From positions 3,051,501 to 3,115,500 of the forward strand of contig NZ_CP125380.1 of assembly GCF_034009455.1 (NCBI RefSeq): a stretch of 64,000 nt of DNA, given 5' to 3'. The position numbers were made by a program, and so were the translations under genes. Each line of letters starts with the position of its first letter. Position 1 is the first letter of the stretch. Shown here in pieces: positions 1 to 64,000 of the stretch. The DNA is from Pseudomonas sp. P5_109 (lineage in GTDB: Bacteria; Pseudomonadota; Gammaproteobacteria; Pseudomonadales; Pseudomonadaceae). The notes under the pieces were generated by a model. That model searched no databases. It saw only the letters and a list, made by a program, of their open reading frames with translations, and was not told the origin of the DNA.

Positions 1-1228
1 TGGCCTGGATGAATAGCGCCGCGTCCATGCCGTCGACCACGCGGTGATCGAAGGAGCTGGAGAGGTTCATCATCTTGCGGATCACGATCTGGCCTTTGAT
101 CACCATTGGCCGTTCGACGATCTTGTTCACGCCGACGATCGCTACTTCCGGCAGGTTCAGCACCGGCGTGCTGACGATGCCGCCCAAGGCGCCAAGGCTG
201 GTCAGGGTGATGCTCGAGCCGGACAGTTCATCGCGGCTGGCCTTGCCATTGCGTGCGGCAGTGGCCAAGCGGGAAATTTCCGCCGCGTTGTCCCACAGGC
301 TGCGGGCTTCGGCGTGACGCACCACCGGCACCATCAAACCGATGTCGGCCTGGGTGGCGATGCCGACATGCACCGCGCCGAGGCGGGTGATGACCTGGGC
401 TTCGTCGTCGTAGCGGGCGTTGATCTGCGGGAAGTCGCGCAGGGCGACGACCATCGCGCGGACCAGGAACGGCAGCAAGGTCAGCTTGCCGCGGGTCGCG
501 CCGTGTTTTTCGTTGAGGTGCGCGCGCAGCTCTTCCACGGCGGTGACGTCGATTTCTTCGACATAACTGAAGTGGGCGGCGCGCTGGGTGGCGTCCTGCA
601 TGCGCTGGGCAATCTTGCGACGCATGCCGATCACCGGGATCTGCTGTTCGTCGGTGCGCTGGGTGTAGCCGCTGCTGACCGTCGATGCATTCGACTGACC
701 CTGGGCCAGGTAGGCGTCGAGGTCTTCATGCAGCACGCGACCGGCCGGGCCGCTGCCACGCACCAGACGCAGCTGGATGCCCAGGTCCAGGGCATGCTTG
801 CGCACGGCCGGGGAAGCCAGTGGGCGTTCATCGGCTGCGCGAGCGACCATCGGGCCCTGGCATACGGCAGCTTTCGGCGCTGGGGCGGCGACCGGTTTGC
901 TTTCCACCACGGCTTCGACTTTCGGCGCTGCGACAGGCGCTGGTTTCACAGGGGCCGGTTGCGCCGATTCCTTAACGTTGCCCGCGCCTTCGACTTCAAT
1001 GCTGATCAGCACACTGCCGACCGCCATGACTTCACCTGGCTGGCCGCCAAGGGCGATGACCTTGCCATGCACCGGCGACGGAATATCCACCATCGCTTTA
1101 TCCGTCATCACATCGGCCAGGACCTGATCTTCGACGACCATGTCGCCGACCTTGACGTGCCATACCGACAATTCAACTTCTGCAATGCCTTCACCAATGT
1201 CCGGCATTTTAATAACGTGCGTGCCCAT
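1..1228 (-). CDS. bkdB: Branched-chain alpha-keto acid dehydrogenase E2, lipoamide acyltransferase (partial, C-terminus off window)
   Basis: E2 core of the branched-chain keto acid dehydrogenase complex, which moves the acyl group from E1 to CoA in valine, leucine and isoleucine breakdown. The N-terminal lipoyl domain carries the motif DVMTDKAM with lipoyl-lysine K44. An Ala/Pro-rich linker follows, then an E3-binding domain (SPAVRKHALDLG, about residues 135-170) and the acyltransferase domain ending in the DHRVVDG catalytic motif. The start ATG at 1228 directly abuts the bkdA2 stop at 1229, so the two are translationally coupled. About 409 codons are present; the last residues lie beyond the left edge. 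It matches the Pseudomonas bkd operon order A1-A2-B, with lpdV expected next outside the window. Confidence 0.95.
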   Translation of the reverse strand, partial: MGTHVIKMPDIGEGIAEVELSVWHVKVGDMVVEDQVLADVMTDKAMVDIPSPVHGKVIALGGQPGEVMAVGSVLISIEVEGAGNVKESAQPAPVKPAPVAAPKVEAVVESKPVAAPAPKAAVCQGPMVARAADERPLASPAVRKHALDLGIQLRLVRGSGPAGRVLHEDLDAYLAQGQSNASTVSSGYTQRTDEQQIPVIGMRRKIAQRMQDATQRAAHFSYVEEIDVTAVEELRAHLNEKHGATRGKLTLLPFLVRAMVVALRDFPQINARYDDEAQVITRLGAVHVGIATQADIGLMVPVVRHAEARSLWDNAAEISRLATAARNGKASRDELSGSSITLTSLGALGGIVSTPVLNLPEVAIVGVNKIVERPMVIKGQIVIRKMMNLSSSFDHRVVDGMDAALFIQA

Positions 1229-2293
1229 TCAGACCTCCATGACCCGTTTCAACGCCGCGCCCACTCGGGACGGCCCTGGGAAATACGCCCACTCTTGCGC
1301 GTGCGGGTAAGGGGTGTCCCAACCGGTGACGCGTTCGATCGGCGCTTCCAGGTGGTGGAAGCAATGCTCTTGCACCAGCGCCACCAGTTCGGCGCCGAAA
1401 CCGCAGGTGCGGGTGGCTTCGTGAACCACGACGCAGCGGCCGGTTTTCTTCACGGATTTGACAATGGTTTCCAGGTCCAGCGGCCACAGGCTGCGCAGGT
1501 CGATGACTTCCGCATCGACGCCGGATTCTTCGGCAGCGACTTGCGAGACGTAGACCGTGGTGCCGTAGGTCAGCACGGTCACGTCCTTGCCCGGACGGGT
1601 GATCGCGGCGACATCCAGCGGCACGGTGTAGTAACCGTCCGGCACTTGCGCGGCGGGGTGTTTCGACCACGGGGTTACCGGGCGGTCGTGGTGACCGTCG
1701 AACGGGCCGTTGTACAGGCGTTTCGGCTCAAGGAAGATCACCGGGTCATCGTTTTCGATGGAAGCGATCAACAGGCCCTTGGCGTCGTACGGGTTGGACG
1801 GCATCACCGTGCGCAAGCCGCAGACCTGGGTGAACATCGCCTCGATGCTCTGGCTGTGGGTCTGGCCACCGTAGATGCCGCCGCCACAAGGCATGCGCAG
1901 GGTCATCGGGGCAGTGAACTCGCCGGCCGAGCGATAACGCAGGCGGGCAGCTTCGGAAATGATCTGGTCGGAGGCCGGGTACACGTAGTCGGCGAACTGG
2001 ATCTCGGCGACCGGCCGCAGTCCGTAGGCGCCCATGCCCACGGCGACTCCGACGATGCCGCTTTCGGAGATCGGCGCGTCGAACACCCGCGAGGTGCCGT
2101 ACTTGTTCTGCAGGCCTTCGGTGCAGCGGAACACGCCGCCGAAGTAGCCCACATCCTGGCCGAAGACCACGACGTTGTCGTCACGTTCAAGCATCACATC
2201 CATGGCCGAGCGCAGGGCCTGGATCATGGTCATGGTGGTCGTGGTCATGGCGGTTTCCGTGCTTAGCTCGATAGTGTTGTTGTGATCGTTCAT
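1229..2293 (-). CDS. bkdA2: Branched-chain alpha-keto acid dehydrogenase E1 beta subunit
   Basis: The beta subunit of the thiamine-diphosphate E1 decarboxylase, forming an alpha2beta2 heterotetramer with BkdA1. The 354 residues show the transketolase pyrimidine-binding domain (IQALRSAMDVMLERD, GQDVGYFGGVF, FDAPISESGIVG) and the C-terminal transketolase domain (TYGTTVYVSQVAAEESGVDAEVIDLRSLWPLD). The sequence is very close to what I recall of P. putida BkdA2. The start at 2293 keeps the conserved N-terminal extension MNDHNN; a downstream ATG (MTTTTMTMIQ) is a possible alternative. One base separates it from the bkdA1 stop and its stop abuts the bkdB start, so this is a tightly coupled operon. 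Confidence 0.95.
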   Translation of the reverse strand: MNDHNNTIELSTETAMTTTTMTMIQALRSAMDVMLERDDNVVVFGQDVGYFGGVFRCTEGLQNKYGTSRVFDAPISESGIVGVAVGMGAYGLRPVAEIQFADYVYPASDQIISEAARLRYRSAGEFTAPMTLRMPCGGGIYGGQTHSQSIEAMFTQVCGLRTVMPSNPYDAKGLLIASIENDDPVIFLEPKRLYNGPFDGHHDRPVTPWSKHPAAQVPDGYYTVPLDVAAITRPGKDVTVLTYGTTVYVSQVAAEESGVDAEVIDLRSLWPLDLETIVKSVKKTGRCVVVHEATRTCGFGAELVALVQEHCFHHLEAPIERVTGWDTPYPHAQEWAYFPGPSRVGAALKRVMEV

Positions 2294-2294
2294 G

Positions 2295-3602
<1,308 letters not shown>

Positions 3603-3676
3603 CTACAACAATCATAGGCCCGCCCAAGAAGAATATTTCTCTCTGTTTCGTTGCGCTAAAGATCATTTGCAGATAA

Positions 3677-3710
3677 AAAACCTGCATAAACACAAAAAGC
3701 AGGTGGTTTT
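3677..3710 (+). promoter_or_regulatory. Inverted repeat overlapping the bkdR ribosome-binding site
   Basis: CCTGC (3681-3685) pairs with GCAGG (3699-3703), with flanking A and T runs extending the pairing after a small bulge. The right arm contains the AGG that would serve as Shine-Dalgarno sequence for bkdR (ATG at 3716). If it forms in the mRNA it would occlude the ribosome site; it could equally be part of a BkdR operator in the divergent promoter region. The call is weak. Confidence 0.3.
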
Positions 3711-3715
3711 GTCTC

Positions 3716-4204
3716 ATGCGCAAACTGGACCGTACCGATATCGGCATTCTCAACAGCCTTCAGGAGAACGCACGCATCACCAACGCCGATCTCGCGCGTT
3801 CGGTGAACCTGTCGCCGACGCCGTGTTTCAACCGGGTCAAGGCCATGGAAGAACTGGGGGTGATTCGCGAGCAAGTGACGCTGCTGGATGCCGACCTGCT
3901 GGGTTTGCATGTGAACGTGTTCATTCACGTCAGCCTGGAGAAGCAGGTGGAGGAGGCGTTGCAGCATTTCGAAGAAGCGATTTCCGATCGCCCCGAGGTG
4001 ATGGAGTGCTATTTGATGGCCGGCGACCCGGACTACTTGATCCGGGTTCTGGTGCCGACGATCCAGTCGCTGGAGCGTTTCATGATGGACTTTCTGACCA
4101 AAGTGCCGGGGGTGGCGAACATCCGGTCGAGTTTTGCGCTCAAACAGGTGCGCTATAAAACGGCGCTGCCATTGCCGGCCAATGGGTTGACGCTGGATAA
4201 ATAA
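3716..4204 (+). CDS. bkdR: Lrp/AsnC-family transcriptional regulator of the bkd operon
   Basis: A 162-residue Lrp/AsnC protein, divergent from bkdA1. The N-terminal helix-turn-helix (about residues 5-50: [30 protein letters not shown]) is followed by the RAM/AsnC ligand-binding domain (about 65-145: [27 protein letters not shown]). In P. putida BkdR binds between bkdR and bkdA1 and activates the operon with L-branched-chain amino acids as effectors. The same arrangement is seen here, so the assignment is strong. The Shine-Dalgarno is weak and lies in a possible hairpin. Confidence 0.94.
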
Positions 4205-4343
4205 GGATTGGCGGTGTCACTGTTTTTACTGATGCAATAAGTCACAGCTGTACAGCGCCGCTCTACAGTTTGAACTCATGTTTGTGTGATGCAGTTTTCT
4301 TTATGTTTTGCTCTCCACTATTGATTAACTAGAGTGAAACATA

Positions 4344-6044
4344 ATGAAGCCTGTATTAGATAAAATTGCTTTGGCCTGCTCGCTGGACGTCAATCCTGAT
4401 GATCTGGATGATTACGGAAATATAAAAGAATATGTTCCTCCTGTTTTTGATCCGTTTGTCGAGGATATGGGTGGAACTGACTTAATGGATATCCAGGCCG
4501 CTCTGGACGGTGGGCCGGGTCCATCTGCCATGGATAGCGATATTGGAATTACCGCTGGTTGGTGCCCGGGAGGAAGTTGGAGTGGCGGGATATGCAAACC
4601 CTTCAACAACATTCGTACCCACTGGATGCGCGCATACGGTGTGGTCAACAACTTGCCGATTCATATGGCAATTCTGCCCGGTACCCACAATTCGGGTTTC
4701 GACAAACAAGCAGCGTCTACCCCTAGTCTAGAGGTATGTCAGGACGTTGCACCGTACCATCAATTGAATGCCGGTATTCGAGTGCTGGATCTCAGGGTTC
4801 AGTATTATTGGGGATACCTGGTTGGTGATCCACGGCGTTATTCGATTTTTCATTCAACAAACAACGGGCGAACGGTCCAGGGCGATATTCTCGATGCTGT
4901 GCGCATGTTTCGTCAAAGCTCTGATTGGGACACTAAACGCGAGATCGTGATTCTGAATTTTCATCAGTTCAGGAATTTTACGGCCGGTGCCCATCGTGAA
5001 CTAGCTGGAATAATAAAATCCTATTTGGGCGAATCGATCATATCGCCTGTGTATCGAGATCTGACGGTGTCGCAAATATGGGCGTTGCCAAACTATAAAA
5101 ATGTCGTCATTTCATACAACGCCTATCCCAGGGATGCGCTTTTTTGGAACGGCGTCAATCAACGCTGGATAGGCTCGAATACGCCGTCGGATCGTGAGCT
5201 CAAAGCGTTTATTGATCGGGTCGGCAATGAAACCAAACCCTTGGGTGAATTGCGGGCCATTCAAGCCCATCGCATGAGTTTTCCATTCGACGGCGCCAAA
5301 GATATTTCGGGGTCGTTGATGTCGTGGTTTGCTGCAGGCAATGCCAGTTCTCCGATCATGAAGTACTACATCATCAATTGCGATTGGTCGTTACGGCATC
5401 GTTTGGTGGACAACATCATCTATGCCAACCAGTTCCGCCGCCGAGCGTTGGGCATTCCTGATGTTGTACAGGCCAGCCCGACGAGTATTGGCGTTCAAGG
5501 CATGCCAAGCGCCCGGCATATGATCTTGCAGATCAATGACTCGCACTGGACTGAAACAGTGGCGCTGCCGCCGATTCTTGATGAAGAGCCACACCGGTTG
5601 CTGATTTGCTCGGACGCGGACGCGGAATGTGAACTGGATCTGCGTGGCAGTGATGTTCCGCTGCCTGGCGTCCGTTTATCCAAGGGGGAGGTGGTTGCCC
5701 TGGTGTGTCTTGATGGTTCGCGCCAATGGGCGTTGCAGGTGCGCGATTGCTCGCCGAATGAGCACGGGCATGTGGTTGCGGCGCCCTGCGACGGCGAGAA
5801 ATTCGTTCGCTATACATTGTCGGTCGGCAATTACGCGCCCTTGGTGTACTTGCCGGCGGCAGCTCCAGCCAACAGTGTGGTGCTGTTCGTGTGCGACGCA
5901 CCCTACACCACCCGAATCAGTCACTCCCAGGGTACGGATGAGCTTGAACATGTCATCTCTCCCGGTCAGGTTCTCGCGTTTACCTACAGCGCGGCGTCCC
6001 GGCAGTGGCGCAAGCAGGAGGTGCAGCCCGGCAGTCACAACTGA
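4344..6044 (+). CDS. PI-PLC X-domain-like phosphodiesterase with duplicated C-terminal beta modules
   Basis: This 566-residue protein has a PLC-like TIM-barrel phosphodiesterase domain at about residues 90-370. The two histidines expected of phosphatidylinositol-specific PLC X domains are visible: H115 in LPGTHNSG and H170 in IFHSTNNGR. After it come two similar modules of about 85 residues (roughly 395-475 and 485-560), each with a pattern like P.LL.ICSDA...LS.GEV.A......SRQW. I see no signal peptide, so export, if any, would be by a non-Sec route. The first half is clearly more AT-rich than its neighbours, suggesting acquisition or domain shuffling. Its stop overlaps the convergent gene by 10 bp. 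The catalytic class is credible; substrate and role are unknown. Confidence 0.75.
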   Translation: MKPVLDKIALACSLDVNPDDLDDYGNIKEYVPPVFDPFVEDMGGTDLMDIQAALDGGPGPSAMDSDIGITAGWCPGGSWSGGICKPFNNIRTHWMRAYGVVNNLPIHMAILPGTHNSGFDKQAASTPSLEVCQDVAPYHQLNAGIRVLDLRVQYYWGYLVGDPRRYSIFHSTNNGRTVQGDILDAVRMFRQSSDWDTKREIVILNFHQFRNFTAGAHRELAGIIKSYLGESIISPVYRDLTVSQIWALPNYKNVVISYNAYPRDALFWNGVNQRWIGSNTPSDRELKAFIDRVGNETKPLGELRAIQAHRMSFPFDGAKDISGSLMSWFAAGNASSPIMKYYIINCDWSLRHRLVDNIIYANQFRRRALGIPDVVQASPTSIGVQGMPSARHMILQINDSHWTETVALPPILDEEPHRLLICSDADAECELDLRGSDVPLPGVRLSKGEVVALVCLDGSRQWALQVRDCSPNEHGHVVAAPCDGEKFVRYTLSVGNYAPLVYLPAAAPANSVVLFVCDAPYTTRISHSQGTDELEHVISPGQVLAFTYSAASRQWRKQEVQPGSHN

Positions 6045-6898
6045 TTGATCGGAATCTTCAAGTAAGTCACACCATTGTCTTCCGCCGGCGGCAAATTCCC
6101 CGCCCGCACATTCACCTGGATCGCCGGCAGCAGCAGTGTCGGCATCCCCAACCCCGCATCGCGCCGGGTGCGCATTTCCACGAAGGCGTTTTCGTCGATA
6201 CCGTCGCGTACGTGAATGTTGTGTTTGCGCTGTTCACCGACGGTGGTCATGCATTCGGGAGCGCGTCCTTCGGGCGGGTAGTCGTGGCAAACGTACAGGC
6301 GCACGCTGGCGGGGAAAGCCAGCAATTTCTGGATCGACGCGAACATCTGGTTGGCGTTGCCGCCGGGGAAATCGCAGCGGGCAGAGCCGACGTCGGGCAT
6401 GAACATCGTATCGCCCACCAGAATCACATCTCCGTCGATCAGGTAGGCCATGTCCGCCGGAGTATGGCCGGGCACGTGCAGGGCGGTCGCCTTGAGGTTG
6501 CCGATCATGAACGATTCGTTGGGGGCGAAGAGCTGATCGAACTGCGAACCGTCGACGCGAAAGGCGGGCTCCAGATTGAACAGCGCCTTGAACACGTCCT
6601 GGACCTTGCTGATCGACTCGCCAATGGCGATCTTGCCGCCCAATTCCCCGCGCAGATACGGCGCGGCGGACAGGTGATCGGCATGGGCGTGGGTTTCCAG
6701 CAGCCATTGCACTTGCAGTCTGTGGGCACGGACGAAGGCGATGATTTTGTCAGCCTGGGTGGTCGCGGTACGCCCGGCCGCACCGTCGTAGTCGAGCACG
6801 GGGTCGACAATCGCACACTGCCCGCCATTAGCCTCGTAGACCACGTAGCTGTAGGTCGAGGAGGCGGGGTCGAGGAAAGCTTCAATCAGCGCGGGCAT
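6035..6898 (-). CDS. MBL-fold metallo-hydrolase, persulfide dioxygenase-like (Blh/ETHE1-like)
   Basis: A metallo-beta-lactamase-fold protein with the metal motif ETHAHADHLSAAP, a further His in LHVPGHTPADMAYL, and an Asp in ILVGDTMFMPDVGSARCDFPGG. This is the arrangement of ETHE1/Blh-type persulfide dioxygenases, which oxidise glutathione persulfide to sulfite. I chose ATG 6898 (287 residues, MPALIEAF); an upstream in-frame ATG at 6994 would add 32 residues without family resemblance and would run through the promoter region. It is divergent from a BigR/SqrR-type repressor and next to sulfide:quinone oxidoreductase, which supports a role in sulfide oxidation rather than beta-lactam hydrolysis. 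Confidence 0.87.
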   Translation of the reverse strand: MPALIEAFLDPASSTYSYVVYEANGGQCAIVDPVLDYDGAAGRTATTQADKIIAFVRAHRLQVQWLLETHAHADHLSAAPYLRGELGGKIAIGESISKVQDVFKALFNLEPAFRVDGSQFDQLFAPNESFMIGNLKATALHVPGHTPADMAYLIDGDVILVGDTMFMPDVGSARCDFPGGNANQMFASIQKLLAFPASVRLYVCHDYPPEGRAPECMTTVGEQRKHNIHVRDGIDENAFVEMRTRRDAGLGMPTLLLPAIQVNVRAGNLPPAEDNGVTYLKIPINQL

Positions 6899-6945
6899 GG
6901 GCACGAACCTGGGCAGGAGTAGAAAAGTCAGCGATGGGTTGCAAC

Positions 6946-6980
6946 ACTTTATATAAAAACATAATGTTAGTAGCTTAAGT
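6946..6980. promoter_or_regulatory. AT-rich divergent promoter/operator candidate for the sulfide regulon
   Basis: The 103-bp gap between the MBL gene and the ArsR-type regulator holds an AT-rich core with the palindrome AACATAATGTT (6958-6968), flanked by ACTT/AAGT half-elements. BigR/SqrR-type repressors bind AT-rich dyads in just this position, controlling the divergent genes and themselves. The dyad is visible; its use as operator is inferred. Confidence 0.4.
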
Positions 6981-7001
6981 GACTTTGAAGGCATCCTGCA
7001 A

Positions 7002-7343
7002 ATGCAATCCAGTCTGAACGAATGTGAAGTCGCTCAACTGCGCGCTTCGGCCTCCAAGGCATGCGCGCTGCTCAAGGCCCTGGCCAATGAGGATCGCCTG
7101 TTGATCCTGTGCCAGCTCACCCAGGGTGAGCGCAACGTGGGCGAGCTGGAGAAAATGACCGGCGTGCGCCAACCGACCCTGTCCCAGCAGTTGGGCATCC
7201 TGCGCGATGAGGGATTGGTCGCGACCCGTCGTGAAGGCAAGTATATTTTTTACGGTCTCGCCAGCCATGAAGTGATCCAGGTGATGAAAACCCTCTCCGG
7301 GCTGTATTGCGGGGCGGTGCTTAAAAGCTGGGTACAACCTTGA
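7002..7343 (+). CDS. bigR: ArsR/SmtB-family thiol-switch repressor (BigR/SqrR type)
   Basis: A 113-residue winged-helix ArsR-family protein. The recognition helix region is VRQPTLSQQLGILRDEGLV (about 55-73) and the wing TRREGKYIFYGL. Two cysteines, C37 (LLILCQL) and C103 (GLYCG), are 66 residues apart, the same spacing as the reactive pair of SqrR (C41/C107) and BigR (C42/C108), which sense persulfides by forming a polysulfide bridge. Divergence from the MBL gene and co-direction with SQR and a TauE exporter fit a sulfide-responsive repressor. Extra cysteines C8 and C21 lie at the N-terminus. Confidence 0.87.
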   Translation: MQSSLNECEVAQLRASASKACALLKALANEDRLLILCQLTQGERNVGELEKMTGVRQPTLSQQLGILRDEGLVATRREGKYIFYGLASHEVIQVMKTLSGLYCGAVLKSWVQP

Positions 7344-7364
7344 TGCCAGCTAACACACCGAACC

Positions 7365-7465
7365 TGTAGGAGCGAGCTTGCTCGCGATGGACGTAATGGC
7401 ACCGCGTTTATACAGATAACACGCGTAATCGTTAGCGACCATCGCGAGCAAGCTCGCTCCTACAG
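7365..7465. repeat. REPIN (GTAGGAGCGAGCTTGCTCGCGATGG type)
   Basis: Two inverted REP palindromes separated by about 50 bp, between the ArsR gene and SQR. The spacer contains the reverse complement (7422-7440) of the GGTCG..AACGAT.ACGCG core seen in other REPINs of the window. It precedes the SQR ribosome site by only about 40 bp. Confidence 0.9.
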
Positions 7466-7518
7466 TCGTTTTGTGTCGCGGCTGGAAGAAAATTTGCGTA
7501 CAGCAAAAGGAACAAGCA

Positions 7519-8763
7519 ATGAACGATCAACACTGGGGCCCATCCATCAGTGCAGATATCGTGGTCATCGGCGGCGGCACGGCAGGCATCGGCTTTGTCG
7601 CCAGCCTGCTCAAGCGTAGCCCGCACCTGAACATCACTGTGATCGAGCCCAGCGCCCGGCATTTCTACCAACCAGCCTGGACGCTGGTCGGCGGTGGTGC
7701 CTACAACGTGGAAAACACCGTGCGGCCGATGGCGTCGGTGATGCCGCGCGGGGCCCACTGGCTGCAGGCTGCCGTGATGGGCATCGACCCCGACAAGCGC
7801 CAACTCACGCTCGCGGACGAACGCACGGTCAGCTATCAAAACCTGATCGTCTGCCCCGGCCTGCGCCTGGCCTGGGAGAAAATCGAAGGCTTGGAGGAAA
7901 CCCTCGGCCAGCACGGCGTGACCTCCAACTACAGCTACCGGCACGCGACCTACACCTGGGATCAGGTGCAGAAACTGCGCGGCGGCAAGGTGCTGTTCAC
8001 CCAGCCGGCCATGCCGATCAAATGTGCGGGAGCGCCACAAAAGGCGCTGTACCTGTCCTGCGATCACTGGAACAAGAGCGGCGTGCTGAACAACATTGAC
8101 GTCGAATTCAATCTTGCGGGCGCGGCACTGTTCGGTGTGGCGACCTTTGTCCCGCCGCTGATGAAGTACATCGAGAAATACAACGCCCGGTTGGCGTTCA
8201 ACTCGAACCTGGTCAAGGTCGACGGCCCGGCAAAAACCGCATGGTTCGACGTCAGGGACGCCGATGGCAATGTCACCCGCCAGGCAAAAACCTTTGACCT
8301 GCTGCACGTCGTGCCGCCTCAGCTGGCCCCGGATTTCGTCGCCCGCAGTCCGCTGGCCGATGCCGCTGGCTGGTGCGAGGTCGACCCGCACAGCTTGCAG
8401 CATCCGCGTTATCCGGAGGTCTTCGCGCTGGGTGATATCTGCGGCACCAGCAATGCAAAAACCGCCGCGGCGGTGCGCAAGCAGATCGTGGTGGTGGCCG
8501 AGAACCTGCTGGCGTTGCGCACGCTGCAACCACTGCCGCTGAAGTACGACGGCTACGGCTCCTGCCCGCTGACGGTGGAGAAGGGCAAGGTGATCCTCGC
8601 CGAGTTCGGTTACGCCGGCAAATTGCTGCCGACCTTTCCCCTTGACCCGACGACACCGCGCCGCTCGGCGTGGTGGCTGAAGGCGACACTGCTACCGTGG
8701 TTCTACTGGAACGGTATGCTCAAGGGCCGTGAGTGGCTGACGCGTTTGTCCAGGGTCGACTGA
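7519..8763 (+). CDS. sqr: Sulfide:quinone oxidoreductase, type II-like
   Basis: A 414-residue membrane-associated flavoprotein that oxidises sulfide to the persulfide/zero-valent level and passes electrons to quinone. The N-terminal FAD motif is VVIGGGTAGIGF, the second FAD-contacting motif is VFALGDICG, and cysteines C169 (MPIKCAGAPQK) and C349 (GYGSCPLTVEKGK) lie 180 residues apart, much like the trisulfide pair of mitochondrial-type SQR. The hydrophobic WWLKATLLPWFYWNG near the C-terminus suits monotopic membrane binding. ATG 7519 is preferred over a start at 7471 because it has an AAGGAACA ribosome site and gives the family length. It lies 9 bp before the TauE gene, so the two form an operon. 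Confidence 0.92.
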   Translation: MNDQHWGPSISADIVVIGGGTAGIGFVASLLKRSPHLNITVIEPSARHFYQPAWTLVGGGAYNVENTVRPMASVMPRGAHWLQAAVMGIDPDKRQLTLADERTVSYQNLIVCPGLRLAWEKIEGLEETLGQHGVTSNYSYRHATYTWDQVQKLRGGKVLFTQPAMPIKCAGAPQKALYLSCDHWNKSGVLNNIDVEFNLAGAALFGVATFVPPLMKYIEKYNARLAFNSNLVKVDGPAKTAWFDVRDADGNVTRQAKTFDLLHVVPPQLAPDFVARSPLADAAGWCEVDPHSLQHPRYPEVFALGDICGTSNAKTAAAVRKQIVVVAENLLALRTLQPLPLKYDGYGSCPLTVEKGKVILAEFGYAGKLLPTFPLDPTTPRRSAWWLKATLLPWFYWNGMLKGREWLTRLSRVD

Positions 8764-8772
8764 GAACTCCCT

Positions 8773-9579
8773 ATGTTGCTGGCAAGTCTGTTTGGCGTAG
8801 TGATGGGGTTGGTGCTCGGCTTGACCGGCGCCGGCGGCGGTATCCTTGCGGTCCCGGCGCTGGTATTGGGGTTGGGCTGGAGCATGACCCAGGCCGCTCC
8901 GGTGGCGTTGTTTGCGGTGGGCAGCGCGGCAGCGGTCGGCGCCATCGATGGCTTGCGTCATGGCCTGGTGCGTTATCGCGCGGCGTTGTTGATCGCTGCG
9001 CTCGGTGCGGTGTTTTCGCCGGTGGGTATTTATTTCGCCCATCAGTTGCCGGAAAAGATCCTGATGATCCTGTTCAGCCTGCTGATGGTCATGGTGGCCT
9101 GGCGGATGTTGCGTCGTGAGCGCAAGGATGAAGGCCCGAGCGACCACGGCCACGCCAACTGGGGCCAGAAGAACTGCATGCTCGATCAGCAGACCGGACG
9201 CTTTTCCTGGACCGCCAAATGCACCGCGACCCTCGCCGCACTCGGGGCGGTGACCGGCGTGGTCTCTGGATTGCTGGGGGTGGGCGGCGGCTTTCTGATC
9301 GTCCCGGCGTTCAAGCAACTGACCGATGTGCAGATGCGCGGGATCATCGCCACCTCGCTGATGGTGATCAGCCTGATTTCCGCCATCGGGGTGATCGGCG
9401 CATTCCATGCCGGGGTGCGCATCGATGGTTTGGGCATTGCCTTCATCGTCTCCAGCATCGTCGGCATGATCATCGGCCGCAAGCTCTGTGCCCGTGTGCC
9501 GGCACGGGCGTTGCAGGTCGGGTTCGCCAGCATTTGCTTCGTGGTCGCCGCCTACATGCTGATAAAAGCCAGCGATTGA
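8773..9579 (+). CDS. TSUP (TauE/SafE) family membrane exporter, probably sulfite/sulfur-anion
   Basis: A 268-residue integral membrane protein with about eight predicted segments in two homologous halves. Each half opens with the family's glycine-rich motif (LGLTGAGGGILAVPAL near residue 15; VSGLLGVGGGFLIVPAF near 165). TauE/SafE proteins export sulfite or sulfonate-derived anions. Placed after SQR and across from a persulfide dioxygenase-like gene, it would remove the sulfite produced. The hydrophilic central loop (REERKDEGPSDHGH region) has a histidine cluster. The family call is firm; the substrate is inferred from context. Confidence 0.87.
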   Translation: MLLASLFGVVMGLVLGLTGAGGGILAVPALVLGLGWSMTQAAPVALFAVGSAAAVGAIDGLRHGLVRYRAALLIAALGAVFSPVGIYFAHQLPEKILMILFSLLMVMVAWRMLRRERKDEGPSDHGHANWGQKNCMLDQQTGRFSWTAKCTATLAALGAVTGVVSGLLGVGGGFLIVPAFKQLTDVQMRGIIATSLMVISLISAIGVIGAFHAGVRIDGLGIAFIVSSIVGMIIGRKLCARVPARALQVGFASICFVVAAYMLIKASD

Positions 9580-9581
9580 CC

Positions 9582-9648
9582 TGTAGGAGCCCGGCTTGCC
9601 GGCGAAGGGGGCTTCAAGTGCGCCTTCGCCGGCAAGCCGGATCCTACG
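9582..9648. repeat. Compact REPIN after the sulfide operon
   Basis: An inverted pair of GTAGGAGCCCGGCTTGCCGGCGA-type REPs with a very short spacer, immediately after the TauE stop. It could act as a transcription-end or mRNA-stabilising hairpin. The following 180 bp to the porin gene show no other clear element. Confidence 0.85.
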
Positions 9649-9829
9649 AAAAGCGGTTCTTTACAACTTTAGTGGCTTGCCCTGCCAACAAACGGTCGTA
9701 CGCCTTAGTTGTCGCGTACAGTCGTCCATTCCAAAGCACCTGAAAACCAGCTCCAAGGCAGCGTATGGCGCCGCCGGTCTGGTTTCGATAATCGCCTCCG
9801 ACACTTAGTCCCCCGTTTCGGAGCGCGCC

Positions 9830-11014
9830 ATGCACAACAATAAGAACGTCACGCATCGTTTTCTGCCTGCCTTGATCGCCAGCCTGTCTGCCCTTGGCCT
9901 GAGCCAGGTGGCCCGGGCGGATATCATGCTGTACGACAAGGACCAGACCACGTTCTCCACCGACGGCTACATCAACGCCTTCTACGTGAACAGCGATGTC
10001 GACCGCACCGGCGATCAGTTCGACCGTCGACAGGCGCGGGTCAAGATGGGCTTCTTGCCCAACTACCTGGGGTTCAACATGGGCAAGCAGGTAGACGATC
10101 TCAAGCTCGGCGCCCGTGCCTCGTTCTGGGTCACCATCAACGACAGCCAAACCAACGGCACCGACACCGCCATTGATGTGCGGCAGTTCTATGGCACCGT
10201 GGCCAACCCGGAATGGGGCGAAGTGCTGATCGGCAAGGACTTCGGGCTGTTCGCCCGTTCCAACATCCTGCTCGACGAAATGCTCGCCGGTTATGGTCAG
10301 GTCAGCGATACGTTGGGGCTGGTGGATGGCGGCGGGGTGTCGTTCGGCAACATCGGCACCGGTTATCCGTATCCGTTCCCAACCTCGCAGATCACCTATC
10401 GCACCCCGGTGATGGACGGTCTGCGCGTGGCGGTCGGCATCATGGACCCGGTGGACACCAACGACAGCAGCCCGACGGGCAAGGCCTATCAGGAAAACCC
10501 GCGTACCGAGAGCGAAGTCACCTATCAGTTCGACCTGGCCGGGGCAAAGATCTATAGCTGGGTCAACGGCAGCTACCAGACCTCGGACAACACCGATTCC
10601 ACGGTCGAGACCGTCACCTCCAAAGGTGTCGGTTATGGCGTGCAGGCGAAGATGGGCGGCTTGTCCCTCACCGGGTCCGGCTTCCAGGCCAAGGGCATCA
10701 ACCCGTTTTTCACCAACAATGCCGGCGAGCCGACCTTGCGTAACGTCGACAGCGACGGCTACCTGTTGCAGGGCTCCTACAAACTGGGCAAGAACCGCCT
10801 GGCCTTGTCCTACGGTAAGACCAATGACGATGGCAACGGCGTGGTCGGGAGTGGCGCGGACTACGAGACCCGCGGCATCGCGTTGTTCCATGACGTGAAC
10901 GACAACCTCAAGCTGGTGGCCGAGTACAACCAGTTCGAAATCAACGGCCACGACACTAACGAGCAGAACGAAAACACCGACACCTTTGCCGTGGGTGCGG
11001 TATTGACCTGGTAA
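9830..11014 (+). CDS. Gram-negative outer-membrane porin (general porin family)
   Basis: A 394-residue protein with a Sec signal peptide (positive N-terminus, hydrophobic core LPALIASLSALGLSQVARA, cleavage probably after ARA). Alternating beta-strand patterns run throughout and the C-terminus ends in an aromatic residue (GAVLTW), typical of BAM-recognised outer-membrane beta-barrels. DGYINAFYVNSDVDRTGDQFDRRQARVKMGF resembles the trimeric porins of Pseudomonas and beta-proteobacteria. It stands alone between the sulfide operon and nosP, flanked by REPINs; its substrate cannot be read from the sequence. A link to alcohol catabolism is possible only by position. Confidence 0.82.
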   Translation: MHNNKNVTHRFLPALIASLSALGLSQVARADIMLYDKDQTTFSTDGYINAFYVNSDVDRTGDQFDRRQARVKMGFLPNYLGFNMGKQVDDLKLGARASFWVTINDSQTNGTDTAIDVRQFYGTVANPEWGEVLIGKDFGLFARSNILLDEMLAGYGQVSDTLGLVDGGGVSFGNIGTGYPYPFPTSQITYRTPVMDGLRVAVGIMDPVDTNDSSPTGKAYQENPRTESEVTYQFDLAGAKIYSWVNGSYQTSDNTDSTVETVTSKGVGYGVQAKMGGLSLTGSGFQAKGINPFFTNNAGEPTLRNVDSDGYLLQGSYKLGKNRLALSYGKTNDDGNGVVGSGADYETRGIALFHDVNDNLKLVAEYNQFEINGHDTNEQNENTDTFAVGAVLTW

Positions 11015-11040
11015 CAAAGCCGATCTGCTCATCCTTTCCC

Positions 11041-11168
11041 TGTGGCGAGGGAGCTTGCTCCCGCTGGAGCGCGTAGCGGTCCGGATTCTGGTCGCGCATC
11101 GGCCGGTTTTGGGCCTGCTACGCAGTCCAGCGGGACGGTGCGGCGATCCGACAAGCTCCCTCGCCACC
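11041..11168. repeat. REPIN (TGTGGCGAGGGAGCTTGCTCCCGCTGG type)
   Basis: A longer REPIN of the GTGGCGAGGG family with inner arms resembling CTGCGCAGTCC/GGACTGCGTAGCAGG. It occupies most of the first half of the 313-bp gap between the porin and nosP; the rest is a promoter region. Confidence 0.85.
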
Positions 11169-11258
11169 AAAGCGCGTACTTCACATCTCCAGCTACAGCC
11201 TTCAAGTCCTCACCCCCCTCAAACATTCTCATCCCATCGAAGCGGCTACCCGCTACCC

Positions 11259-11270
11259 AAGTAGCATTCG
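11259..11270 (+). promoter_or_regulatory. Shared upstream motif AAGTAGCATTCG (nosP copy)
   Basis: This 12-bp string is 60 bp before the nosP start and occurs exactly again 67 bp before pqqA (27790-27801). The nosP copy also overlaps the dyad GCTACCCAAGTAGC. It may be a common regulatory element of the PQQ locus, but an exact 12-bp match somewhere in 64 kb is not rare by chance, so only the positional agreement gives it weight. Confidence 0.3.
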
Positions 11271-11330
11271 TCCCCCCCCACAGACTTCGTACACTCGTGC
11301 CTCATACACACGCACCAGCCGGAGACGATG

Positions 11331-12488
11331 ATGCTGCAGAGCGAAGGTGTCGTCAGTGCAATGTCCCAGGCCACCGATGCCCGGCAGGTCGCGCAGGAAC
11401 TGGCATGCCAGTTGTTGCATCCGCACCTGGGGTTCGTGCTGTTCTTCTGTTCCGCCGAGTACGACTTGCAGGTGCTGGGCCAGGCCTTGCAGCAAAGCTT
11501 CGGCGGTATTCGCCTGGTGGGCTGCACCAGTGCCGGGGAAATCACCCCGCTGGGCTACGGGCGCAATTGCGTGACGGCGGTGGGTTTCGATCACCGGCAC
11601 TTTTCCATTGCGATCGAGCTGATCGACCAGATGGAGCACTTCAGCCTGATCGACGCCCAGCAAATGGTCGAGCGCCTGGTCAGTGGCTGTCGCAGCAACA
11701 CCCTGGCCCCGATCAAGGGCAACAGCTTTGCCCTGACCCTGCTCGATGGCCTGTCCAGCCGTGAAGAAATGGTCCTCGCGGCCTTGAGCGCGGCATTGGG
11801 CGACATTCCGCATTTCGGCGGCTCGGCCGGCGACGACAACTACCTGACCCATACCCATGTGTACTTCGATGGCGGGTTCCACAGCGGCGCGGCTGTGGTG
11901 GTGCTGGTCAATACCTGGCTGGATTTCGAAGTGTTCACCACCCACCACGTGCTGCCCCGCGCCGAGAAGCTGGTGGTCACCGGGGCCGACAGCACCTTGC
12001 GCCGGGTCTTCGAACTCAATGCCGAGCCGGCCGCCGCCGAGTACGCCCGGCACATCGGCGTGCCGGTGGCGCAGCTCGATCACCGGGTCTTCGCCGCGCA
12101 CCCGTTGGCGGTGCGGATCAACCAGCAGTACTACGTGCGGGCCATCCAGCAGGTGCACCCGGACCTGAGCCTGAGTTTCTACTGCGCCGTGGAAAACGGC
12201 ATCGTCCTCACCGCCATGACCCCGGGGCCGATGCTGCCGAACCTGCAGAGCCTGTTCGAGGGGTTGCAGGAACGCCTGGGCGATTTGCTGCTGACCATCG
12301 GTTGCGACTGTTTCCTGCGGCGTCTGGAACTCGAAGACGACGGCAGTCTTGATCAGATCGGCAGGTTTTTGCGTGAGCAACGGGTGATGGGTTTCAACAC
12401 CTACGGAGAACAGTTCAATGGCATGCACATCAACCAGACCTTCACCGGCGTTGCCATTGCCCGAAGCCGCGCCCCAGGACATCGCTGA
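11331..12488 (+). CDS. nosP: FIST-domain sensor protein, NosP-like
   Basis: A 385-residue protein with FIST N (about 35-220: LVGCTSAGEITPLGYGRN, LLDGLSSREEMVL, HFGGSAGDD) and FIST C domains (about 230-365: VYCAVENGIVL-like segment, LLTIGCDCFLRR). In P. aeruginosa the equivalent protein PA1975 (NosP) is a haem-binding nitric oxide sensor that controls the kinase encoded next to it. Tandem ATGs are present at 11328 and 11331; the second is better spaced from GGAG. The gene overlaps the downstream kinase by 71 bp, consistent with a coupled sensor-kinase pair. Haem binding and NO sensing are inferred from the paralogue. Confidence 0.85.
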   Translation: MLQSEGVVSAMSQATDARQVAQELACQLLHPHLGFVLFFCSAEYDLQVLGQALQQSFGGIRLVGCTSAGEITPLGYGRNCVTAVGFDHRHFSIAIELIDQMEHFSLIDAQQMVERLVSGCRSNTLAPIKGNSFALTLLDGLSSREEMVLAALSAALGDIPHFGGSAGDDNYLTHTHVYFDGGFHSGAAVVVLVNTWLDFEVFTTHHVLPRAEKLVVTGADSTLRRVFELNAEPAAAEYARHIGVPVAQLDHRVFAAHPLAVRINQQYYVRAIQQVHPDLSLSFYCAVENGIVLTAMTPGPMLPNLQSLFEGLQERLGDLLLTIGCDCFLRRLELEDDGSLDQIGRFLREQRVMGFNTYGEQFNGMHINQTFTGVAIARSRAPGHR

Positions 12489-15051
12489 GCTGCAGGCCGA
12501 ACTGGCCAGGCTGCGCCTGGAAAACCATAAACTGCAGCGCATCAATGGCGCGCTGATCGAACGGGTCGAGTCCGGGGGAACCCGCGGCAACGATCCGTAC
12601 GCGGCATTCCAGCATTCGGTGGTGCTGGCCGAGCAAGTGCGCGAACGCACCGATGCCCTGAACCAGGCCATGGCCGAACTCAAGGCCGGCAATCATCTGC
12701 TTAGCGAAGCCCGCCTGCGCGCGGAAACGGCGCATCAACACCTGATCGATGCCATCGAAAGCATTTCCGACGCCTTCGTGCTGTTCGACGCCGAGCAGCG
12801 AATCGTGCTGTTCAACAGTCGCTTCAAGGCGTTTTGGCGCAACAGCCGGGTGCGGATCAATGCCGGCATGCGCCTGACCGAGGTCAAGCGATTGATGATG
12901 AACAACGGCCTGTTCACCGAAGAGCCTTGGGGGCATGCCGACGAAAACCTGCTGTACCGCCTGCAGAACGGGCGCTGGCTGCAAGTCAGCGAGCGGCCCA
13001 CCCAGGAGGGCGGGCGGGTGATCCTGTTCACCGACATTACCGACGTCAAACTCAGCGAAACCATGCGACGGGAGCAGGCGGTGGCGCAGAAGTCGCACCT
13101 GCTGCAACGGGCGGTCGACAACCTGTCCCAAGGGGTGGCAATGGTCAGCGCCGAGGGCATCCTGGAGTTGTGGAACCGGCGGTTCCTGGAGTTGAGCGGC
13201 CTGGCGCCGGTGGCGGCGCATCGCCCGTTTGCCGAAGTGATCGCCGACAGCGAGTTGAACCTGCTGACCCCGGCCAGTCGCGATGGCAACGGACGACCGG
13301 TACGCGAATGCGAACAGCGCCTGTACGATGGCCGGGTCCTGGAAATCCGCACCCATCCGTTGCCCACCGGGGGGTTCGTCAATACCTTCACCGACATCAC
13401 CGAACGTTACCAGCACGCCGAGGCGCTGAGTGAAAGCGAACACTGGATTCGCCTGATCACCGATCACGTACCGGCATTGATTGCCTACCTCAATGCTGAC
13501 CTGGTCTACGAGTTCACCAACAAGGTCTATGAAGAGTGGTACTGCTGGCCCCGCGGCGTGATGCTCGGCCAGAGCCTGCGCGAAGTGCACAGCGAACAGC
13601 ATTATCAGCGGCTGGAGTCCTACGTGGCCAGGGCACTGGACGGCGAGAGCGTGACCTTCGAGTTCGCCGAAACCAACGTCAACAACCAGGAGCGCTACAT
13701 GCTGCGCTCCTATGTGCCCAACCGTCTGGCCAGTGGCGAGGTGGTGGGGATTTTCGTGCTGATCCGCGACATCACCGAACGCCGCCGCACCGCCGAAGCG
13801 CTGCATCAGGCGTATCAGAACCTTGAGCTGCGGGTACGCGAGCGCACGGCGGAATTGACCACCCTCAACGACCAGCTGCTGCGCGAGATCGATGAGCGGC
13901 GCCTGGTCGAGTCACGCTTGCGCGAAGCCAAGCAGGAAGCCGAGCAGGCCAACCTGTCGAAGACCAAGTTCCTCGCCGCCGTCAGCCACGACCTGCTGCA
14001 ACCGTTGAATGCCGCGCGCCTGTTTACCAGCGCCTTGTTGGAGCGGCGCGAGCCGATGTCCAGCGAGATTCTGGTGCGCAACGTGAGCAATTCCCTGGAA
14101 GACGTGGAGAACCTGCTCGGCACCCTGGTGGATATTTCCAAGCTCGATGCGGGGGTGATCAAGGCTGACATTGCGCCGTTCGCCCTCAGTGAGCTGCTGG
14201 AGAACCTGGCTGCTGAATACACCCAGGTGGCCCGCAGTGAAGGCCTGCAACTGCACTTCATTGGCTGTTCGGCGCTGGTGCGCAGCGACATCCAGTTGCT
14301 CGCGCGGATTCTGCGCAATCTGCTGAGCAATGCGATTCGCTATACCTACAGTGGTCGCGTGGTGCTCGGTTGCCGGCGGCATCATCAGTGCCTGACGATC
14401 GAAGTCTGGGACAGCGGCATGGGCATTGCCGAGCATCGCCTGGAGGAGATTTTCCAGGAGTTCAAGCGCGGTGATGTGCAGCGACCCGATCAGGATCGCG
14501 GCTTGGGCCTGGGCCTGGCGATTGTCGAGAAAATTGCCGGCATCCTCGGCCATCCCATACATGTGCGCTCGTGGCCGGGCCGGGGTTCGATGTTCTCGGT
14601 CGAAGTGCCCTTGAGCGCCACCGCGCCGACACCGCCGCCGGCGTTGCAGATGAGCGAGCCGATGCTCGAGCGCCTGCGGGGTGCGCGGATTTGGGTGCTG
14701 GACAACGACGCGACCATTTGTGCCGGCATGCGCACCTTGCTGGAGGGGTGGGGGTGTCGGGTGGTGACGGCGCTGTCGGAGGAGGACCTGGCGCGGCAAG
14801 TGGACAACTACCACGCCGAGGCCGACCTGCTGATCGCCGACTACCATCTGGACAACGATCAGAACGGTGTCGATGCGGTGGCAAGAATCAATGCCCGTCG
14901 TGCCTCACCGGTCCCGGCAATGATGATCACGGCCAACTACAGCAATGAACTCAAGCAACAGATCCGCGAGCTGGGCCACACCCTGATGCACAAGCCGGTG
15001 CGGCCGATGAAGCTGAAGACGGCGATGAGTCATTTGCTTGGCCGGCCTTGA
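12418..15051 (+). CDS. nahK: Hybrid sensor histidine kinase, NahK/ErcS'/PedS1 type
   Basis: An 877-residue soluble hybrid kinase. In order it has an N-terminal coiled coil (about 20-110), three PAS domains (about 112-215, 226-335 and 345-455), a second coiled coil, the HisKA domain with H524 (VSHDLLQPLNAARL), the HATPase domain (NLLSNAIRY, DSGMGIA, GLGLGLAIV) and a C-terminal receiver with D808 (IADYHLD) and a conserved Lys (MHKPV). There is no transmembrane segment. ATG 12418 has GGAG about 10 bp upstream and lies inside nosP. P. aeruginosa PA1976 (NahK/ErcS') is the equivalent: it acts with NosP, HptB phosphorelay and the ethanol regulators. It is convergent with agmR. Confidence 0.9.
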   Translation: MACTSTRPSPALPLPEAAPQDIAELQAELARLRLENHKLQRINGALIERVESGGTRGNDPYAAFQHSVVLAEQVRERTDALNQAMAELKAGNHLLSEARLRAETAHQHLIDAIESISDAFVLFDAEQRIVLFNSRFKAFWRNSRVRINAGMRLTEVKRLMMNNGLFTEEPWGHADENLLYRLQNGRWLQVSERPTQEGGRVILFTDITDVKLSETMRREQAVAQKSHLLQRAVDNLSQGVAMVSAEGILELWNRRFLELSGLAPVAAHRPFAEVIADSELNLLTPASRDGNGRPVRECEQRLYDGRVLEIRTHPLPTGGFVNTFTDITERYQHAEALSESEHWIRLITDHVPALIAYLNADLVYEFTNKVYEEWYCWPRGVMLGQSLREVHSEQHYQRLESYVARALDGESVTFEFAETNVNNQERYMLRSYVPNRLASGEVVGIFVLIRDITERRRTAEALHQAYQNLELRVRERTAELTTLNDQLLREIDERRLVESRLREAKQEAEQANLSKTKFLAAVSHDLLQPLNAARLFTSALLERREPMSSEILVRNVSNSLEDVENLLGTLVDISKLDAGVIKADIAPFALSELLENLAAEYTQVARSEGLQLHFIGCSALVRSDIQLLARILRNLLSNAIRYTYSGRVVLGCRRHHQCLTIEVWDSGMGIAEHRLEEIFQEFKRGDVQRPDQDRGLGLGLAIVEKIAGILGHPIHVRSWPGRGSMFSVEVPLSATAPTPPPALQMSEPMLERLRGARIWVLDNDATICAGMRTLLEGWGCRVVTALSEEDLARQVDNYHAEADLLIADYHLDNDQNGVDAVARINARRASPVPAMMITANYSNELKQQIRELGHTLMHKPVRPMKLKTAMSHLLGRP

Positions 15052-15075
15052 AATCTACGGTGCATGGGACGGCCC

Positions 15076-15141
15076 CTTCGCGAGCAAGCCCGCTCCCACA
15101 GGTACATCGCTGTCCTTGTGGGAGCGGGCTTGCTCGCGAAA
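15076..15141. repeat. Head-to-head REPIN between nahK and agmR
   Basis: Two REPs of the TGTGGGAGCGGGCTTGCTCGCGAA type in outward-facing order with a spacer of about 20 bp, between two convergent genes; a likely bidirectional mRNA 3' hairpin. Confidence 0.9.
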
Positions 15142-15163
15142 GGGGCGCCGCGGTCTTACTGAC

Positions 15164-15829
15164 TCAACGCCGCAGATAAGACCCGAAATCAATATCCCCG
15201 GCACTCAGGATCGCCTGCACCCGGTTGTGCACGTTGAGCTTGCGCAGGATTGCCGAGACGTGGGCCTTGACCGTGGTCTCGGCGATTTCCAGGGTGTAGG
15301 CGATCTGCTTGTTCGATTCGCCCTTGGTCATGCGCTCCAGCACCTGCAGTTGCTTGCGGGTCAGGGCCTGGAGCAGTTCGGGCGGGAAACTCGGGGTGTC
15401 GTTCATCCGCCGGTGGCTGCTGCTTTTTCCGGTGCGGATGATGTCCGGGGGCAGGTAGACATTGCCATTGAGAATCTGCTGGATGGCATCGGTCATCTGG
15501 GTGCGGGGTGACGACTTGGTGATGAAGCCCACTGCACCGTAGGTGATGGCTTGCAGCACGATCTGTTTGTCCTGCTCGGCGGAGACAATCACCACCGGAA
15601 TGGTCGGCGCTTCGTTACGCAGGTTGATCAGGCCATTGAGCCCGTGCATGCCGGGCATGTTCAGGTCGAGCAGGATCAGGTCCAGGTCATCGTGCTCCTG
15701 GGTCAGGGCCAGGGCGCTGTCCAGGTCGGCGGTTTCCATCACTTCGCTGCCGGCAAAACCGTCGCTGATGACGTTGTGGATGGCTTCGCGAAACAGTGGG
15801 TGATCGTCGGCAATCAGGATTTTGTACAT
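15164..15829 (-). CDS. agmR: LuxR/NarL-type response regulator of alcohol oxidation (AgmR/ErbR/PedR1)
   Basis: A 221-residue two-domain response regulator. The receiver domain (1-120) has the acidic pair DDHP near residue 8, the phospho-Asp in [13 protein letters not shown], and Lys in GFITKSS. The C-terminal LuxR-type HTH (about 150-215) contains [43 protein letters not shown]. It matches AgmR (glycerol/ethanol metabolism activator; ErbR in P. aeruginosa, PedR1 in P. putida), known to activate quinoprotein alcohol dehydrogenase systems. No kinase gene adjoins it in an operon; the partners are probably the hybrid kinases of this locus or others. Confidence 0.93.
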
Positions 15830-15885
15830 GGCCTTTCACCTCATTATTTTGATTATGGTGTGGCAACTGCGTGCACGCGTAAAGC

Positions 15886-16443
15886 TCAGGGAAAGGGTTC
15901 GGGCCGGGCTGGCGAAACCGGCAGGTTGGCCGCTTGCCAGGCGTCCAGGCCATCGCGATACCAATACAGAGTCTTATAGCCCATGGTGGCTGCGCGCTTG
16001 ACCGCATTCCAGCTCAACCAGCAGTCGGAGCGGCAGTAGAAGACCAGCGGTTGTGTCGGGTCGCCGGCGGTCAGCTTTTTCAGGTTGGCGGCGAAATAGT
16101 CCTGCCATTGCGGCGTCAGGTCGCCGTCCCCGGTATTGGCCAGCCAATGGCTGCCGGGCAGGTTTTCATGGGGCTGGTCTTCGATGAATTGCCCTTGCAG
16201 CCACTGCCGGCGGTAGACGTCAATCAGCACCGGGCGCGGGGTTTGGCCGAGCAGGGTTTGCAGGGCGGGGGTGTCGATGAGGGTTGCGCCTTGCAGTTGT
16301 TCCGGCGTCGGGCTGCGGTACAGGCCGATGCGATAGCCGTCGGTGGAGAACAGCGCAGTGTCGGCCTGCGCGGTGCTCAGCAGCAGGCTCAGCGACAGGA
16401 CGGCGAGAGCAGGGCGCAACAGGCAACGTCGGGCACGTGGCAT
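15886..16443 (-). CDS. Periplasmic rhodanese-like PQQ-catabolism-associated CXXXCW protein
   Basis: A 185-residue protein with a signal peptide (MPRARRCLLRPALAVLSLSLLLSTAQA) and a rhodanese-like fold (VLIDVYRRQWLQGQF, FYCRSDCWLSWNAVKRAATMGY). It matches the family called PQQ-dependent catabolism-associated CXXCW motif protein, found next to quinoprotein alcohol dehydrogenases and their ABC system. The Cys-Arg-Ser-Asp-Cys-Trp loop replaces the usual single rhodanese cysteine. ATG 16443 has AAGGA upstream. A REPIN separates it from the ABC permease gene, and it has its own candidate operator at 16521-16535. Function is unknown; a periplasmic redox or sulfur-transfer role is possible. Confidence 0.83.
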   Translation of the reverse strand: MPRARRCLLRPALAVLSLSLLLSTAQADTALFSTDGYRIGLYRSPTPEQLQGATLIDTPALQTLLGQTPRPVLIDVYRRQWLQGQFIEDQPHENLPGSHWLANTGDGDLTPQWQDYFAANLKKLTAGDPTQPLVFYCRSDCWLSWNAVKRAATMGYKTLYWYRDGLDAWQAANLPVSPARPEPFP

Positions 16444-16520
16444 GGGTTCAGTCCTTATAGTTATGGACCTATTACATGCCAGTCGGGGGGCGTTGGGAAT
16501 GCGACGATAGACAGGTAGAA

Positions 16521-16535
16521 CCAGTACTAAAGTAG
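16521..16535 (-). promoter_or_regulatory. Candidate regulator site upstream of the CXXXCW gene
   Basis: CCAGTACTAAAGTAG, 78 bp before the start. The same element with two transitions (CCAGTACCAAGGTAG, 20409-20423) lies 76 bp before the ABC solute-binding gene, in the same orientation. The pattern is a dyad-like GTAC core. It is the best candidate for an AgmR-type response-regulator site in the locus (inference). Its last bases overlap the start of the adjacent REP. Confidence 0.5.
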
Positions 16536-16617
16536 GAGCCGGCTTGCTGGCGATCCAGGCGACGCGGTGAAATTGATACACCGCGTCGTCTGGATCGCCA
16601 GCAAGCCGGCTCCTACA
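16533..16617. repeat. Long near-perfect palindromic REPIN
   Basis: Arms of about 37 bp (TAGGAGCCGGCTTGC.. and its complement) are separated by about 9 bp. The pairing extends through the spacer (GACGCGGTG against CACCGCGTC) unlike most REPINs here. It lies between the ABC permease and CXXXCW genes, both on the minus strand. Confidence 0.9.
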
Positions 16618-16627
16618 GAGGGGGGTG

Positions 16628-17419
16628 TCAGCTGGATTTGCGCAGGGCCGCATGCTGCGGGTTGAACGTCAGTACGGCGAGCAGCGCAAACAGCAGCGTC
16701 AGCCCCGAGCACACCGCCAGCGCCAGCGGATTGAAGCGTTCATACAGGGCAAAACGCACCAGCTCCACCGCATGGGTGAACGGATTCAGTGCGCATAGCC
16801 AATACAGCCACTCACTGGCCTCGCGCATCTTCCACAGCGGATACAGCGCCGACGACAGGAAAAACAGCGGGAAGATCACGAAATTCATTACCCCGGCGAA
16901 GTTCTCCAGCTGGCGGATCGCGTTCGACAGCAACAGGCCCAGTGCGCTGAGCATCAACGCCACCAGCAGCAGGGCCGGCAACGCCAGCAACAAGCCCATG
17001 GCCGGTGGCCGCACGCCGTAGACCCAGGCAATCGCCAGGAACGCATACACCTGCAACAGCGAAATCAGCGAGGTGGCCAACAGTTTGCTGCACAGCAGAA
17101 AGGTTCGGGGCAGGGGGCTGGTCAGCAACACGCGCATGCTGCCCATCTCGCGGTCGTAGACCATCGACAGTGACCCCTGCATGCCATTGAACAGCAGGAT
17201 CATGCAGGCCAACCCGGGAATGATGTAGACCTCATAGGGGATGTAGGTGTCGTAGGGCTCGATGATCGCGATTCCCAGCGCTGCGCGAAAACCCGCGGCG
17301 AACACCAGCAGCCACAGCAGCGGCCGCACCAGGGCGCTGAGAAATCGCGTGCGTTGCAGCACAAAGCGCAGCCATTCGCGCAGCACGATACCGCTGAAGC
17401 ATTGCCAGTAAGCGTTCAT
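16628..17419 (-). CDS. pedC: ABC-2 type permease of the PQQ-alcohol dehydrogenase-associated transporter
   Basis: A 263-residue ABC-2 family permease with six predicted membrane segments (VRPLLWLLVFAAGFRAALG, IIPGLACMILLFNG, LISLLQVYAFLAIAWVYGV, LLLALPALLLVALMLSALGLLL and others) and the DREMGSMRVLLTSPLPRTF loop typical of drug/polysaccharide-export permeases. It matches the PedC-like permease found beside ethanol-oxidation genes. Its ATG overlaps the stop of the ATPase gene (ATGA), so the two are co-translated. An export-type permease combined with a periplasmic solute-binding protein is unusual. The substrate is unknown. Confidence 0.85.
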   Translation of the reverse strand: MNAYWQCFSGIVLREWLRFVLQRTRFLSALVRPLLWLLVFAAGFRAALGIAIIEPYDTYIPYEVYIIPGLACMILLFNGMQGSLSMVYDREMGSMRVLLTSPLPRTFLLCSKLLATSLISLLQVYAFLAIAWVYGVRPPAMGLLLALPALLLVALMLSALGLLLSNAIRQLENFAGVMNFVIFPLFFLSSALYPLWKMREASEWLYWLCALNPFTHAVELVRFALYERFNPLALAVCSGLTLLFALLAVLTFNPQHAALRKSS

Positions 17420-18147
17420 TGGGCAGCTCCTGATGTTGTCAGGCGGGTGAAGGCCGAACCGAGGTCACCGCCGTGTTCCAGGCTCAGGGCATCGGCCTGT
17501 CCGCTGGCTACCAGCCGGCCCTGATGCAGGATCAGCAAGTCATCGCTGGGCTGTACTTCATCGAGCAGGTGGGTGGTCCAGAGCACGCTGATGCGTTCCT
17601 CGCGACACAGGCTGCGGATGTGCTGGTTGAGCGCCAGGCGGCTCGCCGGGTCGAGGCCGACACTGGCTTCATCGAGCAGCAACAGACGCGGTTGATGCAA
17701 CAGGGCGCGGGCAATTTCCACCCGGCGACGATGGCCGCCATTGAGTTCACGCACCCGTTCGCGGCGGCGTTCGGTCAGGGTCTGGCGGGCCAGTTCAGCG
17801 TCGACCCGAAGGTCGGTCTCACGCCGGGACAAGCCATGCAATGCCGCGTGATAACGCAGGTTCTGCTCGACGCTGAGGTCCAGGTCCAGGGTGCTTTGCT
17901 GGAACACCACGCCCAGTTGCCTGAGTGCCGGGCGTGGCGCGCTGCGCAATGAACAGCCACCGATGCGGATCTCGCCGTGCTGCAGATCATAGAGCCGGGT
18001 CAGCAGGGCAATCAGGGTCGACTTGCCCGCGCCGTTGGGTCCCAGCAGCGCGGCGAAGCGCCCGGGTTCCAGGCTGAAACTCACCTTGCGCAAGGCCTCT
18101 CGGGCACCGTAGGCAAAGCTCAGGTCGCTGACTTCAAGGGCGTTCAT
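17416..18147 (-). CDS. pedB: ABC transporter ATP-binding protein, PQQ-alcohol dehydrogenase-associated
   Basis: A 243-residue ATPase: Walker A LLGPNGAGKST, Q-loop VVFQQST, Walker B LLLLDEASVGLD and H-loop WTTHLLDE. The signature motif reads LNGGH rather than the canonical LSGGQ. The true start is ATG 18147 (MNALEVSDLSFAYG), overlapping the beta-propeller stop by ATGA; an open frame upstream is a shadow of that gene. Its coupling to a PedC-type permease, a beta-propeller protein and a solute-binding protein is typical of loci for quinoprotein alcohol dehydrogenases. Confidence 0.88.
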   Translation of the reverse strand: MNALEVSDLSFAYGAREALRKVSFSLEPGRFAALLGPNGAGKSTLIALLTRLYDLQHGEIRIGGCSLRSAPRPALRQLGVVFQQSTLDLDLSVEQNLRYHAALHGLSRRETDLRVDAELARQTLTERRRERVRELNGGHRRRVEIARALLHQPRLLLLDEASVGLDPASRLALNQHIRSLCREERISVLWTTHLLDEVQPSDDLLILHQGRLVASGQADALSLEHGGDLGSAFTRLTTSGAAQ

Positions 18148-19118
18148 GGCGTCACCACCACGCCCCAGGGATAGCGCCCGACCTTCACCGATTTGCTCAC
18201 CTTGAGGCTGTCGACATCGATCACCGAGACATCGCCGCTGACGCCGTTGGTGGCCAGCAGTTGTTTCTGATCCGGGGTGAACGCCATCTGCCAGACCCGT
18301 CGACCCACCAGCAGGTAATCGAGAATCTCGAAGGTCCTGGCATCGATCACCGCCACATGATTGGCCGGGCCCAGTGCGACAAAACCGTATTTGCCATCGG
18401 CGCTGAGCTTGATGCCGACCGGCTGGACCTTGTCCGGGTGCACGCCCTTGATCTGGAAGTTCAGGGTCTTGAGCACGGTGCGACTGGCTACATCGAGAAT
18501 GGTCACGGTGCCGCCGATTTCCGCCGAGGCCCAGAGCTGGGCGCCATCGGGGGAGAACTCGACGAAGCGCGGGCGCTGGTCCACCAGGGTGCTGTCGGCC
18601 AGGGTCTGGGTGCTGGTGTCGATCCAGTGCAGCATGTTGGTGGTTTCGCTGGTGTTGACCGCCCACTTGCCGTCAGGACTGACGGCCATGCCTTCGGGTT
18701 CTACACCGACGTTGATTTGGCCGAGCACCTTGGAGGTCTCGGTGTCGATCACCGTGACCAGCGCATCGTCTTCGTTGGAGACGTACAACCAGCGATTGTT
18801 CGGGTGCAGGGCGAATTGTTCAGGGTCTTTGCCCGAGGGCAGTTCCTTGATGATCTTGCGCGTGGCCACGTCCATCACCTGGACCCGGTCCGAGTCACTG
18901 GCGCAGATGTACAGCAGCTTGTTGTCATGGGACAGCAGCAGGCCGCGGGGGCGCTGGCCGACGGGCAGGGTGTCGGTGACTTGCAGGGTCTGCAGGTCGA
19001 TCAGGCTCAGGCTGTTGTCCTTTTCGTTGGAGACCCAGGCTGTGCTGGCAACGGCATGGCCTGCGGCGAGCAGCATGGCCCAAGAAAGCAGGGAGCGGCA
19101 GAGCAGGGTGCGGCGCAT
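18144..19118 (-). CDS. Periplasmic YVTN-type beta-propeller protein, PQQ/ABC-associated
   Basis: A 324-residue protein with a signal peptide (MRRTLLCRSLLSWAMLLAAGHAVAS) followed by about seven YVTN/NHL-like blades (TAWVSNEKDNSLSLIDL, LLYICASDSDRVQVMDV, WLYVSNEDDALVTVIDT, QLWASAEIGGTVTILDV, GFVALGPANHVAVIDA, QLLATNGVSGDVSVIDV). It matches the beta-propeller of PQQ-dependent catabolism ABC operons and overlaps pedB by ATGA. It may form a periplasmic partner of the transporter or quinoprotein; no catalytic residues are evident. Confidence 0.87.
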   Translation of the reverse strand: MRRTLLCRSLLSWAMLLAAGHAVASTAWVSNEKDNSLSLIDLQTLQVTDTLPVGQRPRGLLLSHDNKLLYICASDSDRVQVMDVATRKIIKELPSGKDPEQFALHPNNRWLYVSNEDDALVTVIDTETSKVLGQINVGVEPEGMAVSPDGKWAVNTSETTNMLHWIDTSTQTLADSTLVDQRPRFVEFSPDGAQLWASAEIGGTVTILDVASRTVLKTLNFQIKGVHPDKVQPVGIKLSADGKYGFVALGPANHVAVIDARTFEILDYLLVGRRVWQMAFTPDQKQLLATNGVSGDVSVIDVDSLKVSKSVKVGRYPWGVVVTP

Positions 19119-19148
19119 GGCGGATTCCTTGTTGTTGTGATTATCGGA

Positions 19149-20333
19149 TCAGGGAAAGCGGCAGCTGACCTCGGGTTTGTCGTAGCCCAGGCTGTCCATC
19201 TCGTTGAACGGGTGCAGAAAGCCATCCTGGGGTGAGGTGCTGACCAGCGCTCGCGGCTGGACGATGGGAATCGGCTGGCGCAACTGGCCGTTCCACGGCC
19301 GGTAGCTGAGCTTGCGGCCCTTGAAACCGTCGAGTGGCAACTGGTCGCTGATTTCCAGCGTACGGATCGCCATCGGCTCGGCCTGGCGCAGTTTGCTCAC
19401 GGCGCTGGCGATACTGCGCACGGCCATCCACGCGGCGAAATCGCGGTCATTCATCCAGCGCCCGGTCAGGGCTTCGAAACGTTTTTGCAGCTGCGCGGCG
19501 CCATAAGTTTCCACGGTCTTGTGCCAGCCCACCGGGGTCAGGCCCTGGGTGCCGGCGACCGGACGCGGGTACCAGGTCTGGTAGGGCACGTATTCACCGA
19601 AGTCGCCGCGTTCATCGGCCACCAGCACCACGTCGTACTCGGCGGTCTGGGTGAACAGCGGCATATCCGCCTGGGCGCTGCGGCGTTGGTCGTTATCGAA
19701 GCTCCAGGTTTTTTCCGCCACCAGTTGCAAGCCAAAGCGCTTGGCCCCGCGGCGCAGGGCGGCGGCATAGGCTTGATCGTCCGGCGTCGGGCCGACAATC
19801 AGCAGTGCCCGCTGCCATTTGCGCAGCACCAGAAACTGCGCCAGGGCATCGGCGAGCATCGCCCGGCTCGGCAAGGTGTGCAGCACGTTGGGCAGGCAAT
19901 CGGTGGTGCGCAGGCTGTCATCGGGGCTACCGGCGTTGAACAGCAAGCTGTCGGGCAGTGCTGCACTCAATTGGCGCAGGCTGGTCGCGGGGGCATTCAC
20001 CACAAACAGGCGCAGGCCTTGTTCATGCTGCACCTTTGCCGCTTCGAGCAAGGCCTCGGGGCTGTCGACACTGGCGCTGATCAGGCTGTAGCCGTGGTTG
20101 AGAAAACGCCCGGTGCTGTTGCTGTCGGTGATCGCCAGTTCGGCGCCGCGCAGCCCGGCATCGGTGGGCTCGGGGATGACGTTCGACAGCAGCGGCCCGG
20201 GATCGGGGCGATAACCCAGGTAGCCGATCCGCACCTGCAAGAGCGCATCGGCGGCCTGGCTCTGGGTAGCCAGGCCGGCGGCGCAGGCAATCGCCAGCAG
20301 GTAGATCAGGGCGTAAGGGGCAAGCTCGCGCAT
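19149..20333 (-). CDS. ABC transporter substrate-binding protein, PQQ-alcohol dehydrogenase system
   Basis: A 394-residue periplasmic binding protein of the branched-chain amino acid/Leu-Ile-Val type, with a signal peptide (RELAPYALIYLLAIACAAGLATQSQAA). Recognisable segments are VRIGYLGYRPDPGPLLS, GLRGAELAITDSNSTGRFL, ALLIVGPTPDDQAY and DVVLVADERGDFGEYV. I chose ATG 20333 with GGAG eight bases upstream; the ATG at 20345 is also in frame. It heads a minus-strand operon with the beta-propeller, ATPase and permease. The combination with an ABC-2 permease suggests a signalling or export-coupled role rather than simple uptake. Confidence 0.85.
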   Translation of the reverse strand: MRELAPYALIYLLAIACAAGLATQSQAADALLQVRIGYLGYRPDPGPLLSNVIPEPTDAGLRGAELAITDSNSTGRFLNHGYSLISASVDSPEALLEAAKVQHEQGLRLFVVNAPATSLRQLSAALPDSLLFNAGSPDDSLRTTDCLPNVLHTLPSRAMLADALAQFLVLRKWQRALLIVGPTPDDQAYAAALRRGAKRFGLQLVAEKTWSFDNDQRRSAQADMPLFTQTAEYDVVLVADERGDFGEYVPYQTWYPRPVAGTQGLTPVGWHKTVETYGAAQLQKRFEALTGRWMNDRDFAAWMAVRSIASAVSKLRQAEPMAIRTLEISDQLPLDGFKGRKLSYRPWNGQLRQPIPIVQPRALVSTSPQDGFLHPFNEMDSLGYDKPEVSCRFP

Positions 20334-20408
20334 AAGGCACTCCATTACAGGTAGCGCCAGCATAGGAAGGCTGTGGTGCAGTGAAAATATGCAGAAAGTA
20401 CCGAAGGG

Positions 20409-20423
20409 CCAGTACCAAGGTAG
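20409..20423 (-). promoter_or_regulatory. Candidate regulator site upstream of the ABC operon
   Basis: CCAGTACCAAGGTAG, 76 bp upstream of the solute-binding protein start and 67 bp upstream of the divergent 54-codon ORF. It matches 13 of 15 positions of the element at 16521-16535, with the same orientation and distance. A shared site for AgmR or a related NarL-type regulator is inferred. Confidence 0.5.
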
Positions 20424-20490
20424 TAGACCGCCACGCGCGGCGCGGTTCTAGCATGGGCAACCACGGCCTTTGATCTGGAGGGGATTAACC

Positions 20491-20655
20491 ATGCGTATCG
20501 TCAAAGCACTGCTCCTGCCGTTCCTGTTGATCCTGACCCTGATCGGCGTTGACCGGCTCCACGGCCCGCGTCCCGTGTCCACCGATAGCCTTACGACCAA
20601 GGGAGTAGGCGGCGACCACCAAAGCAGCATGGGGTCTGGGCGCAGGGCTTTCTAA
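20491..20655 (+). CDS. Small hydrophobic-N-terminus ORF (54 aa), unknown
   Basis: ATG 20491 has a strong ribosome site (GGAGGGG, 8 bp upstream). The 54 residues have a signal-like hydrophobic N-terminus (MRIVKALLLPFLLILTLIGVDRL) and a short polar tail. It sits where P. putida has pedS2, pedR2, a pentapeptide-repeat gene and pedE, and it may be the surviving N-terminus of one of those genes or a real small secreted protein. I do not recognise it. The good ribosome site and position just before the cytochrome gene argue that it is translated. Confidence 0.45.
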   Translation: MRIVKALLLPFLLILTLIGVDRLHGPRPVSTDSLTTKGVGGDHQSSMGSGRRAF

Positions 20656-20711
20656 GATGGCTGCCATAGCCTCTGCCAAGAGGTTTTGCGTGCAATCCAG
20701 AGGGCATAACA

Positions 20712-21173
20712 ATGACAACAAAACGCAACGCCTTGCTCGTGACCGGGCTATTGGCCGGTTTGATCAGCGCAGGTTCCGTCTGGGCCCACGGCAACGTGGT
20801 GCCACAAGCCGTGGCCACCCCGGGGCTGACCCCGATCAAGGACGCCGGAGTGCAACTCGATGCCGATGGCTGGGCCGCGGTGAACCCGTATCGCACCGCT
20901 GCGGAACACGACAAGGCAGTGGAAATCGGTGCCTCGGCCTACACCCAGAACTGCGCGGCCTGTCATGGCCTGGAAGCCAAGTCCGGCGGTATCGCCCCCG
21001 ACTTGCGCATGCTCGATGTCGGTGAGGCGGGCGATGAATGGTTCGCCGAACGGGTGCGCCATGGCGCGGTGCGCGACGGTCGGGTGTACATGCCGAAGAT
21101 GGCCGACTACCTGAGCCAGGAAGCCCTGTGGGCGGTGCGCACTTATCTGGACACTGTGCACGTCGAGGAGTGA
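20712..21173 (+). CDS. pedF: Cytochrome c550-type electron acceptor of quinoprotein alcohol dehydrogenase
   Basis: A 153-residue periplasmic c-type cytochrome. It has a signal peptide (LLVTGLLAGLISAGSVWAH), one haem-binding motif CAACH near residue 80, and a distal Met candidate in RVYMPKMADYLS. It corresponds to ExaB/PedF, which takes electrons from the PQQ enzyme and passes them to the terminal oxidase. It is followed after 3 bp by the MoxJ-like gene and heads a plus-strand operon with the SoxYZ-like and hydrolase genes. Confidence 0.9.
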   Translation: MTTKRNALLVTGLLAGLISAGSVWAHGNVVPQAVATPGLTPIKDAGVQLDADGWAAVNPYRTAAEHDKAVEIGASAYTQNCAACHGLEAKSGGIAPDLRMLDVGEAGDEWFAERVRHGAVRDGRVYMPKMADYLSQEALWAVRTYLDTVHVEE

Positions 21174-21176
21174 CCC

Positions 21177-22052
21177 ATGCGCCTGCTCGCGGTGTTGATC
21201 AGCGCTCTGTGGCTGTGCTGCCAGGCGGCGCAGGCGCAGGTTCGCAACTACGACGAAATGATCGCCGCCGGGGAGCTGAAGGTGGCGGTCTACAAGGACT
21301 TCGCGCCCTACAGTTTTGAACGCGCCGGCAAACCCCAGGGTGTCGATGTCGAACTCGCCGAGGCCCTGGCCAAGGCGCTAGGCGTGCGCCTGACGCTGAT
21401 CTGGGCGCCGGCCGGGGAAAAGCTCGATGACGACCTGCGCGATTACATCTGGCGTGCCAGTGCCTTGCACAACCAGCAACTGGCCGACCTGATGATGCGC
21501 GTGCCCTACGACCGTGACTACGCGCAGAAGCGTAACGAACTCGGCGAACTGGAAAATGGCCACGTGGTGATGTTCGGTCCGTACCAGAACGAGCAGTGGC
21601 AGGTGGCCTATGACCGCCGGCGGCTGGACAAGGTCGCCAGCGTCGCGGTGTTCGAGCAGCACCCGATTGGTGTCGAAGTCGACAGCGTGCCGTCGTTCTA
21701 CCTGACCTCGGTGTTCAACGGCATGCTCGCCGGCAAGACCCATCACTATCCGGGCGTACCCCAGGCGTTTGCCGCGATGAAGGCCGGTGAGGTCGACGCG
21801 GTGATGGCCATGCGCGGTGAAATCGACTGGCAGGTCCATGAAGCGGCCGACCCGCAAGTGGCACTGGCAGAAAATGCCTATCCGAACATGGGCAAGCAAC
21901 TCTGGGAAATCGGCATGGCGGTGCACGAAAGCAACCGTCAACTGGCCTATGCCGTGGAGGAGGCGCTGGAAGCGCTTATCCGCGAGGGTTCGGTGAAGAC
22001 CATCTACGGCCATTACGGCCTGCAATACGACGTACCCGAGATGTATCAATAA
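21177..22052 (+). CDS. pedG: Quinoprotein dehydrogenase-associated MoxJ-like solute-binding protein
   Basis: A 291-residue extracellular solute-binding protein family 3 member with a signal peptide (MRLLAVLISALWLCCQAAQAQ). Typical features are the GELKVAVYKDFAPYSFERAGKPQGVDVELAEALAKAL start and VYPGVPQAF..MKAGEVDAVMA. It belongs to the MoxJ/XoxJ-like group linked to PQQ alcohol dehydrogenases, thought to help assemble or activate the quinoprotein, and XoxJ-type proteins pair with lanthanide enzymes. Spacing is 3 bp from the cytochrome and 10 bp to the next gene, so it is in the same operon. Confidence 0.88.
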   Translation: MRLLAVLISALWLCCQAAQAQVRNYDEMIAAGELKVAVYKDFAPYSFERAGKPQGVDVELAEALAKALGVRLTLIWAPAGEKLDDDLRDYIWRASALHNQQLADLMMRVPYDRDYAQKRNELGELENGHVVMFGPYQNEQWQVAYDRRRLDKVASVAVFEQHPIGVEVDSVPSFYLTSVFNGMLAGKTHHYPGVPQAFAAMKAGEVDAVMAMRGEIDWQVHEAADPQVALAENAYPNMGKQLWEIGMAVHESNRQLAYAVEEALEALIREGSVKTIYGHYGLQYDVPEMYQ

Positions 22053-22062
22053 GGAGCAGGCG

Positions 22063-22824
22063 ATGAAATGGCGAGGGAGTTGTCTGTTGGCTTGCTGGTT
22101 AAGCCTGGCGGCACAGGCTGGCGCTATCGATCCCGGTAAAGACCCGGTGCCATCGGTGATGTGGGCCTTCTATCACCAGCAGTTCCTGGGCAATGCGCCG
22201 TTCGTTTTCGATGAGCGGGTCAAGCTGCTGGCGCCGCCGTTTGCCGAAGATGCCCGGCAGGTACCGCTGGAAATCGACGCCAGGGCGTTCAAGGGCGAGG
22301 TGGTGAAAATCCTCGCCTGGGCAGAACTTAACCCTTTGCCGAAAATCGTCGACTTCCAGCCGCTGAATTCGGTTTTGCCCTGGCTGTCGTTGCGCATTCG
22401 CATCGAACAGGCCACGCCCTTGCGCGCGGCGGTGTTGACCCGTGACGGGTTGTGGCATGTCGGCTCGACCCTGATTGACGCAGCGGGTGGCGGCTGCACC
22501 GCACCGAGCGTGGTTCGGAATCAACCGGGCTGGGAAGAGCGCATTGGCGAAGTGCTCGGCGGGCGCTATCCCCGGGGCGAATTCAGCCGTTTGCGATTGC
22601 AGGTGGCCCATCCCATGGACAACGGCATGGTCAGCGGCATCCCGGAATTCTTCATCAACCATGCCGAGCTGCGCGACCACAACGAGCAAGTGCTGGCCCG
22701 GCTGGAGCTGTTTCCCGCGGTCAGCGAAAACCCCAACCTGGCCTTCGACATCGAAGGGGCAGGGCAAACGCGCCTGCTGCTGCGGGACAACAGCGGCAAT
22801 GAGTTCGATGCGTCGATCCCCTGA
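22063..22824 (+). CDS. Quinoprotein dehydrogenase-associated SoxYZ-like carrier protein
   Basis: A 253-residue periplasmic protein with a signal peptide (LLACWLSLAAQAGA). The N-terminal half is SoxY-like and includes a cysteine in the glycine-rich segment AAGGGCTAPS; in SoxY the carrier cysteine sits in a similar Gly-Gly-Cys-Gly tail. The C-terminal half is SoxZ-like (RLRLQVAHPMDNGM, FFINHAEL). Fused SoxYZ-like proteins are known beside quinoprotein dehydrogenases but their cargo is unknown. It lies between the MoxJ-like protein and a zinc hydrolase, 16 bp before the latter. Confidence 0.83.
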   Translation: MKWRGSCLLACWLSLAAQAGAIDPGKDPVPSVMWAFYHQQFLGNAPFVFDERVKLLAPPFAEDARQVPLEIDARAFKGEVVKILAWAELNPLPKIVDFQPLNSVLPWLSLRIRIEQATPLRAAVLTRDGLWHVGSTLIDAAGGGCTAPSVVRNQPGWEERIGEVLGGRYPRGEFSRLRLQVAHPMDNGMVSGIPEFFINHAELRDHNEQVLARLELFPAVSENPNLAFDIEGAGQTRLLLRDNSGNEFDASIP

Positions 22825-22840
22825 CCCCAAGGAGCGTGGC

Positions 22841-23779
22841 ATGCGCTGGATCCTGTTGATGGTGCTGAGCGTCAGTCTGCCGGCCCTGGCCGATCTCGAA
22901 TATTCACTCAAGCCTCGGCAGATCGCCCAGGACACCTGGCTGCTGGAAGGCAGCACCGATAATTTCGCCAAGGCCAACGGCGGCAACATCGTCAACACCG
23001 CGTTCATCGTCACCGAACGCGGTGTGGTAGTGATCGACACCGGGCCGTCCCGGCGTTACGGCGAAGCGATGCGCAAGGCCATTGCCGCCACCACCGACAA
23101 GCCGGTGATCGAGGTCTTGCTGACCCATCACCACCCGGACCATGTGCTGGGCAACCAAGCCTTCAGCGACGTGCCGATCGGCGCCCTGGCCGGCACCACC
23201 GAGCTACTGCATCAGCAAGGCGATGCCATGGCCGAGAATATGTACCGCATGGTCGGCGACTGGATGCGTGGCACCGAAGTGGTGTTGCCGACCCAGGCGT
23301 TGGCACCCGGGGTGAAAAGTTTTGGGAATCACGATCTGCGTCTGCTGAGCCTGGGTGGGCATACGGGCGCGGATCTGGCTATTCTCGACCAGCAAACCGG
23401 CGTGTTGTTTGCCGGGGACCTGGTGTTTTATCAACGGGCGCTGACCACGCCCAACAGTCCAGGGCTGGCGGTGTGGCTGGCGGACATCGCGACCCTGCAA
23501 GGCTTGCCCTGGACGCAGGTCGTGCCGGGCCATGGACCGGTGTCGAGCGATCCACAACCGTTCGAGCAGATGCGCGATTACCTGACCTGGCTCGATCAGC
23601 TGATGCGCGACGGCGCGGCCAATGGCAGCGACATGGCCGAGATGATCCGCAGCCCCATCCCCGAACGCTTCGCCGGGATCAACCTGAGCCGCTATGAACT
23701 GATCCGCAGCGTCAGCCATCTGTACCCGCGTTACGAGCGTGAGCGGATGACGCGGGTGGATTCCAACGCAAATAACTGA
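22841..23779 (+). CDS. Quinoprotein relay system zinc metallohydrolase (MBL fold)
   Basis: A 312-residue exported metallo-beta-lactamase-fold protein (signal MRWILLMVLSVSLPALAD) with metal motif THHHPDH, plus GGHTGADL, FAGDLVF and VPGHGPVS. It matches the SoxH-related hydrolases that co-occur with SoxYZ-like carriers in quinoprotein loci. ATG 22841 with AAGGAGCG upstream is the real start; the longer open frame upstream is a shadow of the preceding gene. It is the last gene of the cytochrome operon, followed by a REPIN. Confidence 0.86.
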   Translation: MRWILLMVLSVSLPALADLEYSLKPRQIAQDTWLLEGSTDNFAKANGGNIVNTAFIVTERGVVVIDTGPSRRYGEAMRKAIAATTDKPVIEVLLTHHHPDHVLGNQAFSDVPIGALAGTTELLHQQGDAMAENMYRMVGDWMRGTEVVLPTQALAPGVKSFGNHDLRLLSLGGHTGADLAILDQQTGVLFAGDLVFYQRALTTPNSPGLAVWLADIATLQGLPWTQVVPGHGPVSSDPQPFEQMRDYLTWLDQLMRDGAANGSDMAEMIRSPIPERFAGINLSRYELIRSVSHLYPRYERERMTRVDSNANN

Positions 23780-23794
23780 CCCACCCCGATCTAA

Positions 23795-23884
23795 TGTGGG
23801 AGCGGGCTTGCTCGCGAAGAGGCCGACACATTCAACATCGATGTCGCCTGACACTCCGTCTTCGCGAGCAAGCCCGCTCCCACA
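23795..23884. repeat. REPIN between zinc hydrolase and pedH
   Basis: TGTGGGAGCGGGCTTGCTCGCGAA-type inverted pair, with the spacer containing CATTCAACATCGATGT, a string shared with the REPIN at 51696-51785. Confidence 0.9.
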
Positions 23885-24054
23885 AGGGATCTATGCCGGA
23901 CACAAAATTCGCTGCTCATCTCCTCCCACCCTGTACGAAGGAACTAGCAATCTCCTCATTGCGGGCAATTGTTGCTAGGGCGGCGGCGCTCAAGAATCTG
24001 CACCAGACCGGGAAAATTTTCCGGAAATAACAAAAATCCGCAGAGGAAGCCGTC

Positions 24055-25830
24055 ATGACCCAACCCGCACGTCGCCAGCCCTTCGTCTTGAGCCTGCTGC
24101 TCAGTGCCATGCTGTTGTCCGGCCAGGCATTGGCCGGGGTTTCCGACCAGGACATTCTCCAGGACCCGAAGAACCCGGAACAGGTCGTGACCAACGGCCT
24201 CGGCGTTCAGGGGCAGCGCTACAGCCCGCTGGATATTCTCAACGTCGACAACGTCAAGGAACTGCGCCCGGCGTGGGCGTTTTCCTTCGGCGGTGAAAAA
24301 CAGCGTGGCCAGCAAGCGCAGCCGATGGTCAAGGACGGCGTGATGTACATGACCGGTTCCTACTCCCGGGTGTTCGCCGTGGATGCGCGCACCGGCAAGA
24401 AACTCTGGCAATACGATGCACGCCTGCCCGATGACATCCGCCCTTGCTGCGACGTGATCAACCGTGGCGTCGCTCTGTATGGCGATCTGGTGATTTTCGG
24501 CACTCTCGACGCCAAGCTCGTGGCGCTGAACAAAGACACCGGCAAGGTGGTGTGGAGCAAGAAAGTCGCCGACCACAAGGAAGGCTACTCGATCAGCGCC
24601 GCGCCGCTGGTGATCAACGGCAAGCTGATTACCGGCGTGGCCGGTGGCGAGTTCGGCGTGGTGGGCAAGATCGAGGCCTACGACCCGAAAAACGGTGATC
24701 TGCTGTGGACCCGGCCGACGGTCGAAGGCCATATGGGCTACGTCTACAAGGACGGCAAAGCGGTGGAGAACGGCATCTCCGGCGGCGAAGCGGGCAAGAC
24801 CTGGCCGGGTGATCTGTGGAAAACCGGCGGCGCGGCCCCTTGGTTGGGCGGCTATTACGACCCGGAAACCAACCTGCTGCTGTTCGGTACCGGCAACCCG
24901 GCGCCGTGGAACTCGCACCTGCGCCCTGGCGACAACCTGTACTCGTCGTCGCGCCTGGCGCTCAACCCGGACGACGGCACCATCAAGTGGCACTTCCAGA
25001 GCACGCCCCACGACGGTTGGGACTACGATGGCGTGAACGAGCTGGTGTCGTTCAACTACAGCGAAGGTGGCAAGGAGATCAAGGCGGCGGCCACTGCCGA
25101 CCGTAACGGTTTCTTCTACGTGCTGGATCGCACCAACGGCAAATTCATCCGTGGCTTCCCGTTCGTGGACAAGATCACCTGGGCCACCGGCCTGGATAAG
25201 AACGGCCGGCCGATCTACAACGAGGCCAGTCGTCCCGGTGCCCCGGGCTCCGAAGTCAAGGGCAGTTCGGTGTTTGTCGCGCCGGCGTTCCTCGGCGCGA
25301 AAAACTGGATGCCGATGGCTTACAACCAGGACACCGGGCTGTTCTATGTGCCGTCCAACGAATGGGGCATGGACATCTGGAACGAAGGCATCGCCTACAA
25401 GAAAGGCGCGGCATTCCTCGGCGCCGGCTTCACCATCAAGCCGTTGAACGAAGACTACATCGGCGTGCTGCGGGCCATCGATCCGAAAACCGGCAAGGAA
25501 GTCTGGCGCCACAAGAACTACGCGCCGCTGTGGGGCGGGGTGCTGACCACCAAGGGCAACCTGGTGTTCACCGGCACGCCAGAAGGCTTCCTGCAGGCCT
25601 TCAACGCCAAGACCGGCGAAAAGGTCTGGGAATTCCAGACCGGCTCCGGCGTGCTCGGCTCGCCCATCACCTGGGAAATGGACGGCGAACAGTACGTCTC
25701 GGTGCTCTCCGGCTGGGGCGGTGCGGTACCGCTGTGGGGCGGTGAAGTGGCCAAGCGCATCAAGGACTTCAACCAGGGCGGCATGCTCTGGACCTTCAAG
25801 CTGCCTAAGGACCTTGTCGCTAAGCACTGA
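24055..25830 (+). CDS. pedH: PQQ-dependent alcohol dehydrogenase, lanthanide-type (PedH-like)
   Basis: A 591-residue periplasmic quinoprotein with an eight-bladed propeller; it oxidises ethanol, 2-phenylethanol and other alcohols or aldehydes. Seen: a signal peptide ending ALAG, the vicinal disulfide pair C131-C132 (DIRPCCDV), tryptophan-docking repeats, and the catalytic stretch [12 protein letters not shown] with D323 and D325. Known: calcium enzymes (ExaA, PedE) have Ser or Ala at the second position, while lanthanide enzymes (XoxF, PedH) have Asp, and PedH of P. putida has D323/D325. So this is a lanthanide-type enzyme. ATG 24055 follows GAGGAAG. A REPIN follows the gene. Confidence 0.93.
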
Positions 25831-25853
25831 TCCCGACTCCACCGCATAACCCC

Positions 25854-25954
25854 TGTAGGAGCGAGCCTGCTCGCGATGGTCGTCAACGATAACGCTGGAA
25901 ACCTGATACCCCGTGGCGTTCTCGGGCTCATCGCGAGCAAGCTCGCTCCTACAG
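25854..25954. repeat. REPIN between pedH and the aldehyde dehydrogenase gene
   Basis: Inverted GTAGGAGCGAGC(C/T)TGCTCGCGATGG pair; the spacer holds GGTCGTCAACGATAACGC (25878-25895), the core also found in the 139-bp array. Confidence 0.9.
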
Positions 25955-25984
25955 TGATCAGTGTGAAATCTACGACCAAATAAC

Positions 25985-26032
25985 GAGAGCCCCTCCTGCC
26001 AACGATGCATTCGTCTGGCACGCGGGGCTCTC
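25985..26032. promoter_or_regulatory. 48-bp nested palindrome upstream of the aldehyde dehydrogenase gene
   Basis: Outer arms GAGAGCCCC (25985-25993) and GGGGCTCTC (26024-26032), inner arms TGCCA/TGGCA, and a near-palindromic core ACGATGCATTCGT. It ends 57 bp before the start codon. There is no T-tract, so it is not a standard terminator; it could be an operator or a stable leader hairpin. It does not resemble the REP families nearby. Confidence 0.5.
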
Positions 26033-26089
26033 TAGTATCGGCTCATCGCCTGTCAGTACGACAGGCATCGACCCAGACAGAGGCCCACC

Positions 26090-27610
26090 ATGATCTACGC
26101 ACAACCCGGAACCCCAGGCGCCCTCATTACCTTCAAGCCGCGCTACGGCAACTTCATCGGTGGCGAGTTCGTCGCTCCGATCAATGGCGAGTACTTCACC
26201 AACACCTCGCCGGTCAACGGTGAAGTGATCGCCGAATTCCCGCGCTCCAGCGCCGCCGACATCGACAAGGCCCTGGACGCCGCCCATGCCGCAGCGGATG
26301 CCTGGGGCAAGACCTCGGCCCAGGACCGCTCCCTGGTGCTGCTGAAAATCGCCGATCGCATCGAGCAGAACCTTGAAGTGCTGGCCGTCACCGAAACCTG
26401 GGACAACGGCAAGGCCGTGCGCGAAACCCTGAACGCCGACGTGCCGCTGGCCGCCGACCACTTCCGTTACTTCGCTGGCTGCATCCGCGCCCAGGAAGGC
26501 GGGGCTGCCGAGATCAACGAGCTGACCACGGCCTATCACTTCCATGAGCCCCTGGGTGTGGTCGGGCAGATCATTCCGTGGAACTTCCCGCTGCTGATGG
26601 CCGCCTGGAAACTCGCCCCGGCCCTGGCCGCCGGCAACTGCATCGTACTCAAGCCTGCCGAGCAAACGCCGCTGTCGATCATGGTCTTCGCCGAGCTCAT
26701 CGCCGACCTGCTGCCGGCGGGCGTGCTGAACATCGTCCAGGGTTTCGGTCGCGAAGCCGGCGAGGCCCTGGCCACCAGCAAACGCATCGCCAAGATCGCC
26801 TTCACCGGCTCGACCCCGGTGGGCGCGCACATCATGCATTGCGCCGCCGAGAACATCATCCCGAGCACCGTCGAACTGGGCGGCAAATCGCCGAACATCT
26901 TCTTCGAAGACATCATGAACGCTGAACCGGCGTTCATCGAAAAAGCCGCCGAAGGCCTGGTGCTGGCGTTCTTCAACCAGGGCGAAGTCTGCACCTGTCC
27001 GTCCCGGGCGCTGGTGCAGGAGTCGATCTATGAGCCGTTCATGGCCGAGGTGATGAAGAAGATCGTCAAGATCAAGCGCGGCAATCCGCTGGACACCGAG
27101 ACCATGGTCGGCGCCCAGGCGTCCGAGCAGCAATACGACAAGATCCTCTCGTACCTGACCATTGCCCAGGAGGAGGGCGCCGAGCTGCTCACCGGCGGTG
27201 CGGCTGAACGTCTGGAAGGCGACCTGTCCAGCGGCTATTACATCCAGCCGACCCTGCTCAAGGGCCACAACAAGATGCGCGTGTTCCAGGAAGAAATCTT
27301 CGGCCCGGTGGTGGGTATCACCACCTTCAAGGACGAAGCGGAAGCCCTGGCGATTGCCAACGACAGCGAGTTTGGCCTCGGCGCCGGCCTGTGGACCCGC
27401 GACATCAACCGCGCCTACCGCATGGGCCGGGCGATCAAGGCCGGGCGCGTGTGGACCAACTGCTACCACCTGTACCCGGCGCATGCGGCGTTTGGTGGCT
27501 ACAAGAAGTCCGGAGTCGGTCGGGAAAACCACAAGATGATGCTCGATCACTACCAGCAGACCAAAAACCTGCTGGTGAGCTACGACATCAATCCGCTGGG
27601 GTTCTTCTGA
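26090..27610 (+). CDS. exaC: NAD+-dependent aldehyde dehydrogenase (ExaC/PedI type)
   Basis: A 506-residue aldehyde dehydrogenase that oxidises acetaldehyde and other products of the quinoprotein ADH. Motifs: the substrate/cofactor region [25 protein letters not shown], glycine motif FTGSTPVG, catalytic Glu in VELGGKSPN and catalytic Cys in [12 protein letters not shown]. It is cytoplasmic, with no signal. It closely resembles ExaC of P. aeruginosa and PedI of P. putida. It stands between two REPINs with a long palindrome upstream, so it is probably its own transcription unit. Confidence 0.95.
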
Positions 27611-27633
27611 TTCCTTAAACACGCCGCATAACC

Positions 27634-27724
27634 TGTGGGAGCGGGCTTGCTCGCGAATGCGGAGTGTCATTCAGCAGAGATGTTGACTGGCACACCGCCT
27701 TCGCGAGCAAGCCCGCTCCCACAT
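27634..27724. repeat. REPIN between exaC and pqqA
   Basis: TGTGGGAGCGGGCTTGCTCGCGAA-type inverted pair with an approximately 45-bp spacer (GATGTTGACTGGCACACCG). Confidence 0.9.
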
Positions 27725-27789
27725 GGGGTTTGTGTGATGCCAATGACCATGCAACACCCCCTACCAAATCACCCCGCAAACTCCTTCGA

Positions 27790-27801
27790 AAGTAGCATTC
27801 G
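27790..27801 (+). promoter_or_regulatory. Shared upstream motif AAGTAGCATTCG (pqqA copy)
   Basis: Exact 12-bp copy of the string before nosP, 67 bp upstream of pqqA. Related bases (GATGCATTCG) lie in the palindrome before exaC. Suggestive only. Confidence 0.3.
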
Positions 27802-27868
27802 GGCGCTCATCGCCCCGTGCATTAATGGCTCTACCGGAATCACCCGGGCACAAGAAGAGGAATGACCC

Positions 27869-27940
27869 ATGTGGACTAAACCCGCGTTTATCGATCTGCG
27901 CATTGGCTTCGAAGTGACGATGTATTTCGCCAACCGTTGA
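27869..27940 (+). CDS. pqqA: PQQ precursor peptide PqqA
   Basis: A 23-residue ribosomal peptide that provides the Glu and Tyr from which PQQ is built. It begins MWTKPAF and carries the conserved E-V-T-M-Y segment, with E15 and Y19 as the residues joined by PqqE. GAGGAA upstream of ATG 27869 is a good ribosome site. It is the first gene of pqqABCDE; a stem-loop in the 55-bp gap to pqqB probably shapes the ratio of pqqA to downstream message. Confidence 0.96.
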   Translation: MWTKPAFIDLRIGFEVTMYFANR

Positions 27941-27948
27941 TTGATCAC

Positions 27949-27972
27949 CCGGCCAGCGGATACGTTGGCCGG
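27949..27972 (+). terminator. Stem-loop between pqqA and pqqB (attenuator-like)
   Basis: CCGGCCA (27949-27955) pairs perfectly with TGGCCGG (27966-27972) around a 10-bp loop. There is no T-tract, so it more likely stabilises or partially terminates the short pqqA mRNA than stops transcription fully. Excess pqqA transcript is a known feature of pqq operons. Confidence 0.55.
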
Positions 27973-27995
27973 GCCTGCCTTCTGGAGCATCCGCC

Positions 27996-28910
27996 ATGCA
28001 CATCCGCGTTCTCGGTTCCGCCGCTGGCGGTGGATTCCCTCAGTGGAATTGCAACTGCCGCCAGTGCGCCGGTGCGCGCAATGGCAACGTGCGGGCACAG
28101 CGCCGTACGCAGTCGTCGATTGCCCTGAGTGACGACGGTGTGGAGTGGGTGCTGTGCAATGCGTCACCGGACATTCGCGCGCAACTCGAGAGTTTTGCGC
28201 CACTGCAACCGGCGCGGCGCCTGCGTGACAGCGCCATCGCCGGCATCGTGCTGCTGGACAGCCAGATTGACCATTGCACCGGTTTGCTCAGCCTGCGTGA
28301 AGGTTGCCCGCATGCGGTGTGGTGCACCGAGCGCGTGCACCAGGACCTGAGCAGCGGTTTCCCGTTGTTCAACATGCTGGAGCACTGGAACGGCGGGTTG
28401 CAATGGCAACCGGTCGGTCTCGATCGCCAGCCGTTCAGCATCCCGGCCTGCGGGCATTTGCAATTTCGAGCGATACCCCTGGTGAGCAACGCGCCACCGT
28501 ATTCGCCCAATCGCGGCAATCCGCAACCGGGCGACACCATTGGCCTGTTCATTGAAGACCTGCGCAACGGCGCCTCGCTGTTCTATGCGCCGGGCCTTGG
28601 CCGAATCGACGGCGAAGTACTGGGCTGGATGCAGCGTGCCGATTGCCTGCTGCTGGACGGCACCCTGTGGCGCGACGACGAGATGCGCATCTGCGAAGTC
28701 GGCCAGAGCCTGGGCAGCGAAATGGGGCACCTCCCACAAAGCGGCCCCGACGGGATGCTTGAAGTGCTGGAGGGTTTCAACCGCCAGCGCAAGGTGCTGA
28801 TCCACATCAACAACACCAATCCGATCCTCGATGAAGACTCGGCCGAGCGGGCGCTGCTGGAGCGGCGGGGTATTGAAGTGGCTTATGACGGCATGAGTAT
28901 TGAGCTGTAG
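27996..28910 (+). CDS. pqqB: PQQ biosynthesis protein PqqB
   Basis: A 304-residue metallo-beta-lactamase-fold protein that hydroxylates the cross-linked tyrosine intermediate in PQQ formation. It begins [21 protein letters not shown], typical of PqqB, with the CNCRQC cysteine segment, [15 protein letters not shown], and [10 protein letters not shown]. The usual MBL HxHxDH motif is altered, as expected for PqqB. A REPIN separates it from pqqC, an unusual interruption of the operon. Confidence 0.95.
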
Positions 28911-28920
28911 CGGCTGACCC

Positions 28921-28987
28921 CTTCGCGAGCAAGCCCGCTCCGACAGGAAACTGCATTCCAAATGTGGGAGCGGGCTTGCTCGCGAAG
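28921..28987. repeat. Head-to-head REPIN inside the pqq operon
   Basis: Two outward-facing TGTGGGAGCGGGCTTGCTCGCGAA REPs with an approximately 20-bp spacer containing TGCATTCCAAA, in the 116-bp gap between pqqB and pqqC. Confidence 0.9.
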
Positions 28988-29026
28988 AGGCCAGTACAGG
29001 CACCGCAGAAGTTCCCGGAGAACAAA

Positions 29027-29779
29027 ATGACTGACACCCCCATGTCCCCCACAGAATTCGAAGCCGCCCTGCGCGCCAAGGGCGCCTACTACCACATCCA
29101 CCACCCCTTCCACCAAGCCATGTACGCCGGCCGCGCCAGCCGCGAGCAGATCCAGGGCTGGGTCGCCAATCGCTTCTACTATCAGGTCAACATCCCCCTG
29201 AAAGACGCCGCGATTCTCGCCAACTGTCCGGACCGCGACGTGCGCCGCGAATGGCTGCAACGGATTCTCGACCACGACGGCATCCCCGGCAGCGAGGGCG
29301 GCATCGAGGCCTGGCTGCGCCTGGGCGAAGCGGTGGGGCTGGATCGCGAGCAGATTCTGTCCCAGGAACTGGTGCTGCCCGGCGTGCGATTTGCCGTGGA
29401 CGCCTACGTCAATTTCGCTCGTCGCGCCTGCTGGCAAGAAGCGGCCAGCAGTTCGCTGACCGAGCTCTTTGCGCCACAGATCCATCAGTCGCGACTCGAC
29501 GCCTGGCCGACCCATTACCCGTGGATCGACGTCGCCGGCTACGACTATTTCCGCACGCGCCTGAGCCAGGCGCGGCGCGATGTCGAGCACGGCTTGCGCA
29601 TAACCCTGGCGCACTACGTGACGGCCGAGGGGCAACAACGCATGCTGGAGATTCTGCAATTCAAGCTCGACGTGCTGTGGAGCATGCTCGATGCCATGAG
29701 CATGGCCTATGAGCTCGAACGCCCGCCGTATCACACGGTCACCGGCGACAACGTCTGGCACCGGGGGATCGCCCTGTGA
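29027..29779 (+). CDS. pqqC: Pyrroloquinoline-quinone synthase PqqC
   Basis: A 250-residue cofactorless oxidase that performs the last ring closure and eight-electron oxidation to PQQ. Visible: [47 protein letters not shown] and AMSMAYE, all typical of the heme-oxygenase-like PqqC fold. ATG 29027 ([15 protein letters not shown]) after CGGAG gives the usual length; a start 63 bp earlier would run into the REP. It overlaps pqqD by three bases. Confidence 0.96.
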
Positions 29780-30048
29780 GCCTGATCGATCGCCAGCAGT
29801 CACCGGCCTTGCGCCGCGGTTTTCGTCTGCAATGGGAGCCGCGCCAGGACTGCCACGTGCTGCTGTACCCCGAAGGCATGATCAAGCTCAACGCCAGTGC
29901 CGGACAGATTCTCGGCCTGGTGGATGGCCAGCGCAGCGTGGCGGCGATCATTGATCGATTGAGCGCCAGTTTCCCCGGGGTACCCGGGATCGACGAAGAC
30001 GTGCTGGCGTTTCTGGAGGTGGCCCATGCGCAATTCTGGATCGAGTGA
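29776..30048 (+). CDS. pqqD: PQQ peptide chaperone PqqD
   Basis: A 90-residue RRE-type peptide chaperone that delivers PqqA to PqqE. It starts with GTG at 29776, overlapping the pqqC stop, and overlaps pqqE by 23 bp. Typical segments: [48 protein letters not shown]. It shows tight translational coupling in the pqqC-D-E cluster. Confidence 0.95.
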
Positions 30049-31168
30049 GACGTTGCCCGGACCGCCGTTGTGGCTGCTCGCCGAGCTGACCTACCGCTGT
30101 CCGCTGCAGTGCCCGTATTGCTCCAATCCACTGGATTTTGCCCGGCAGGGCGAGGAACTGGGCACGCAAGAATGGATTCGCGTATTCCGCGAAGCGCGGG
30201 ACATGGGGGCCGCGCAACTGGGGTTTTCCGGTGGCGAGCCATTGGTGCGCCAGGACCTCGCCGAACTGATCAAGGCCGCCCGGGACATGGGCTACTACAC
30301 CAACCTGATCACCTCCGGCATCGGCCTGACCGAGCAGAAGGTGCGCGACTTCAAGGTGGCCGGGCTGGACCATATCCAGATCAGCTTCCAGGCCGCCGAC
30401 GAAGCGGTGAACAACATGCTCGCCGGTTCGCGCAAGGCCTTTGCCCAGAAACTCGCCATGGCCCGGGCGGTGAAAGCCCAGGGCTATCCGATGGTGCTGA
30501 ACTTCGTCACCCATCGGCACAACATCGACCGGATCGCGCAGATCATCGAGCTGTGCCTGGAATTGGAGGCGGACTTTGTCGAGCTGGCCACCTGCCAATT
30601 CTATGGCTGGGCCGAACTCAACCGCGTCGGCCTGTTGCCCACTCGTGAGCAATTGCAGCGTGCCGAGCGCATCACCAATGAATACCGCGAGCGCCTTGAA
30701 GCCCAGGGCCACCCGTGCAAACTGATCTTCGTCACCCCGGACTACTACGAAGAGCGTCCCAAGACCTGCATGAACGGCTGGGCCAACCTGTTTCTCGACA
30801 TCACCCCCGACGGCACGGCCTTGCCTTGCCACAGCGCCCGGCAGTTGCCGGTGCAATTTCCCAACGTGCGCGAGCACAGCCTCTCGCACATCTGGAACGA
30901 CTCGTTCGGCTTCAATCGCTTTCGCGGCGATGACTGGATGAAGGAGCCGTGCCGCTCCTGCGATGAAAAGCACAAGGACCTGGGGGGATGTCGCTGCCAG
31001 GCTTTCATGCTGACCGGCGATGCCAGCAATGCCGACCCGGTGTGCAGCAAGTCGCCCCACCATGGGGTGATCCTCAAGGCCCGTGAAGAAGCTGAGGCTC
31101 CGGGGTTGGGGATGGAGCATCTGACGTTGCGTAACGCGAAGGCTTCGCAGCTGATCTATCGCGGATAA
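30026..31168 (+). CDS. pqqE: PqqA peptide cyclase, radical SAM/SPASM enzyme PqqE
   Basis: A 380-residue radical SAM enzyme that links Glu and Tyr of PqqA. The radical SAM cluster motif is C-P-L-Q-C-P-Y-C near residue 25, with GGEPL following. The C-terminal SPASM domain carries the auxiliary-cluster cysteines ([35 protein letters not shown]). ATG 30026 lies within pqqD. No pqqF or pqqH peptidase gene follows in this window; the next gene is ercA. Confidence 0.96.
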
Positions 31169-31188
31169 GCCTGGCGGCACAGATCTCC

Positions 31189-31278
31189 TGTGGGAGCGGG
31201 CTTGCTCGCGAAGGCGGAGTGTCAGTCACCATCAATATTGACTGACAGGGCCTCTTCGCGAGCAAGCCCGCTCCCACA
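31189..31278. repeat. REPIN between pqqE and ercA
   Basis: TGTGGGAGCGGGCTTGCTCGCGAA-type inverted pair with an approximately 40-bp spacer including ATTGACTGACA. Confidence 0.9.
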
Positions 31279-31385
31279 GGGTTCTGTTACAGCCCGGGCA
31301 GCGCTGTTCTTTGGTCTGATTGCATTCACAGCTGGATGGTTTAGTGTGGTTTCTACCTTCCAAAACAATAAAAACAGGCTTTCCA

Positions 31386-32549
31386 ATGAGCCAGAGTCTC
31401 AACCAGCTGCGCAAGTTCGTTTCCCCTGAAATCATCTTCGGTGCCGGTAGCCGGCACAGTGTCGGCAATTACGCCAAGACCTTTGGCGCACGCAAGGTCC
31501 TGGTGGTCAGTGACCCCGGTGTGATTGCTGCCGGTTGGGTCGCCGATGTCGAGGCCAGCCTGCAAGCGCTGGGCATCCAGTATTGCCTGTACTCCGATGT
31601 CTCGCCGAACCCACGGGTCGAAGAGGTGATGCTCGGCGCCGAGATGTACCGGGAAAACCACTGCGACGTGATCGTCGCCGTCGGTGGCGGCAGTCCGATG
31701 GACTGCGGCAAAGGCATCGGCATTGTCGTCGCCCATGGCCGCAGCATTCTCGATTTCGAGGGTGTGGACACCATCCGCGTGCCCAGCCCGCCGCTGATCC
31801 TGATTCCGACCACCGCCGGCACCTCGGCCGATGTCTCGCAATTCGTGATCATTTCCAATCAGCAGGAGCGCATGAAGTTCTCCATCGTCAGCAAGGCCGT
31901 GGTGCCGGACGTTTCGCTGATCGACCCGGAAACCACCCTGAGCATGGACCCGTTCCTGTCGGCCTGTACCGGCATCGATGCCTTGGTGCATGCCATCGAA
32001 GCCTTCGTATCCACCGGCCACGGGCCGCTGACCGATCCCCATGCACTGGAGGCGATGCGCCTGATCAATGGCAACCTGGTGCAAATGATCGCCAACCCGA
32101 CGGACATCGCGTTGCGCGAAAAAATCATGCTCGGCAGCATGCAGGCCGGGCTGGCGTTTTCCAATGCGATCCTGGGTGCTGTGCATGCCATGTCCCACAG
32201 CCTCGGCGGCTTTCTCGATCTGCCCCATGGGCTGTGCAACGCGGTGCTGGTCGAGCACGTGGTGGCTTTCAATTACAACTCGGCGCCTGATCGCTTCAAG
32301 GTGATCGCCGAGACGTTGGGCATCGACTGTCGAGGCCTGAATCACCGGCAGATCTGCGGGCGCCTGGTCGAACACCTGATCGCCCTCAAGCACGCCATCG
32401 GCTTTCATGAAACCCTCGGTTTGCATGGCGTCAGGACCTCGGACATTCCGTTCCTGTCGCAGCATGCGATGCACGATCCGTGCATCCTGACCAACCCGCG
32501 CGAATCCAGCCAGCGTGATGTCGAGGTCGTCTATGGCGAAGCCCTCTGA
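31386..32549 (+). CDS. ercA: Iron-containing alcohol dehydrogenase, ErcA type
   Basis: A 387-residue group III iron-dependent ADH. It has the cofactor loop VAVGGGSPMDCGKGIG, PTTAGTSADVSQFV, and metal-binding histidines in the MSHSLGGFLDLPHGLCNAVL region. In Pseudomonas, ErcA is regulatory or accessory for ethanol oxidation and is encoded with the kinase ErcS. ATG 31386 (MSQSLNQLRKFVSPEIIFG) gives the family length. It overlaps the kinase gene by 17 bp. Confidence 0.92.
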   Translation: MSQSLNQLRKFVSPEIIFGAGSRHSVGNYAKTFGARKVLVVSDPGVIAAGWVADVEASLQALGIQYCLYSDVSPNPRVEEVMLGAEMYRENHCDVIVAVGGGSPMDCGKGIGIVVAHGRSILDFEGVDTIRVPSPPLILIPTTAGTSADVSQFVIISNQQERMKFSIVSKAVVPDVSLIDPETTLSMDPFLSACTGIDALVHAIEAFVSTGHGPLTDPHALEAMRLINGNLVQMIANPTDIALREKIMLGSMQAGLAFSNAILGAVHAMSHSLGGFLDLPHGLCNAVLVEHVVAFNYNSAPDRFKVIAETLGIDCRGLNHRQICGRLVEHLIALKHAIGFHETLGLHGVRTSDIPFLSQHAMHDPCILTNPRESSQRDVEVVYGEAL

Positions 32550-34269
32550 CGAGCAGCAACGGGCCCTGGCCGGGTTGTTGGGGCTGGGCAGCCATTCGGC
32601 GCGCAAGAGTCACTATCCGGAGCTGGCCGCGCGCCTGGATGATCTGGAAGCCGAGCGTAACCGCTACAAGTGGCTGTTCGAAAACGCGGTGCACGGGATC
32701 TTCCAGGCCAGCCTGCACGATGGCATGCGCGCCGCCAACCCGGCGCTGGCACGCATGCTTGGCTACCAGGACCCGCAGGAGGTGCTGTTCTCCCTGACCG
32801 ACCTGGGCAGCACCCTGTTCGTCGACGGCGCGCAGGAGCTGGAAACCATCGGCGAAATCCTCCGGCACCAGAGCAGCCTGCACGGCTATGAAACCCGCTT
32901 GCGGCGCAAGGACGGCAGTCACCTGGATGTGTTGATGAACCTGCTGCTCAAGCCCGGCCAGGAAGGCTTGGTGGAAGGCTTCGTCTCCGATATCACCGAG
33001 CGCAAGCTGGCCCAGCGACGCCTGCAGCAACTCAATGACGAACTGGAGCAGCGCGTCGTCGCGCGCACCGATGAGTTGCTCGAGGCTAACCGTAACCTCC
33101 AGCAGCAGATCACCCAGCGTAAACAGATCGCCAAGGCCTTGCGCGACGCCCGCGATGCCGCCGAGGCCGCCAATCACAGCAAGGACAAATACCTCGCCGC
33201 CGCCAGCCATGACCTGCTGCAACCGCTGAACGCCGCGCGGTTGCTGATTTCGACCTTGCGCGAACGCAAATTGCCGGAAGCCGAACAGGTGCTGGTGGAG
33301 CGCACTCACCAGGCCCTGGAAGGGGCCGAGGATTTGCTGACGGATCTGCTCGACATTTCCCGGCTCGACCAGGCCGCGGTCAAGCCGGACGTTGCCACGT
33401 ACCGCCTCGACGAACTGCTCGGGCCGCTGGTGTCGGAGTTCCAGTCCGTCGCCCAGGCGGCCGGCTTGAACCTGCGGGTGCGCATGGCCGATTACGCCAT
33501 CAACACCGACTTGCGCCTGATGACGCGGATCCTGCGCAACTTCCTCAGCAATGCTTGCCGCTACACCGATGAAGGCAGCATCCTGCTGGCGGCAAGGCGT
33601 CGGGGCGAGATGTTGCGCCTGGAGGTCTGGGACACCGGGCGTGGCATCGCCGCCGACCGGCTCGATTCGATCTTCCTCGAGTTCAACCAGTTGGACGTCG
33701 GCCGCGCCGCCGACCGCAAGGGCGTGGGCCTGGGGCTGGCGATTGTCGAGCGCATCGCCAAGATCCTTGGCTACAGGATCGGTGTGTACTCGATGCCGGG
33801 GCGGGGTTCGATGTTCAGCATCGAGGTGCCGATATCCGACGAAGTTCCGCTGCCCGTGAGCCAGGCGGTGTCACAACCGGGCACCGGCAACCCGCTACCG
33901 GGACGTCGTTTACTGGTGATCGACAACGAAGTGAGCATTCTCGATAGCATGAGCGCGTTGCTCGGGCAGTGGGGCTGCGACGTTCTGGTCGCCACCGATG
34001 AAGAGGCTGCTCTGGCGGCGCTACGCGGGCAGGCACCGGAACTGATTCTTGCCGACTATCACCTCGATCACGGGGTGGTCGGCTGTGATGTGGTGCGACA
34101 TCTGCGCGAGCATTTCCACCAGGACATTCCAGCGGTGATCATTACCGCCGACCGCACCGACCATTGTCGGCGTGCGTTGCAGCGACTCAACGCACCCTTG
34201 CTGAACAAACCGGTGAAGCCCGGCAAGTTGCGAGCGGTGTTGAGTCAATTGTTGGGGGCACCAGCCTGA
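32533..34269 (+). CDS. ercS: Hybrid sensor histidine kinase ErcS
   Basis: A 578-residue soluble hybrid kinase: one PAS domain (about 45-160), a coiled coil, HisKA with H226 (ASHDLLQPLNAARL), HATPase (NFLSNACRY, DTGRGIA, GVGLGLAIVERI) and a C-terminal receiver with D508 (LILADYHLDHG). It is closely related to the C-terminal half of the NahK-like kinase at 12418, from which it differs by having one PAS instead of three. I chose ATG 32533 because GAGG lies 7 bp upstream; in-frame GTG 32515 and ATG 32518 are alternatives. Its tail overlaps the convergent epimerase gene by 25 bp. Confidence 0.9.
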   Translation: MAKPSDEQQRALAGLLGLGSHSARKSHYPELAARLDDLEAERNRYKWLFENAVHGIFQASLHDGMRAANPALARMLGYQDPQEVLFSLTDLGSTLFVDGAQELETIGEILRHQSSLHGYETRLRRKDGSHLDVLMNLLLKPGQEGLVEGFVSDITERKLAQRRLQQLNDELEQRVVARTDELLEANRNLQQQITQRKQIAKALRDARDAAEAANHSKDKYLAAASHDLLQPLNAARLLISTLRERKLPEAEQVLVERTHQALEGAEDLLTDLLDISRLDQAAVKPDVATYRLDELLGPLVSEFQSVAQAAGLNLRVRMADYAINTDLRLMTRILRNFLSNACRYTDEGSILLAARRRGEMLRLEVWDTGRGIAADRLDSIFLEFNQLDVGRAADRKGVGLGLAIVERIAKILGYRIGVYSMPGRGSMFSIEVPISDEVPLPVSQAVSQPGTGNPLPGRRLLVIDNEVSILDSMSALLGQWGCDVLVATDEEAALAALRGQAPELILADYHLDHGVVGCDVVRHLREHFHQDIPAVIITADRTDHCRRALQRLNAPLLNKPVKPGKLRAVLSQLLGAPA

Positions 34270-35135
34270 AACGGCCGATACTGCAGGGTGAAGCCCAGTT
34301 CGGTGGATTGACCCTGTTCCAGCAAACGCAGGCCCGGTCGACCGGGCAAGTGGTGCGCGTTGACCGGGTGGCTCACCGGTTCGATACAGAAAAACCCCAG
34401 GCCCACGGGGCAGTAGAGAAGGTAGTAATCGCTGCCAGTGGCCTGGCAGTCCAACTCGTATCCGAGGTCGGGCTGTTGGATCAGGCAATGGCCGTCCCAT
34501 TCGCAGAAGCCGTTGTCGACCAGCGTTTCGGGTAATGGCTTGAGTTGCTGAAAATCCCACTCGACCGGCAACGCGCCAAGTGCTGTCGGCAGTTTCGCCC
34601 CGTCGCACAACCACACCTGCCGTGCCGGTGCCTGCAGTCGGGTGTTTGGTGTCCGTGGCAGGTACGGATGCAATCCCAGACCATGCCATGCAGCGTGCTC
34701 AGCCAGGTGCGTGACATGCATTTCGATGCTCAGCTTGCCTGCGCTCAAATGGAAGCGTTGCCGGGCGCGATAGGCGAAGGGCGTTGTGCTATCGAGTTGC
34801 AGGACCACTTCATCTTCAGTTCGGGAAATCACCTGCCATGCCTGCTGCCAGGCGCTGCCGTGGATCGGCAGGGGATCGGTGAGGCTGTTGGGTGTCAGTG
34901 CCAGCCAGCCATCGGGACAATCGAAACCGCCATCGGCGATGCGGTTGGACCAGGGGATCAAGGGAAAGCAGCCGAGCTTGCCGGGCAGACCGGTGTTCAG
35001 GGCATGCTCATCGGCGTGTCGCAGCAAGGGTTGCCCGGTGCTGCGCACGGTCCAGTTGACGATGCTGGCGCCCAGCTCCGGGGCGAGGGTGAGGTGGGTG
35101 AGTTCGTCTTCGAGTTCGAGCAGTGTGAGTGACAT
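34245..35135 (-). CDS. Aldose 1-epimerase (galactose mutarotase-like)
   Basis: A 296-residue beta-sandwich mutarotase-like protein. Seen: CFPLIPWSNRIADGGF (substrate Arg), PIHGSAWQQAWQV (catalytic His), GLGLHPYLPRTPNTRLQA (second His), and Glu in FFCIEPVSHPVNAHH. It would interconvert alpha and beta anomers of sugars. Next to the uronate-oxidation genes it may supply the beta-anomer to uronate dehydrogenase, but a REPIN and a stem-loop separate the two, so it could have a separate promoter. Confidence 0.88.
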   Translation of the reverse strand: MSLTLLELEDELTHLTLAPELGASIVNWTVRSTGQPLLRHADEHALNTGLPGKLGCFPLIPWSNRIADGGFDCPDGWLALTPNSLTDPLPIHGSAWQQAWQVISRTEDEVVLQLDSTTPFAYRARQRFHLSAGKLSIEMHVTHLAEHAAWHGLGLHPYLPRTPNTRLQAPARQVWLCDGAKLPTALGALPVEWDFQQLKPLPETLVDNGFCEWDGHCLIQQPDLGYELDCQATGSDYYLLYCPVGLGFFCIEPVSHPVNAHHLPGRPGLRLLEQGQSTELGFTLQYRPFQAGAPNN

Positions 35136-35176
35136 GTAGACCTGCTATGTGATTTTTATGTAGCTGCACTGTTCCC

Positions 35177-35298
35177 TGTGGCGAGGGGGCTTGCCCCCGT
35201 TGGGCTGCGAAGCGGCCCCCTGCAATTTTTGAGGAGCACCGAGTCGCTTGTATTTGCGACTGCTGCGCAGCCGAACGGGGGCAAGCCCCCTCGCCACA
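35177..35298. repeat. REPIN (GTGGCGAGGGGGCTTGCCCCCGTTGG type)
   Basis: A long REPIN whose inner parts include CTGCGAAGCGGCC and CTGCGCAGCCG, between the epimerase and dctM genes. Same family as 41764-41857. Confidence 0.9.
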
Positions 35299-35315
35299 AA
35301 AGCCCCCTGACCAGC

Positions 35316-35340
35316 AAGCTCCCTGGTTACAGGGAGCTTT
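35316..35340 (-). terminator. Stem-loop downstream of the TRAP operon
   Basis: AAGCTCCCTG and CAGGGAGCTT pair around a 4-5 base loop just after the dctM stop. A T-run is poor on the minus strand, so it is a weak or Rho-assisted terminator candidate. Confidence 0.4.
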
Positions 35341-35353
35341 CTGACAAGGTGTT

Positions 35354-36634
35354 TTACAACACCAGATGCGGCAACCACAGCGAAATGGCAGGAATGTAGG
35401 TCACGGCCATCAGCACCAGGAACAGCACCGCGTAGAACGGCAGCAGCGCCTTGACGGTTGATTCGATACTGACTTTACCCACGGCCGACCCCACGAACAG
35501 TACCGCGCCCACCGGCGGTGTGATCAAACCGATGCCCAGGTTGACCAGCATGATCATGCCGAACTGTACCGGGTCCACGCCAATGCCGAGGATCACCGGC
35601 ATCAGGATCGGCGTGAGGATCAGGATCAGCGGCGCCATGTCCATGACCGTACCGAGCAACAGCAGCATGACGTTGATGCACATCAGGATCACGTAGCGGT
35701 TGTCCGACAGGGTCAGGAACAGCGTGGTGATCTTCGCCGGGATCTGCATCAGGGTCATGATGTAGCCGAAGCTGGCGGCGAAACCGATCAGGATCATCAC
35801 GATCGAGATCGTGCGCACGGTGCGGTGCATCAGTTTTGGCAGTTCGCTCCATTTGTAGTCGCGGTAGATGAACATGGTCACGAAGAACGACCACAGCACC
35901 GCAATCGCCGCCGACTCGGTCGCGGTGAAAATGCCGGACAGAATGCCGCCGAGGATGATCACCATCGCCATCAGGCCCCACAGCGCTTCGCCGCAGATCT
36001 TCAGCGCTTCGCGCATCGGGATGACTTCACCCTTGGGGTAGTCGCGCTTCTTGGCGAAGATCAAGCACAACACCATCAGGCATGCGCTCATCAACAGGCC
36101 CGGCACCACGCCGGCCATGAACAGCGAGGCAATCGACACCGTGCCGCCGGCGGCCAGCGAGTAGAGCACCGAGTTGTGGCTGGGCGGTGTCAGCAAGGCT
36201 TGCACCGAACCGCTGACGGTCACCGCCGTGGCGAATTCCCGGGGATAGCCGCGACGTTCCATTTCTGGAATCAGCACCGAACCGACCGAGGCGGTGTCCG
36301 CCACTGAGGAGCCGGAGATCGCGCCGAAAAAGGTCGAGGCCATGATGTTGACCAGCGACAAGCCACCACGCACGAAACCGACCAGCACCCCGGCGAACGC
36401 CACCAGGCGTCGGGACATGCCGCCCTCGGCCATGATCGCACCCGCCAGTACAAAGAACGGGATGGCCAGCAGGGAGAACTTGTTCACGCCCCCGGCGACC
36501 TGAATCATCAGGGCCTGGAACGGAATGTCGATCCACCATGCACCGATCAGGGCGGCAAACCCCAGGGCGTAGGCGACCGGCATGCCGATCAGGATCAACG
36601 CGATAAAACTGCCCAACAGAATAAATGCGTCCAT
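35354..36634 (-). CDS. TRAP transporter large permease (DctM-like)
   Basis: A 426-residue membrane protein with about 12 segments, the large subunit of a tripartite ATP-independent periplasmic transporter. Typical segments: LIGMPVAYALGFAALIGAWW, SLLAIPFFVLAGAIMAEGGMSRRLVAFA, FFGAISGSSVADTASVGSVLIPEMERRGYPREFATAV and GMIMLVNLGIGLITPPVGAVLFVGSAVG. It directly abuts dctQ. With DctP and uronate dehydrogenase in the same cluster, the substrate is probably D-glucuronate/galacturonate (inference). Confidence 0.94.
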   Translation of the reverse strand: MDAFILLGSFIALILIGMPVAYALGFAALIGAWWIDIPFQALMIQVAGGVNKFSLLAIPFFVLAGAIMAEGGMSRRLVAFAGVLVGFVRGGLSLVNIMASTFFGAISGSSVADTASVGSVLIPEMERRGYPREFATAVTVSGSVQALLTPPSHNSVLYSLAAGGTVSIASLFMAGVVPGLLMSACLMVLCLIFAKKRDYPKGEVIPMREALKICGEALWGLMAMVIILGGILSGIFTATESAAIAVLWSFFVTMFIYRDYKWSELPKLMHRTVRTISIVMILIGFAASFGYIMTLMQIPAKITTLFLTLSDNRYVILMCINVMLLLLGTVMDMAPLILILTPILMPVILGIGVDPVQFGMIMLVNLGIGLITPPVGAVLFVGSAVGKVSIESTVKALLPFYAVLFLVLMAVTYIPAISLWLPHLVL

Positions 36635-37162
36635 TCAGGCAGCCCCTTCGTTTTCTTCAACGAGGTCGAAACGCACGACCCGGCGGTTGCTCTGGTCACC
36701 GAGCAGGAGTTTTTCCAGGACAAACACCAGCGTCAGCACGCCGCCCACCGGAATCGGCATGTAGGTGATGCCCACACGCAAGGTCGGCAGGGCGCTCATG
36801 AACTGGTTCCAGGTGGACATGCACAGCTTGCTGCCCCAGATGGCCATGAACAGGCAGATCGTTGCCATCAGCAGTTGCGCGAACACGGCCATGGCCTTGC
36901 GCAGATGCGCCGGCATGCGGTCGGTGAGCATGGCCACTGCCATGTGCGAACCGGACCGGTAGCTGGCAGCGGCGCCGATGAAGGTGAACACCATCATCAG
37001 CAGAATCGCCGTGGGCTCCGGCCAACTGGAGCCGGTGCCGAGGACGTAGCGGGCGAACACGCCCCAGGGAATGATTAACGCAATGGCCAGAACGGAGAGC
37101 CCGGCGACCCAGATACAGGTCATGTAGAGCTTGTCATTGATGCCTAGCAGCAGATTCTTCAT
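36635..37162 (-). CDS. TRAP transporter small permease (DctQ-like)
   Basis: A 175-residue protein with four predicted membrane segments (WVAGLSVLAIALIIPWGVFARYVLG, AILLMMVFTFIGAAASYRSG, AVFAQLLMATICLFMAIWGS, YMPIPVGGVLTLVFVLEKLLLG), typical of DctQ. ATG 37162 (MKNLLLGINDK) is preferred; an upstream ATG at 37189 would add nine residues. It joins DctM to form the membrane complex. Confidence 0.92.
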   Translation of the reverse strand: MKNLLLGINDKLYMTCIWVAGLSVLAIALIIPWGVFARYVLGTGSSWPEPTAILLMMVFTFIGAAASYRSGSHMAVAMLTDRMPAHLRKAMAVFAQLLMATICLFMAIWGSKLCMSTWNQFMSALPTLRVGITYMPIPVGGVLTLVFVLEKLLLGDQSNRRVVRFDLVEENEGAA

Positions 37163-37240
37163 CGGGTTCCACCGTAACCGGGCGCGCACTGACGTACACC
37201 AACGTCAGCGGCGCCGGGCCTTTCTTGAGTGCAGGGAGGG

Positions 37241-38212
37241 TTACTGAACGGCTTCGATACGCTTGATCAGGTCGGCGTAAGGTGCGCCGTATTTCTCGCG
37301 GATCGAGGCGGTTGCCTCATAGAAAGGTTTCTTGTCGACGGTGATGAACTCGACGCCTGCGGCCTTGAGTTTTTCCTCACTGCTGGCCGATTTTGCATCC
37401 CACAGGGTACGTTCCTGAGCCTGTGCCGCCTTGGCGGTTTTCTTCACCAGGGCCTGTTGCTCCGGGGTGAGTTTTTCCCAAGTGATTTTCGACATCACGA
37501 TCGGCTCGGGCAGAATCAGGTGGCCGGTCAGGCTGTAGAATTTGGCGTTCTGGTAGTGGTTGTGTTCGAGCAGGGTCGGTGGGTTGTTTTCCGCGCCGTC
37601 GATCACACCGGTTTGCAAGGCACTGAAGATTTCCCCGGTGTCCATCGCAATGCCGTTGCCACCCATGGCGTTGATGGTTTCGATGAACATCGGGTTGCCT
37701 TGCACGCGGATCTTCATGCCCTTGAGGTCTTCAAGGCTGCGTACCGGTTTTTTGGTGTAGATGTTGCGCGTGCCACCGTCCATCCAGGCCAGGGCGACCA
37801 GGTTGAATTCGGAGTTGGTGATCTTGTCGAGGATTTCGTCGCCGACCTCACCGTCGATGACCTTGCGCATGTGCGCCTGGTCGCGGAACACGAACGGCAT
37901 GTTGAACACGTTCACGTCCGGCACCACCGGGCCGACGATGCCAAGGCTGACCCGGGCCATCTGGATGGCGCCGACCTGGGCCTGTTCGACCACTTCTTTT
38001 TCCGAGCCGAGTACGCCACCGGCGAACATCTTGAAGGTCAGCGCACCGTTGCTGTCGGCGACCAGGGTTTTACCCAGTTGCTCTTCAGCCACCACGGTCG
38101 GGTAACCGGCGGGGTGGATGTCGGCGAATTTGATTTCCAGCGCCTGGGCGGCACTGCTGAGGGAGAAGGCGAACGGGAGTGCAGCGGCGAGCAAGGTGCG
38201 TTTGAAGTCCAT
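37241..38212 (-). CDS. TRAP transporter solute-binding protein (DctP-like)
   Basis: A 323-residue periplasmic DctP-family protein. It has a signal peptide (LLAAALPFAFSLSSAAQA), ALEIKFADIHPAGYPTVVAEEQLGK, and the ligand-carboxylate region KGMKIRVQGNPMFIETINAMG with the Arg of R-V-Q-G expected to bind the carboxylate of an organic acid. The cluster with uronate dehydrogenase suggests uronate as ligand. It is followed after 78 bp by dctQ. Confidence 0.92.
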   Translation of the reverse strand: MDFKRTLLAAALPFAFSLSSAAQALEIKFADIHPAGYPTVVAEEQLGKTLVADSNGALTFKMFAGGVLGSEKEVVEQAQVGAIQMARVSLGIVGPVVPDVNVFNMPFVFRDQAHMRKVIDGEVGDEILDKITNSEFNLVALAWMDGGTRNIYTKKPVRSLEDLKGMKIRVQGNPMFIETINAMGGNGIAMDTGEIFSALQTGVIDGAENNPPTLLEHNHYQNAKFYSLTGHLILPEPIVMSKITWEKLTPEQQALVKKTAKAAQAQERTLWDAKSASSEEKLKAAGVEFITVDKKPFYEATASIREKYGAPYADLIKRIEAVQ

Positions 38213-38288
38213 GGGGGTGTCTCCAGTTTTATTGTTTTTTTATTCAAGGCACAGCGATGCAGCGGGAGCGCTTTTCTGTCGAGGTTGC

Positions 38289-39176
38289 TCAATCGTTGAA
38301 ACGGGGTTCGGGTAAACCTTTGACGCCGGGATCGAGGGCGAACACGCCACCGGCCAGTGATTGCGGGTCATGGTCGTCGCCGGGGCGGATCGAGGTCACG
38401 AAGAGCGTGTCCAGTCGAGGGCCACCGAAGGCGCACATGGTGGGTTTTTTCACCGGTACGGCGAGGGAACGGTCGAGTCGGCCGTCGGGAGTGAAGCGGT
38501 GGATCAGGCCGGCGTCGTTGGCGCAAATCCAGTAGCAGCCATCGGCATCGACCGCAGCGCCATCGGGGCGACCTTCGTGCTGGTTCATGTCGACGAACAC
38601 CCGGCGATTGGAGGGGGTGCCGGTGTCGATGTCGTAATCGAAGGCCCAGATCTGCTGGACCTGCGGGTGGGAATCGGACAGGTACATCGTACGCCCGTCC
38701 GGGCTGAAGCCCAGGCCGTTGGGCACGATGAACCCGCTCAATTGAGCGTCGAGCGGTCCGTGCTGCCCGGCGCTGTAGCGATACAAGGTGCCGTTGGCGG
38801 CGTTGGCGCCCATGTTCAGCACCATGCTGCCGGCCCAGAAGCGGCCCTGGCGGTCACAGCGGCCGTCGTTCAGGCGCATGTCGGTGCGGGCGTGGTCGAC
38901 GTGGGCCAGCGGTTCACTGTCGAGGCTGCCGTCGTTACGCGTATGCAGGCGGAAGAACCCGCTTTCCATGCCGGCAACCCAGTCGCCGTCAGCATGGCGT
39001 GCAATGCAAGCCAGCATCTGCGGGGTTTTCCAGGCGTCCACCTGGCCGGAATCGGCACGCCAGCGCTGTAAAGCGCCGGCGGGGATATCCACCCAGTACA
39101 GCGCGTTTTCCTCAGGCACCCAGACCGGGCTTTCACCGACCGCGTTGCGGACGTCGACAATCAATTCGGCTTGCAT
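38289..39176 (-). CDS. SMP-30/gluconolactonase family lactonase
   Basis: A 295-residue six-bladed propeller of the SMP-30 family. Metal-site residues are visible in GESPVWVPEENALYWVDI (Glu), DMRLNDGRCDRQGRFW (Asn), FIVPNGLGFSPDGRTMYLSDS (Asn, Asp). Uronate dehydrogenase produces aldarolactone, which such a lactonase hydrolyses to glucarate or galactarate. It lies 52 bp after udh in the same operon. Confidence 0.9.
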   Translation of the reverse strand: MQAELIVDVRNAVGESPVWVPEENALYWVDIPAGALQRWRADSGQVDAWKTPQMLACIARHADGDWVAGMESGFFRLHTRNDGSLDSEPLAHVDHARTDMRLNDGRCDRQGRFWAGSMVLNMGANAANGTLYRYSAGQHGPLDAQLSGFIVPNGLGFSPDGRTMYLSDSHPQVQQIWAFDYDIDTGTPSNRRVFVDMNQHEGRPDGAAVDADGCYWICANDAGLIHRFTPDGRLDRSLAVPVKKPTMCAFGGPRLDTLFVTSIRPGDDHDPQSLAGGVFALDPGVKGLPEPRFND

Positions 39177-39228
39177 GGCAACTCATTCCCTTGGTTTTTG
39201 TTGTGGGGATCAAGTGAGCGGTAAGTGT

Positions 39229-40053
39229 TCAGTCGCCGAACGGGCCGGCAGCGCAGAAGGCGCCGCCCTGATACAGCCGTGCCGGATCATCGGCGGCGGG
39301 CATCGGTTGGGCTTCGACTTTTGCGCGGAACTGTTCGGAGCTGTCCTGCGGGACAAAACCCAGGGCCGATGCGTAGCGGTTGTCCCACCAGATGTCCTTG
39401 TTGTCGGACATGCCGTAGACCACGGTGTGGCCGACGTTCGGGGTGTACAGGGCGCGTTCGAGCAGTTGGGTCAGGTCGCCGAAGCTCAGCCAGGTGCTCA
39501 TCATCCGGCGGTTGTGCGGCTCCGGGAACGAGGAGCCGATGCGCACGCTGACGGTCTCGATGCCATAGCGGTCGAAGTAGAACGTGGCCATGTCTTCGCC
39601 GTAGGACTTGGACAGGCCGTAGTAGCTGTCCGGGCGGCGAGGGGAGTGGGCGTCGATGACTTCGTCTTGCCCGTAGAAGCCGATCACGTGGTTGGAACTG
39701 GCAAAGATCACCCGCTTCACACCGTGGCGACGCGCGGCTTCGTAGATGTGGAATACGCCGCAGATGTTGGCGCCGAGGATTTCTTCGAACGAACGCTCGG
39801 TCGACACGCCGCCGAAATGCAGGATCGCGTCCACGCCTTCGACCAGTTGATGCACCGCTTGCTTGTCGGCGAGGTCGCACGGCATCACTTCTTCACGGTC
39901 ATCGATGGCTGGCGCGATGTCGGCGATGTCCGACAGGCGAATGACATTGGCGTAAGGGCGCAGGCTTTCGCGCAGGACTTTACCGAGGCCACCGGCGGCG
40001 CCGGTCAGCAGCAGGCGGTTGAAAGGGATGCGGGCGGTTGCTGTGGTCGTCAT
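39229..40053 (-). CDS. udh: Uronate dehydrogenase
   Basis: A 274-residue NAD-dependent short-chain (extended) reductase that oxidises D-glucuronate or D-galacturonate at C1. Seen: NAD motif TGAAGGLG, substrate loop HFGGVSTERSFEEIL, catalytic YxxxK in SYYGLSKSYGED, and VSVRIGSSFPEPHNRRMM. It closely resembles Pseudomonas Udh. A perfect GTCGTACGAC palindrome lies 46-55 bp upstream and is shared with the porin gene. Confidence 0.95.
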   Translation of the reverse strand: MTTTATARIPFNRLLLTGAAGGLGKVLRESLRPYANVIRLSDIADIAPAIDDREEVMPCDLADKQAVHQLVEGVDAILHFGGVSTERSFEEILGANICGVFHIYEAARRHGVKRVIFASSNHVIGFYGQDEVIDAHSPRRPDSYYGLSKSYGEDMATFYFDRYGIETVSVRIGSSFPEPHNRRMMSTWLSFGDLTQLLERALYTPNVGHTVVYGMSDNKDIWWDNRYASALGFVPQDSSEQFRAKVEAQPMPAADDPARLYQGGAFCAAGPFGD

Positions 40054-40098
40054 GGGAATCCTGGGCGCGCGGTTGTTGTTATTGATTTGTTGTAGGTT

Positions 40099-40108
40099 GT
40101 CGTACGAC
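40099..40108. promoter_or_regulatory. Candidate operator upstream of udh
   Basis: GTCGTACGAC, a perfect 10-bp palindrome 46-55 bp before udh. A near copy (GTCGTACAAC) lies 44-53 bp before the porin gene. GTAC-centred dyads like this are typical of GntR/FadR-type repressors; no such regulator lies in the window. Confidence 0.5.
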
Positions 40109-40218
40109 TAGGCGAAGTATCGTTAGGGTTTCCGGCTCTTGTCAACGCGACATTGGTGGAAATTGACGGAGGGTCGTTTCTGTTTGCCGGATTAAACATC
40201 CGGCTTGAAATGCCATCC

Positions 40219-40308
40219 TGTGGGAGCGGGCTTGCTCGCGAAGGCACCGTCACATCCAACCTACATGTCGCCCATGCTAACGCTTTCGCGAGCAAGCCCG
40301 CTCCCACA
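40219..40308. repeat. REPIN between udh and the porin gene
   Basis: TGTGGGAGCGGGCTTGCTCGCGAA-type inverted pair in the 267-bp gap of the uronate cluster. Confidence 0.9.
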
Positions 40309-40320
40309 GGGGGTGTGTGT

Positions 40321-41616
40321 TTACAACAGGCTGATCGGATAGCTGATGAAAATCCGGTTCTCATCGAATTCGTTGGTGCTGAAGTCCTTGCGAATGCTCG
40401 CGTTGCGCCATTTCACGTTGAGGTTCTTCAGCGCACCGCTCTGCACCGTGTAGGCCAGTTCCGATTCGCGGCCCCATTCCTTGCCATCGGTGATCGCGCC
40501 GGTGTGCACGTTGTCGCCGCTGATGTAGCGGTTCATCAGGGTCAGGCCGGGAATGCCGAGGGCAGCGAAGTTGTAGTCGTGGCGCACCTGCCAGGATTTC
40601 TCCCGGGCGTTGTCATAGCTGGAGTTGTAGCTGTCGTTGGCCAGGGTGCCGCCGCTGGTGCCGTTGACCCGCATCCACACGTCGTCACCGGTGAGTTTTT
40701 GCAGGCCGACATAGAAAGTGTTGCCGCCATATTTGGCCGAGAGCAGGGCAAATGCGGTCTTGTTGTCGAGGTCGCCGGCCTTGGCGCTGCCGTCTTCCTT
40801 GCCGATGAAGTAGCCCAGGTTGGCACCCAGGGTCCAGTCGCCGACGGGCTGGCTGTGGGTCAGGTTGAAGTATTGCTGCTGGTAAATGTCACTGAGTTCC
40901 GAGTACCAGACGCCGACCTGCGTGCGCTTTTCATTGAACGCGTATTCACCGCCGCCGAAGTTGAAACGGTCCGAGGTGAACGCCGTTTTGCCGTTCATGA
41001 ACATGTCTTCCATGCTCGCGTCGTTGCGCGGGCTGTTTTTCTGGAATTGACCGCCGTACAGCGTCAGGCCAGTGATTTCAGTGGAGGTCACCTGGGCGCC
41101 CTGGAAGGTCTGCGGCAGCGAGCGGCCATCGTCGGAGCGCAGGATCGGCAGCACCGGCATCCATTCGCCGACCTTCAATTCGGTTTTCGAAATCTTGCCT
41201 TTGAGCGCCACACCCAGCCGGCCGAAATTGTCGGCGGGGCGGCCGTCATCGTGGATCGGCAACAACTGCGTGCCACCGGTGCCTTTACCGCCATCGAGCT
41301 TCTGCGAGTACAGGCCCAGTACATCCACACCGAAGCCCACCGGGCCCTGGGTGAACCCGGACCGGGCATCGAGGATGAAGTTTTGCGTCCACTCTTCAGC
41401 CTTGCCCTGGGGGTAGGCCGGGTTGGTGTAGTTGCGGTTGAAGTAGGCGTTACGCAGGTTCAGCGTGGCCTTGGCGTCGTCGGTGAAACCTTCGGCCTGG
41501 CAAGTCATGGGCAGGGCGAGGGCCAGGCTGCTGCAGCCGATCAGGCTCAGGGCATGACGACGGGAAAAGTTTGCACGCGAAGAACGGGCGGAGGAATTGC
41601 GGACGAACTTGCTCAC
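40321..41616 (-). CDS. OprD-family outer-membrane porin
   Basis: A 431-residue porin with a long signal region (RRHALSLIGCSSLALALPMTCQA) followed by EGFTDDAKATLNLRNAYFNRNYTNPAYPQGKAEEW, diagnostic of the OprD family, and repeated beta-strand motifs (SLTHSQPVGDWTLGANLGYFIG, RHDYNFAALGIPGLTLMNRYISGD). It is the uptake channel, likely for uronates or aldarates given the neighbours. It is transcribed from its own operator-like site (41646-41670). Confidence 0.92.
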   Translation of the reverse strand: MSKFVRNSSARSSRANFSRRHALSLIGCSSLALALPMTCQAEGFTDDAKATLNLRNAYFNRNYTNPAYPQGKAEEWTQNFILDARSGFTQGPVGFGVDVLGLYSQKLDGGKGTGGTQLLPIHDDGRPADNFGRLGVALKGKISKTELKVGEWMPVLPILRSDDGRSLPQTFQGAQVTSTEITGLTLYGGQFQKNSPRNDASMEDMFMNGKTAFTSDRFNFGGGEYAFNEKRTQVGVWYSELSDIYQQQYFNLTHSQPVGDWTLGANLGYFIGKEDGSAKAGDLDNKTAFALLSAKYGGNTFYVGLQKLTGDDVWMRVNGTSGGTLANDSYNSSYDNAREKSWQVRHDYNFAALGIPGLTLMNRYISGDNVHTGAITDGKEWGRESELAYTVQSGALKNLNVKWRNASIRKDFSTNEFDENRIFISYPISLL

Positions 41617-41645
41617 TGTGACGCTCCCTTGTTTCTTGTTTTTAT

Positions 41646-41670
41646 TGTTGTCATACGTCGTCGTACAACA
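41646..41670. promoter_or_regulatory. Candidate operator upstream of the OprD-type porin
   Basis: Contains GTTGTCATAC and GTCGTACAAC, a dyad sharing the GTCGTAC.AC core with the udh site. Probably the same GntR-type regulator (inference). Confidence 0.5.
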
Positions 41671-41763
41671 TTGGGGGCGATATTTGCGGGATTTTTGTGG
41701 GTTGTCAATGGGAAGTTATACGATGACTTGGTGCAAAGGATTGTATTTGCGTAGGTGAGCCTT

Positions 41764-41857
41764 TGTGGCGAGGGGGCTTGCCCCCGTTGGGTCGCGCAGC
41801 GGCCCCAAAAAAAGGGACTGCTGCGCAGTCCAACGGGGGCAAGCCCCCTCGCCACAA
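41764..41857. repeat. REPIN (GTGGCGAGGGGGCTTGCCCCCGTTGG type)
   Basis: Inverted pair with inner CGCGCAGCGGCCCC/GGGACTGCTGCGCAG; lies between the porin promoter and the copD 3' end. Confidence 0.9.
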
Positions 41858-41885
41858 AAGCCCACACCCACAGGGGATGGGGTGA

Positions 41886-42743
41886 TTAGCTGGAAATCAT
41901 CGGGGGTAGGGTGCCCAGCAGCGAAACCGCCGCCACTGCGCCAATCCCCAGCAGCCATTCCAGCATCACGCTGGAGCGCAAAGTCGCCAGACGCTGCTCG
42001 CAGTCATCGATGCGCAGCCGATTGAACAGCGCCAGACCCAGCATCGCCGCCACGAGCGCGGCCTTGATCAACAGGATCAAGGCAAATCCGCTGAACAGCG
42101 GCGTCGGCCAGAATGCCCCGGTGAGCACCCGCACATTGATCAGCCCGGTGATCAGCAACCCGGCGACCAACCCGTAACCGATGCCGCTGAAACGCAGCAA
42201 CAACGTGCGCATCGAATGCCCCGCAGGCGCTCGCAGAATCATCACCAGCAACATCAGGCCGCCGAGCCAGGCACCGACGCAGATCAAGTGAATGAGTTGA
42301 TTGAGGATCAGCAAATGCCCGGCGGTGCCATCGAGCATGGCGCCGTGGCCGACCGGGGCCAGGGTGGCCAGCAGCAAGCCGCTGAGGATCAGGCGCAGCG
42401 CAAGGTTGGCGCGCAGTGGGCTCAGCAGTAACGCCACCAATGCGATGTTGATCAGCAAATGCCAGCGCCAGACCTGGCCGAAAAAAGTATTGCCCAGTAC
42501 CAGGCCCAGGGTCGGCGGATCGAAGGCCGCGTCCCAGGCCCCGGCCATGCTCGCGGTAATCAGCAATAACCAGCAGGCACCACTGAGCAGCGCCACTCCA
42601 GCCAACCAACGGGTGGTCCGTGCCAGACGCTGATCCAGCGCTGTTTCGCCACTTGCAAGCAACGGCCTGAACACCCAGGCCCCGAACAGCATCAGCACCA
42701 CGATGAAATGCAGGAAGCGGCACAGCACCAGCGCGCTCGCCAT
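41886..42743 (-). CDS. copD: Copper resistance protein D family membrane protein
   Basis: A 285-residue membrane protein with about eight segments (VLCRFLHFIVVLMLFGAWVF, WLAGVALLSGACWLLLITAS, HLLINIALVALLLS, LIHLICVGAWLGGLMLLV and others), typical of CopD/PcoD, which moves copper across the inner membrane. Conserved His lies in the HLICVGAWLGG segment. It is three bp after copC, as usual for copCD. Confidence 0.92.
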   Translation of the reverse strand: MASALVLCRFLHFIVVLMLFGAWVFRPLLASGETALDQRLARTTRWLAGVALLSGACWLLLITASMAGAWDAAFDPPTLGLVLGNTFFGQVWRWHLLINIALVALLLSPLRANLALRLILSGLLLATLAPVGHGAMLDGTAGHLLILNQLIHLICVGAWLGGLMLLVMILRAPAGHSMRTLLLRFSGIGYGLVAGLLITGLINVRVLTGAFWPTPLFSGFALILLIKAALVAAMLGLALFNRLRIDDCEQRLATLRSSVMLEWLLGIGAVAAVSLLGTLPPMISS

Positions 42744-42746
42744 GAA

Positions 42747-43112
42747 TTACTGGCCCACCTTGAAGGCGTAGGCACCTTCGCTTTTGTGGGTGTCGACGGA
42801 CACGGCGTGCCATTCGACTTTGTAGGCGCCGGCGGTCAACGGCTCGGCCGGGGTGACGATCAGGGTCTTCTTGTCGCTGCCTTCGGTGGTCAACGCTTTG
42901 ACCGCCACCGATGCGCCATCCCGGGTCAGGGTGACTTTGGTGAAACTGGCCTCGACACCCTCGGAGAACTCCAGGCGCAATTGCGTTGGCGCGGTCACGG
43001 TGCTGTCGGCGGCCGGTGTCTGGCTTTTCAGGTGGGCGTGGGCAAATGCCGAAGAAGCGGCAAGCAGCGAGCCGAGCAGGGCAGTGATGGTCAGGGTTTT
43101 CTTGAGCAGCAT
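42747..43112 (-). CDS. copC: Periplasmic copper-binding protein CopC
   Basis: A 121-residue protein with a signal peptide ending SSAFA, then mature HAHLKSQTPAADS, which gives the N-terminal His of the CopC Cu(II) site. The remaining site residues are probably the Asp and His in VSVDTHKSEG. EWHAVSVDTHKSEGAYAFKVG is the family C-terminus. It delivers copper to CopD. Confidence 0.95.
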   Translation of the reverse strand: MLLKKTLTITALLGSLLAASSAFAHAHLKSQTPAADSTVTAPTQLRLEFSEGVEASFTKVTLTRDGASVAVKALTTEGSDKKTLIVTPAEPLTAGAYKVEWHAVSVDTHKSEGAYAFKVGQ

Positions 43113-43247
43113 CGTGAGTACCTATGGCAGTTTCCAAGTGCGCTGAGTTTAGCGTTACGACAGCGGCTGTACGAAGTTTCGTTTTCCCCTGTCGCCGCAG
43201 TCCAGAGCGGATGCTAGTCTTGCTCAACGTTGTTGTCGGGGACCCGC

Positions 43248-43868
43248 ATGGGCAATCACAAGATCGAGATTCGTCGCAGTAACGTCGAAAAAATCCTGTT
43301 GGGGGCGGAAAAGGTCTTCGCTGAAAAGGGCTTCGGCAGCACGGCCATGGCCGACATCGCCGCTGAAGTGCAATTGCCGCGTTCCAACCTGCACTACTAC
43401 TTCAGCACCAAGACCGAACTGTACAGTGCGGTGTTGTTCGATTTGCTGGAAGTCTGGAAGCAGGACGCGCTGTGTTTCGAGATGTTCGACGACCCGCGCG
43501 TGGTGCTCAGCAGCTACATCCGCGCCAAGATGAACCATTCCCGCAGCCGGCCTTATGGTTCGAAAGTCTGGGCCAACGAAATCATCCACGGCGCGCCGAC
43601 CCTCGGCACAGCGCTGGATGTGAGCCTGTACGACTGGGCCAAGATGAAGGAAGCGAAAATCCGCCAGTGGGTGGACGACAAGCGCATCCTGCCGGTGGAA
43701 CCGTCGAGCCTGCTGTACATGATCTGGGCCTCGACCCAGCACTATGCCGACTTCGATCACCAGGTGAATATTCTCAACGACCACCAGCCGCTGTCGGACA
43801 TGCAGTTCGAAAGGGCGGTGCAGACGGTGACCAGTGTGATTTTGCGGGGGATTGGGTTGGAGCCTTGA
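43248..43868 (+). CDS. TetR-family regulator, RutR-like
   Basis: A 206-residue TetR regulator. The N-terminal HTH (about 8-55: NVEKILLGAEKVFAEKGFGSTAMADIAAEVQLPRSNLHYYFSTK) is followed by a RutR-like C-terminal domain (RPYGSKVWANEIIHGAP, LLYMIWASTQHYADFDHQV). RutR senses uracil or thymine and controls pyrimidine use. The gene is convergent with preA. ATG 43248 is used; an earlier one in frame adds six residues. Candidate site: the dyads at 48420-48478. Confidence 0.87.
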   Translation: MGNHKIEIRRSNVEKILLGAEKVFAEKGFGSTAMADIAAEVQLPRSNLHYYFSTKTELYSAVLFDLLEVWKQDALCFEMFDDPRVVLSSYIRAKMNHSRSRPYGSKVWANEIIHGAPTLGTALDVSLYDWAKMKEAKIRQWVDDKRILPVEPSSLLYMIWASTQHYADFDHQVNILNDHQPLSDMQFERAVQTVTSVILRGIGLEP

Positions 43869-43893
43869 GGTTGGGTGGTGTGGCTGCCGGCCT

Positions 43894-43960
43894 CTTCGCG
43901 AGCAAGCCCGCTCCCACATTGGAATGCATTCCAAATGTGGGAGCGGGCTTGCTCGCGAAG
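43894..43960. repeat. Head-to-head REPIN, almost fully palindromic
   Basis: Outward-facing pair with loop GGAATGCATTCC, so nearly all 67 bp are one palindrome. It lies between convergent tetR and preA and could work as a bidirectional terminator. Confidence 0.9.
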
Positions 43961-43984
43961 GCGCCAGATCAGGCGCCGCAGATT

Positions 43985-45259
43985 TCAAGGACTGACGTGA
44001 TAAGGATTCCTCGGATCATGATTCCAGTCCAGAAACGGCTTGCCGGTCTCCACCGGCACCATCTCGATACAGTCCTGCACCGGGCAGGTGATCTGGCACA
44101 GGTTGCAGCCCACACACTCCTCATCGATCACTTGATACTTGTGCGTGCCGTCCGCCTGCTTGAGGCTGGCCACGGCCTGGTGCGAAGTGTCCTCACAGGC
44201 GATATGGCAACGCCCACAACCGATGCAAGCCTCCTGATCGATTTTCGCGATCACCTGGTAGTTGATGTCCAGGTACTTCCAGTCCGTGGTGTTGGCCACC
44301 GCGCGGCCGGAAAACTCCGAGATACTGGCGTAGCCCTGACTGTCCATCCAGCGTGACAAACCGTCCTTCATGTCCTCGACAATCCGGAAGCCATGCAGCA
44401 TTGCCGCCGTGCACACCTGCACCGAACCGCAGCCCAATGCAATGAATTCCGCGGCGTCGCGCCAGTTGCCGATGCCACCGATGCCGCTGATGGGCAGGCC
44501 CCGGGTCTGTGGATCACGGGCGATTTCGGCGACCATGTTCAAGGCAATCGGCTTGACCGCCGAACCGCAATAACCGCCATGGGTGCTTTGGCTGCCGACC
44601 ATGGGGTTGGCGACCATGCGTTCGAGGTTGACGCTGGTGATCGAGTTGATGGTGTTGATCAACGACACCGCATCGGCGCCGCCACGATGGGCCGCGCGGG
44701 CGGCGACGCGGATGTCGGTGATGTTCGGCGTGAGCTTGACGATCACCGGCAGCGAGCAATACGTCTTGCACCAGCGGGTGACCTGTTCAACGTATTCCGG
44801 CACCTGGCCGACTGCCGCGCCCATGCCGCGTTCCGGCATGCCGTGGGGGCAACCGAAATTCAACTCGATACCGTCGGCGCCGGTGGCCTCCACCAGCGGC
44901 AGGATGTGTTTCCATGACTCTTCGACGCAGGGCACCATCAGGGACACGATCAGCGCGCGGTCCGGCCAGTCCTTTTTCACCTGGGTAATTTCCCGCAGGT
45001 TGATCTCCAGCGAACGGTCGGTGATCAGCTCGATGTTGTTGAAGCCGAGCACCTCCCGGTTAGCCCCGAAGTGCGCCGAATAACGCGACGACACGTTGAC
45101 CGCCGCCGGGTCTTCCCCCAGGGTTTTCCAGACCACGCCGCCCCAGCCGGCCTCGAAGGCGCGGACCACGTTGTAGGCCTTGTCGGTAGGCGGCGCGGAG
45201 GCCAGCCAGAACGGGTTGGGGCTTTTGATGCCAGCGAAGACAATCGACAGATCGGCCAT
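43985..45259 (-). CDS. preA: Dihydropyrimidine dehydrogenase, catalytic subunit (PreA/PydA)
   Basis: A 424-residue enzyme that reduces uracil and thymine to dihydro forms with electrons from PreT. The N-terminal FMN barrel (about 1-320) has GIELNFGCPHGMPERGMGAAVGQVP with the active-site Cys in this loop. The C-terminal domain holds two [4Fe-4S] ferredoxin motifs (CIGCGRCHIAC and CVGCNLCQITC). It directly abuts preT (stop/ATG). Confidence 0.95.
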   Translation of the reverse strand: MADLSIVFAGIKSPNPFWLASAPPTDKAYNVVRAFEAGWGGVVWKTLGEDPAAVNVSSRYSAHFGANREVLGFNNIELITDRSLEINLREITQVKKDWPDRALIVSLMVPCVEESWKHILPLVEATGADGIELNFGCPHGMPERGMGAAVGQVPEYVEQVTRWCKTYCSLPVIVKLTPNITDIRVAARAAHRGGADAVSLINTINSITSVNLERMVANPMVGSQSTHGGYCGSAVKPIALNMVAEIARDPQTRGLPISGIGGIGNWRDAAEFIALGCGSVQVCTAAMLHGFRIVEDMKDGLSRWMDSQGYASISEFSGRAVANTTDWKYLDINYQVIAKIDQEACIGCGRCHIACEDTSHQAVASLKQADGTHKYQVIDEECVGCNLCQITCPVQDCIEMVPVETGKPFLDWNHDPRNPYHVSP

Positions 45260-46627
45260 TTATGCAGCCTCCACGTTGAGCATCAGTTGCGCGTTGATCG
45301 CCTCGGCAGCGCGCTTGCCGTGTTGCACCGCTTGCACGGTGAGGTCCTGATCGAGGCTGGTGCAGTCGCCGCCGGCATACACGCCGGGGATGCTGGTGCG
45401 CAGCTGTTCATCGACCTCGATGCGCTCGCCCTGGCGCTTGAGTTCACGGGCCAGCGGATCGGCGAGGGAGCTGCCGTCGAAGGCCTGGCCGATGGCCTTG
45501 AAGATCGCATCGGCGGCCAGTTCGAAGGTTTCGCCGGTGCTTTGCAGGCGACCTTCGAGCAGATGGGTGCGGGTGAAGCGCATGCCGCGCACGCGACCGT
45601 GGTCGTCGAGCAGCACTTCTTCCGGTTGCGCCCAGGTCATCAGCCGTACCTGATTGGCCTTGGCGATCTCCTGTTCGTGATGGGTGGCGCCCATTTCTTC
45701 GGTCCCGCGCCGATACACCAGATTCACGTCACGGGCGCCCAGGCGGGCCATTTGCACGGCCATGTCGATGGCGGTGTTGCCTGCGCCGAGGACGATGCAG
45801 TGGTCGGCCAGGGGCAGTTGGGTCAGGTCTTCGGCCTGGCGCAGTTCGCGGATGTAGTCGGTGGCGGCGAGCAAGCCTGGCGCGTCTTCGTGGGCCAGGC
45901 CCAGTTGTTTGCTGGCGTTGAGCCCGAGTCCGAGGAACACCGCGTCGAACTGTTGATGCAGTTCACTGAGGGTCAGGTTGTCCCCGAGCTTCTGCCCGTG
46001 ACGGATTTCGATTCCGCCGATTTCCAGCAGGAACTCAAGCTCCCGTTGCGCGTAGTCATCCACCAGTTTGTATTTGGCGATCCCGTACTCATTGAGGCCG
46101 CCGGCCTTTTCCCGCGCTTCGAAAATCACCACGTCATGCCCGTGCATGGCGCTGCGGTGGGCACAGGACAAACCGGCTGGACCGGCGCCCACCACGGCAA
46201 TGCGCTTGCCGGTGGCGGCAGCGCGCTGGAAGGGGTGAGTGCTGAAATGCGCATTGTCGACGGCGTAGCGTTGCAACAGGCCGATCATGACTGGCGCACA
46301 TTCATGGGCGTTGTTGCGCACGCAGGCTTGCTGGCAAAGGACTTCTGTCGGGCAAACCCGGGCGCAACTGCCGCCGAGGATGTTGGCCGAGAGGATCTTC
46401 TGCGCGGCGCCTTGCACATTGTCCTGCGCAATGTTGCGAATGAACGAGGGAATGTCGATTTCGCTCGGACAGGCATTCACACAGGGCGCGTCGTAGCAGT
46501 ACAGGCAGCGCGAGGCTTCGAGATGGGCCTGGCGCTCGTTGAGCGGCGGCGCCAGGTCGGTGAAGTGGCCGGCGAGGGCGGCCGCATTCTCTTGGGGATG
46601 CGGGAGGTGGTCCAGGGTCTTGATCAC
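45260..46627 (-). CDS. preT: Dihydropyrimidine dehydrogenase, NAD(P)H-binding subunit (PreT/PydX)
   Basis: A 455-residue GltD-like flavoprotein. It has N-terminal cysteine clusters (CLYCYDAPCVNACP, CARVCPTEVLCQQAC), FAD motif IAVVGAGPAGLSCAHR, and NAD(P)H motif CIVLGAGNTAIDMAV. It feeds electrons to PreA. The best start is GTG 46627 (VIKTLDHLPHPQ) after GAGG; a longer reading would run into the REPIN. It is the first gene of the preTA pair, both on the minus strand. Confidence 0.93.
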   Translation of the reverse strand: MIKTLDHLPHPQENAAALAGHFTDLAPPLNERQAHLEASRCLYCYDAPCVNACPSEIDIPSFIRNIAQDNVQGAAQKILSANILGGSCARVCPTEVLCQQACVRNNAHECAPVMIGLLQRYAVDNAHFSTHPFQRAAATGKRIAVVGAGPAGLSCAHRSAMHGHDVVIFEAREKAGGLNEYGIAKYKLVDDYAQRELEFLLEIGGIEIRHGQKLGDNLTLSELHQQFDAVFLGLGLNASKQLGLAHEDAPGLLAATDYIRELRQAEDLTQLPLADHCIVLGAGNTAIDMAVQMARLGARDVNLVYRRGTEEMGATHHEQEIAKANQVRLMTWAQPEEVLLDDHGRVRGMRFTRTHLLEGRLQSTGETFELAADAIFKAIGQAFDGSSLADPLARELKRQGERIEVDEQLRTSIPGVYAGGDCTSLDQDLTVQAVQHGKRAAEAINAQLMLNVEAA

Positions 46628-46700
46628 GGTTTTGGCCTCACGGTTATTTGAGGTGCTGCCTCTGAATGGGCATTGTTTTTTGTGTTGTCTGTGCGGGCCT

Positions 46701-46768
46701 CTTCGCGAGCAAGCCCGCTCCCACATTTGGAATGCGTTCCCCTGTGGGAGCGGGCTTGCTCGCGAAGG
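46701..46768. repeat. Head-to-head REPIN between hydA and preT
   Basis: Outward-facing TGTGGGAGCGGGCTTGCTCGCGAA pair; loop GGAATGCGTTCC. Confidence 0.9.
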
Positions 46769-46783
46769 CCGAAGGCCTCGATT

Positions 46784-48262
<1,479 letters not shown>

Positions 48263-48419
48263 CTAGATGTTTTATTCGAGACAACCGGCGCAGAATTAAT
48301 CCTGTCAACGCTGTCAAGATTAAACGCTAGCTGCACTTATCCGAATCGGCAAGAATATTTTTTATAAGCTTATTCAGCAATTAAGTATTTGATATTTAAG
48401 TAATAAAATAGTAAGTCAC

Positions 48420-48447
48420 CAAAATGGTGAGGCCGTTCACCATTTTG
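48420..48447. promoter_or_regulatory. 11-bp perfect inverted repeat in the pyrimidine divergent region
   Basis: CAAAATGGTGA (48420-48430) and TCACCATTTTG (48437-48447) with a 6-bp spacer. A third copy, CAAAATGGTCA, is at 48466-48476. It lies in an AT-rich 540-bp gap between divergent hydA and the NCS1 transporter, suited to be the operator of the RutR-like regulator. The site itself is clear; the regulator is inferred. Confidence 0.6.
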
Positions 48448-48452
48448 ACGCA

Positions 48453-48478
48453 CTTGACAGGATCTCAAAATGGTCAAG
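48453..48478. promoter_or_regulatory. Second dyad CTTGAC / GTCAAG
   Basis: CTTGAC (48453-48458) and GTCAAG (48473-48478), with TGGTCAA in the right arm. RutR of E. coli recognises TTGACCA..TGGTCAA, so the half-site match is suggestive. The remaining gap (48224-48410) is AT-rich with no coding signal. Confidence 0.4.
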
Positions 48479-48762
48479 ATTTCTTATGTGAAATCAGCTG
48501 TTTGAGTATGGTCTATGGTTGATGCGCGGCCATTGAAAAAAGATCAACGCACCAGATTGAGTCCTGACTGTTTCGACAACTTGCCTGGCATTCGGCCTGA
48601 GTGGCCTGACAAATAGTCGAGTCAGCGAATAAACCTGATGAACATCAGTTGGTTGCAATGTGTTTATGGAACTGCCCGATGCGTAGTCGGGGTACTCGGC
48701 ACGTTTATTGAAGTCGCCGACCCCTGATGAGCAACAATAATCAAAAGAACAGTGGAGCGGCC

Positions 48763-50247
48763 ATGCAACAGATCAGATCGCAAGTGACCGAGCGCGACGG
48801 CTTGGTTGAGCTGGAAGCCGGCAGCGATGTCCTCGACAGTCCCCGTTACAACCACGATATTGCACCGACCAAGGTGCACGAACGCACCTGGAACAAGTGG
48901 CACATCACCGCATTGTGGGTGGGCATGGCGATCTGCGTGCCGACCTACACCCTCGGCGGCGTGCTGACCGCGTACTTCGGCCTGACCGTCGGCGAGGCGC
49001 TGCTGGCGATTCTGTTCGCCAACATCATCGTGCTGATTCCCCTGACACTTAACGCCTTCCCCGGTACCAAGTACGGCATTCCCTTTCCGGTGTTGCTGCG
49101 CTCGTCCTTCGGCGTGCTCGGTTCCAACATCCCGTGCCTGATCCGTGCCCTGGTGGCGTGTGGCTGGTTCGGCATCCAGACCATGTTCGGCGGGCTGGCG
49201 ATTCACCTGTTCCTCGGCTCGGTGTTCGAGGGCTGGAAATCCCTGGGGGGCACCGGCGAGGTCATCGGCTTCATGGTGTTCTGGGCGCTGAACCTGTGGG
49301 TGGTGATTCGTGGCGCCGAGTCGATCAAATGGCTGGAAACCCTGTCGGCGCCACTGTTGGTGCTGGTGGGCGTAGGCCTGCTGGTCTGGGCCGTGCCCAA
49401 CGTATCGATGAGCGAACTGCTGGCAATCCCGGCCAAGCGTCCCGAAGGCGCCGGCGTGGCCAGCTACTTCGCGGCCGGGCTGACGGCGATGGTCGGCTTC
49501 TGGGCCACGCTGTCACTGAACATTCCGGACTTCAGTCGCTACGCAAAAAGCCAGAAGGACCAGATCGTCGGGCAGATAATCGGCCTGCCGCTGACCATGT
49601 TCCTGTTCGCCTCCCTCGGCGTGGTGATGACCGCGGCGTCGGTGAAACTGGTGGGGGTGACGGTGTCCGATCCGGTGACCCTGATCGGTCATATCCAGAG
49701 CCCGGTCTGGGTCGCACTGGCGATGGCGCTGATCATCATCGCCACGCTGTCGACCAATACCGCCGCCAACATCGTGTCGCCGACCAATGACTTCCAGAAC
49801 ATCGCGCCCAAGGCGATCAACCGTACCAAGGCAGTATTGCTCACCGGGTTTGTCGGGTTGGCATTGATGGCCCATGAGCTGCTGAAAAAACTCGGCCTGA
49901 TTGTCTCTGACGTCAGTCTGGAAACCGTCTATTCCAACTGGCTGCTCGGCTATTCCAGCCTGCTGGGGCCGATCGCCGGGATCATGGTGGTGGACTATTT
50001 CCTGATCAAGAAACAACAACTGGACCTTGCCGGCTTGTACCGCGATGACGTGTACCCGGCGTGGAACTGGTGCGGGTTCATTGCTTTCGGCGTGCCAGTG
50101 GCGTTGACGCTGCTGTCCCTGGGCAGCGATGCGTTCAGCTGGTTCTACAGCTATGGCTGGTTTACCGGCTCGGCGCTGGGTGGGGTTATTTATTACGGGT
50201 TGAGTGTGATGCGGCCCAACCCATCTGTCGCGAAATCTGCGGTGTAG
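48763..50247 (+). CDS. NCS1-family nucleobase transporter (uracil/pyrimidine type)
   Basis: A 494-residue transporter with about 12 segments of the NCS1 (Mhp1/FurE/CodB) family. Motifs: NKWHITALWVGMAICVPTYTLGG, GTKYGIPFPVLLRSSFGVLGSNIPCLIRALVACGWFGIQT, TLSLNIPDFSRYAKSQ, ANIVSPTNDF. I prefer ATG 48763 with GGAG just upstream; ATG 48727 is in frame. It probably brings in uracil, thymine or dihydropyrimidine, given the neighbours. Confidence 0.92.
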   Translation: MQQIRSQVTERDGLVELEAGSDVLDSPRYNHDIAPTKVHERTWNKWHITALWVGMAICVPTYTLGGVLTAYFGLTVGEALLAILFANIIVLIPLTLNAFPGTKYGIPFPVLLRSSFGVLGSNIPCLIRALVACGWFGIQTMFGGLAIHLFLGSVFEGWKSLGGTGEVIGFMVFWALNLWVVIRGAESIKWLETLSAPLLVLVGVGLLVWAVPNVSMSELLAIPAKRPEGAGVASYFAAGLTAMVGFWATLSLNIPDFSRYAKSQKDQIVGQIIGLPLTMFLFASLGVVMTAASVKLVGVTVSDPVTLIGHIQSPVWVALAMALIIIATLSTNTAANIVSPTNDFQNIAPKAINRTKAVLLTGFVGLALMAHELLKKLGLIVSDVSLETVYSNWLLGYSSLLGPIAGIMVVDYFLIKKQQLDLAGLYRDDVYPAWNWCGFIAFGVPVALTLLSLGSDAFSWFYSYGWFTGSALGGVIYYGLSVMRPNPSVAKSAV

Positions 50248-50257
50248 CTGATGGCCT

Positions 50258-50323
50258 CTTCGCGAGCAAGCCCGCTCCCACAGGGGAATGCATTCCAAAT
50301 GTGGGAGCGGGCTTGCTCGCGAA
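50258..50323. repeat. Head-to-head REPIN between NCS1 transporter and hydrolase
   Basis: Outward-facing TGTGGGAGCGGGCTTGCTCGCGAA pair with loop GGAATGCATTCCAAA. Confidence 0.9.
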
Positions 50324-50388
50324 GGCGGCCTCACAGACACCAACCAATTGCCTGAAGAAACACACAAGAACAGCCTGAGGAGATCATC

Positions 50389-51672
50389 ATGAACGCGGTC
50401 GTAGACGTTCTGCAGTCCAGCCATCAGCACATCAACCGCGACCGCCTGTGGCAATCGCTCATGGAGCTGGCCAGGCTCGGCGCCACGGTCAAGGGCGGGG
50501 TATGTCGCCTGGCCTTGACCGACCTCGACCGCCAGGCCCGGGACATCTTCGTCAAATGGTGTACGGATGCCGGATGCAGCGTCAGCATCGACGCCGTCGG
50601 CAATATCTTCGCCCGTCGCCCCGGGCGCAATCCCGACCTGCCTCCGGTGATGACCGGCAGCCACATCGACACCCAGCCCACCGGCGGCAAGTTCGATGGT
50701 TGCTTCGGTGTGTTGGCCGGCGTCGAAGTGCTGCGCACCCTCAATGACCTCAACATCGAAACCGAAGCGCCGCTGGAAGTGGTGGTCTGGACCAACGAAG
50801 AAGGCTCGCGCTTCGCCCCATGCATGATGGGCTCCGGCGTGTTCGCAGAAAAATTCACCCTCGAGGAAACCCTGGCCAAGGTCGATGCCGATGGCGTGAC
50901 TGTGGGTGAAGCGCTGAATGCCATTGGCTATGCCGGCCCGCGCAAAGTCAGCGGCCACAAAGTCGGCGCCTATTTTGAAGCCCACATCGAGCAAGGCCCG
51001 ATCCTGGAAGACGAACGCAAGACCATAGGCGTGGTGATGGGCGCTCTCGGACAGAAATGGTTCGATCTGAAACTGCGCGGCGTCGAAGCCCACGCCGGCC
51101 CAACCCCGATGCACTTGCGCAAGGACGCCCTGGTTGGCGCCGCGGTGATCGTCGGAGCGCTCAACCGCGCTGCCCTCAGCCATCAACCCCACGCCTGCGG
51201 CACCGTCGGTTGCCTGCAAGCCTATCCGGGCTCGCGCAACGTCATCCCCGGCGAAGTGCGCATGACCCTGGACTTCCGCCATCTGGAACCGGCACGCCTG
51301 GACTCGATGATCGCCGAAGTACGTGAAGTCATCGAAACCACCTGCGACGAACACGGCCTGACCTTCGAGCTCACGCCAACCGCCGACTTCCCGCCACTGT
51401 ACTTCGACAAGGGCTGCGTCGAAGCCGTGCGCGGCGCCGCCCAGGGCCTGGGGCTGTCGCACATGGACATCGTCAGCGGAGCAGGGCATGACGCGATCTT
51501 CCTCGCCGAACTCGGCCCGGCCGGGATGATCTTCGTGCCGTGCGAAGGCGGCATCAGCCACAACGAAATCGAAAACGCCGCGCCCGACGACCTGGCGGCC
51601 GGGTGTGCAGTGTTGTTGCGGGCGATGCTGGCGGCTTCGGCGGCAGTTGCCAAGGGCGAGTTGGCGGCTTGA
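50389..51672 (+). CDS. pydC: Zn-dependent N-carbamoyl-beta-amino acid hydrolase (beta-ureidopropionase, PydC)
   Basis: A 427-residue M20-family amidohydrolase. Metal ligands: TGSHIDTQPTGGKFDG, TNEEGSRF, and AHIEQGPILE; dimerisation/substrate region VEAHAGPTPMHLRKDA and C-terminal GISHNEIE. It closes reductive pyrimidine breakdown by releasing beta-alanine, CO2 and ammonia from carbamoyl-beta-alanine. It is in the same direction as the NCS1 transporter. A related hydantoinase/allantoate function is possible from family alone, but context points to the pyrimidine path. Confidence 0.92.
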   Translation: MNAVVDVLQSSHQHINRDRLWQSLMELARLGATVKGGVCRLALTDLDRQARDIFVKWCTDAGCSVSIDAVGNIFARRPGRNPDLPPVMTGSHIDTQPTGGKFDGCFGVLAGVEVLRTLNDLNIETEAPLEVVVWTNEEGSRFAPCMMGSGVFAEKFTLEETLAKVDADGVTVGEALNAIGYAGPRKVSGHKVGAYFEAHIEQGPILEDERKTIGVVMGALGQKWFDLKLRGVEAHAGPTPMHLRKDALVGAAVIVGALNRAALSHQPHACGTVGCLQAYPGSRNVIPGEVRMTLDFRHLEPARLDSMIAEVREVIETTCDEHGLTFELTPTADFPPLYFDKGCVEAVRGAAQGLGLSHMDIVSGAGHDAIFLAELGPAGMIFVPCEGGISHNEIENAAPDDLAAGCAVLLRAMLAASAAVAKGELAA

Positions 51673-51695
51673 ACCCGGTGACGTCCGCTGCTCCC

Positions 51696-51785
51696 TGTAG
51701 GAGCGAGCTTGCTCGCGATGACGGCGCTACATTCAACATCGATGTTGACTGATACACCGCCTTCGCGAGCAAGCCCGCTCCCACA
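51696..51785. repeat. Hybrid REPIN joining two REP types
   Basis: Left REP is of GTAGGAGCGAGCTTGCTCGCGATG type, right REP of CTTCGCGAGCAAGCCCGCTCCCACA type. The spacer (CATTCAACATCGATGT) matches that of 23795-23884. Confidence 0.85.
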
Positions 51786-51854
51786 GGTCCTTCGCACGAT
51801 CGGGCACTCCTGCGGTCGTACTCTTCACAGGGGCAAAACACTTGTGGAGGCGTG

Positions 51855-53351
51855 ATGAGCCAGGACGTCCTGACCACGGAAACCAATCGTCGCCAGTTGC
51901 AGCAGATCATCGCCGGCCTGTCCGATGGGGTGATTCTGCTCGACCCCGACCAGAGCATCCTGTGGGCCAACGAGGCGGCGCTGACGATGCATGGCGTCGA
52001 ACAGGTCAGTGATCTGGGGGCCAACGCCGAGGCGTATACCAAACGCTTCACACTGCGCTATCGCAACAATCATGTGGTGCCGGTCGACAGCTACCCGATC
52101 AACCGGGTGGGCCGGGGCGAGACGTTCGGCGATGTGCTGGTGGAATTGACGTCGGCAGCGGACGCAGAGCGCACCTGGGTCCATCGTGTGCGCAGCCTGA
52201 TATTGGCCGATAGCCGTGGCGAGCCGGAATCGCTGGTGCTGATCATGGACGATGTCACCGACTGGGCCAGCGCTGAGCAGCGCTTCGAGAAAACCTTCGC
52301 CGCCAACCCGGCACCGGCGGTGATCTGCCGCCTCAGTGATCTGCGCTACATCAAGGTCAATCCCGGCTTCCTCGAAATGACCGGTTATGCACGTGACCAG
52401 GTGATCGGCGCTTCGGCCTATGAACTGGACGTGCTGGAACAGGTGGAAAACCGGGAACTGGCCAAACAGCGCCTGCGCGAAAGGGCGACCATTCCACAGA
52501 TGGAGGCCGAGTTGCGCTTGCCCGATGGCGGCAGCAAGCAAGTGATCGTGGCCGGCCAACCGCTGGAGCTCAACGACGAGGCCTGCATGTTGTTTTCATT
52601 CGTCGACGTGGAGCCCCGGCACAAAGCTGAAATCGCCCTGCGCCAGAGCGAGGAACGCTTTGCCAAGGCCTTTCGCCTGTCTCCGGTGCCGATACTGATA
52701 TGCGGCGCAGCTGATCATCTGGTGTTGGATGTCAACGATGCGTTCCTCGATACCCTGGGTTATTCCAGTGAAGAGGTGCTTGGGATCAGCATTGCGCAGA
52801 TCGATTTCATCGACGACAAAAACGCGCGCATCCGCCTGTTCGCCGCGCTGGAGAAAACCGCCAGCCTGGATCGCATCGACGTGCGCGTGCGTAGAAAAGA
52901 CGCGGGGCTGATCGATTGCGCGGTGTCGGCGGGCACCGTGAACATTCAGGACCGCCGATGTTATCTGCTGGTGTTGATGGACATCACCGAACGCAGGCGC
53001 ACCGAGCTGGAACTGGTGTCGGCCATCGAGGAAGTGATGAAGGACGCCTCATGGTTCAGCCGCACGCTGATCGAAAAACTGGCTAACGTGAAGATCGTCA
53101 ATTCTGCGCAGTTGCCTGGCGGCTCTTTCACCGACCTGACGGCCCGTGAACGCGATGTACTGGGCCTGATTTGCGCAGGCCTGGCCGACAAGGAAGTCGC
53201 CGCGCGCCTGAAACTCGCGCCGAACACCGTGCGCAACCATGTGGCCGCGGTGTATTCCAAGCTCGATATTCATAGTCGCAGCGAGGCAATTGTCTGGGCG
53301 CGGGAGCGGGGACTATTTTCAAGCGAGTGGCGGCACAAGGGGCAGCGTTAA
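51855..53351 (+). CDS. PAS-domain sensor with LuxR-type HTH
   Basis: A 498-residue cytoplasmic one-component regulator. It carries about three PAS domains (about 10-135, 140-255, 260-385; each ends in a segment like DVTDWASAEQRF or DITERRRTELEL) and a C-terminal LuxR HTH (about 425-490: FTDLTARERDVLGLICAGLADKEVAARLKLAPNTVRNHVAAVYSKLDI). There is no kinase or receiver domain. ATG 51855 follows GGAGG. The signal and targets are unknown; the next gene is a DUF1652 protein. Confidence 0.85.
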   Translation: MSQDVLTTETNRRQLQQIIAGLSDGVILLDPDQSILWANEAALTMHGVEQVSDLGANAEAYTKRFTLRYRNNHVVPVDSYPINRVGRGETFGDVLVELTSAADAERTWVHRVRSLILADSRGEPESLVLIMDDVTDWASAEQRFEKTFAANPAPAVICRLSDLRYIKVNPGFLEMTGYARDQVIGASAYELDVLEQVENRELAKQRLRERATIPQMEAELRLPDGGSKQVIVAGQPLELNDEACMLFSFVDVEPRHKAEIALRQSEERFAKAFRLSPVPILICGAADHLVLDVNDAFLDTLGYSSEEVLGISIAQIDFIDDKNARIRLFAALEKTASLDRIDVRVRRKDAGLIDCAVSAGTVNIQDRRCYLLVLMDITERRRTELELVSAIEEVMKDASWFSRTLIEKLANVKIVNSAQLPGGSFTDLTARERDVLGLICAGLADKEVAARLKLAPNTVRNHVAAVYSKLDIHSRSEAIVWARERGLFSSEWRHKGQR

Positions 53352-53488
53352 GGTGCAAATGCACTAATGCGCAGGGTGCAAATTCATGTGTTGACCTGGC
53401 GTATCGGCTCTTAGGCTGGGGATGAGCAGCAGGTGTCCAAGAGTCATCTGCATGCGCTCTTCGTTATCCGCAAAAGGAACCGCCCGCC

Positions 53489-53536
53489 ATGAGCCAGTTA
53501 CACGATGTATCAGCCCGCCAGGCCCCGTCGCAATGA
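53489..53536 (+). CDS. 15-residue leader-like peptide overlapping the DUF1652 gene
   Basis: ATG 53489 has AAAGGAAC upstream; 15 codons (MSQLHDVSARQAPSQ) end in TGA at 53534-53536, overlapping the ATG of the next gene as ATGA. The DUF1652 ORF itself has no good ribosome site, so translation through this mini-ORF may be needed (translational coupling). Confidence 0.45.
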   Translation: MSQLHDVSARQAPSQ

Positions 53537-53784
53537 TCACGCTGGCACAGCTGCGGATGCTGATCGAACGCAGTTTTTCACCCCTGGCTTGCGAATGCGA
53601 CATCACGGGCAATCATTCGCTGACCGTAAAGCTCTATCACCCGGTTTCGGGGCAGGTGGACCTGGTGGTCAGTGGTCTGAACTTGAGTACGTTGCAAACT
53701 ACAGAATCAGTCGCTGCATTGATCGACGAATTGCGCTACGAACTGGCCAGTAACTCCCTGCAATACCCAGGCTCGGTGATGTAA
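53533..53784 (+). CDS. DUF1652 family protein
   Basis: An 83-residue protein beginning MITLAQLRMLIERSFSPLACEC, with LTVKLYHPVSGQVDLVVSGL and LIDELRYEL, typical of the small DUF1652 family found mainly in Pseudomonas. Function is unknown. The start overlaps the stop of a 15-codon ORF. Confidence 0.75.
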   Translation: MITLAQLRMLIERSFSPLACECDITGNHSLTVKLYHPVSGQVDLVVSGLNLSTLQTTESVAALIDELRYELASNSLQYPGSVM

Positions 53785-53789
53785 GAATT

Positions 53790-53805
53790 GCCAGCTTTTG
53801 CTGGC
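53790..53805 (+). terminator. Stem-loop after the DUF1652 gene
   Basis: GCCAGC tttt GCTGGC, six perfect pairs with a 4-base loop five bp past the stop codon. No T-run follows, so a terminator call is moderate. Confidence 0.45.
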
Positions 53806-53926
53806 ATTAGCCACCGGCTGGGCTATAAATGATTCGCAGATATTTATTTTTGTGACAGGTGTGTGGATTTTGCGCGCAGGTTTTGTTGTCACAAAAATGT
53901 GTCTATCACTTATCGCGGGTCAACCT

Positions 53927-54148
53927 ATGAAAACTCTTGGGAAACGCGTTATCTCACCTTTGTCGCTGGCATTGTGCGTGGCGATTCTCGGCGGCTGCTC
54001 CAGCCCGCCACCCCCTCCAACGGTCACTCCACCCCCTCCTGAACGCACTTGCCAGGCCATGGATAAAACCGACGTCCTGGGCGATGTACGGGGCGAAGAC
54101 GGGCAGGTGACCCGAGTCACCACCACGACTCGGTGTGTTACCCAGTAA
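53927..54148 (+). CDS. Small lipoprotein, unknown function
   Basis: A 73-residue protein with a lipobox (LALCVAILGGCSS), a proline-rich stretch (PPPPPTVTPPPPERTC) and two further cysteines. It is probably an outer-membrane lipoprotein (residue +2 Ser). Ends DGQVTRVTTTTRCVTQ. No family recognised. It starts at ATG 53927; the ribosome site is weak. Confidence 0.65.
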   Translation: MKTLGKRVISPLSLALCVAILGGCSSPPPPPTVTPPPPERTCQAMDKTDVLGDVRGEDGQVTRVTTTTRCVTQ

Positions 54149-54159
54149 ACCAGCGTGAC

Positions 54160-54184
54160 GGCCGCGCTGGTGAACGGCGCGGCC
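54160..54184 (+). terminator. GC-rich stem-loop downstream of the lipoprotein gene
   Basis: GGCCGCGC (54160-54167) pairs perfectly with GCGCGGCC (54177-54184), loop 9 bases. The following sequence is T-rich but interrupted. A likely transcription-end signal. A second small dyad, CTGATAG/CTATCAG, lies at 54214-54233. Confidence 0.5.
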
Positions 54185-54367
54185 ATGCTGAATGATCTTT
54201 ATTTCTGTCATTTCTGATAGTTGCTGCTATCAGGAACTCCTAAATTAGTGAGAAATACACTTTTTTCACCAGCCTACCTGTCATTTATGGTTGTTCTCGG
54301 CACATCGATTTTTCCTGATAGTTCATGGACTGTTTTTTATGTCCAACGCTGAAAAGGAAACGTCGTA

Positions 54368-56368
54368 ATGACCACCGAATTAAAAGCTGCAACCGCAGAA
54401 CCAAGTCCTTGGGAACAAGCCACGTTGTTTATCAACGGCACGAAAGTGGAATGGGGGGCGGAACTCGTTTTGTTCCGCGGGCAGGAGAGCGAAGTGACAG
54501 TGGAAGCTCCACCCGCGATCGCCAGGGAGCTCAACCTGGGGCTGGCTGGCAATGGCGGATTGGAGCCTGTTGCGTCGCCGGAATTCGGCGCCTGGTTGGC
54601 TCCCGTCAATGGCAAGTTCCATTGGAAGATTAAGCCGGATGCAGGCAAGAGCGGACGTATCTCCCTGGTGTTTTTCAGCCGGGAAGTGGTGGAGTCGTGG
54701 GAGCACCGAAGCCTGGTGATCTCGAGCAACCTGGCGGATGAGGCAGACGTGAAGATTGACGGCGTCGCCGTGCCTCCCGGGGGGAATTGGTTTTTCCGGG
54801 GTACGGCGCAAACGGTGACGTTGACCCCTAAACCCAACAGTCCGCTGGCCGGCATTCCAGTCACCCTGACCTGTGCTATCAAAAGCGGCCTCGGTACCTC
54901 CGACGTGGTGAGTGCGCCGCCCTTTGGCCGTGAGCAAACCACGTATAGCTGGGCAGTAACCGGGGCAACCAGAAGTGGCACCTTCCAGTTGGCGGTGGCG
55001 GGTAAAGGCATGACCACACCGATTACCTTGGCTGTCAGCAAGTTGCTGTCGAGTAACCTGGCGGATGAGGTTGAGGTAAAGATTGGTGGGCAAAGTGTGC
55101 CTGCCAGTGGAAATGTATTCATAAGGGGGCAGGCTCAGGAAGTTACGTTGATCCCTAAGCCAGGCAGTCCGATCGCCGGACACAATATTACGCTGACTTA
55201 TAAGGTGTTACAGGGGCTATTCCAAGGCGATATACGAAGTGCACCGCCATTTGGGGGGGGAGGAGTTACAAACTGGAAGTGGCAGTTGACTGGATATACC
55301 AGAAGCGGCACCTTCGAAATTTCTGTGGTAGGGCAGGGAATGTCTACTCCAATAAAAATTGCGATCAGCAAGTTGCTTTCGAACAACCTGGCGGATGAGG
55401 CAGACGTGAAGATTGACGGCGTCGCCGTGCCCGCCGGGGGCAATTGGTTTTACCGGGGCAAACCGCAAACGGTGACGCTAACCCCCAAACCCAACAGCCC
55501 GCTGGCCGGCCTTCCAGTTACCCTGACCTGCGCAATCAAAAGTGGCCTCGATATCGCCAATGTGGTGAGTGCACCGGCCTTCGGCAGTGAGCCAACTACC
55601 CATAGCTGGGCAGTGACCGGGAACACCAAGAGCGGCACCTTCCAATTGGCCTTGTCGGGCAAGGGCATGACCACACCGATTACCCTGGCTGTCAGCAAGT
55701 TGCTGTCGAGCAACCTGGCGGATGAGGCAGATGTGAAAATTGCCGGCGCCGCCGTGCCCACCGAGGGCAATTGGTTTTATCGGGATCATGGTCGAATAGT
55801 GACGTTGACCCCCAAGCCCAACAGCCCGTTGGACGGCCTTCCGGTCACGTTGACTTGGGAAATCAAAAGCGGTCTCAGTGCCGGCAGCGTGGTGAGTGTA
55901 CCGGCCTTTGGTAGTGAGCAAACCACCTATAGCTGGGCAGTATTGGGGAGGGTACATAGCGGAACGTTCCAACTGGCATTGGTGGGTAAGGGCATGACCA
56001 CACCGATTACCTTGACCGTCAGCAAATTGGTATCGGGCGATCTGAGGGATGAAGTTGAGGTGAAGATTGATGGGCAAAGTGTGCCTGACAGTGGAAATGT
56101 ATTCATAAAGGGGCAGGCTCAGGAAGTTACGCTGGTTCCTAAGCGGGGCAGTCCGATCGCTGGACACAATATTACGTTGACTTGTCAGCTCTTACAGGGG
56201 CTATCCCAGGGCGATATTCAAAGTGCACCGCCATTTGGAGGGATAGGAGGACCCAATTGGCGTTGGCAGGTGACCGGATATAACAGAAGCGGCACCTTCC
56301 AGATTTCTGTGGTAGGGGCGGGGGGAGTGATTAATCCATTGAAAATTGCGGTCAGCAAGTTGATTTAG
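54368..56368 (+). CDS. Large protein of alternating Ig-like repeats, unknown function
   Basis: A 666-residue protein without signal peptide or membrane segment. After an N-terminal beta-rich domain (about 1-115) come five repeats of about 110 residues. Type A (starting SSNLADEADVKIDGVAVP, with NWF.RG..QTVTLTPKPNSPL) and type B (DEVEVKI.GQSVP.SGNVFI.GQAQEVTL.PK..SPIAGHNITLT) alternate as A-B-A-A-B. Type A copies are nearly identical in DNA, pointing to recent duplication or gene conversion. The TAG stop at 56366 corresponds to a Ser codon in other repeats, so the gene looks shortened by mutation. The ribosome site is AAAAGGAAACG. Function is unknown; Ig-like stacks suggest a binding or adhesion role. 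Confidence 0.7.
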   Translation: MTTELKAATAEPSPWEQATLFINGTKVEWGAELVLFRGQESEVTVEAPPAIARELNLGLAGNGGLEPVASPEFGAWLAPVNGKFHWKIKPDAGKSGRISLVFFSREVVESWEHRSLVISSNLADEADVKIDGVAVPPGGNWFFRGTAQTVTLTPKPNSPLAGIPVTLTCAIKSGLGTSDVVSAPPFGREQTTYSWAVTGATRSGTFQLAVAGKGMTTPITLAVSKLLSSNLADEVEVKIGGQSVPASGNVFIRGQAQEVTLIPKPGSPIAGHNITLTYKVLQGLFQGDIRSAPPFGGGGVTNWKWQLTGYTRSGTFEISVVGQGMSTPIKIAISKLLSNNLADEADVKIDGVAVPAGGNWFYRGKPQTVTLTPKPNSPLAGLPVTLTCAIKSGLDIANVVSAPAFGSEPTTHSWAVTGNTKSGTFQLALSGKGMTTPITLAVSKLLSSNLADEADVKIAGAAVPTEGNWFYRDHGRIVTLTPKPNSPLDGLPVTLTWEIKSGLSAGSVVSVPAFGSEQTTYSWAVLGRVHSGTFQLALVGKGMTTPITLTVSKLVSGDLRDEVEVKIDGQSVPDSGNVFIKGQAQEVTLVPKRGSPIAGHNITLTCQLLQGLSQGDIQSAPPFGGIGGPNWRWQVTGYNRSGTFQISVVGAGGVINPLKIAVSKLI

Positions 56369-56540
56369 AACAATCTGTCGGATGAGGCTGTCGTTAAATT
56401 GATGGCGTTGATGTATCCAATAATGAAGTTCCCTGTCTTAGTAGTTCAAAGCGCACAGTTACATTAGTTCCTAAAGCGGATAGCCCATTAGCTGGTAATA
56501 AAGTCAGTTTGCTATCCGGCAGCGGAGTAGGTTGAGTTTG
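56369..56540 (+). pseudogene. Decayed sixth repeat downstream of the repeat protein
   Basis: Directly after the TAG the DNA still reads NNLSDEAVVK, and after a one-base deletion continues DGVDVSN...RTVTLVPKADSPLAGNKVSL, clearly a copy of the upstream repeats. It ends at a stop near 56537. The nonsense change (TCG to TAG) and the deletion show it is no longer translated as part of the protein. Confidence 0.75.
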
Positions 56541-56594
56541 TTAGCAGGCCAAAGTGATTTGATTGCCGAGCGACCGGTGGTAACAGTGTGAACT

Positions 56595-56631
56595 AAAGGC
56601 AGCCTATCTCCCTGATCGGCTGCCTTTTTTT
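56595..56631 (+). terminator. Intrinsic terminator after the repeat-protein gene
   Basis: AAAGGCAGCC pairs with GGCTGCCTTT around a 13-base loop, followed by a run of T. Classic Rho-independent form, 225 bp after the present stop but only about 55 bp after the end of the decayed repeat, which supports the original gene having reached that far. Confidence 0.85.
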
Positions 56632-56646
56632 CATTCGGAACCAGAA

Positions 56647-57414
56647 TCAGGACAGGAAGCCACCATCCACATTCAGCGAAACACCCGTGGTGTAGCTCGA
56701 AGCATCGCTGGCGAGGTAAAGCACCGCCCCCGCCATCTCACTCGGGTCCGCCACACGCTTGAGCGGAATCTGCTGCAAAGCGGTATTCAGAATTGCCTCA
56801 TTCTTCACCAGCGCCGAGGCGAATTTAGTGTCGGTGAGGCCTGGGAGCAAGGCATTGCAACGGATCCCGAACTGCGCACATTCCTTGGCGAACACCTTGG
56901 TCATGTTGATCACCGCCGCCTTGGTCACCGAGTAGATGCCCTGGAAGATCCCCGGCGAAACACCGTTGATCGAGGCGACGTTGATGATGCTGCCGCCACC
57001 GTTTTCGCGCATCAGCTTGCCGGCTTCGACCGACATGAAGAAGTAGCCGCGAATGTTCACGTCGACGGTTTTCTGGAAGGCGCTGAGGTCGGTGTCCAGC
57101 ACGTTGCAGAACTGCGGGTTGGTCGCGGCGTTGTTGACCAGGATGTCGAGGCGGCCGAACTGTTCCTTGATGCCGGCGAAGACCTGGCTGATCTGTTCCA
57201 TTTCGCCGATGTGGCAGGCGATGGCGGTGGCTTTGCCGCCGGCAGCGATGATCGCGTCGGCGACGTGTTGGCAGCCTTCAAGCTTGCGGCTCGAGACGAT
57301 CACGTGGGCGCCTTGCTGGGCCAGCAATTTGGCGATGGCTTCACCGATGCCACGGCTGGCGCCGGAGACGAAAGCGATCTTGCCGTCGAGGTCGAACAAC
57401 TGAGTCTTGGACAT
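56647..57414 (-). CDS. SDR-family oxidoreductase
   Basis: A 255-residue classical short-chain dehydrogenase: cofactor motif SGASRGIGEA, NNAATNP, catalytic Ser-Tyr-Lys (NVASING...YSVTKAA) and C-terminal YTTGVSLNVDGG. NAD or NADP use is not clear (SSRK after the second strand suggests NADP). It is co-directional with the phosphotransferase gene but has a REP between, with no clear pathway. Confidence 0.88.
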   Translation of the reverse strand: MSKTQLFDLDGKIAFVSGASRGIGEAIAKLLAQQGAHVIVSSRKLEGCQHVADAIIAAGGKATAIACHIGEMEQISQVFAGIKEQFGRLDILVNNAATNPQFCNVLDTDLSAFQKTVDVNIRGYFFMSVEAGKLMRENGGGSIINVASINGVSPGIFQGIYSVTKAAVINMTKVFAKECAQFGIRCNALLPGLTDTKFASALVKNEAILNTALQQIPLKRVADPSEMAGAVLYLASDASSYTTGVSLNVDGGFLS

Positions 57415-57519
57415 GGGATTTCCTTCTTATGCGGTCGAATGCTGGGGTAGAGGCTAATGCTGTTCGGTGAGGACGAACTTGCTGCGTTTGGCCAGTAATC
57501 GCGCGTTAGCGTTCACGAC

Positions 57520-57544
57520 CTTCGCGAGCAAGCTCGCTCCTACA
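57520..57544. repeat. Solitary REP
   Basis: A single CTTCGCGAGCAAGCTCGCTCCTACA element without a partner. The preceding 20 bp (57502-57520) match the REPIN spacer core, so it may be half of a former REPIN. Confidence 0.8.
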
Positions 57545-57560
57545 GGGGATCGCATCGTGG

Positions 57561-58628
57561 TCAGAGGCTGGATTTCTGGATGACCTGCAAGCTCATCTGC
57601 TCCAGCAGCTTGTTCATGTGAATGAACTGCGCGAAGCGTTTGTCCTGGGTCTGGCCATGGTAGAAGCGGTAGTAGATCTGCTGCACGATGCCGGCCAGGC
57701 GGAACAGGCCGTAGGTGTAGTAGAAGTCGAAATTGTCGATGCGGATGCCCGAGCGTTCGGCGTAGTAGTCGACGAACTCGCGGCGGGTCAACATGCCCGG
57801 CGCGTGGCTCGGCTGGCGGCGCATCATCTGCACCGGCGCCGGATCATCGGCTTCGATCCAGTAGGCGAGGGTGTTGCCCAGGTCCATCAACGGATCGCCG
57901 AGAGTGGTCAGTTCCCAGTCAAGCACGCCGATGATCTGCATCGGATTGTTCGGGTCGAGGATGACGTTGTCGAAGCGGTAGTCGTTGTGCACGATGCTGG
58001 AGGTCGGATGGTCGGCCGGCATCTTGTCGTTGAGCCAGGCCTTGACCGCTTCCCATTGGGGCGCATCGGGGGTCAGGGCTTTTTCGTAGCGATCGCTCCA
58101 GCCTTTGATTTGCCGCGCCACGTAGCCTTCGGGTTTACCCAGGTCGCCCAGGCCGTAGGCGTTGTAGTCGACGCGATGCAGTTCCACGAACTTGTCGATG
58201 AAGCTCTTGCACAGGGTTTCGGTTTTTGCCGAATCCAGCCCGAGTTCCGGTGGCAGTTCCGAGCGCAGGATGATGCCGTTGACCCGTTCCATCACGTAGA
58301 ACTCGGCACCGATCACCGATTCGTCGGTGCAGTGAACGTAGGCTTTCGGGCAGTACGGAAAGCCGTCGCGCAGTTGATTGAGGATGCGGAATTCACGGCC
58401 CATGTCATGGGCGGATTTGGCCTTGTGGCCGAACGGCGGGCGACGCAGGACGAATTCCTGTTCGGGGTATTCCAGCAAGTAGGTGAGGTTTGAAGCGCCG
58501 CCCGGAAACTGGCTGATCTGCGGCAAACCGCTGAGCCCCGGAATATGGGCCTTGAGGTACGGATCGATCAGGCTCGCATCGAGCTCTTCGCCGGTGCGGA
58601 TACGGGTGGACTGGTCATTAAGCGCCAT
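57561..58628 (-). CDS. APH-family phosphotransferase (ACAD10/11-like)
   Basis: A 355-residue aminoglycoside phosphotransferase/kinase-fold protein. The catalytic loop is IVHNDYRFDN (HxDxxxxN), the metal motif VLDWELTTLGDPLMDLG, and the nucleotide-binding region LPQISQFPGGASNLTYLL. Bacterial members linked to acyl-CoA dehydrogenases are thought to phosphorylate hydroxyacyl-CoA. The neighbour is an SDR and a 2-hydroxyacid dehydrogenase; no acyl-CoA dehydrogenase lies in the window. Confidence 0.88.
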   Translation of the reverse strand: MALNDQSTRIRTGEELDASLIDPYLKAHIPGLSGLPQISQFPGGASNLTYLLEYPEQEFVLRRPPFGHKAKSAHDMGREFRILNQLRDGFPYCPKAYVHCTDESVIGAEFYVMERVNGIILRSELPPELGLDSAKTETLCKSFIDKFVELHRVDYNAYGLGDLGKPEGYVARQIKGWSDRYEKALTPDAPQWEAVKAWLNDKMPADHPTSSIVHNDYRFDNVILDPNNPMQIIGVLDWELTTLGDPLMDLGNTLAYWIEADDPAPVQMMRRQPSHAPGMLTRREFVDYYAERSGIRIDNFDFYYTYGLFRLAGIVQQIYYRFYHGQTQDKRFAQFIHMNKLLEQMSLQVIQKSSL

Positions 58629-58772
58629 GCTTATCCCTTCTGCTTATTCTGGAGGCCTGAAACTATTGGCTAATCTAATGCGCACACCGCTCCCCCACAA
58701 CCGCGAACGGCTCTTATAGGTGAGCGTGTTGCCGGCCAATCATTGTTTTTGATACAGGTGTTTGAATCACCG

Positions 58773-59738
58773 TCAGTGAGCGACCTGGCTCAGGGTCGGC
58801 GGCAAGTCGATCGGCGTCAGCACCGGTTGATTGGAGAAAAACGCCACGAGGTTCTTGCCCACCAGTTCGACGGTGCCCTGGGTGGCTTCCGGGGACAGCC
58901 CGGCGACATGCGGCGTGAGGATCACGTTGCTCAGGGTCTTGAGCGCATCCGGCACTTGCGGTTCGTGATCGAACACATCCAGTGCCGCACCGGCGATCCG
59001 GCGTTGCTCCAGGGCGATGATCAGGTCAGCGGTGGCAATCACGCTGGCCCGGGCGATGTTGACGATAAACCCCTTGGGACCCAACGCGTCGAGCACCTGG
59101 CGATTGATCAGGTGCTTGGTGCCCAGGCCGCCGGGCGTGGCGACGACCAGGAAGTCCGAGGCGCGCGCCAGTTCGGTCGGGGTCGAGCAGAACGTGTAGG
59201 GCACATCGCTGCGATGCTGGCGGTTGTGGTAGCTGATGCTCATGTCGAACCCGGCGCCGGCGCGTTTGGCGATGGCCATGCCGACCGCGCCGAGGCCGAG
59301 GATGCCCAGGCGTTTGCCGGCGAGGGAAGGGCGCATGATCTTCGGCCACTCGCCGCGCCGTACGGCGGCATCACAGCGGGGTACGTCGCGCACCAGCGAC
59401 AGCAGCAGCGCCATGGCATGGTCGGCGACGGACGAGGCGTTGACCCCGGCGCCGTTGGTGACGGTGATACCCCGGTTGGCGGCGGCCTGCAGGTCGACGT
59501 GTTCATAGCCGGCGCCGATCACGCAGATGATCCTGAGTTTGGGCAGCGCGGCGATTTCATCGGCATACAACCCTAATGGGCCGCGGGTGAGGACAGCATC
59601 GATCTGTCCGGCATGGCGGGCGATGGCTTCGGCGCGCTCGGCGGGCGTCGGGGCCAGAATCAGGTGAAAGCCCTGATGCTCGAGGATTGGCAGGTAATCA
59701 TTGATGGTTTCAACCAGTACCAGAACGGTTACAGGCAT
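58773..59738 (-). CDS. D-isomer-specific 2-hydroxyacid dehydrogenase
   Basis: A 321-residue enzyme of the GyaR/hydroxypyruvate reductase type. Nucleotide motif LGILGLGAVGMAIAKRA (GxGxxG), catalytic Arg in NIARASVI, Glu in DVFDHEPQVP and His in TPHVAGLSPEA. It probably reduces glyoxylate/hydroxypyruvate or 2-ketogluconate. Its substrate cannot be read. Confidence 0.88.
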   Translation of the reverse strand: MPVTVLVLVETINDYLPILEHQGFHLILAPTPAERAEAIARHAGQIDAVLTRGPLGLYADEIAALPKLRIICVIGAGYEHVDLQAAANRGITVTNGAGVNASSVADHAMALLLSLVRDVPRCDAAVRRGEWPKIMRPSLAGKRLGILGLGAVGMAIAKRAGAGFDMSISYHNRQHRSDVPYTFCSTPTELARASDFLVVATPGGLGTKHLINRQVLDALGPKGFIVNIARASVIATADLIIALEQRRIAGAALDVFDHEPQVPDALKTLSNVILTPHVAGLSPEATQGTVELVGKNLVAFFSNQPVLTPIDLPPTLSQVAH

Positions 59739-59871
59739 GCTTGGCTCCCTGTGGGCATCGAAAAATCGGCTCGGACGTGATGTGAGATTGCTGATTCAAG
59801 GATAGCTTGGCAACCGCCAGCTGCGGTCAGTGTAGGAGCCTGCGGACCTTTATTGCGGCGTTTACGTCCCT

Positions 59872-60806
59872 TGTAGGAGCTGGCTTGCCAGCGATGGTCG
59901 TTAACGATAACGCGTATGAGCTGGATAAGCGCGGCGCGTTGGAGTCCATCGCCAGCAAGCCGGCTCCTACAGTTTGGCGTTCACATCATTTCGACCAGTA
60001 CGCGGTCTCCTGTAGGAGCTGGCTTGCCAGCGATGGTCGTCAACGATAACGCGTGTGGACAGGATAAACGCGGCGCACTGGAGTCCATCGCCAGCAAGCC
60101 GGCTCCTACAGTTTGGCGTTCACACTATTTCGACTGGAACGCAGTCCCTTGTAGGAGCTGGCTTGCCAGCGATGGTCGTGAACGATAACGCGTGTGACCT
60201 GGATAAACGCGGCGCACTGGAGTCCATCGCCAGCAAGCCGGCTCCTACAGTTTGGTGTTCACATCATTTCGACTCGGACGCGGTCCCTTGTAGGAGCTGG
60301 CTTGCCAGCGATGGTCGTTAACGAAGACGCGTGTGAATTGGATAAACGCGGCGCACTTGAGTCCATCGCCAGCAAGCCGGCTCCTACAGTTTGGCGTTCA
60401 CACTATTTCGACTGGAACGCGGTCCCTTGTAGGAGCTGGCTTGCCAGCGATGGTCGTTAACGAAGACGCGTATGAACCGGATAAACGCGGCGCACTTGAG
60501 TCCATCGCCAGCAAGCCGGCTCCTACAGTTTGGCGTTCACACTATTTCGACTGGAACGCAGTCCCTTGTAGGAGCTGGCTTGCCAGCGATGGTCGTTAAC
60601 GATGACGCGTGTGAATTGGATAAACGCGGCGCACTTGAGTCCATCGCCAGCAAGCCGGCTCCTACAGTTTGGTGTTCACACTATTTCGACTGGAACCCGG
60701 TCCCTTGTAGGAGCTGGCTTGCCAGCGATGGTCGTTAACGATAACGCGTATGAATTGGATAAACGCGGCGCGTTGGAGTCCATCGCCGGCAAGCTGGCTC
60801 CTACAG
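59872..60806. repeat. Tandem array of seven 139-bp REPIN units
   Basis: Units begin at 59872, 60011, 60150, 60289, 60428, 60567 and 60706, exactly 139 bp apart. Each holds a REP (TGTAGGAGCTGGCTTGCCAG), a spacer with GGTCGT.AACGATAACGCG, an inverted REP, and a 39-bp linker (TTTGGCGTTCACA.CATTTCGAC). The last unit lacks the linker and runs into the tetR stop codon. Units differ by a few substitutions only. A degenerate REP fragment at 59831 precedes. Every unit keeps an open frame of 88 codons, a by-product of the repeated sequence rather than a gene. Confidence 0.93.
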
Positions 60807-61400
60807 TTTCCCGGGATTGCGGGGCATGAGAGCGGCGCGTGCGGCTTCGAGAATCTCGTCCGACAACGGATCGCCGCGGGTGGCCCGGGACAGCATCAGC
60901 GCACCGAACATCAACGAGTACTGCACCAGCGCCTGCTGCCGTTTACTGGCTGCATCCTCTGTGTCCAGCAGCGTACCCAGGGAGTCGAGCAGGTTGTTCA
61001 GGCCTTGCAGGTAGGTTTGGCGCAAACCGCTGTCGGCGGCCTCGTGGCACATGTCTCCGGCGAAGGCCACCACCGGGCAGGCGTCGCCCGGATTGTCCCG
61101 GCTTTCGTCGGACATATAGAGCTCGACCACGGCGCGATGAGCGGCGTCCTTGTTGTCATGCCCGGCCACCCGCGCTTGCCAGCGTTGCGCGGCCTGCTCG
61201 AAGGCCCGGCCACTGGCTTCCTGCGCCAGGGCTTCTTTGGATTCGAAGTGCCCGTAGAAGCCGCCGTGGGTCAGGCCCGCGGCGGCCATCACATCGACCA
61301 CGCTGATCCCGTGCAAGCCGCGTTCGCGAAACAGCCGCGTGGCGGCATCGACGATAGTCTCGCGGTTGAGGTCGGCTTGTTTACGGGAAACTCGGGGCAT
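60801..61400 (-). CDS. TetR-family transcriptional regulator
   Basis: A 199-residue TetR regulator with N-terminal HTH (ETIVDAATRLFRERGLHGISVVDVMAAAGLTHGGFYGHFESKEAL, about 13-57). The C-terminal domain (HRAVVELYMSDESRDNPGDACPVVAFAGDMCHEA) is of the type next to oxidoreductases or efflux genes. ATG 61400 (MPRVSRKQAD) is used. Its last codons and stop TAG come from the last REP of the array, so the C-terminus was probably reset by REP insertion. It follows the tautomerase gene on the same strand. Confidence 0.87.
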   Translation of the reverse strand: MPRVSRKQADLNRETIVDAATRLFRERGLHGISVVDVMAAAGLTHGGFYGHFESKEALAQEASGRAFEQAAQRWQARVAGHDNKDAAHRAVVELYMSDESRDNPGDACPVVAFAGDMCHEAADSGLRQTYLQGLNNLLDSLGTLLDTEDAASKRQQALVQYSLMFGALMLSRATRGDPLSDEILEAARAALMPRNPGKL

Positions 61401-61428
61401 GGGTAACTCTCGGTTCGCAGGTTGAATA

Positions 61429-61812
61429 TCAGAGGGCGTACTGGGCAATTCCATTGCCGAACGACCAGTTCTCTTTTTTCACTTCCACCAGGTTAATGAA
61501 AACGTCCTCCAGGCGTACGGCCAGCTCTGCATTAAGGCTTTCAGCGATGGTTTTGTAGAGACGTTTTTTCTGCTCGATGGTCCGGCCTTCGCTCATGGTG
61601 ATCTGGATCACCACCAGTTGGTCGGTGCGGTCGATGCCCAGGTAACCGGGATCAAAGATGAAATGCTGCTCATCGTGTTCGTTCAGGATCTGGAAGTTAT
61701 CGTTTTCCGGCACGCCGATGGTGCTGTGCATGGCGGCATAGATCAGTTGGCCGATGCGCTTGGCGTGGGTGGGGTCCTGATGTTTTTTGATGTCGACGCG
61801 AACCAGTGGCAT
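61429..61812 (-). CDS. Tautomerase-family protein (127 aa)
   Basis: Tautomerase-superfamily protein whose catalytic Pro follows Met (MPLVRVDI). Typical of the longer approximately 128-residue group: HAKRIGQLIYAAMHSTIGVPENDNFQIL, FIFDPGYLGI, VVIQITMSEGRT, QKKRLYKTIAESL, EDVFINLVEVKKENWSFG. ATG 61812 gives Pro-1; longer frames upstream break this. The reaction is unknown. It lies 28 bp before tetR, a probable two-gene operon. Confidence 0.88.
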   Translation of the reverse strand: MPLVRVDIKKHQDPTHAKRIGQLIYAAMHSTIGVPENDNFQILNEHDEQHFIFDPGYLGIDRTDQLVVIQITMSEGRTIEQKKRLYKTIAESLNAELAVRLEDVFINLVEVKKENWSFGNGIAQYAL

Positions 61813-62174
61813 GGGAAGACTCCAGAAGGAATGCAGGTGGGTTAAAAATACATGATGGTAGACCTTTATCAAGTGCGAACTGCTCTTTGGCGATCAAGTG
61901 CCCGCACCGCAATCACCGCATTCCTTTGTAGGAGCCGACTTGCCGGCGATGGGGCCGTGGAACATGGCGGTAATCTTGAGGTCGCCATCGCTGGCAAGCC
62001 AGCTCCTACAGGGGTTTTATCGGCAACCTGGTACCACCGTTCCTCACCTAAGTCTTTGCTTCTGCTCACTAATCCCCCAGAATGCCGCCCCTGTTTCGGC
62101 CGGGCGCTGCCTGTCGGGTATTCCGACGCGTCCTGGCCGGGTGGCAAGTGACCGGAATGTGGAGATCCCACCGG
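61813..62174. other. 362-bp intergenic region with REPIN, upstream of the SdaC-type gene
   Basis: Divergent promoter region. It holds the REPIN at 61927-62010; the remainder is the leader of the transporter gene, with a small GTCGG/CCGAC stem near 62115. I see no further gene. Confidence 0.5.
61927..62010. repeat. REPIN (TGTAGGAGCCGACTTGCCGGCGATGG type)
   Basis: An inverted pair with unequal arms (left ..CCGACTTGCCGG.., right ..CTGGCAAGCCAG..), spacer about 33 bp without the shared core. Confidence 0.85.
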
Positions 62175-63455
62175 ATGAATGATCAGGCCAATAGCGTTAA
62201 CGAACGCTATGTAGACGCGACACCAGCAACGCTGTCGAGCTGGAATCGCCAAGACACCACCTGGATGCTTGGCCTGTTTGGCACGGCGATTGGTGCGGGT
62301 ACCCTGTTTTTGCCGATCAACGCAGGCCTGGGCGGTTTCTGGCCGCTGCTGGTCCTGGCGTTGCTGGCGTTCCCGATGACGTTCTACGCACACCGCGGGC
62401 TGACCCGGTTCGTGCTGTCCGGTCGCGAAGGCGCCGACATCACTGAAGTGGTGGAAGAGCATTTCGGCATCAAGGCCGGTGCGCTGATCACCTTGCTGTA
62501 CTTCTTCGCCATTTTCCCGATCCTGCTGATCTACAGCGTGGCGCTGACCAACACCGTGGGCAGTTTCCTCGAGCATCAACTGCACATCACGCCGCCACCG
62601 CGCGCCGCGCTGTCGCTGGTGCTGATCCTTGGTCTGCTGGCGGTGGTGCGTTGCGGCGAGCAACTGATCGTCAAGGCCATGAGCCTGATGGTCTATCCGT
62701 TCATCGTCGCGCTGCTGTTCCTGGCGGTGTACCTGGTTCCGCACTGGAACGGCGGCATCCTGAGCACCGCCAGCAGCGTGCCGGCACCCTCGGCGCTGTT
62801 GCACACCCTGTGGCTGGCGATCCCGGTAATGGTGTTCTCGTTCAACCATTCGCCGATCATCTCGGCGTTCGCCGTGGACCAGAAGCGTCGCTACGGTGAG
62901 CACGCCGAGGAGCGCAGCTCGCAGATCCTGTCTCGCGCCCACCTGCTGATGGTGGTGATGGTGCTGTTCTTCGTCTTCAGTTGCGTGCTGACCCTGTCGC
63001 CAGCGCAACTGGCTGAAGCCAAGGCGCAGAACCTGTCGATCCTGTCGTACCTGGCCAACCACTTCAGCAATCCGACCATCGCCTTCGCGGCGCCGTTGAT
63101 AGCCTTCGTGGCCATTTCCAAGTCGTTCCTTGGGCACTACATCGGTGCCAGCGAAGGTCTCAAGGGCCTGATCGTCAAGAGCGGCAAGCGTCCGTCGGCC
63201 AAGGCCCTGGACCGCATGACCGCTGCGTTCATGCTGGTAGTGTGCTGGATCGTTGCCACGCTGAACCCGAGCATTCTCGGCATGATCGAGACCCTCGGTG
63301 GCCCGGTGATCGCGGCGATCCTGTTCCTGATGCCGATGTACGCCATCCGCAAGGTGCCGGCGATGGCGCGCTATCGCGGTCAGGCGTCCAACGTCTTCGT
63401 GACGGCGGTGGGCCTGGTGGCGATTTCGGCGTTGGTCTATTCGCTGACCGCGTGA
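62175..63455 (+). CDS. sdaC: Serine transporter-like protein (SdaC/HAAAP family)
   Basis: A 426-residue transporter with about 11 segments. The first is WMLGLFGTAIGAGTLFLPINAGLGGFWPLLVLA, with the GAGxLFLP motif of the hydroxy/aromatic amino acid permease family; further AHRGLTRFVLSGREGADITEVVEEHFG, MVFSFNHSPIISAFAVDQKR, AISKSFLGHYIGASEGLKGL. ATG 62175 (MNDQANSVNERYVD) follows GGAG. It probably moves L-serine with protons. A terminator follows. L-serine deaminase, its usual partner, is not in the window. Confidence 0.9.
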   Translation: MNDQANSVNERYVDATPATLSSWNRQDTTWMLGLFGTAIGAGTLFLPINAGLGGFWPLLVLALLAFPMTFYAHRGLTRFVLSGREGADITEVVEEHFGIKAGALITLLYFFAIFPILLIYSVALTNTVGSFLEHQLHITPPPRAALSLVLILGLLAVVRCGEQLIVKAMSLMVYPFIVALLFLAVYLVPHWNGGILSTASSVPAPSALLHTLWLAIPVMVFSFNHSPIISAFAVDQKRRYGEHAEERSSQILSRAHLLMVVMVLFFVFSCVLTLSPAQLAEAKAQNLSILSYLANHFSNPTIAFAAPLIAFVAISKSFLGHYIGASEGLKGLIVKSGKRPSAKALDRMTAAFMLVVCWIVATLNPSILGMIETLGGPVIAAILFLMPMYAIRKVPAMARYRGQASNVFVTAVGLVAISALVYSLTA

Positions 63456-63498
63456 TCGACCGGCCTGCTCGCGCAGTGCCGGATTGACAGCTACAGTG

Positions 63499-63532
63499 GC
63501 CGCTGCACGTGATACGTGCAGCGGCTTTTTTT
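63499..63532 (+). terminator. Intrinsic terminator after sdaC-like gene
   Basis: GCCGCTGCACGT and ACGTGCAGCGGC form a perfect 12-bp stem with a 3-base loop, followed by seven T. It ends six bases before the ribosome site of the next gene. Confidence 0.93.
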
Positions 63533-63549
63533 CGCCTGGAGACACCGGA

Positions 63550-64000
63550 TTGTCGAGCGCCCCCAACGTAAATCCCACCGAGCAACCCAACCGCTGGCAG
63601 GACCTGTTGGCCGGTCTGTCGATTGCCGGCCTGCTGCTGCCCGAAGCGGTCGCTTATTCAAGCATCGCCGCACTGGCGCCCCAGGCCGGGGTCATTGCCT
63701 TGTTCGCCGGGTTGTTGTGTTATGGCGTGTTCGGCACCAGCCGCTTTGCGATTGTCTCGGCCACTTCATCCTCCGCCGCCGTGCTGGCCGCCGCGACCGC
63801 CACCCTGGCCAATGGCAATCCCGGGCTTCGCTCGACCCTGGCTATCGGCCTGGTCCTGGTGACCGGGGTGTTTTTCTTGCTGGCGGGGCTGTTCAAGCTC
63901 GGCAGCGTGACGTCGTTCATCGCCAAACCGGTGCTGCGTGGTTTCGCCTTTGGCCTGGCGCTGACCATCATTCTCAAACAGGTTGCCAGCGTGGTTGGCG
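63550..64000 (+). CDS. SulP-family anion transporter (partial, cut by window end)
   Basis: The first 150 codons of a SulP transporter: WQDLLAGLSIAGLLLPEAVAYSSIAALAPQAGVIALFAGLLCYGVFGTSRFAIVSATSSSAAVL, with the proline-rich first segment and the PEAVAYSSIA signature of SulP proteins. The start is TTG 63550, eight bases after GGAG; no ATG lies at the proper place. The C-terminal STAS domain, if any, is outside the window. Substrate (sulfate, bicarbonate or dicarboxylate) is unknown. Confidence 0.85.
   Translation, partial: MSSAPNVNPTEQPNRWQDLLAGLSIAGLLLPEAVAYSSIAALAPQAGVIALFAGLLCYGVFGTSRFAIVSATSSSAAVLAAATATLANGNPGLRSTLAIGLVLVTGVFFLLAGLFKLGSVTSFIAKPVLRGFAFGLALTIILKQVASVVG

Follow-up and report, generated by a model that had tools for sequence, protein, structure and literature searches.

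The tandem REPIN array beside a tetR gene of Pseudomonas sp. P5_109 is one member of a genome-wide array family, probably built by cassette exchange and local amplification

Introduction

How does an exactly phased array of seven REPINs come to lie between two genes of a Pseudomonas chromosome, and was its repeat unit made there? The array was found in a stretch of 64,000 nucleotides from Pseudomonas sp. P5_109, which is called the window here. A preliminary description of the sequence had proposed that REPINs are normally dispersed as single pairs, that this array arose by recent tandem amplification together with its non-REP linker, and that it may be a hypervariable locus, a structured RNA or a supercoiling/gyrase site.

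In P. fluorescens SBW25, REPINs form 16 tandem clusters that include their flanks, a pair of near-identical REP arrays occurs at distant sites, and RAYTs adjoin REPIN clusters, according to the available text of Bertels and Rainey (2011, PMC3116915). In the same text, ordered REPIN clusters imply a second mechanism beyond REPIN movement, which was left open. According to the available portion of PMC3733652, large REP clusters mostly consist of units repeated in tandem together with the DNA beside them, and a link between amplification and clustering in Pseudomonas is suggested there.

Results

Structure of the window array

The window array has a tetR gene on one side and a D-2-hydroxyacid dehydrogenase gene on the other, each on the minus strand. 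It consists of seven 98-bp REPINs and six 41-bp linkers at 59873-60804, with a step of exactly 139 bp (unit starts 59873, 60012, 60151, 60290, 60429, 60568 and 60707). Tandem Repeats Finder called 59866-60809 with a period of 139, 6.8 copies, 92% matches and 0% indels. This call and the alignment of the units bore out the seven phased units of the preliminary description. The features are listed below.

58773..59738, minus strand: D-2-hydroxyacid dehydrogenase gene (PF00389/PF02826), the neighbour downstream in the direction of transcription
59866..59872, plus strand: possible remnant of the element's left end, GTCCCTT, before REPIN 1
59873..59970, plus strand: REPIN 1 (REP GTAGGAGCTGGCTTGCCAGCGATGG, spacer, inverted REP)
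59971..60011, plus strand: linker 1, 41 nt
60012..60109, plus strand: REPIN 2
60110..60150, plus strand: linker 2, rare variant CACACTATTTCGACTGGAAC, also found in one linker of the 6.11-Mb array
60151..60248, plus strand: REPIN 3
60249..60289, plus strand: linker 3
60290..60387, plus strand: REPIN 4, folded; 1 difference from REPIN 6
60388..60428, plus strand: linker 4, rare variant
60429..60526, plus strand: REPIN 5
60527..60567, plus strand: linker 5, identical to linker 2
60568..60665, plus strand: REPIN 6
60666..60706, plus strand: linker 6, rare variant
60707..60804, plus strand: REPIN 7, adjoining the flank that the sister species G256 has beside its single REPIN
60805..60821, plus strand: remnant of the element's right end AGTTTCCCGGGATTGCG, joined to the tetR coding region
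60801..61400, minus strand: TetR-family regulator gene (PF00440); the start codon is our choice

The linker measures 41 nt if the REPIN runs from GTAG to CTAC, and 39 bp, as first described, if the flanking T and A are given to the REPIN. The seventh unit has no linker after it. Pairwise differences between units were 1-9 over the first 101 unit positions and 0-9 over the last 38, which are the linker. A single one of 101 sites distinguishes unit 4 from unit 6, and linkers 2 and 5 are identical over the 38 positions compared. Of the 16 occurrences of the REP 25-mer (≤3 mismatches) in the window, 14 belong to the array; 100 shuffles gave a mean of 0.00. Two inverted REPs with the 5' tetranucleotide GTAG/GTGG make up each REPIN. 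The array also has the alternating REPs in tandem of a BIME-2, and its REPINs, repeated in tandem together with flanking sequence, fit an SBW25-type cluster. A CRISPR reading was ruled out, since the linkers are near-identical instead of being unrelated spacers.

The array reaches into the tetR gene. The GTAG of the last REP supplies the tetR stop codon, TAG. TetR itself ends in RNPGKL, six residues encoded by the 17-nt right end of the element, with one base of the final codon borrowed from the REPIN. In the related genome G021, which has no REPIN at this site, the end of tetR differs in sequence from the window copy.

Two other repeats were observed in the window. A lone, shorter REPIN (82 bp, with another spacer) lies at 61928-62009, beyond the gene upstream of tetR. 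Two 327-bp coding repeats with 80% matches lie at 55365-56029, in a 666-aa ORF (54368-56368).

A genome-wide family of tandem REPIN arrays

The genome was searched as one contig of 6,956,178 bp. A query of two array units gave 179 matches in this contig, and the REPIN core (≤3 mismatches) gave 387 matches genome-wide (245+142); the extragenic position of the core was verified for the window array, the last REP of which shares bases with the tetR stop codon. We examined 39 related loci, taken from the top-scoring candidates of a single query (40 of 523 were scored), so the numbers of arrays are lower bounds. At 37 of the 39 loci the REPINs stand in tandem (at least two at steps of ≤150 bp); L059 and L062 have no run of two intact REPINs at this distance. 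In total, 207 REPINs were recognised, 193 of them in 38 runs, and the longest run holds 11. The view that REPINs are normally single pairs thus fails for this REPIN type in this genome.

The linker is also shared. A linker family of 41-42 nt, AGTTTGGYGTTCACATCATTTCGACYMGGACGCGGTCCCTT, occurs at 27 of the 39 loci, and 103 of the 104 linkers of 41 nt have ≤9 differences from the consensus. The remaining linkers measure 19-45 nt, and certain arrays mix linker types. Phased arrays of a 139-bp cassette (41-nt linker plus 98-bp REPIN) stand at dispersed loci, and the window array is one member of a large genome-wide family of tandem REPIN arrays. Of the earlier claim of recent amplification, the co-amplification of the linker is supported; the linker as a local, non-REP sequence is not.

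Several further observations concern the loci. Among the matches listed, additional arrays lie outside the 39 loci at 2214276-2215157 (step about 122 bp) and 3514406-3516572 (step about 117 bp). In a map on which the loci are a sample and the positions have no verified origin, 29 of the 39 array loci fall within 2.70-4.52 Mb, a quarter of the map (Rayleigh p ~3e-6). An orientation bias by replichore was considered and rejected (26 loci on the plus and 13 on the minus strand, with no clear pattern by map half). The junction of ...GAGTCCATAC with ATAGGAGC recurs beside REPINs at L047, L049, L051, L056 and L063, where about 1.4 kb lies between REPINs; the inserted copy at L063 encodes an IS110-family transposase (PF02371/PF01548).

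A proposed carrier element in terminator T-tracts

The flanks of many arrays are alike, with CTTTCACTGGTTTGGAGGTCACTTCATTTTCGACTCGGACGCGGTCCCTT on the left and AG(GTATTGCGTTATCGGTG)TTTCCCGGGATTGCGTGAAGAACC on the right. The outer ends CTTTCACTGG...GTGAAGAACC are common to many arrays and to single copies, and they lie in the T-tract of an intrinsic terminator. Single REPINs elsewhere are thus bounded by the same ends as the arrays. The ends may form terminal inverted repeats, but these span just about 10 bp, GGTTCTT(T)CAC and GTGAAGAACC, and the left ends are variable.

A run of T≥5 within 12 nt was found at 19 of 24 left-end matches, compared with 1.8% of 2322 nearby control positions. Five matches have no such run: L050, L060, where the T-run enters the pattern itself, and three that were judged chance matches (L043, L057 at 3874, L159 at 1608). 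Right ends were followed by T≥4 in 26 of 31 cases (control, 2.0% of 3100), 12 of which, from single-copy or new loci, were pre-selected because they were found by a pattern ending in TTTT. Among the right ends of array loci, which were not pre-selected, 14 of 19 had T≥4 within 9 nt. A hairpin of ≤-9 kcal/mol stood upstream of the T-run in 16 of 19 T-run cases, compared with 20% of 300 random 32-mers; this test used a different rule for matching left ends and shares 17 of its 19 cases with the T-run test above, and one case (L049 at 441) has no checked adjoining REPIN. Under this rule, 12 of 31 fuzzy left-end matches had no T-run; 11 were judged to be chance or IS matches and one (L050) to be real. 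The upstream hairpins vary in sequence, as expected if they are terminators of different genes.

Direct repeats between left and right flanks were scored in 22 copies, five of which were placed by hand (L174, L059, L041, L069, L073). The match score was 6.5, against 5.9 for swapped pairs, and 0.8% of 2000 permutations reached it; the T-rich flanks weaken this signal. It is small outside the T-tract, with long exact stretches in some copies (12 bp at L059, 9 bp at L041).

The T-runs, the terminator hairpins and the flank direct repeats together led us to read the carrier as MITE-like. It is short and dispersed and has defined ends, as MITEs do; coding potential was examined in the window copy. 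We infer a carrier about 175 bp long that bears a REPIN and uses terminator T-tracts as insertion sites. Because the window copy has neither the left end nor the T-tract, its membership rests on the linker, the REPIN and the 17-nt right end. Its outer ends have probably decayed, and on this sequence evidence the window array reads as a truncated descendant of the carrier element. Elsewhere in the 64-kb window no carrier ends were found at ≤3 mismatches. A plasmid search gave two records, which matched the REPIN part only. A search of viral contigs gave two matches, one of which is a well-kept copy of the element (L174), in contigs of 5.9 and 8.3 kb that are possibly host DNA.

Origin of the linker and probable exchange between loci

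In our reading of the alignment, the linker is the start of the right end (AG) followed by the left part of the element (TTTGG...CCCTT), joined over a common GTTT. The linkers were compared with the 12 full-length left ends. The mean difference between linkers of different loci was 5.3, among the left ends it was 10.7, and between left ends and linkers it was 10.9. As many as 68 of 69 distinct linkers had a nearer match among the linkers of other loci than among these left ends, so the unit was probably not made locally. An earlier comparison with 23 left ends (5.2 for linkers, 20.9 for left ends, 17.9 between them) was dropped, because shortened left ends and the mis-anchored L038 had inflated the gap. 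The short left ends of L036, L057, L061 and L069 are without parts that are present in their own linkers.

Other comparisons were less one-sided. An array's own left end was closer to its own linkers by ≥2 positions in 2 of 10 arrays (L041, L060), and in the other eight, the distances of own and foreign linkers to it differed by no more than about 1.2 positions, in either direction. The L044 linker resembles its own right flank, and the L041 linker its own left end. A quick tree was built from 40-nt sequences; no clade that takes in every linker is free of left ends, and the smallest one includes 4 of the 12 (L041, L071, L151, L153), so a single origin of the linker is not proven.

Two linker types serve as markers. 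The variant CACACTATTTCGACTGGAAC, present in window linkers 2, 4, 5 and 6, recurs at 6.11 Mb. An 8-bp shorter linker makes up all five linkers at 5.36 Mb and three of six at 4.25 Mb. Both point to exchange between arrays. Of 180 REPIN units, 105 have their nearest neighbours in the same array only, 51 in another array only, and 24 are ties. The mean difference is 5.6 within an array and 8.7 between arrays. Local amplification is therefore strong too, and the sequences argue that exchange and local amplification are both active in the arrays. The 139-bp unit was probably copied between loci and then amplified.

A model in which the array was inserted into a resident REPIN, so that first and last units pair, was dropped. 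Window units 1 and 7 do resemble each other, with 5 differences compared with means of 7.8 and 8.2 to the inner units. Where all three values were available, however, about a quarter of the arrays have a first-last distance smaller than both means, and a larger share have one that exceeds both.

Copy number in related genomes

At the window site there are seven REPINs here, one 5'-truncated REPIN in the sister species (G256), none in G021, and another sequence in G002. The suggestion that the locus is variable therefore holds between species. Collapse of a former array could also have left the single REPIN of G256, whose 5' edge coincides with a GCCAGC microhomology, a possible mark of a deletion.

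Other loci show similar differences, and at several of them the sister species has one REPIN or none of the family where our genome has 7-11. L057 has seven units here, compared with one and a partial REP in G256 (L152), and L067 has eight, compared with one (L150), with the same REPIN remnant on the left in both. To either side, the flanks of both pairs are orthologous over >1.4 kb. In G256 and G021, the L052 flank ends at the start of the array, and G256 has neither the array nor about 540 bp beyond it. At L047, G256 carries a single REPIN of another family. Four REPINs in G256 and five recognised here were found at L064, and one in each genome at L153. P. laurylsulfativorans AP3_22 has two units with the 139-type linker at the L044 site, where our genome has another linker. 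At L055 and L069 the G256 contigs break inside the array.

Distribution in the genus

Of 398 sampled Pseudomonas genomes, two showed the linker pattern (2 mismatches): our own (128 places) and G256 (9 places). In a named collection, from which our own and near genomes were possibly left out, the exact pattern occurred in Pseudomonas sp. PB101 (one contig) and in AP3_22 (three contigs). A tandem pattern (REPIN end, short gap, whole REPIN) was present in 141 of 199 congeners; tandem REPINs are thus common. Our genome ranked second with 205 forward matches, behind G169 with 254; the pattern is exact and undercounts, and part of the matches are lone doublets. A genus count with GCTCCYAC-N(17-47)-GTRGGAGC (496 in our genome) was set aside as confounded, since many matches elsewhere are dispersed REP pairs.

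Predicted folds and RAYT genes

Unit 4 is predicted to fold into one long hairpin on both strands (z -7.3 and -7.8), and unit 7 with its flank gave z -8.4 on the minus strand, in keeping with the long hairpin of a REPIN. The Rfam search returned five matches, all below the cutoff, and no functional RNA was found by it. Strong folding is a property of REPINs as such, which bears on the structured RNA of the preliminary description.

A search for Y1 (RAYT) genes gave four matches in the genome, open genes among them. The RAYT at 6.61 Mb stands between two 98-bp REPINs with a similar core, and the one at 4.28 Mb has flanking REPs that share 25 identical nt with the inverted REP of the array. The genome thus holds RAYT genes with matching REPs, and either of these two could be the cognate gene. 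At L032 (1320-2075), a RAYT gene was observed between two near-identical REP-linker-REP blocks, like a REPIN spacer inside an array.

Discussion

We think it reasonably probable that the array belongs to a genome-wide REPIN family built by cassette exchange and local amplification, with a terminator-bound carrier. In the proposed sequence of events, a non-coding, REPIN-bearing element of about 175 bp would insert at terminator T-tracts. The linker would then come from a duplication in which the GTTT microhomology connects the right side of the REPIN (AG-TTT) with the element's left part (TTT-GGAGGTCAC...). The cassette may be copied from array to array by homologous recombination, gene conversion or movement of multimers, and the length of each array would shift by unequal recombination or by slippage at hairpins. 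In the window copy, the outer ends would have decayed, and the array would now stand on the tetR stop codon. A more far-reaching reading, which we offer tentatively and hold to be somewhat less probable than not, is a composite mobile element of one Pseudomonas lineage: a REPIN in a terminator-T-tract element, with satellite-like core arrays homogenised by exchange of linker-REPIN cassettes.

Two other routes to the same arrays were weighed. Each array may have been made purely locally, the REPIN and its own flanks being duplicated by slippage or unequal crossing-over, and the other arrays arising independently through the same microhomology. The greater likeness of units within arrays than between them, the near identity of units 4 and 6 and of linkers 2 and 5, the resemblance of the L044 and L041 linkers to their own flanks, and the lack of a clean linker clade all agree with this. 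They do not explain why one linker family stands at 27 of 39 loci with 68 of 69 linkers closest to a linker elsewhere, why four loci have left ends without parts that their own linkers hold, or why the rare variant of units 2, 4, 5 and 6 recurs at 6.11 Mb and the 8-bp shorter linker is shared by the 5.36-Mb (5/5) and 4.25-Mb (3/6) arrays. We therefore consider purely local amplification unlikely. A doubtful candidate, to which we give slightly more credit, is a RAYT transposase that moves REPIN-linker-REPIN multimers directly in single-stranded form, with no need of an outer element. Open RAYT genes flanked by matching or similar REPs or REPINs at 4.28 and 6.61 Mb would suit it. Against it stand the conserved outer ends, which extend far beyond the REPIN and terminate at T-tracts with direct repeats; transposition of the IS200/IS605 type is not known to produce a target duplication.

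A host function was also considered, either gyrase or nucleoid binding like that of BIME-2 or protection of the 3' end of the tetR RNA. The very stable hairpins on both strands of unit 4 and the crowding of loci within 2.70-4.52 Mb were counted for it; the varying copy number and presence among related species at the compared loci, and the lack of an Rfam match above the cutoff, count against it. By analogy with BIME-2 such a role is imaginable, and we give it a small chance. It is not needed to explain the array, which is most likely selfish or neutral. That the array is an assembly artefact is very unlikely, and we see hardly any room for it: the draft assembly of G256 has contig ends at some arrays, but our own assembly is one contig with individually different units, arrays are complete within contigs of relatives, and the assemblies of two named relatives have arrays with this linker.

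E. coli BIMEs consist of another REP class and belong to another host than the window array. Tandem inverted REP pairs with linkers, as found here, are described for BIME and BIME-2 in the available text of PMC8266576 and PMC3686654. Closer in host are the ordered clusters of SBW25, the largest of which holds four REPINs in the available text of PMC3116915, compared with up to 11 per run here; set against those clusters as described there, the arrays here have one linker family at 27 loci, a linker that resembles joined element ends, and a setting in terminator T-tracts. The clustered GTAG-1 REPs in the accessible portion of PMC3733652 are likewise dimers in tandem with flanking DNA; unlike here, that portion mentions neither a common linker nor exchange among arrays, nor a setting at terminators. 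Repeat family R6 of P. fluorescens Pf0-1 (177 bp, 59.09% G+C, 50 copies, 34-bp inverted repeats, in the available part of PMC2718517) is near the carrier in size, a comparison made by description only. Prokaryotic MITEs, as outlined in the accessible text of PMC10969869, are small, non-coding and dispersed like the carrier, and their short inverted ends and flanking direct repeats have possible counterparts in it; in contrast to them, the carrier bears a REPIN and would target the terminator T-tract. Tandem REPIN clusters are thus a known kind of structure. For the exchanged linker, the terminator-bound carrier, and MITE-borne or terminator-targeted REPINs, our searches of open-access literature gave no published match.

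Conclusions

Some REPIN arrays break draft assemblies. Used as a tag, the linker suggests movement of units from one array to another, and growth of arrays at sites that hold a single unit in a sister species. With this tag evidence, the second mechanism of PMC3116915 becomes testable. The family provides a bacterial example of concerted evolution among dispersed tandem arrays, and terminator T-tracts, as landing sites, would account for the spread of such elements at little cost to genes.
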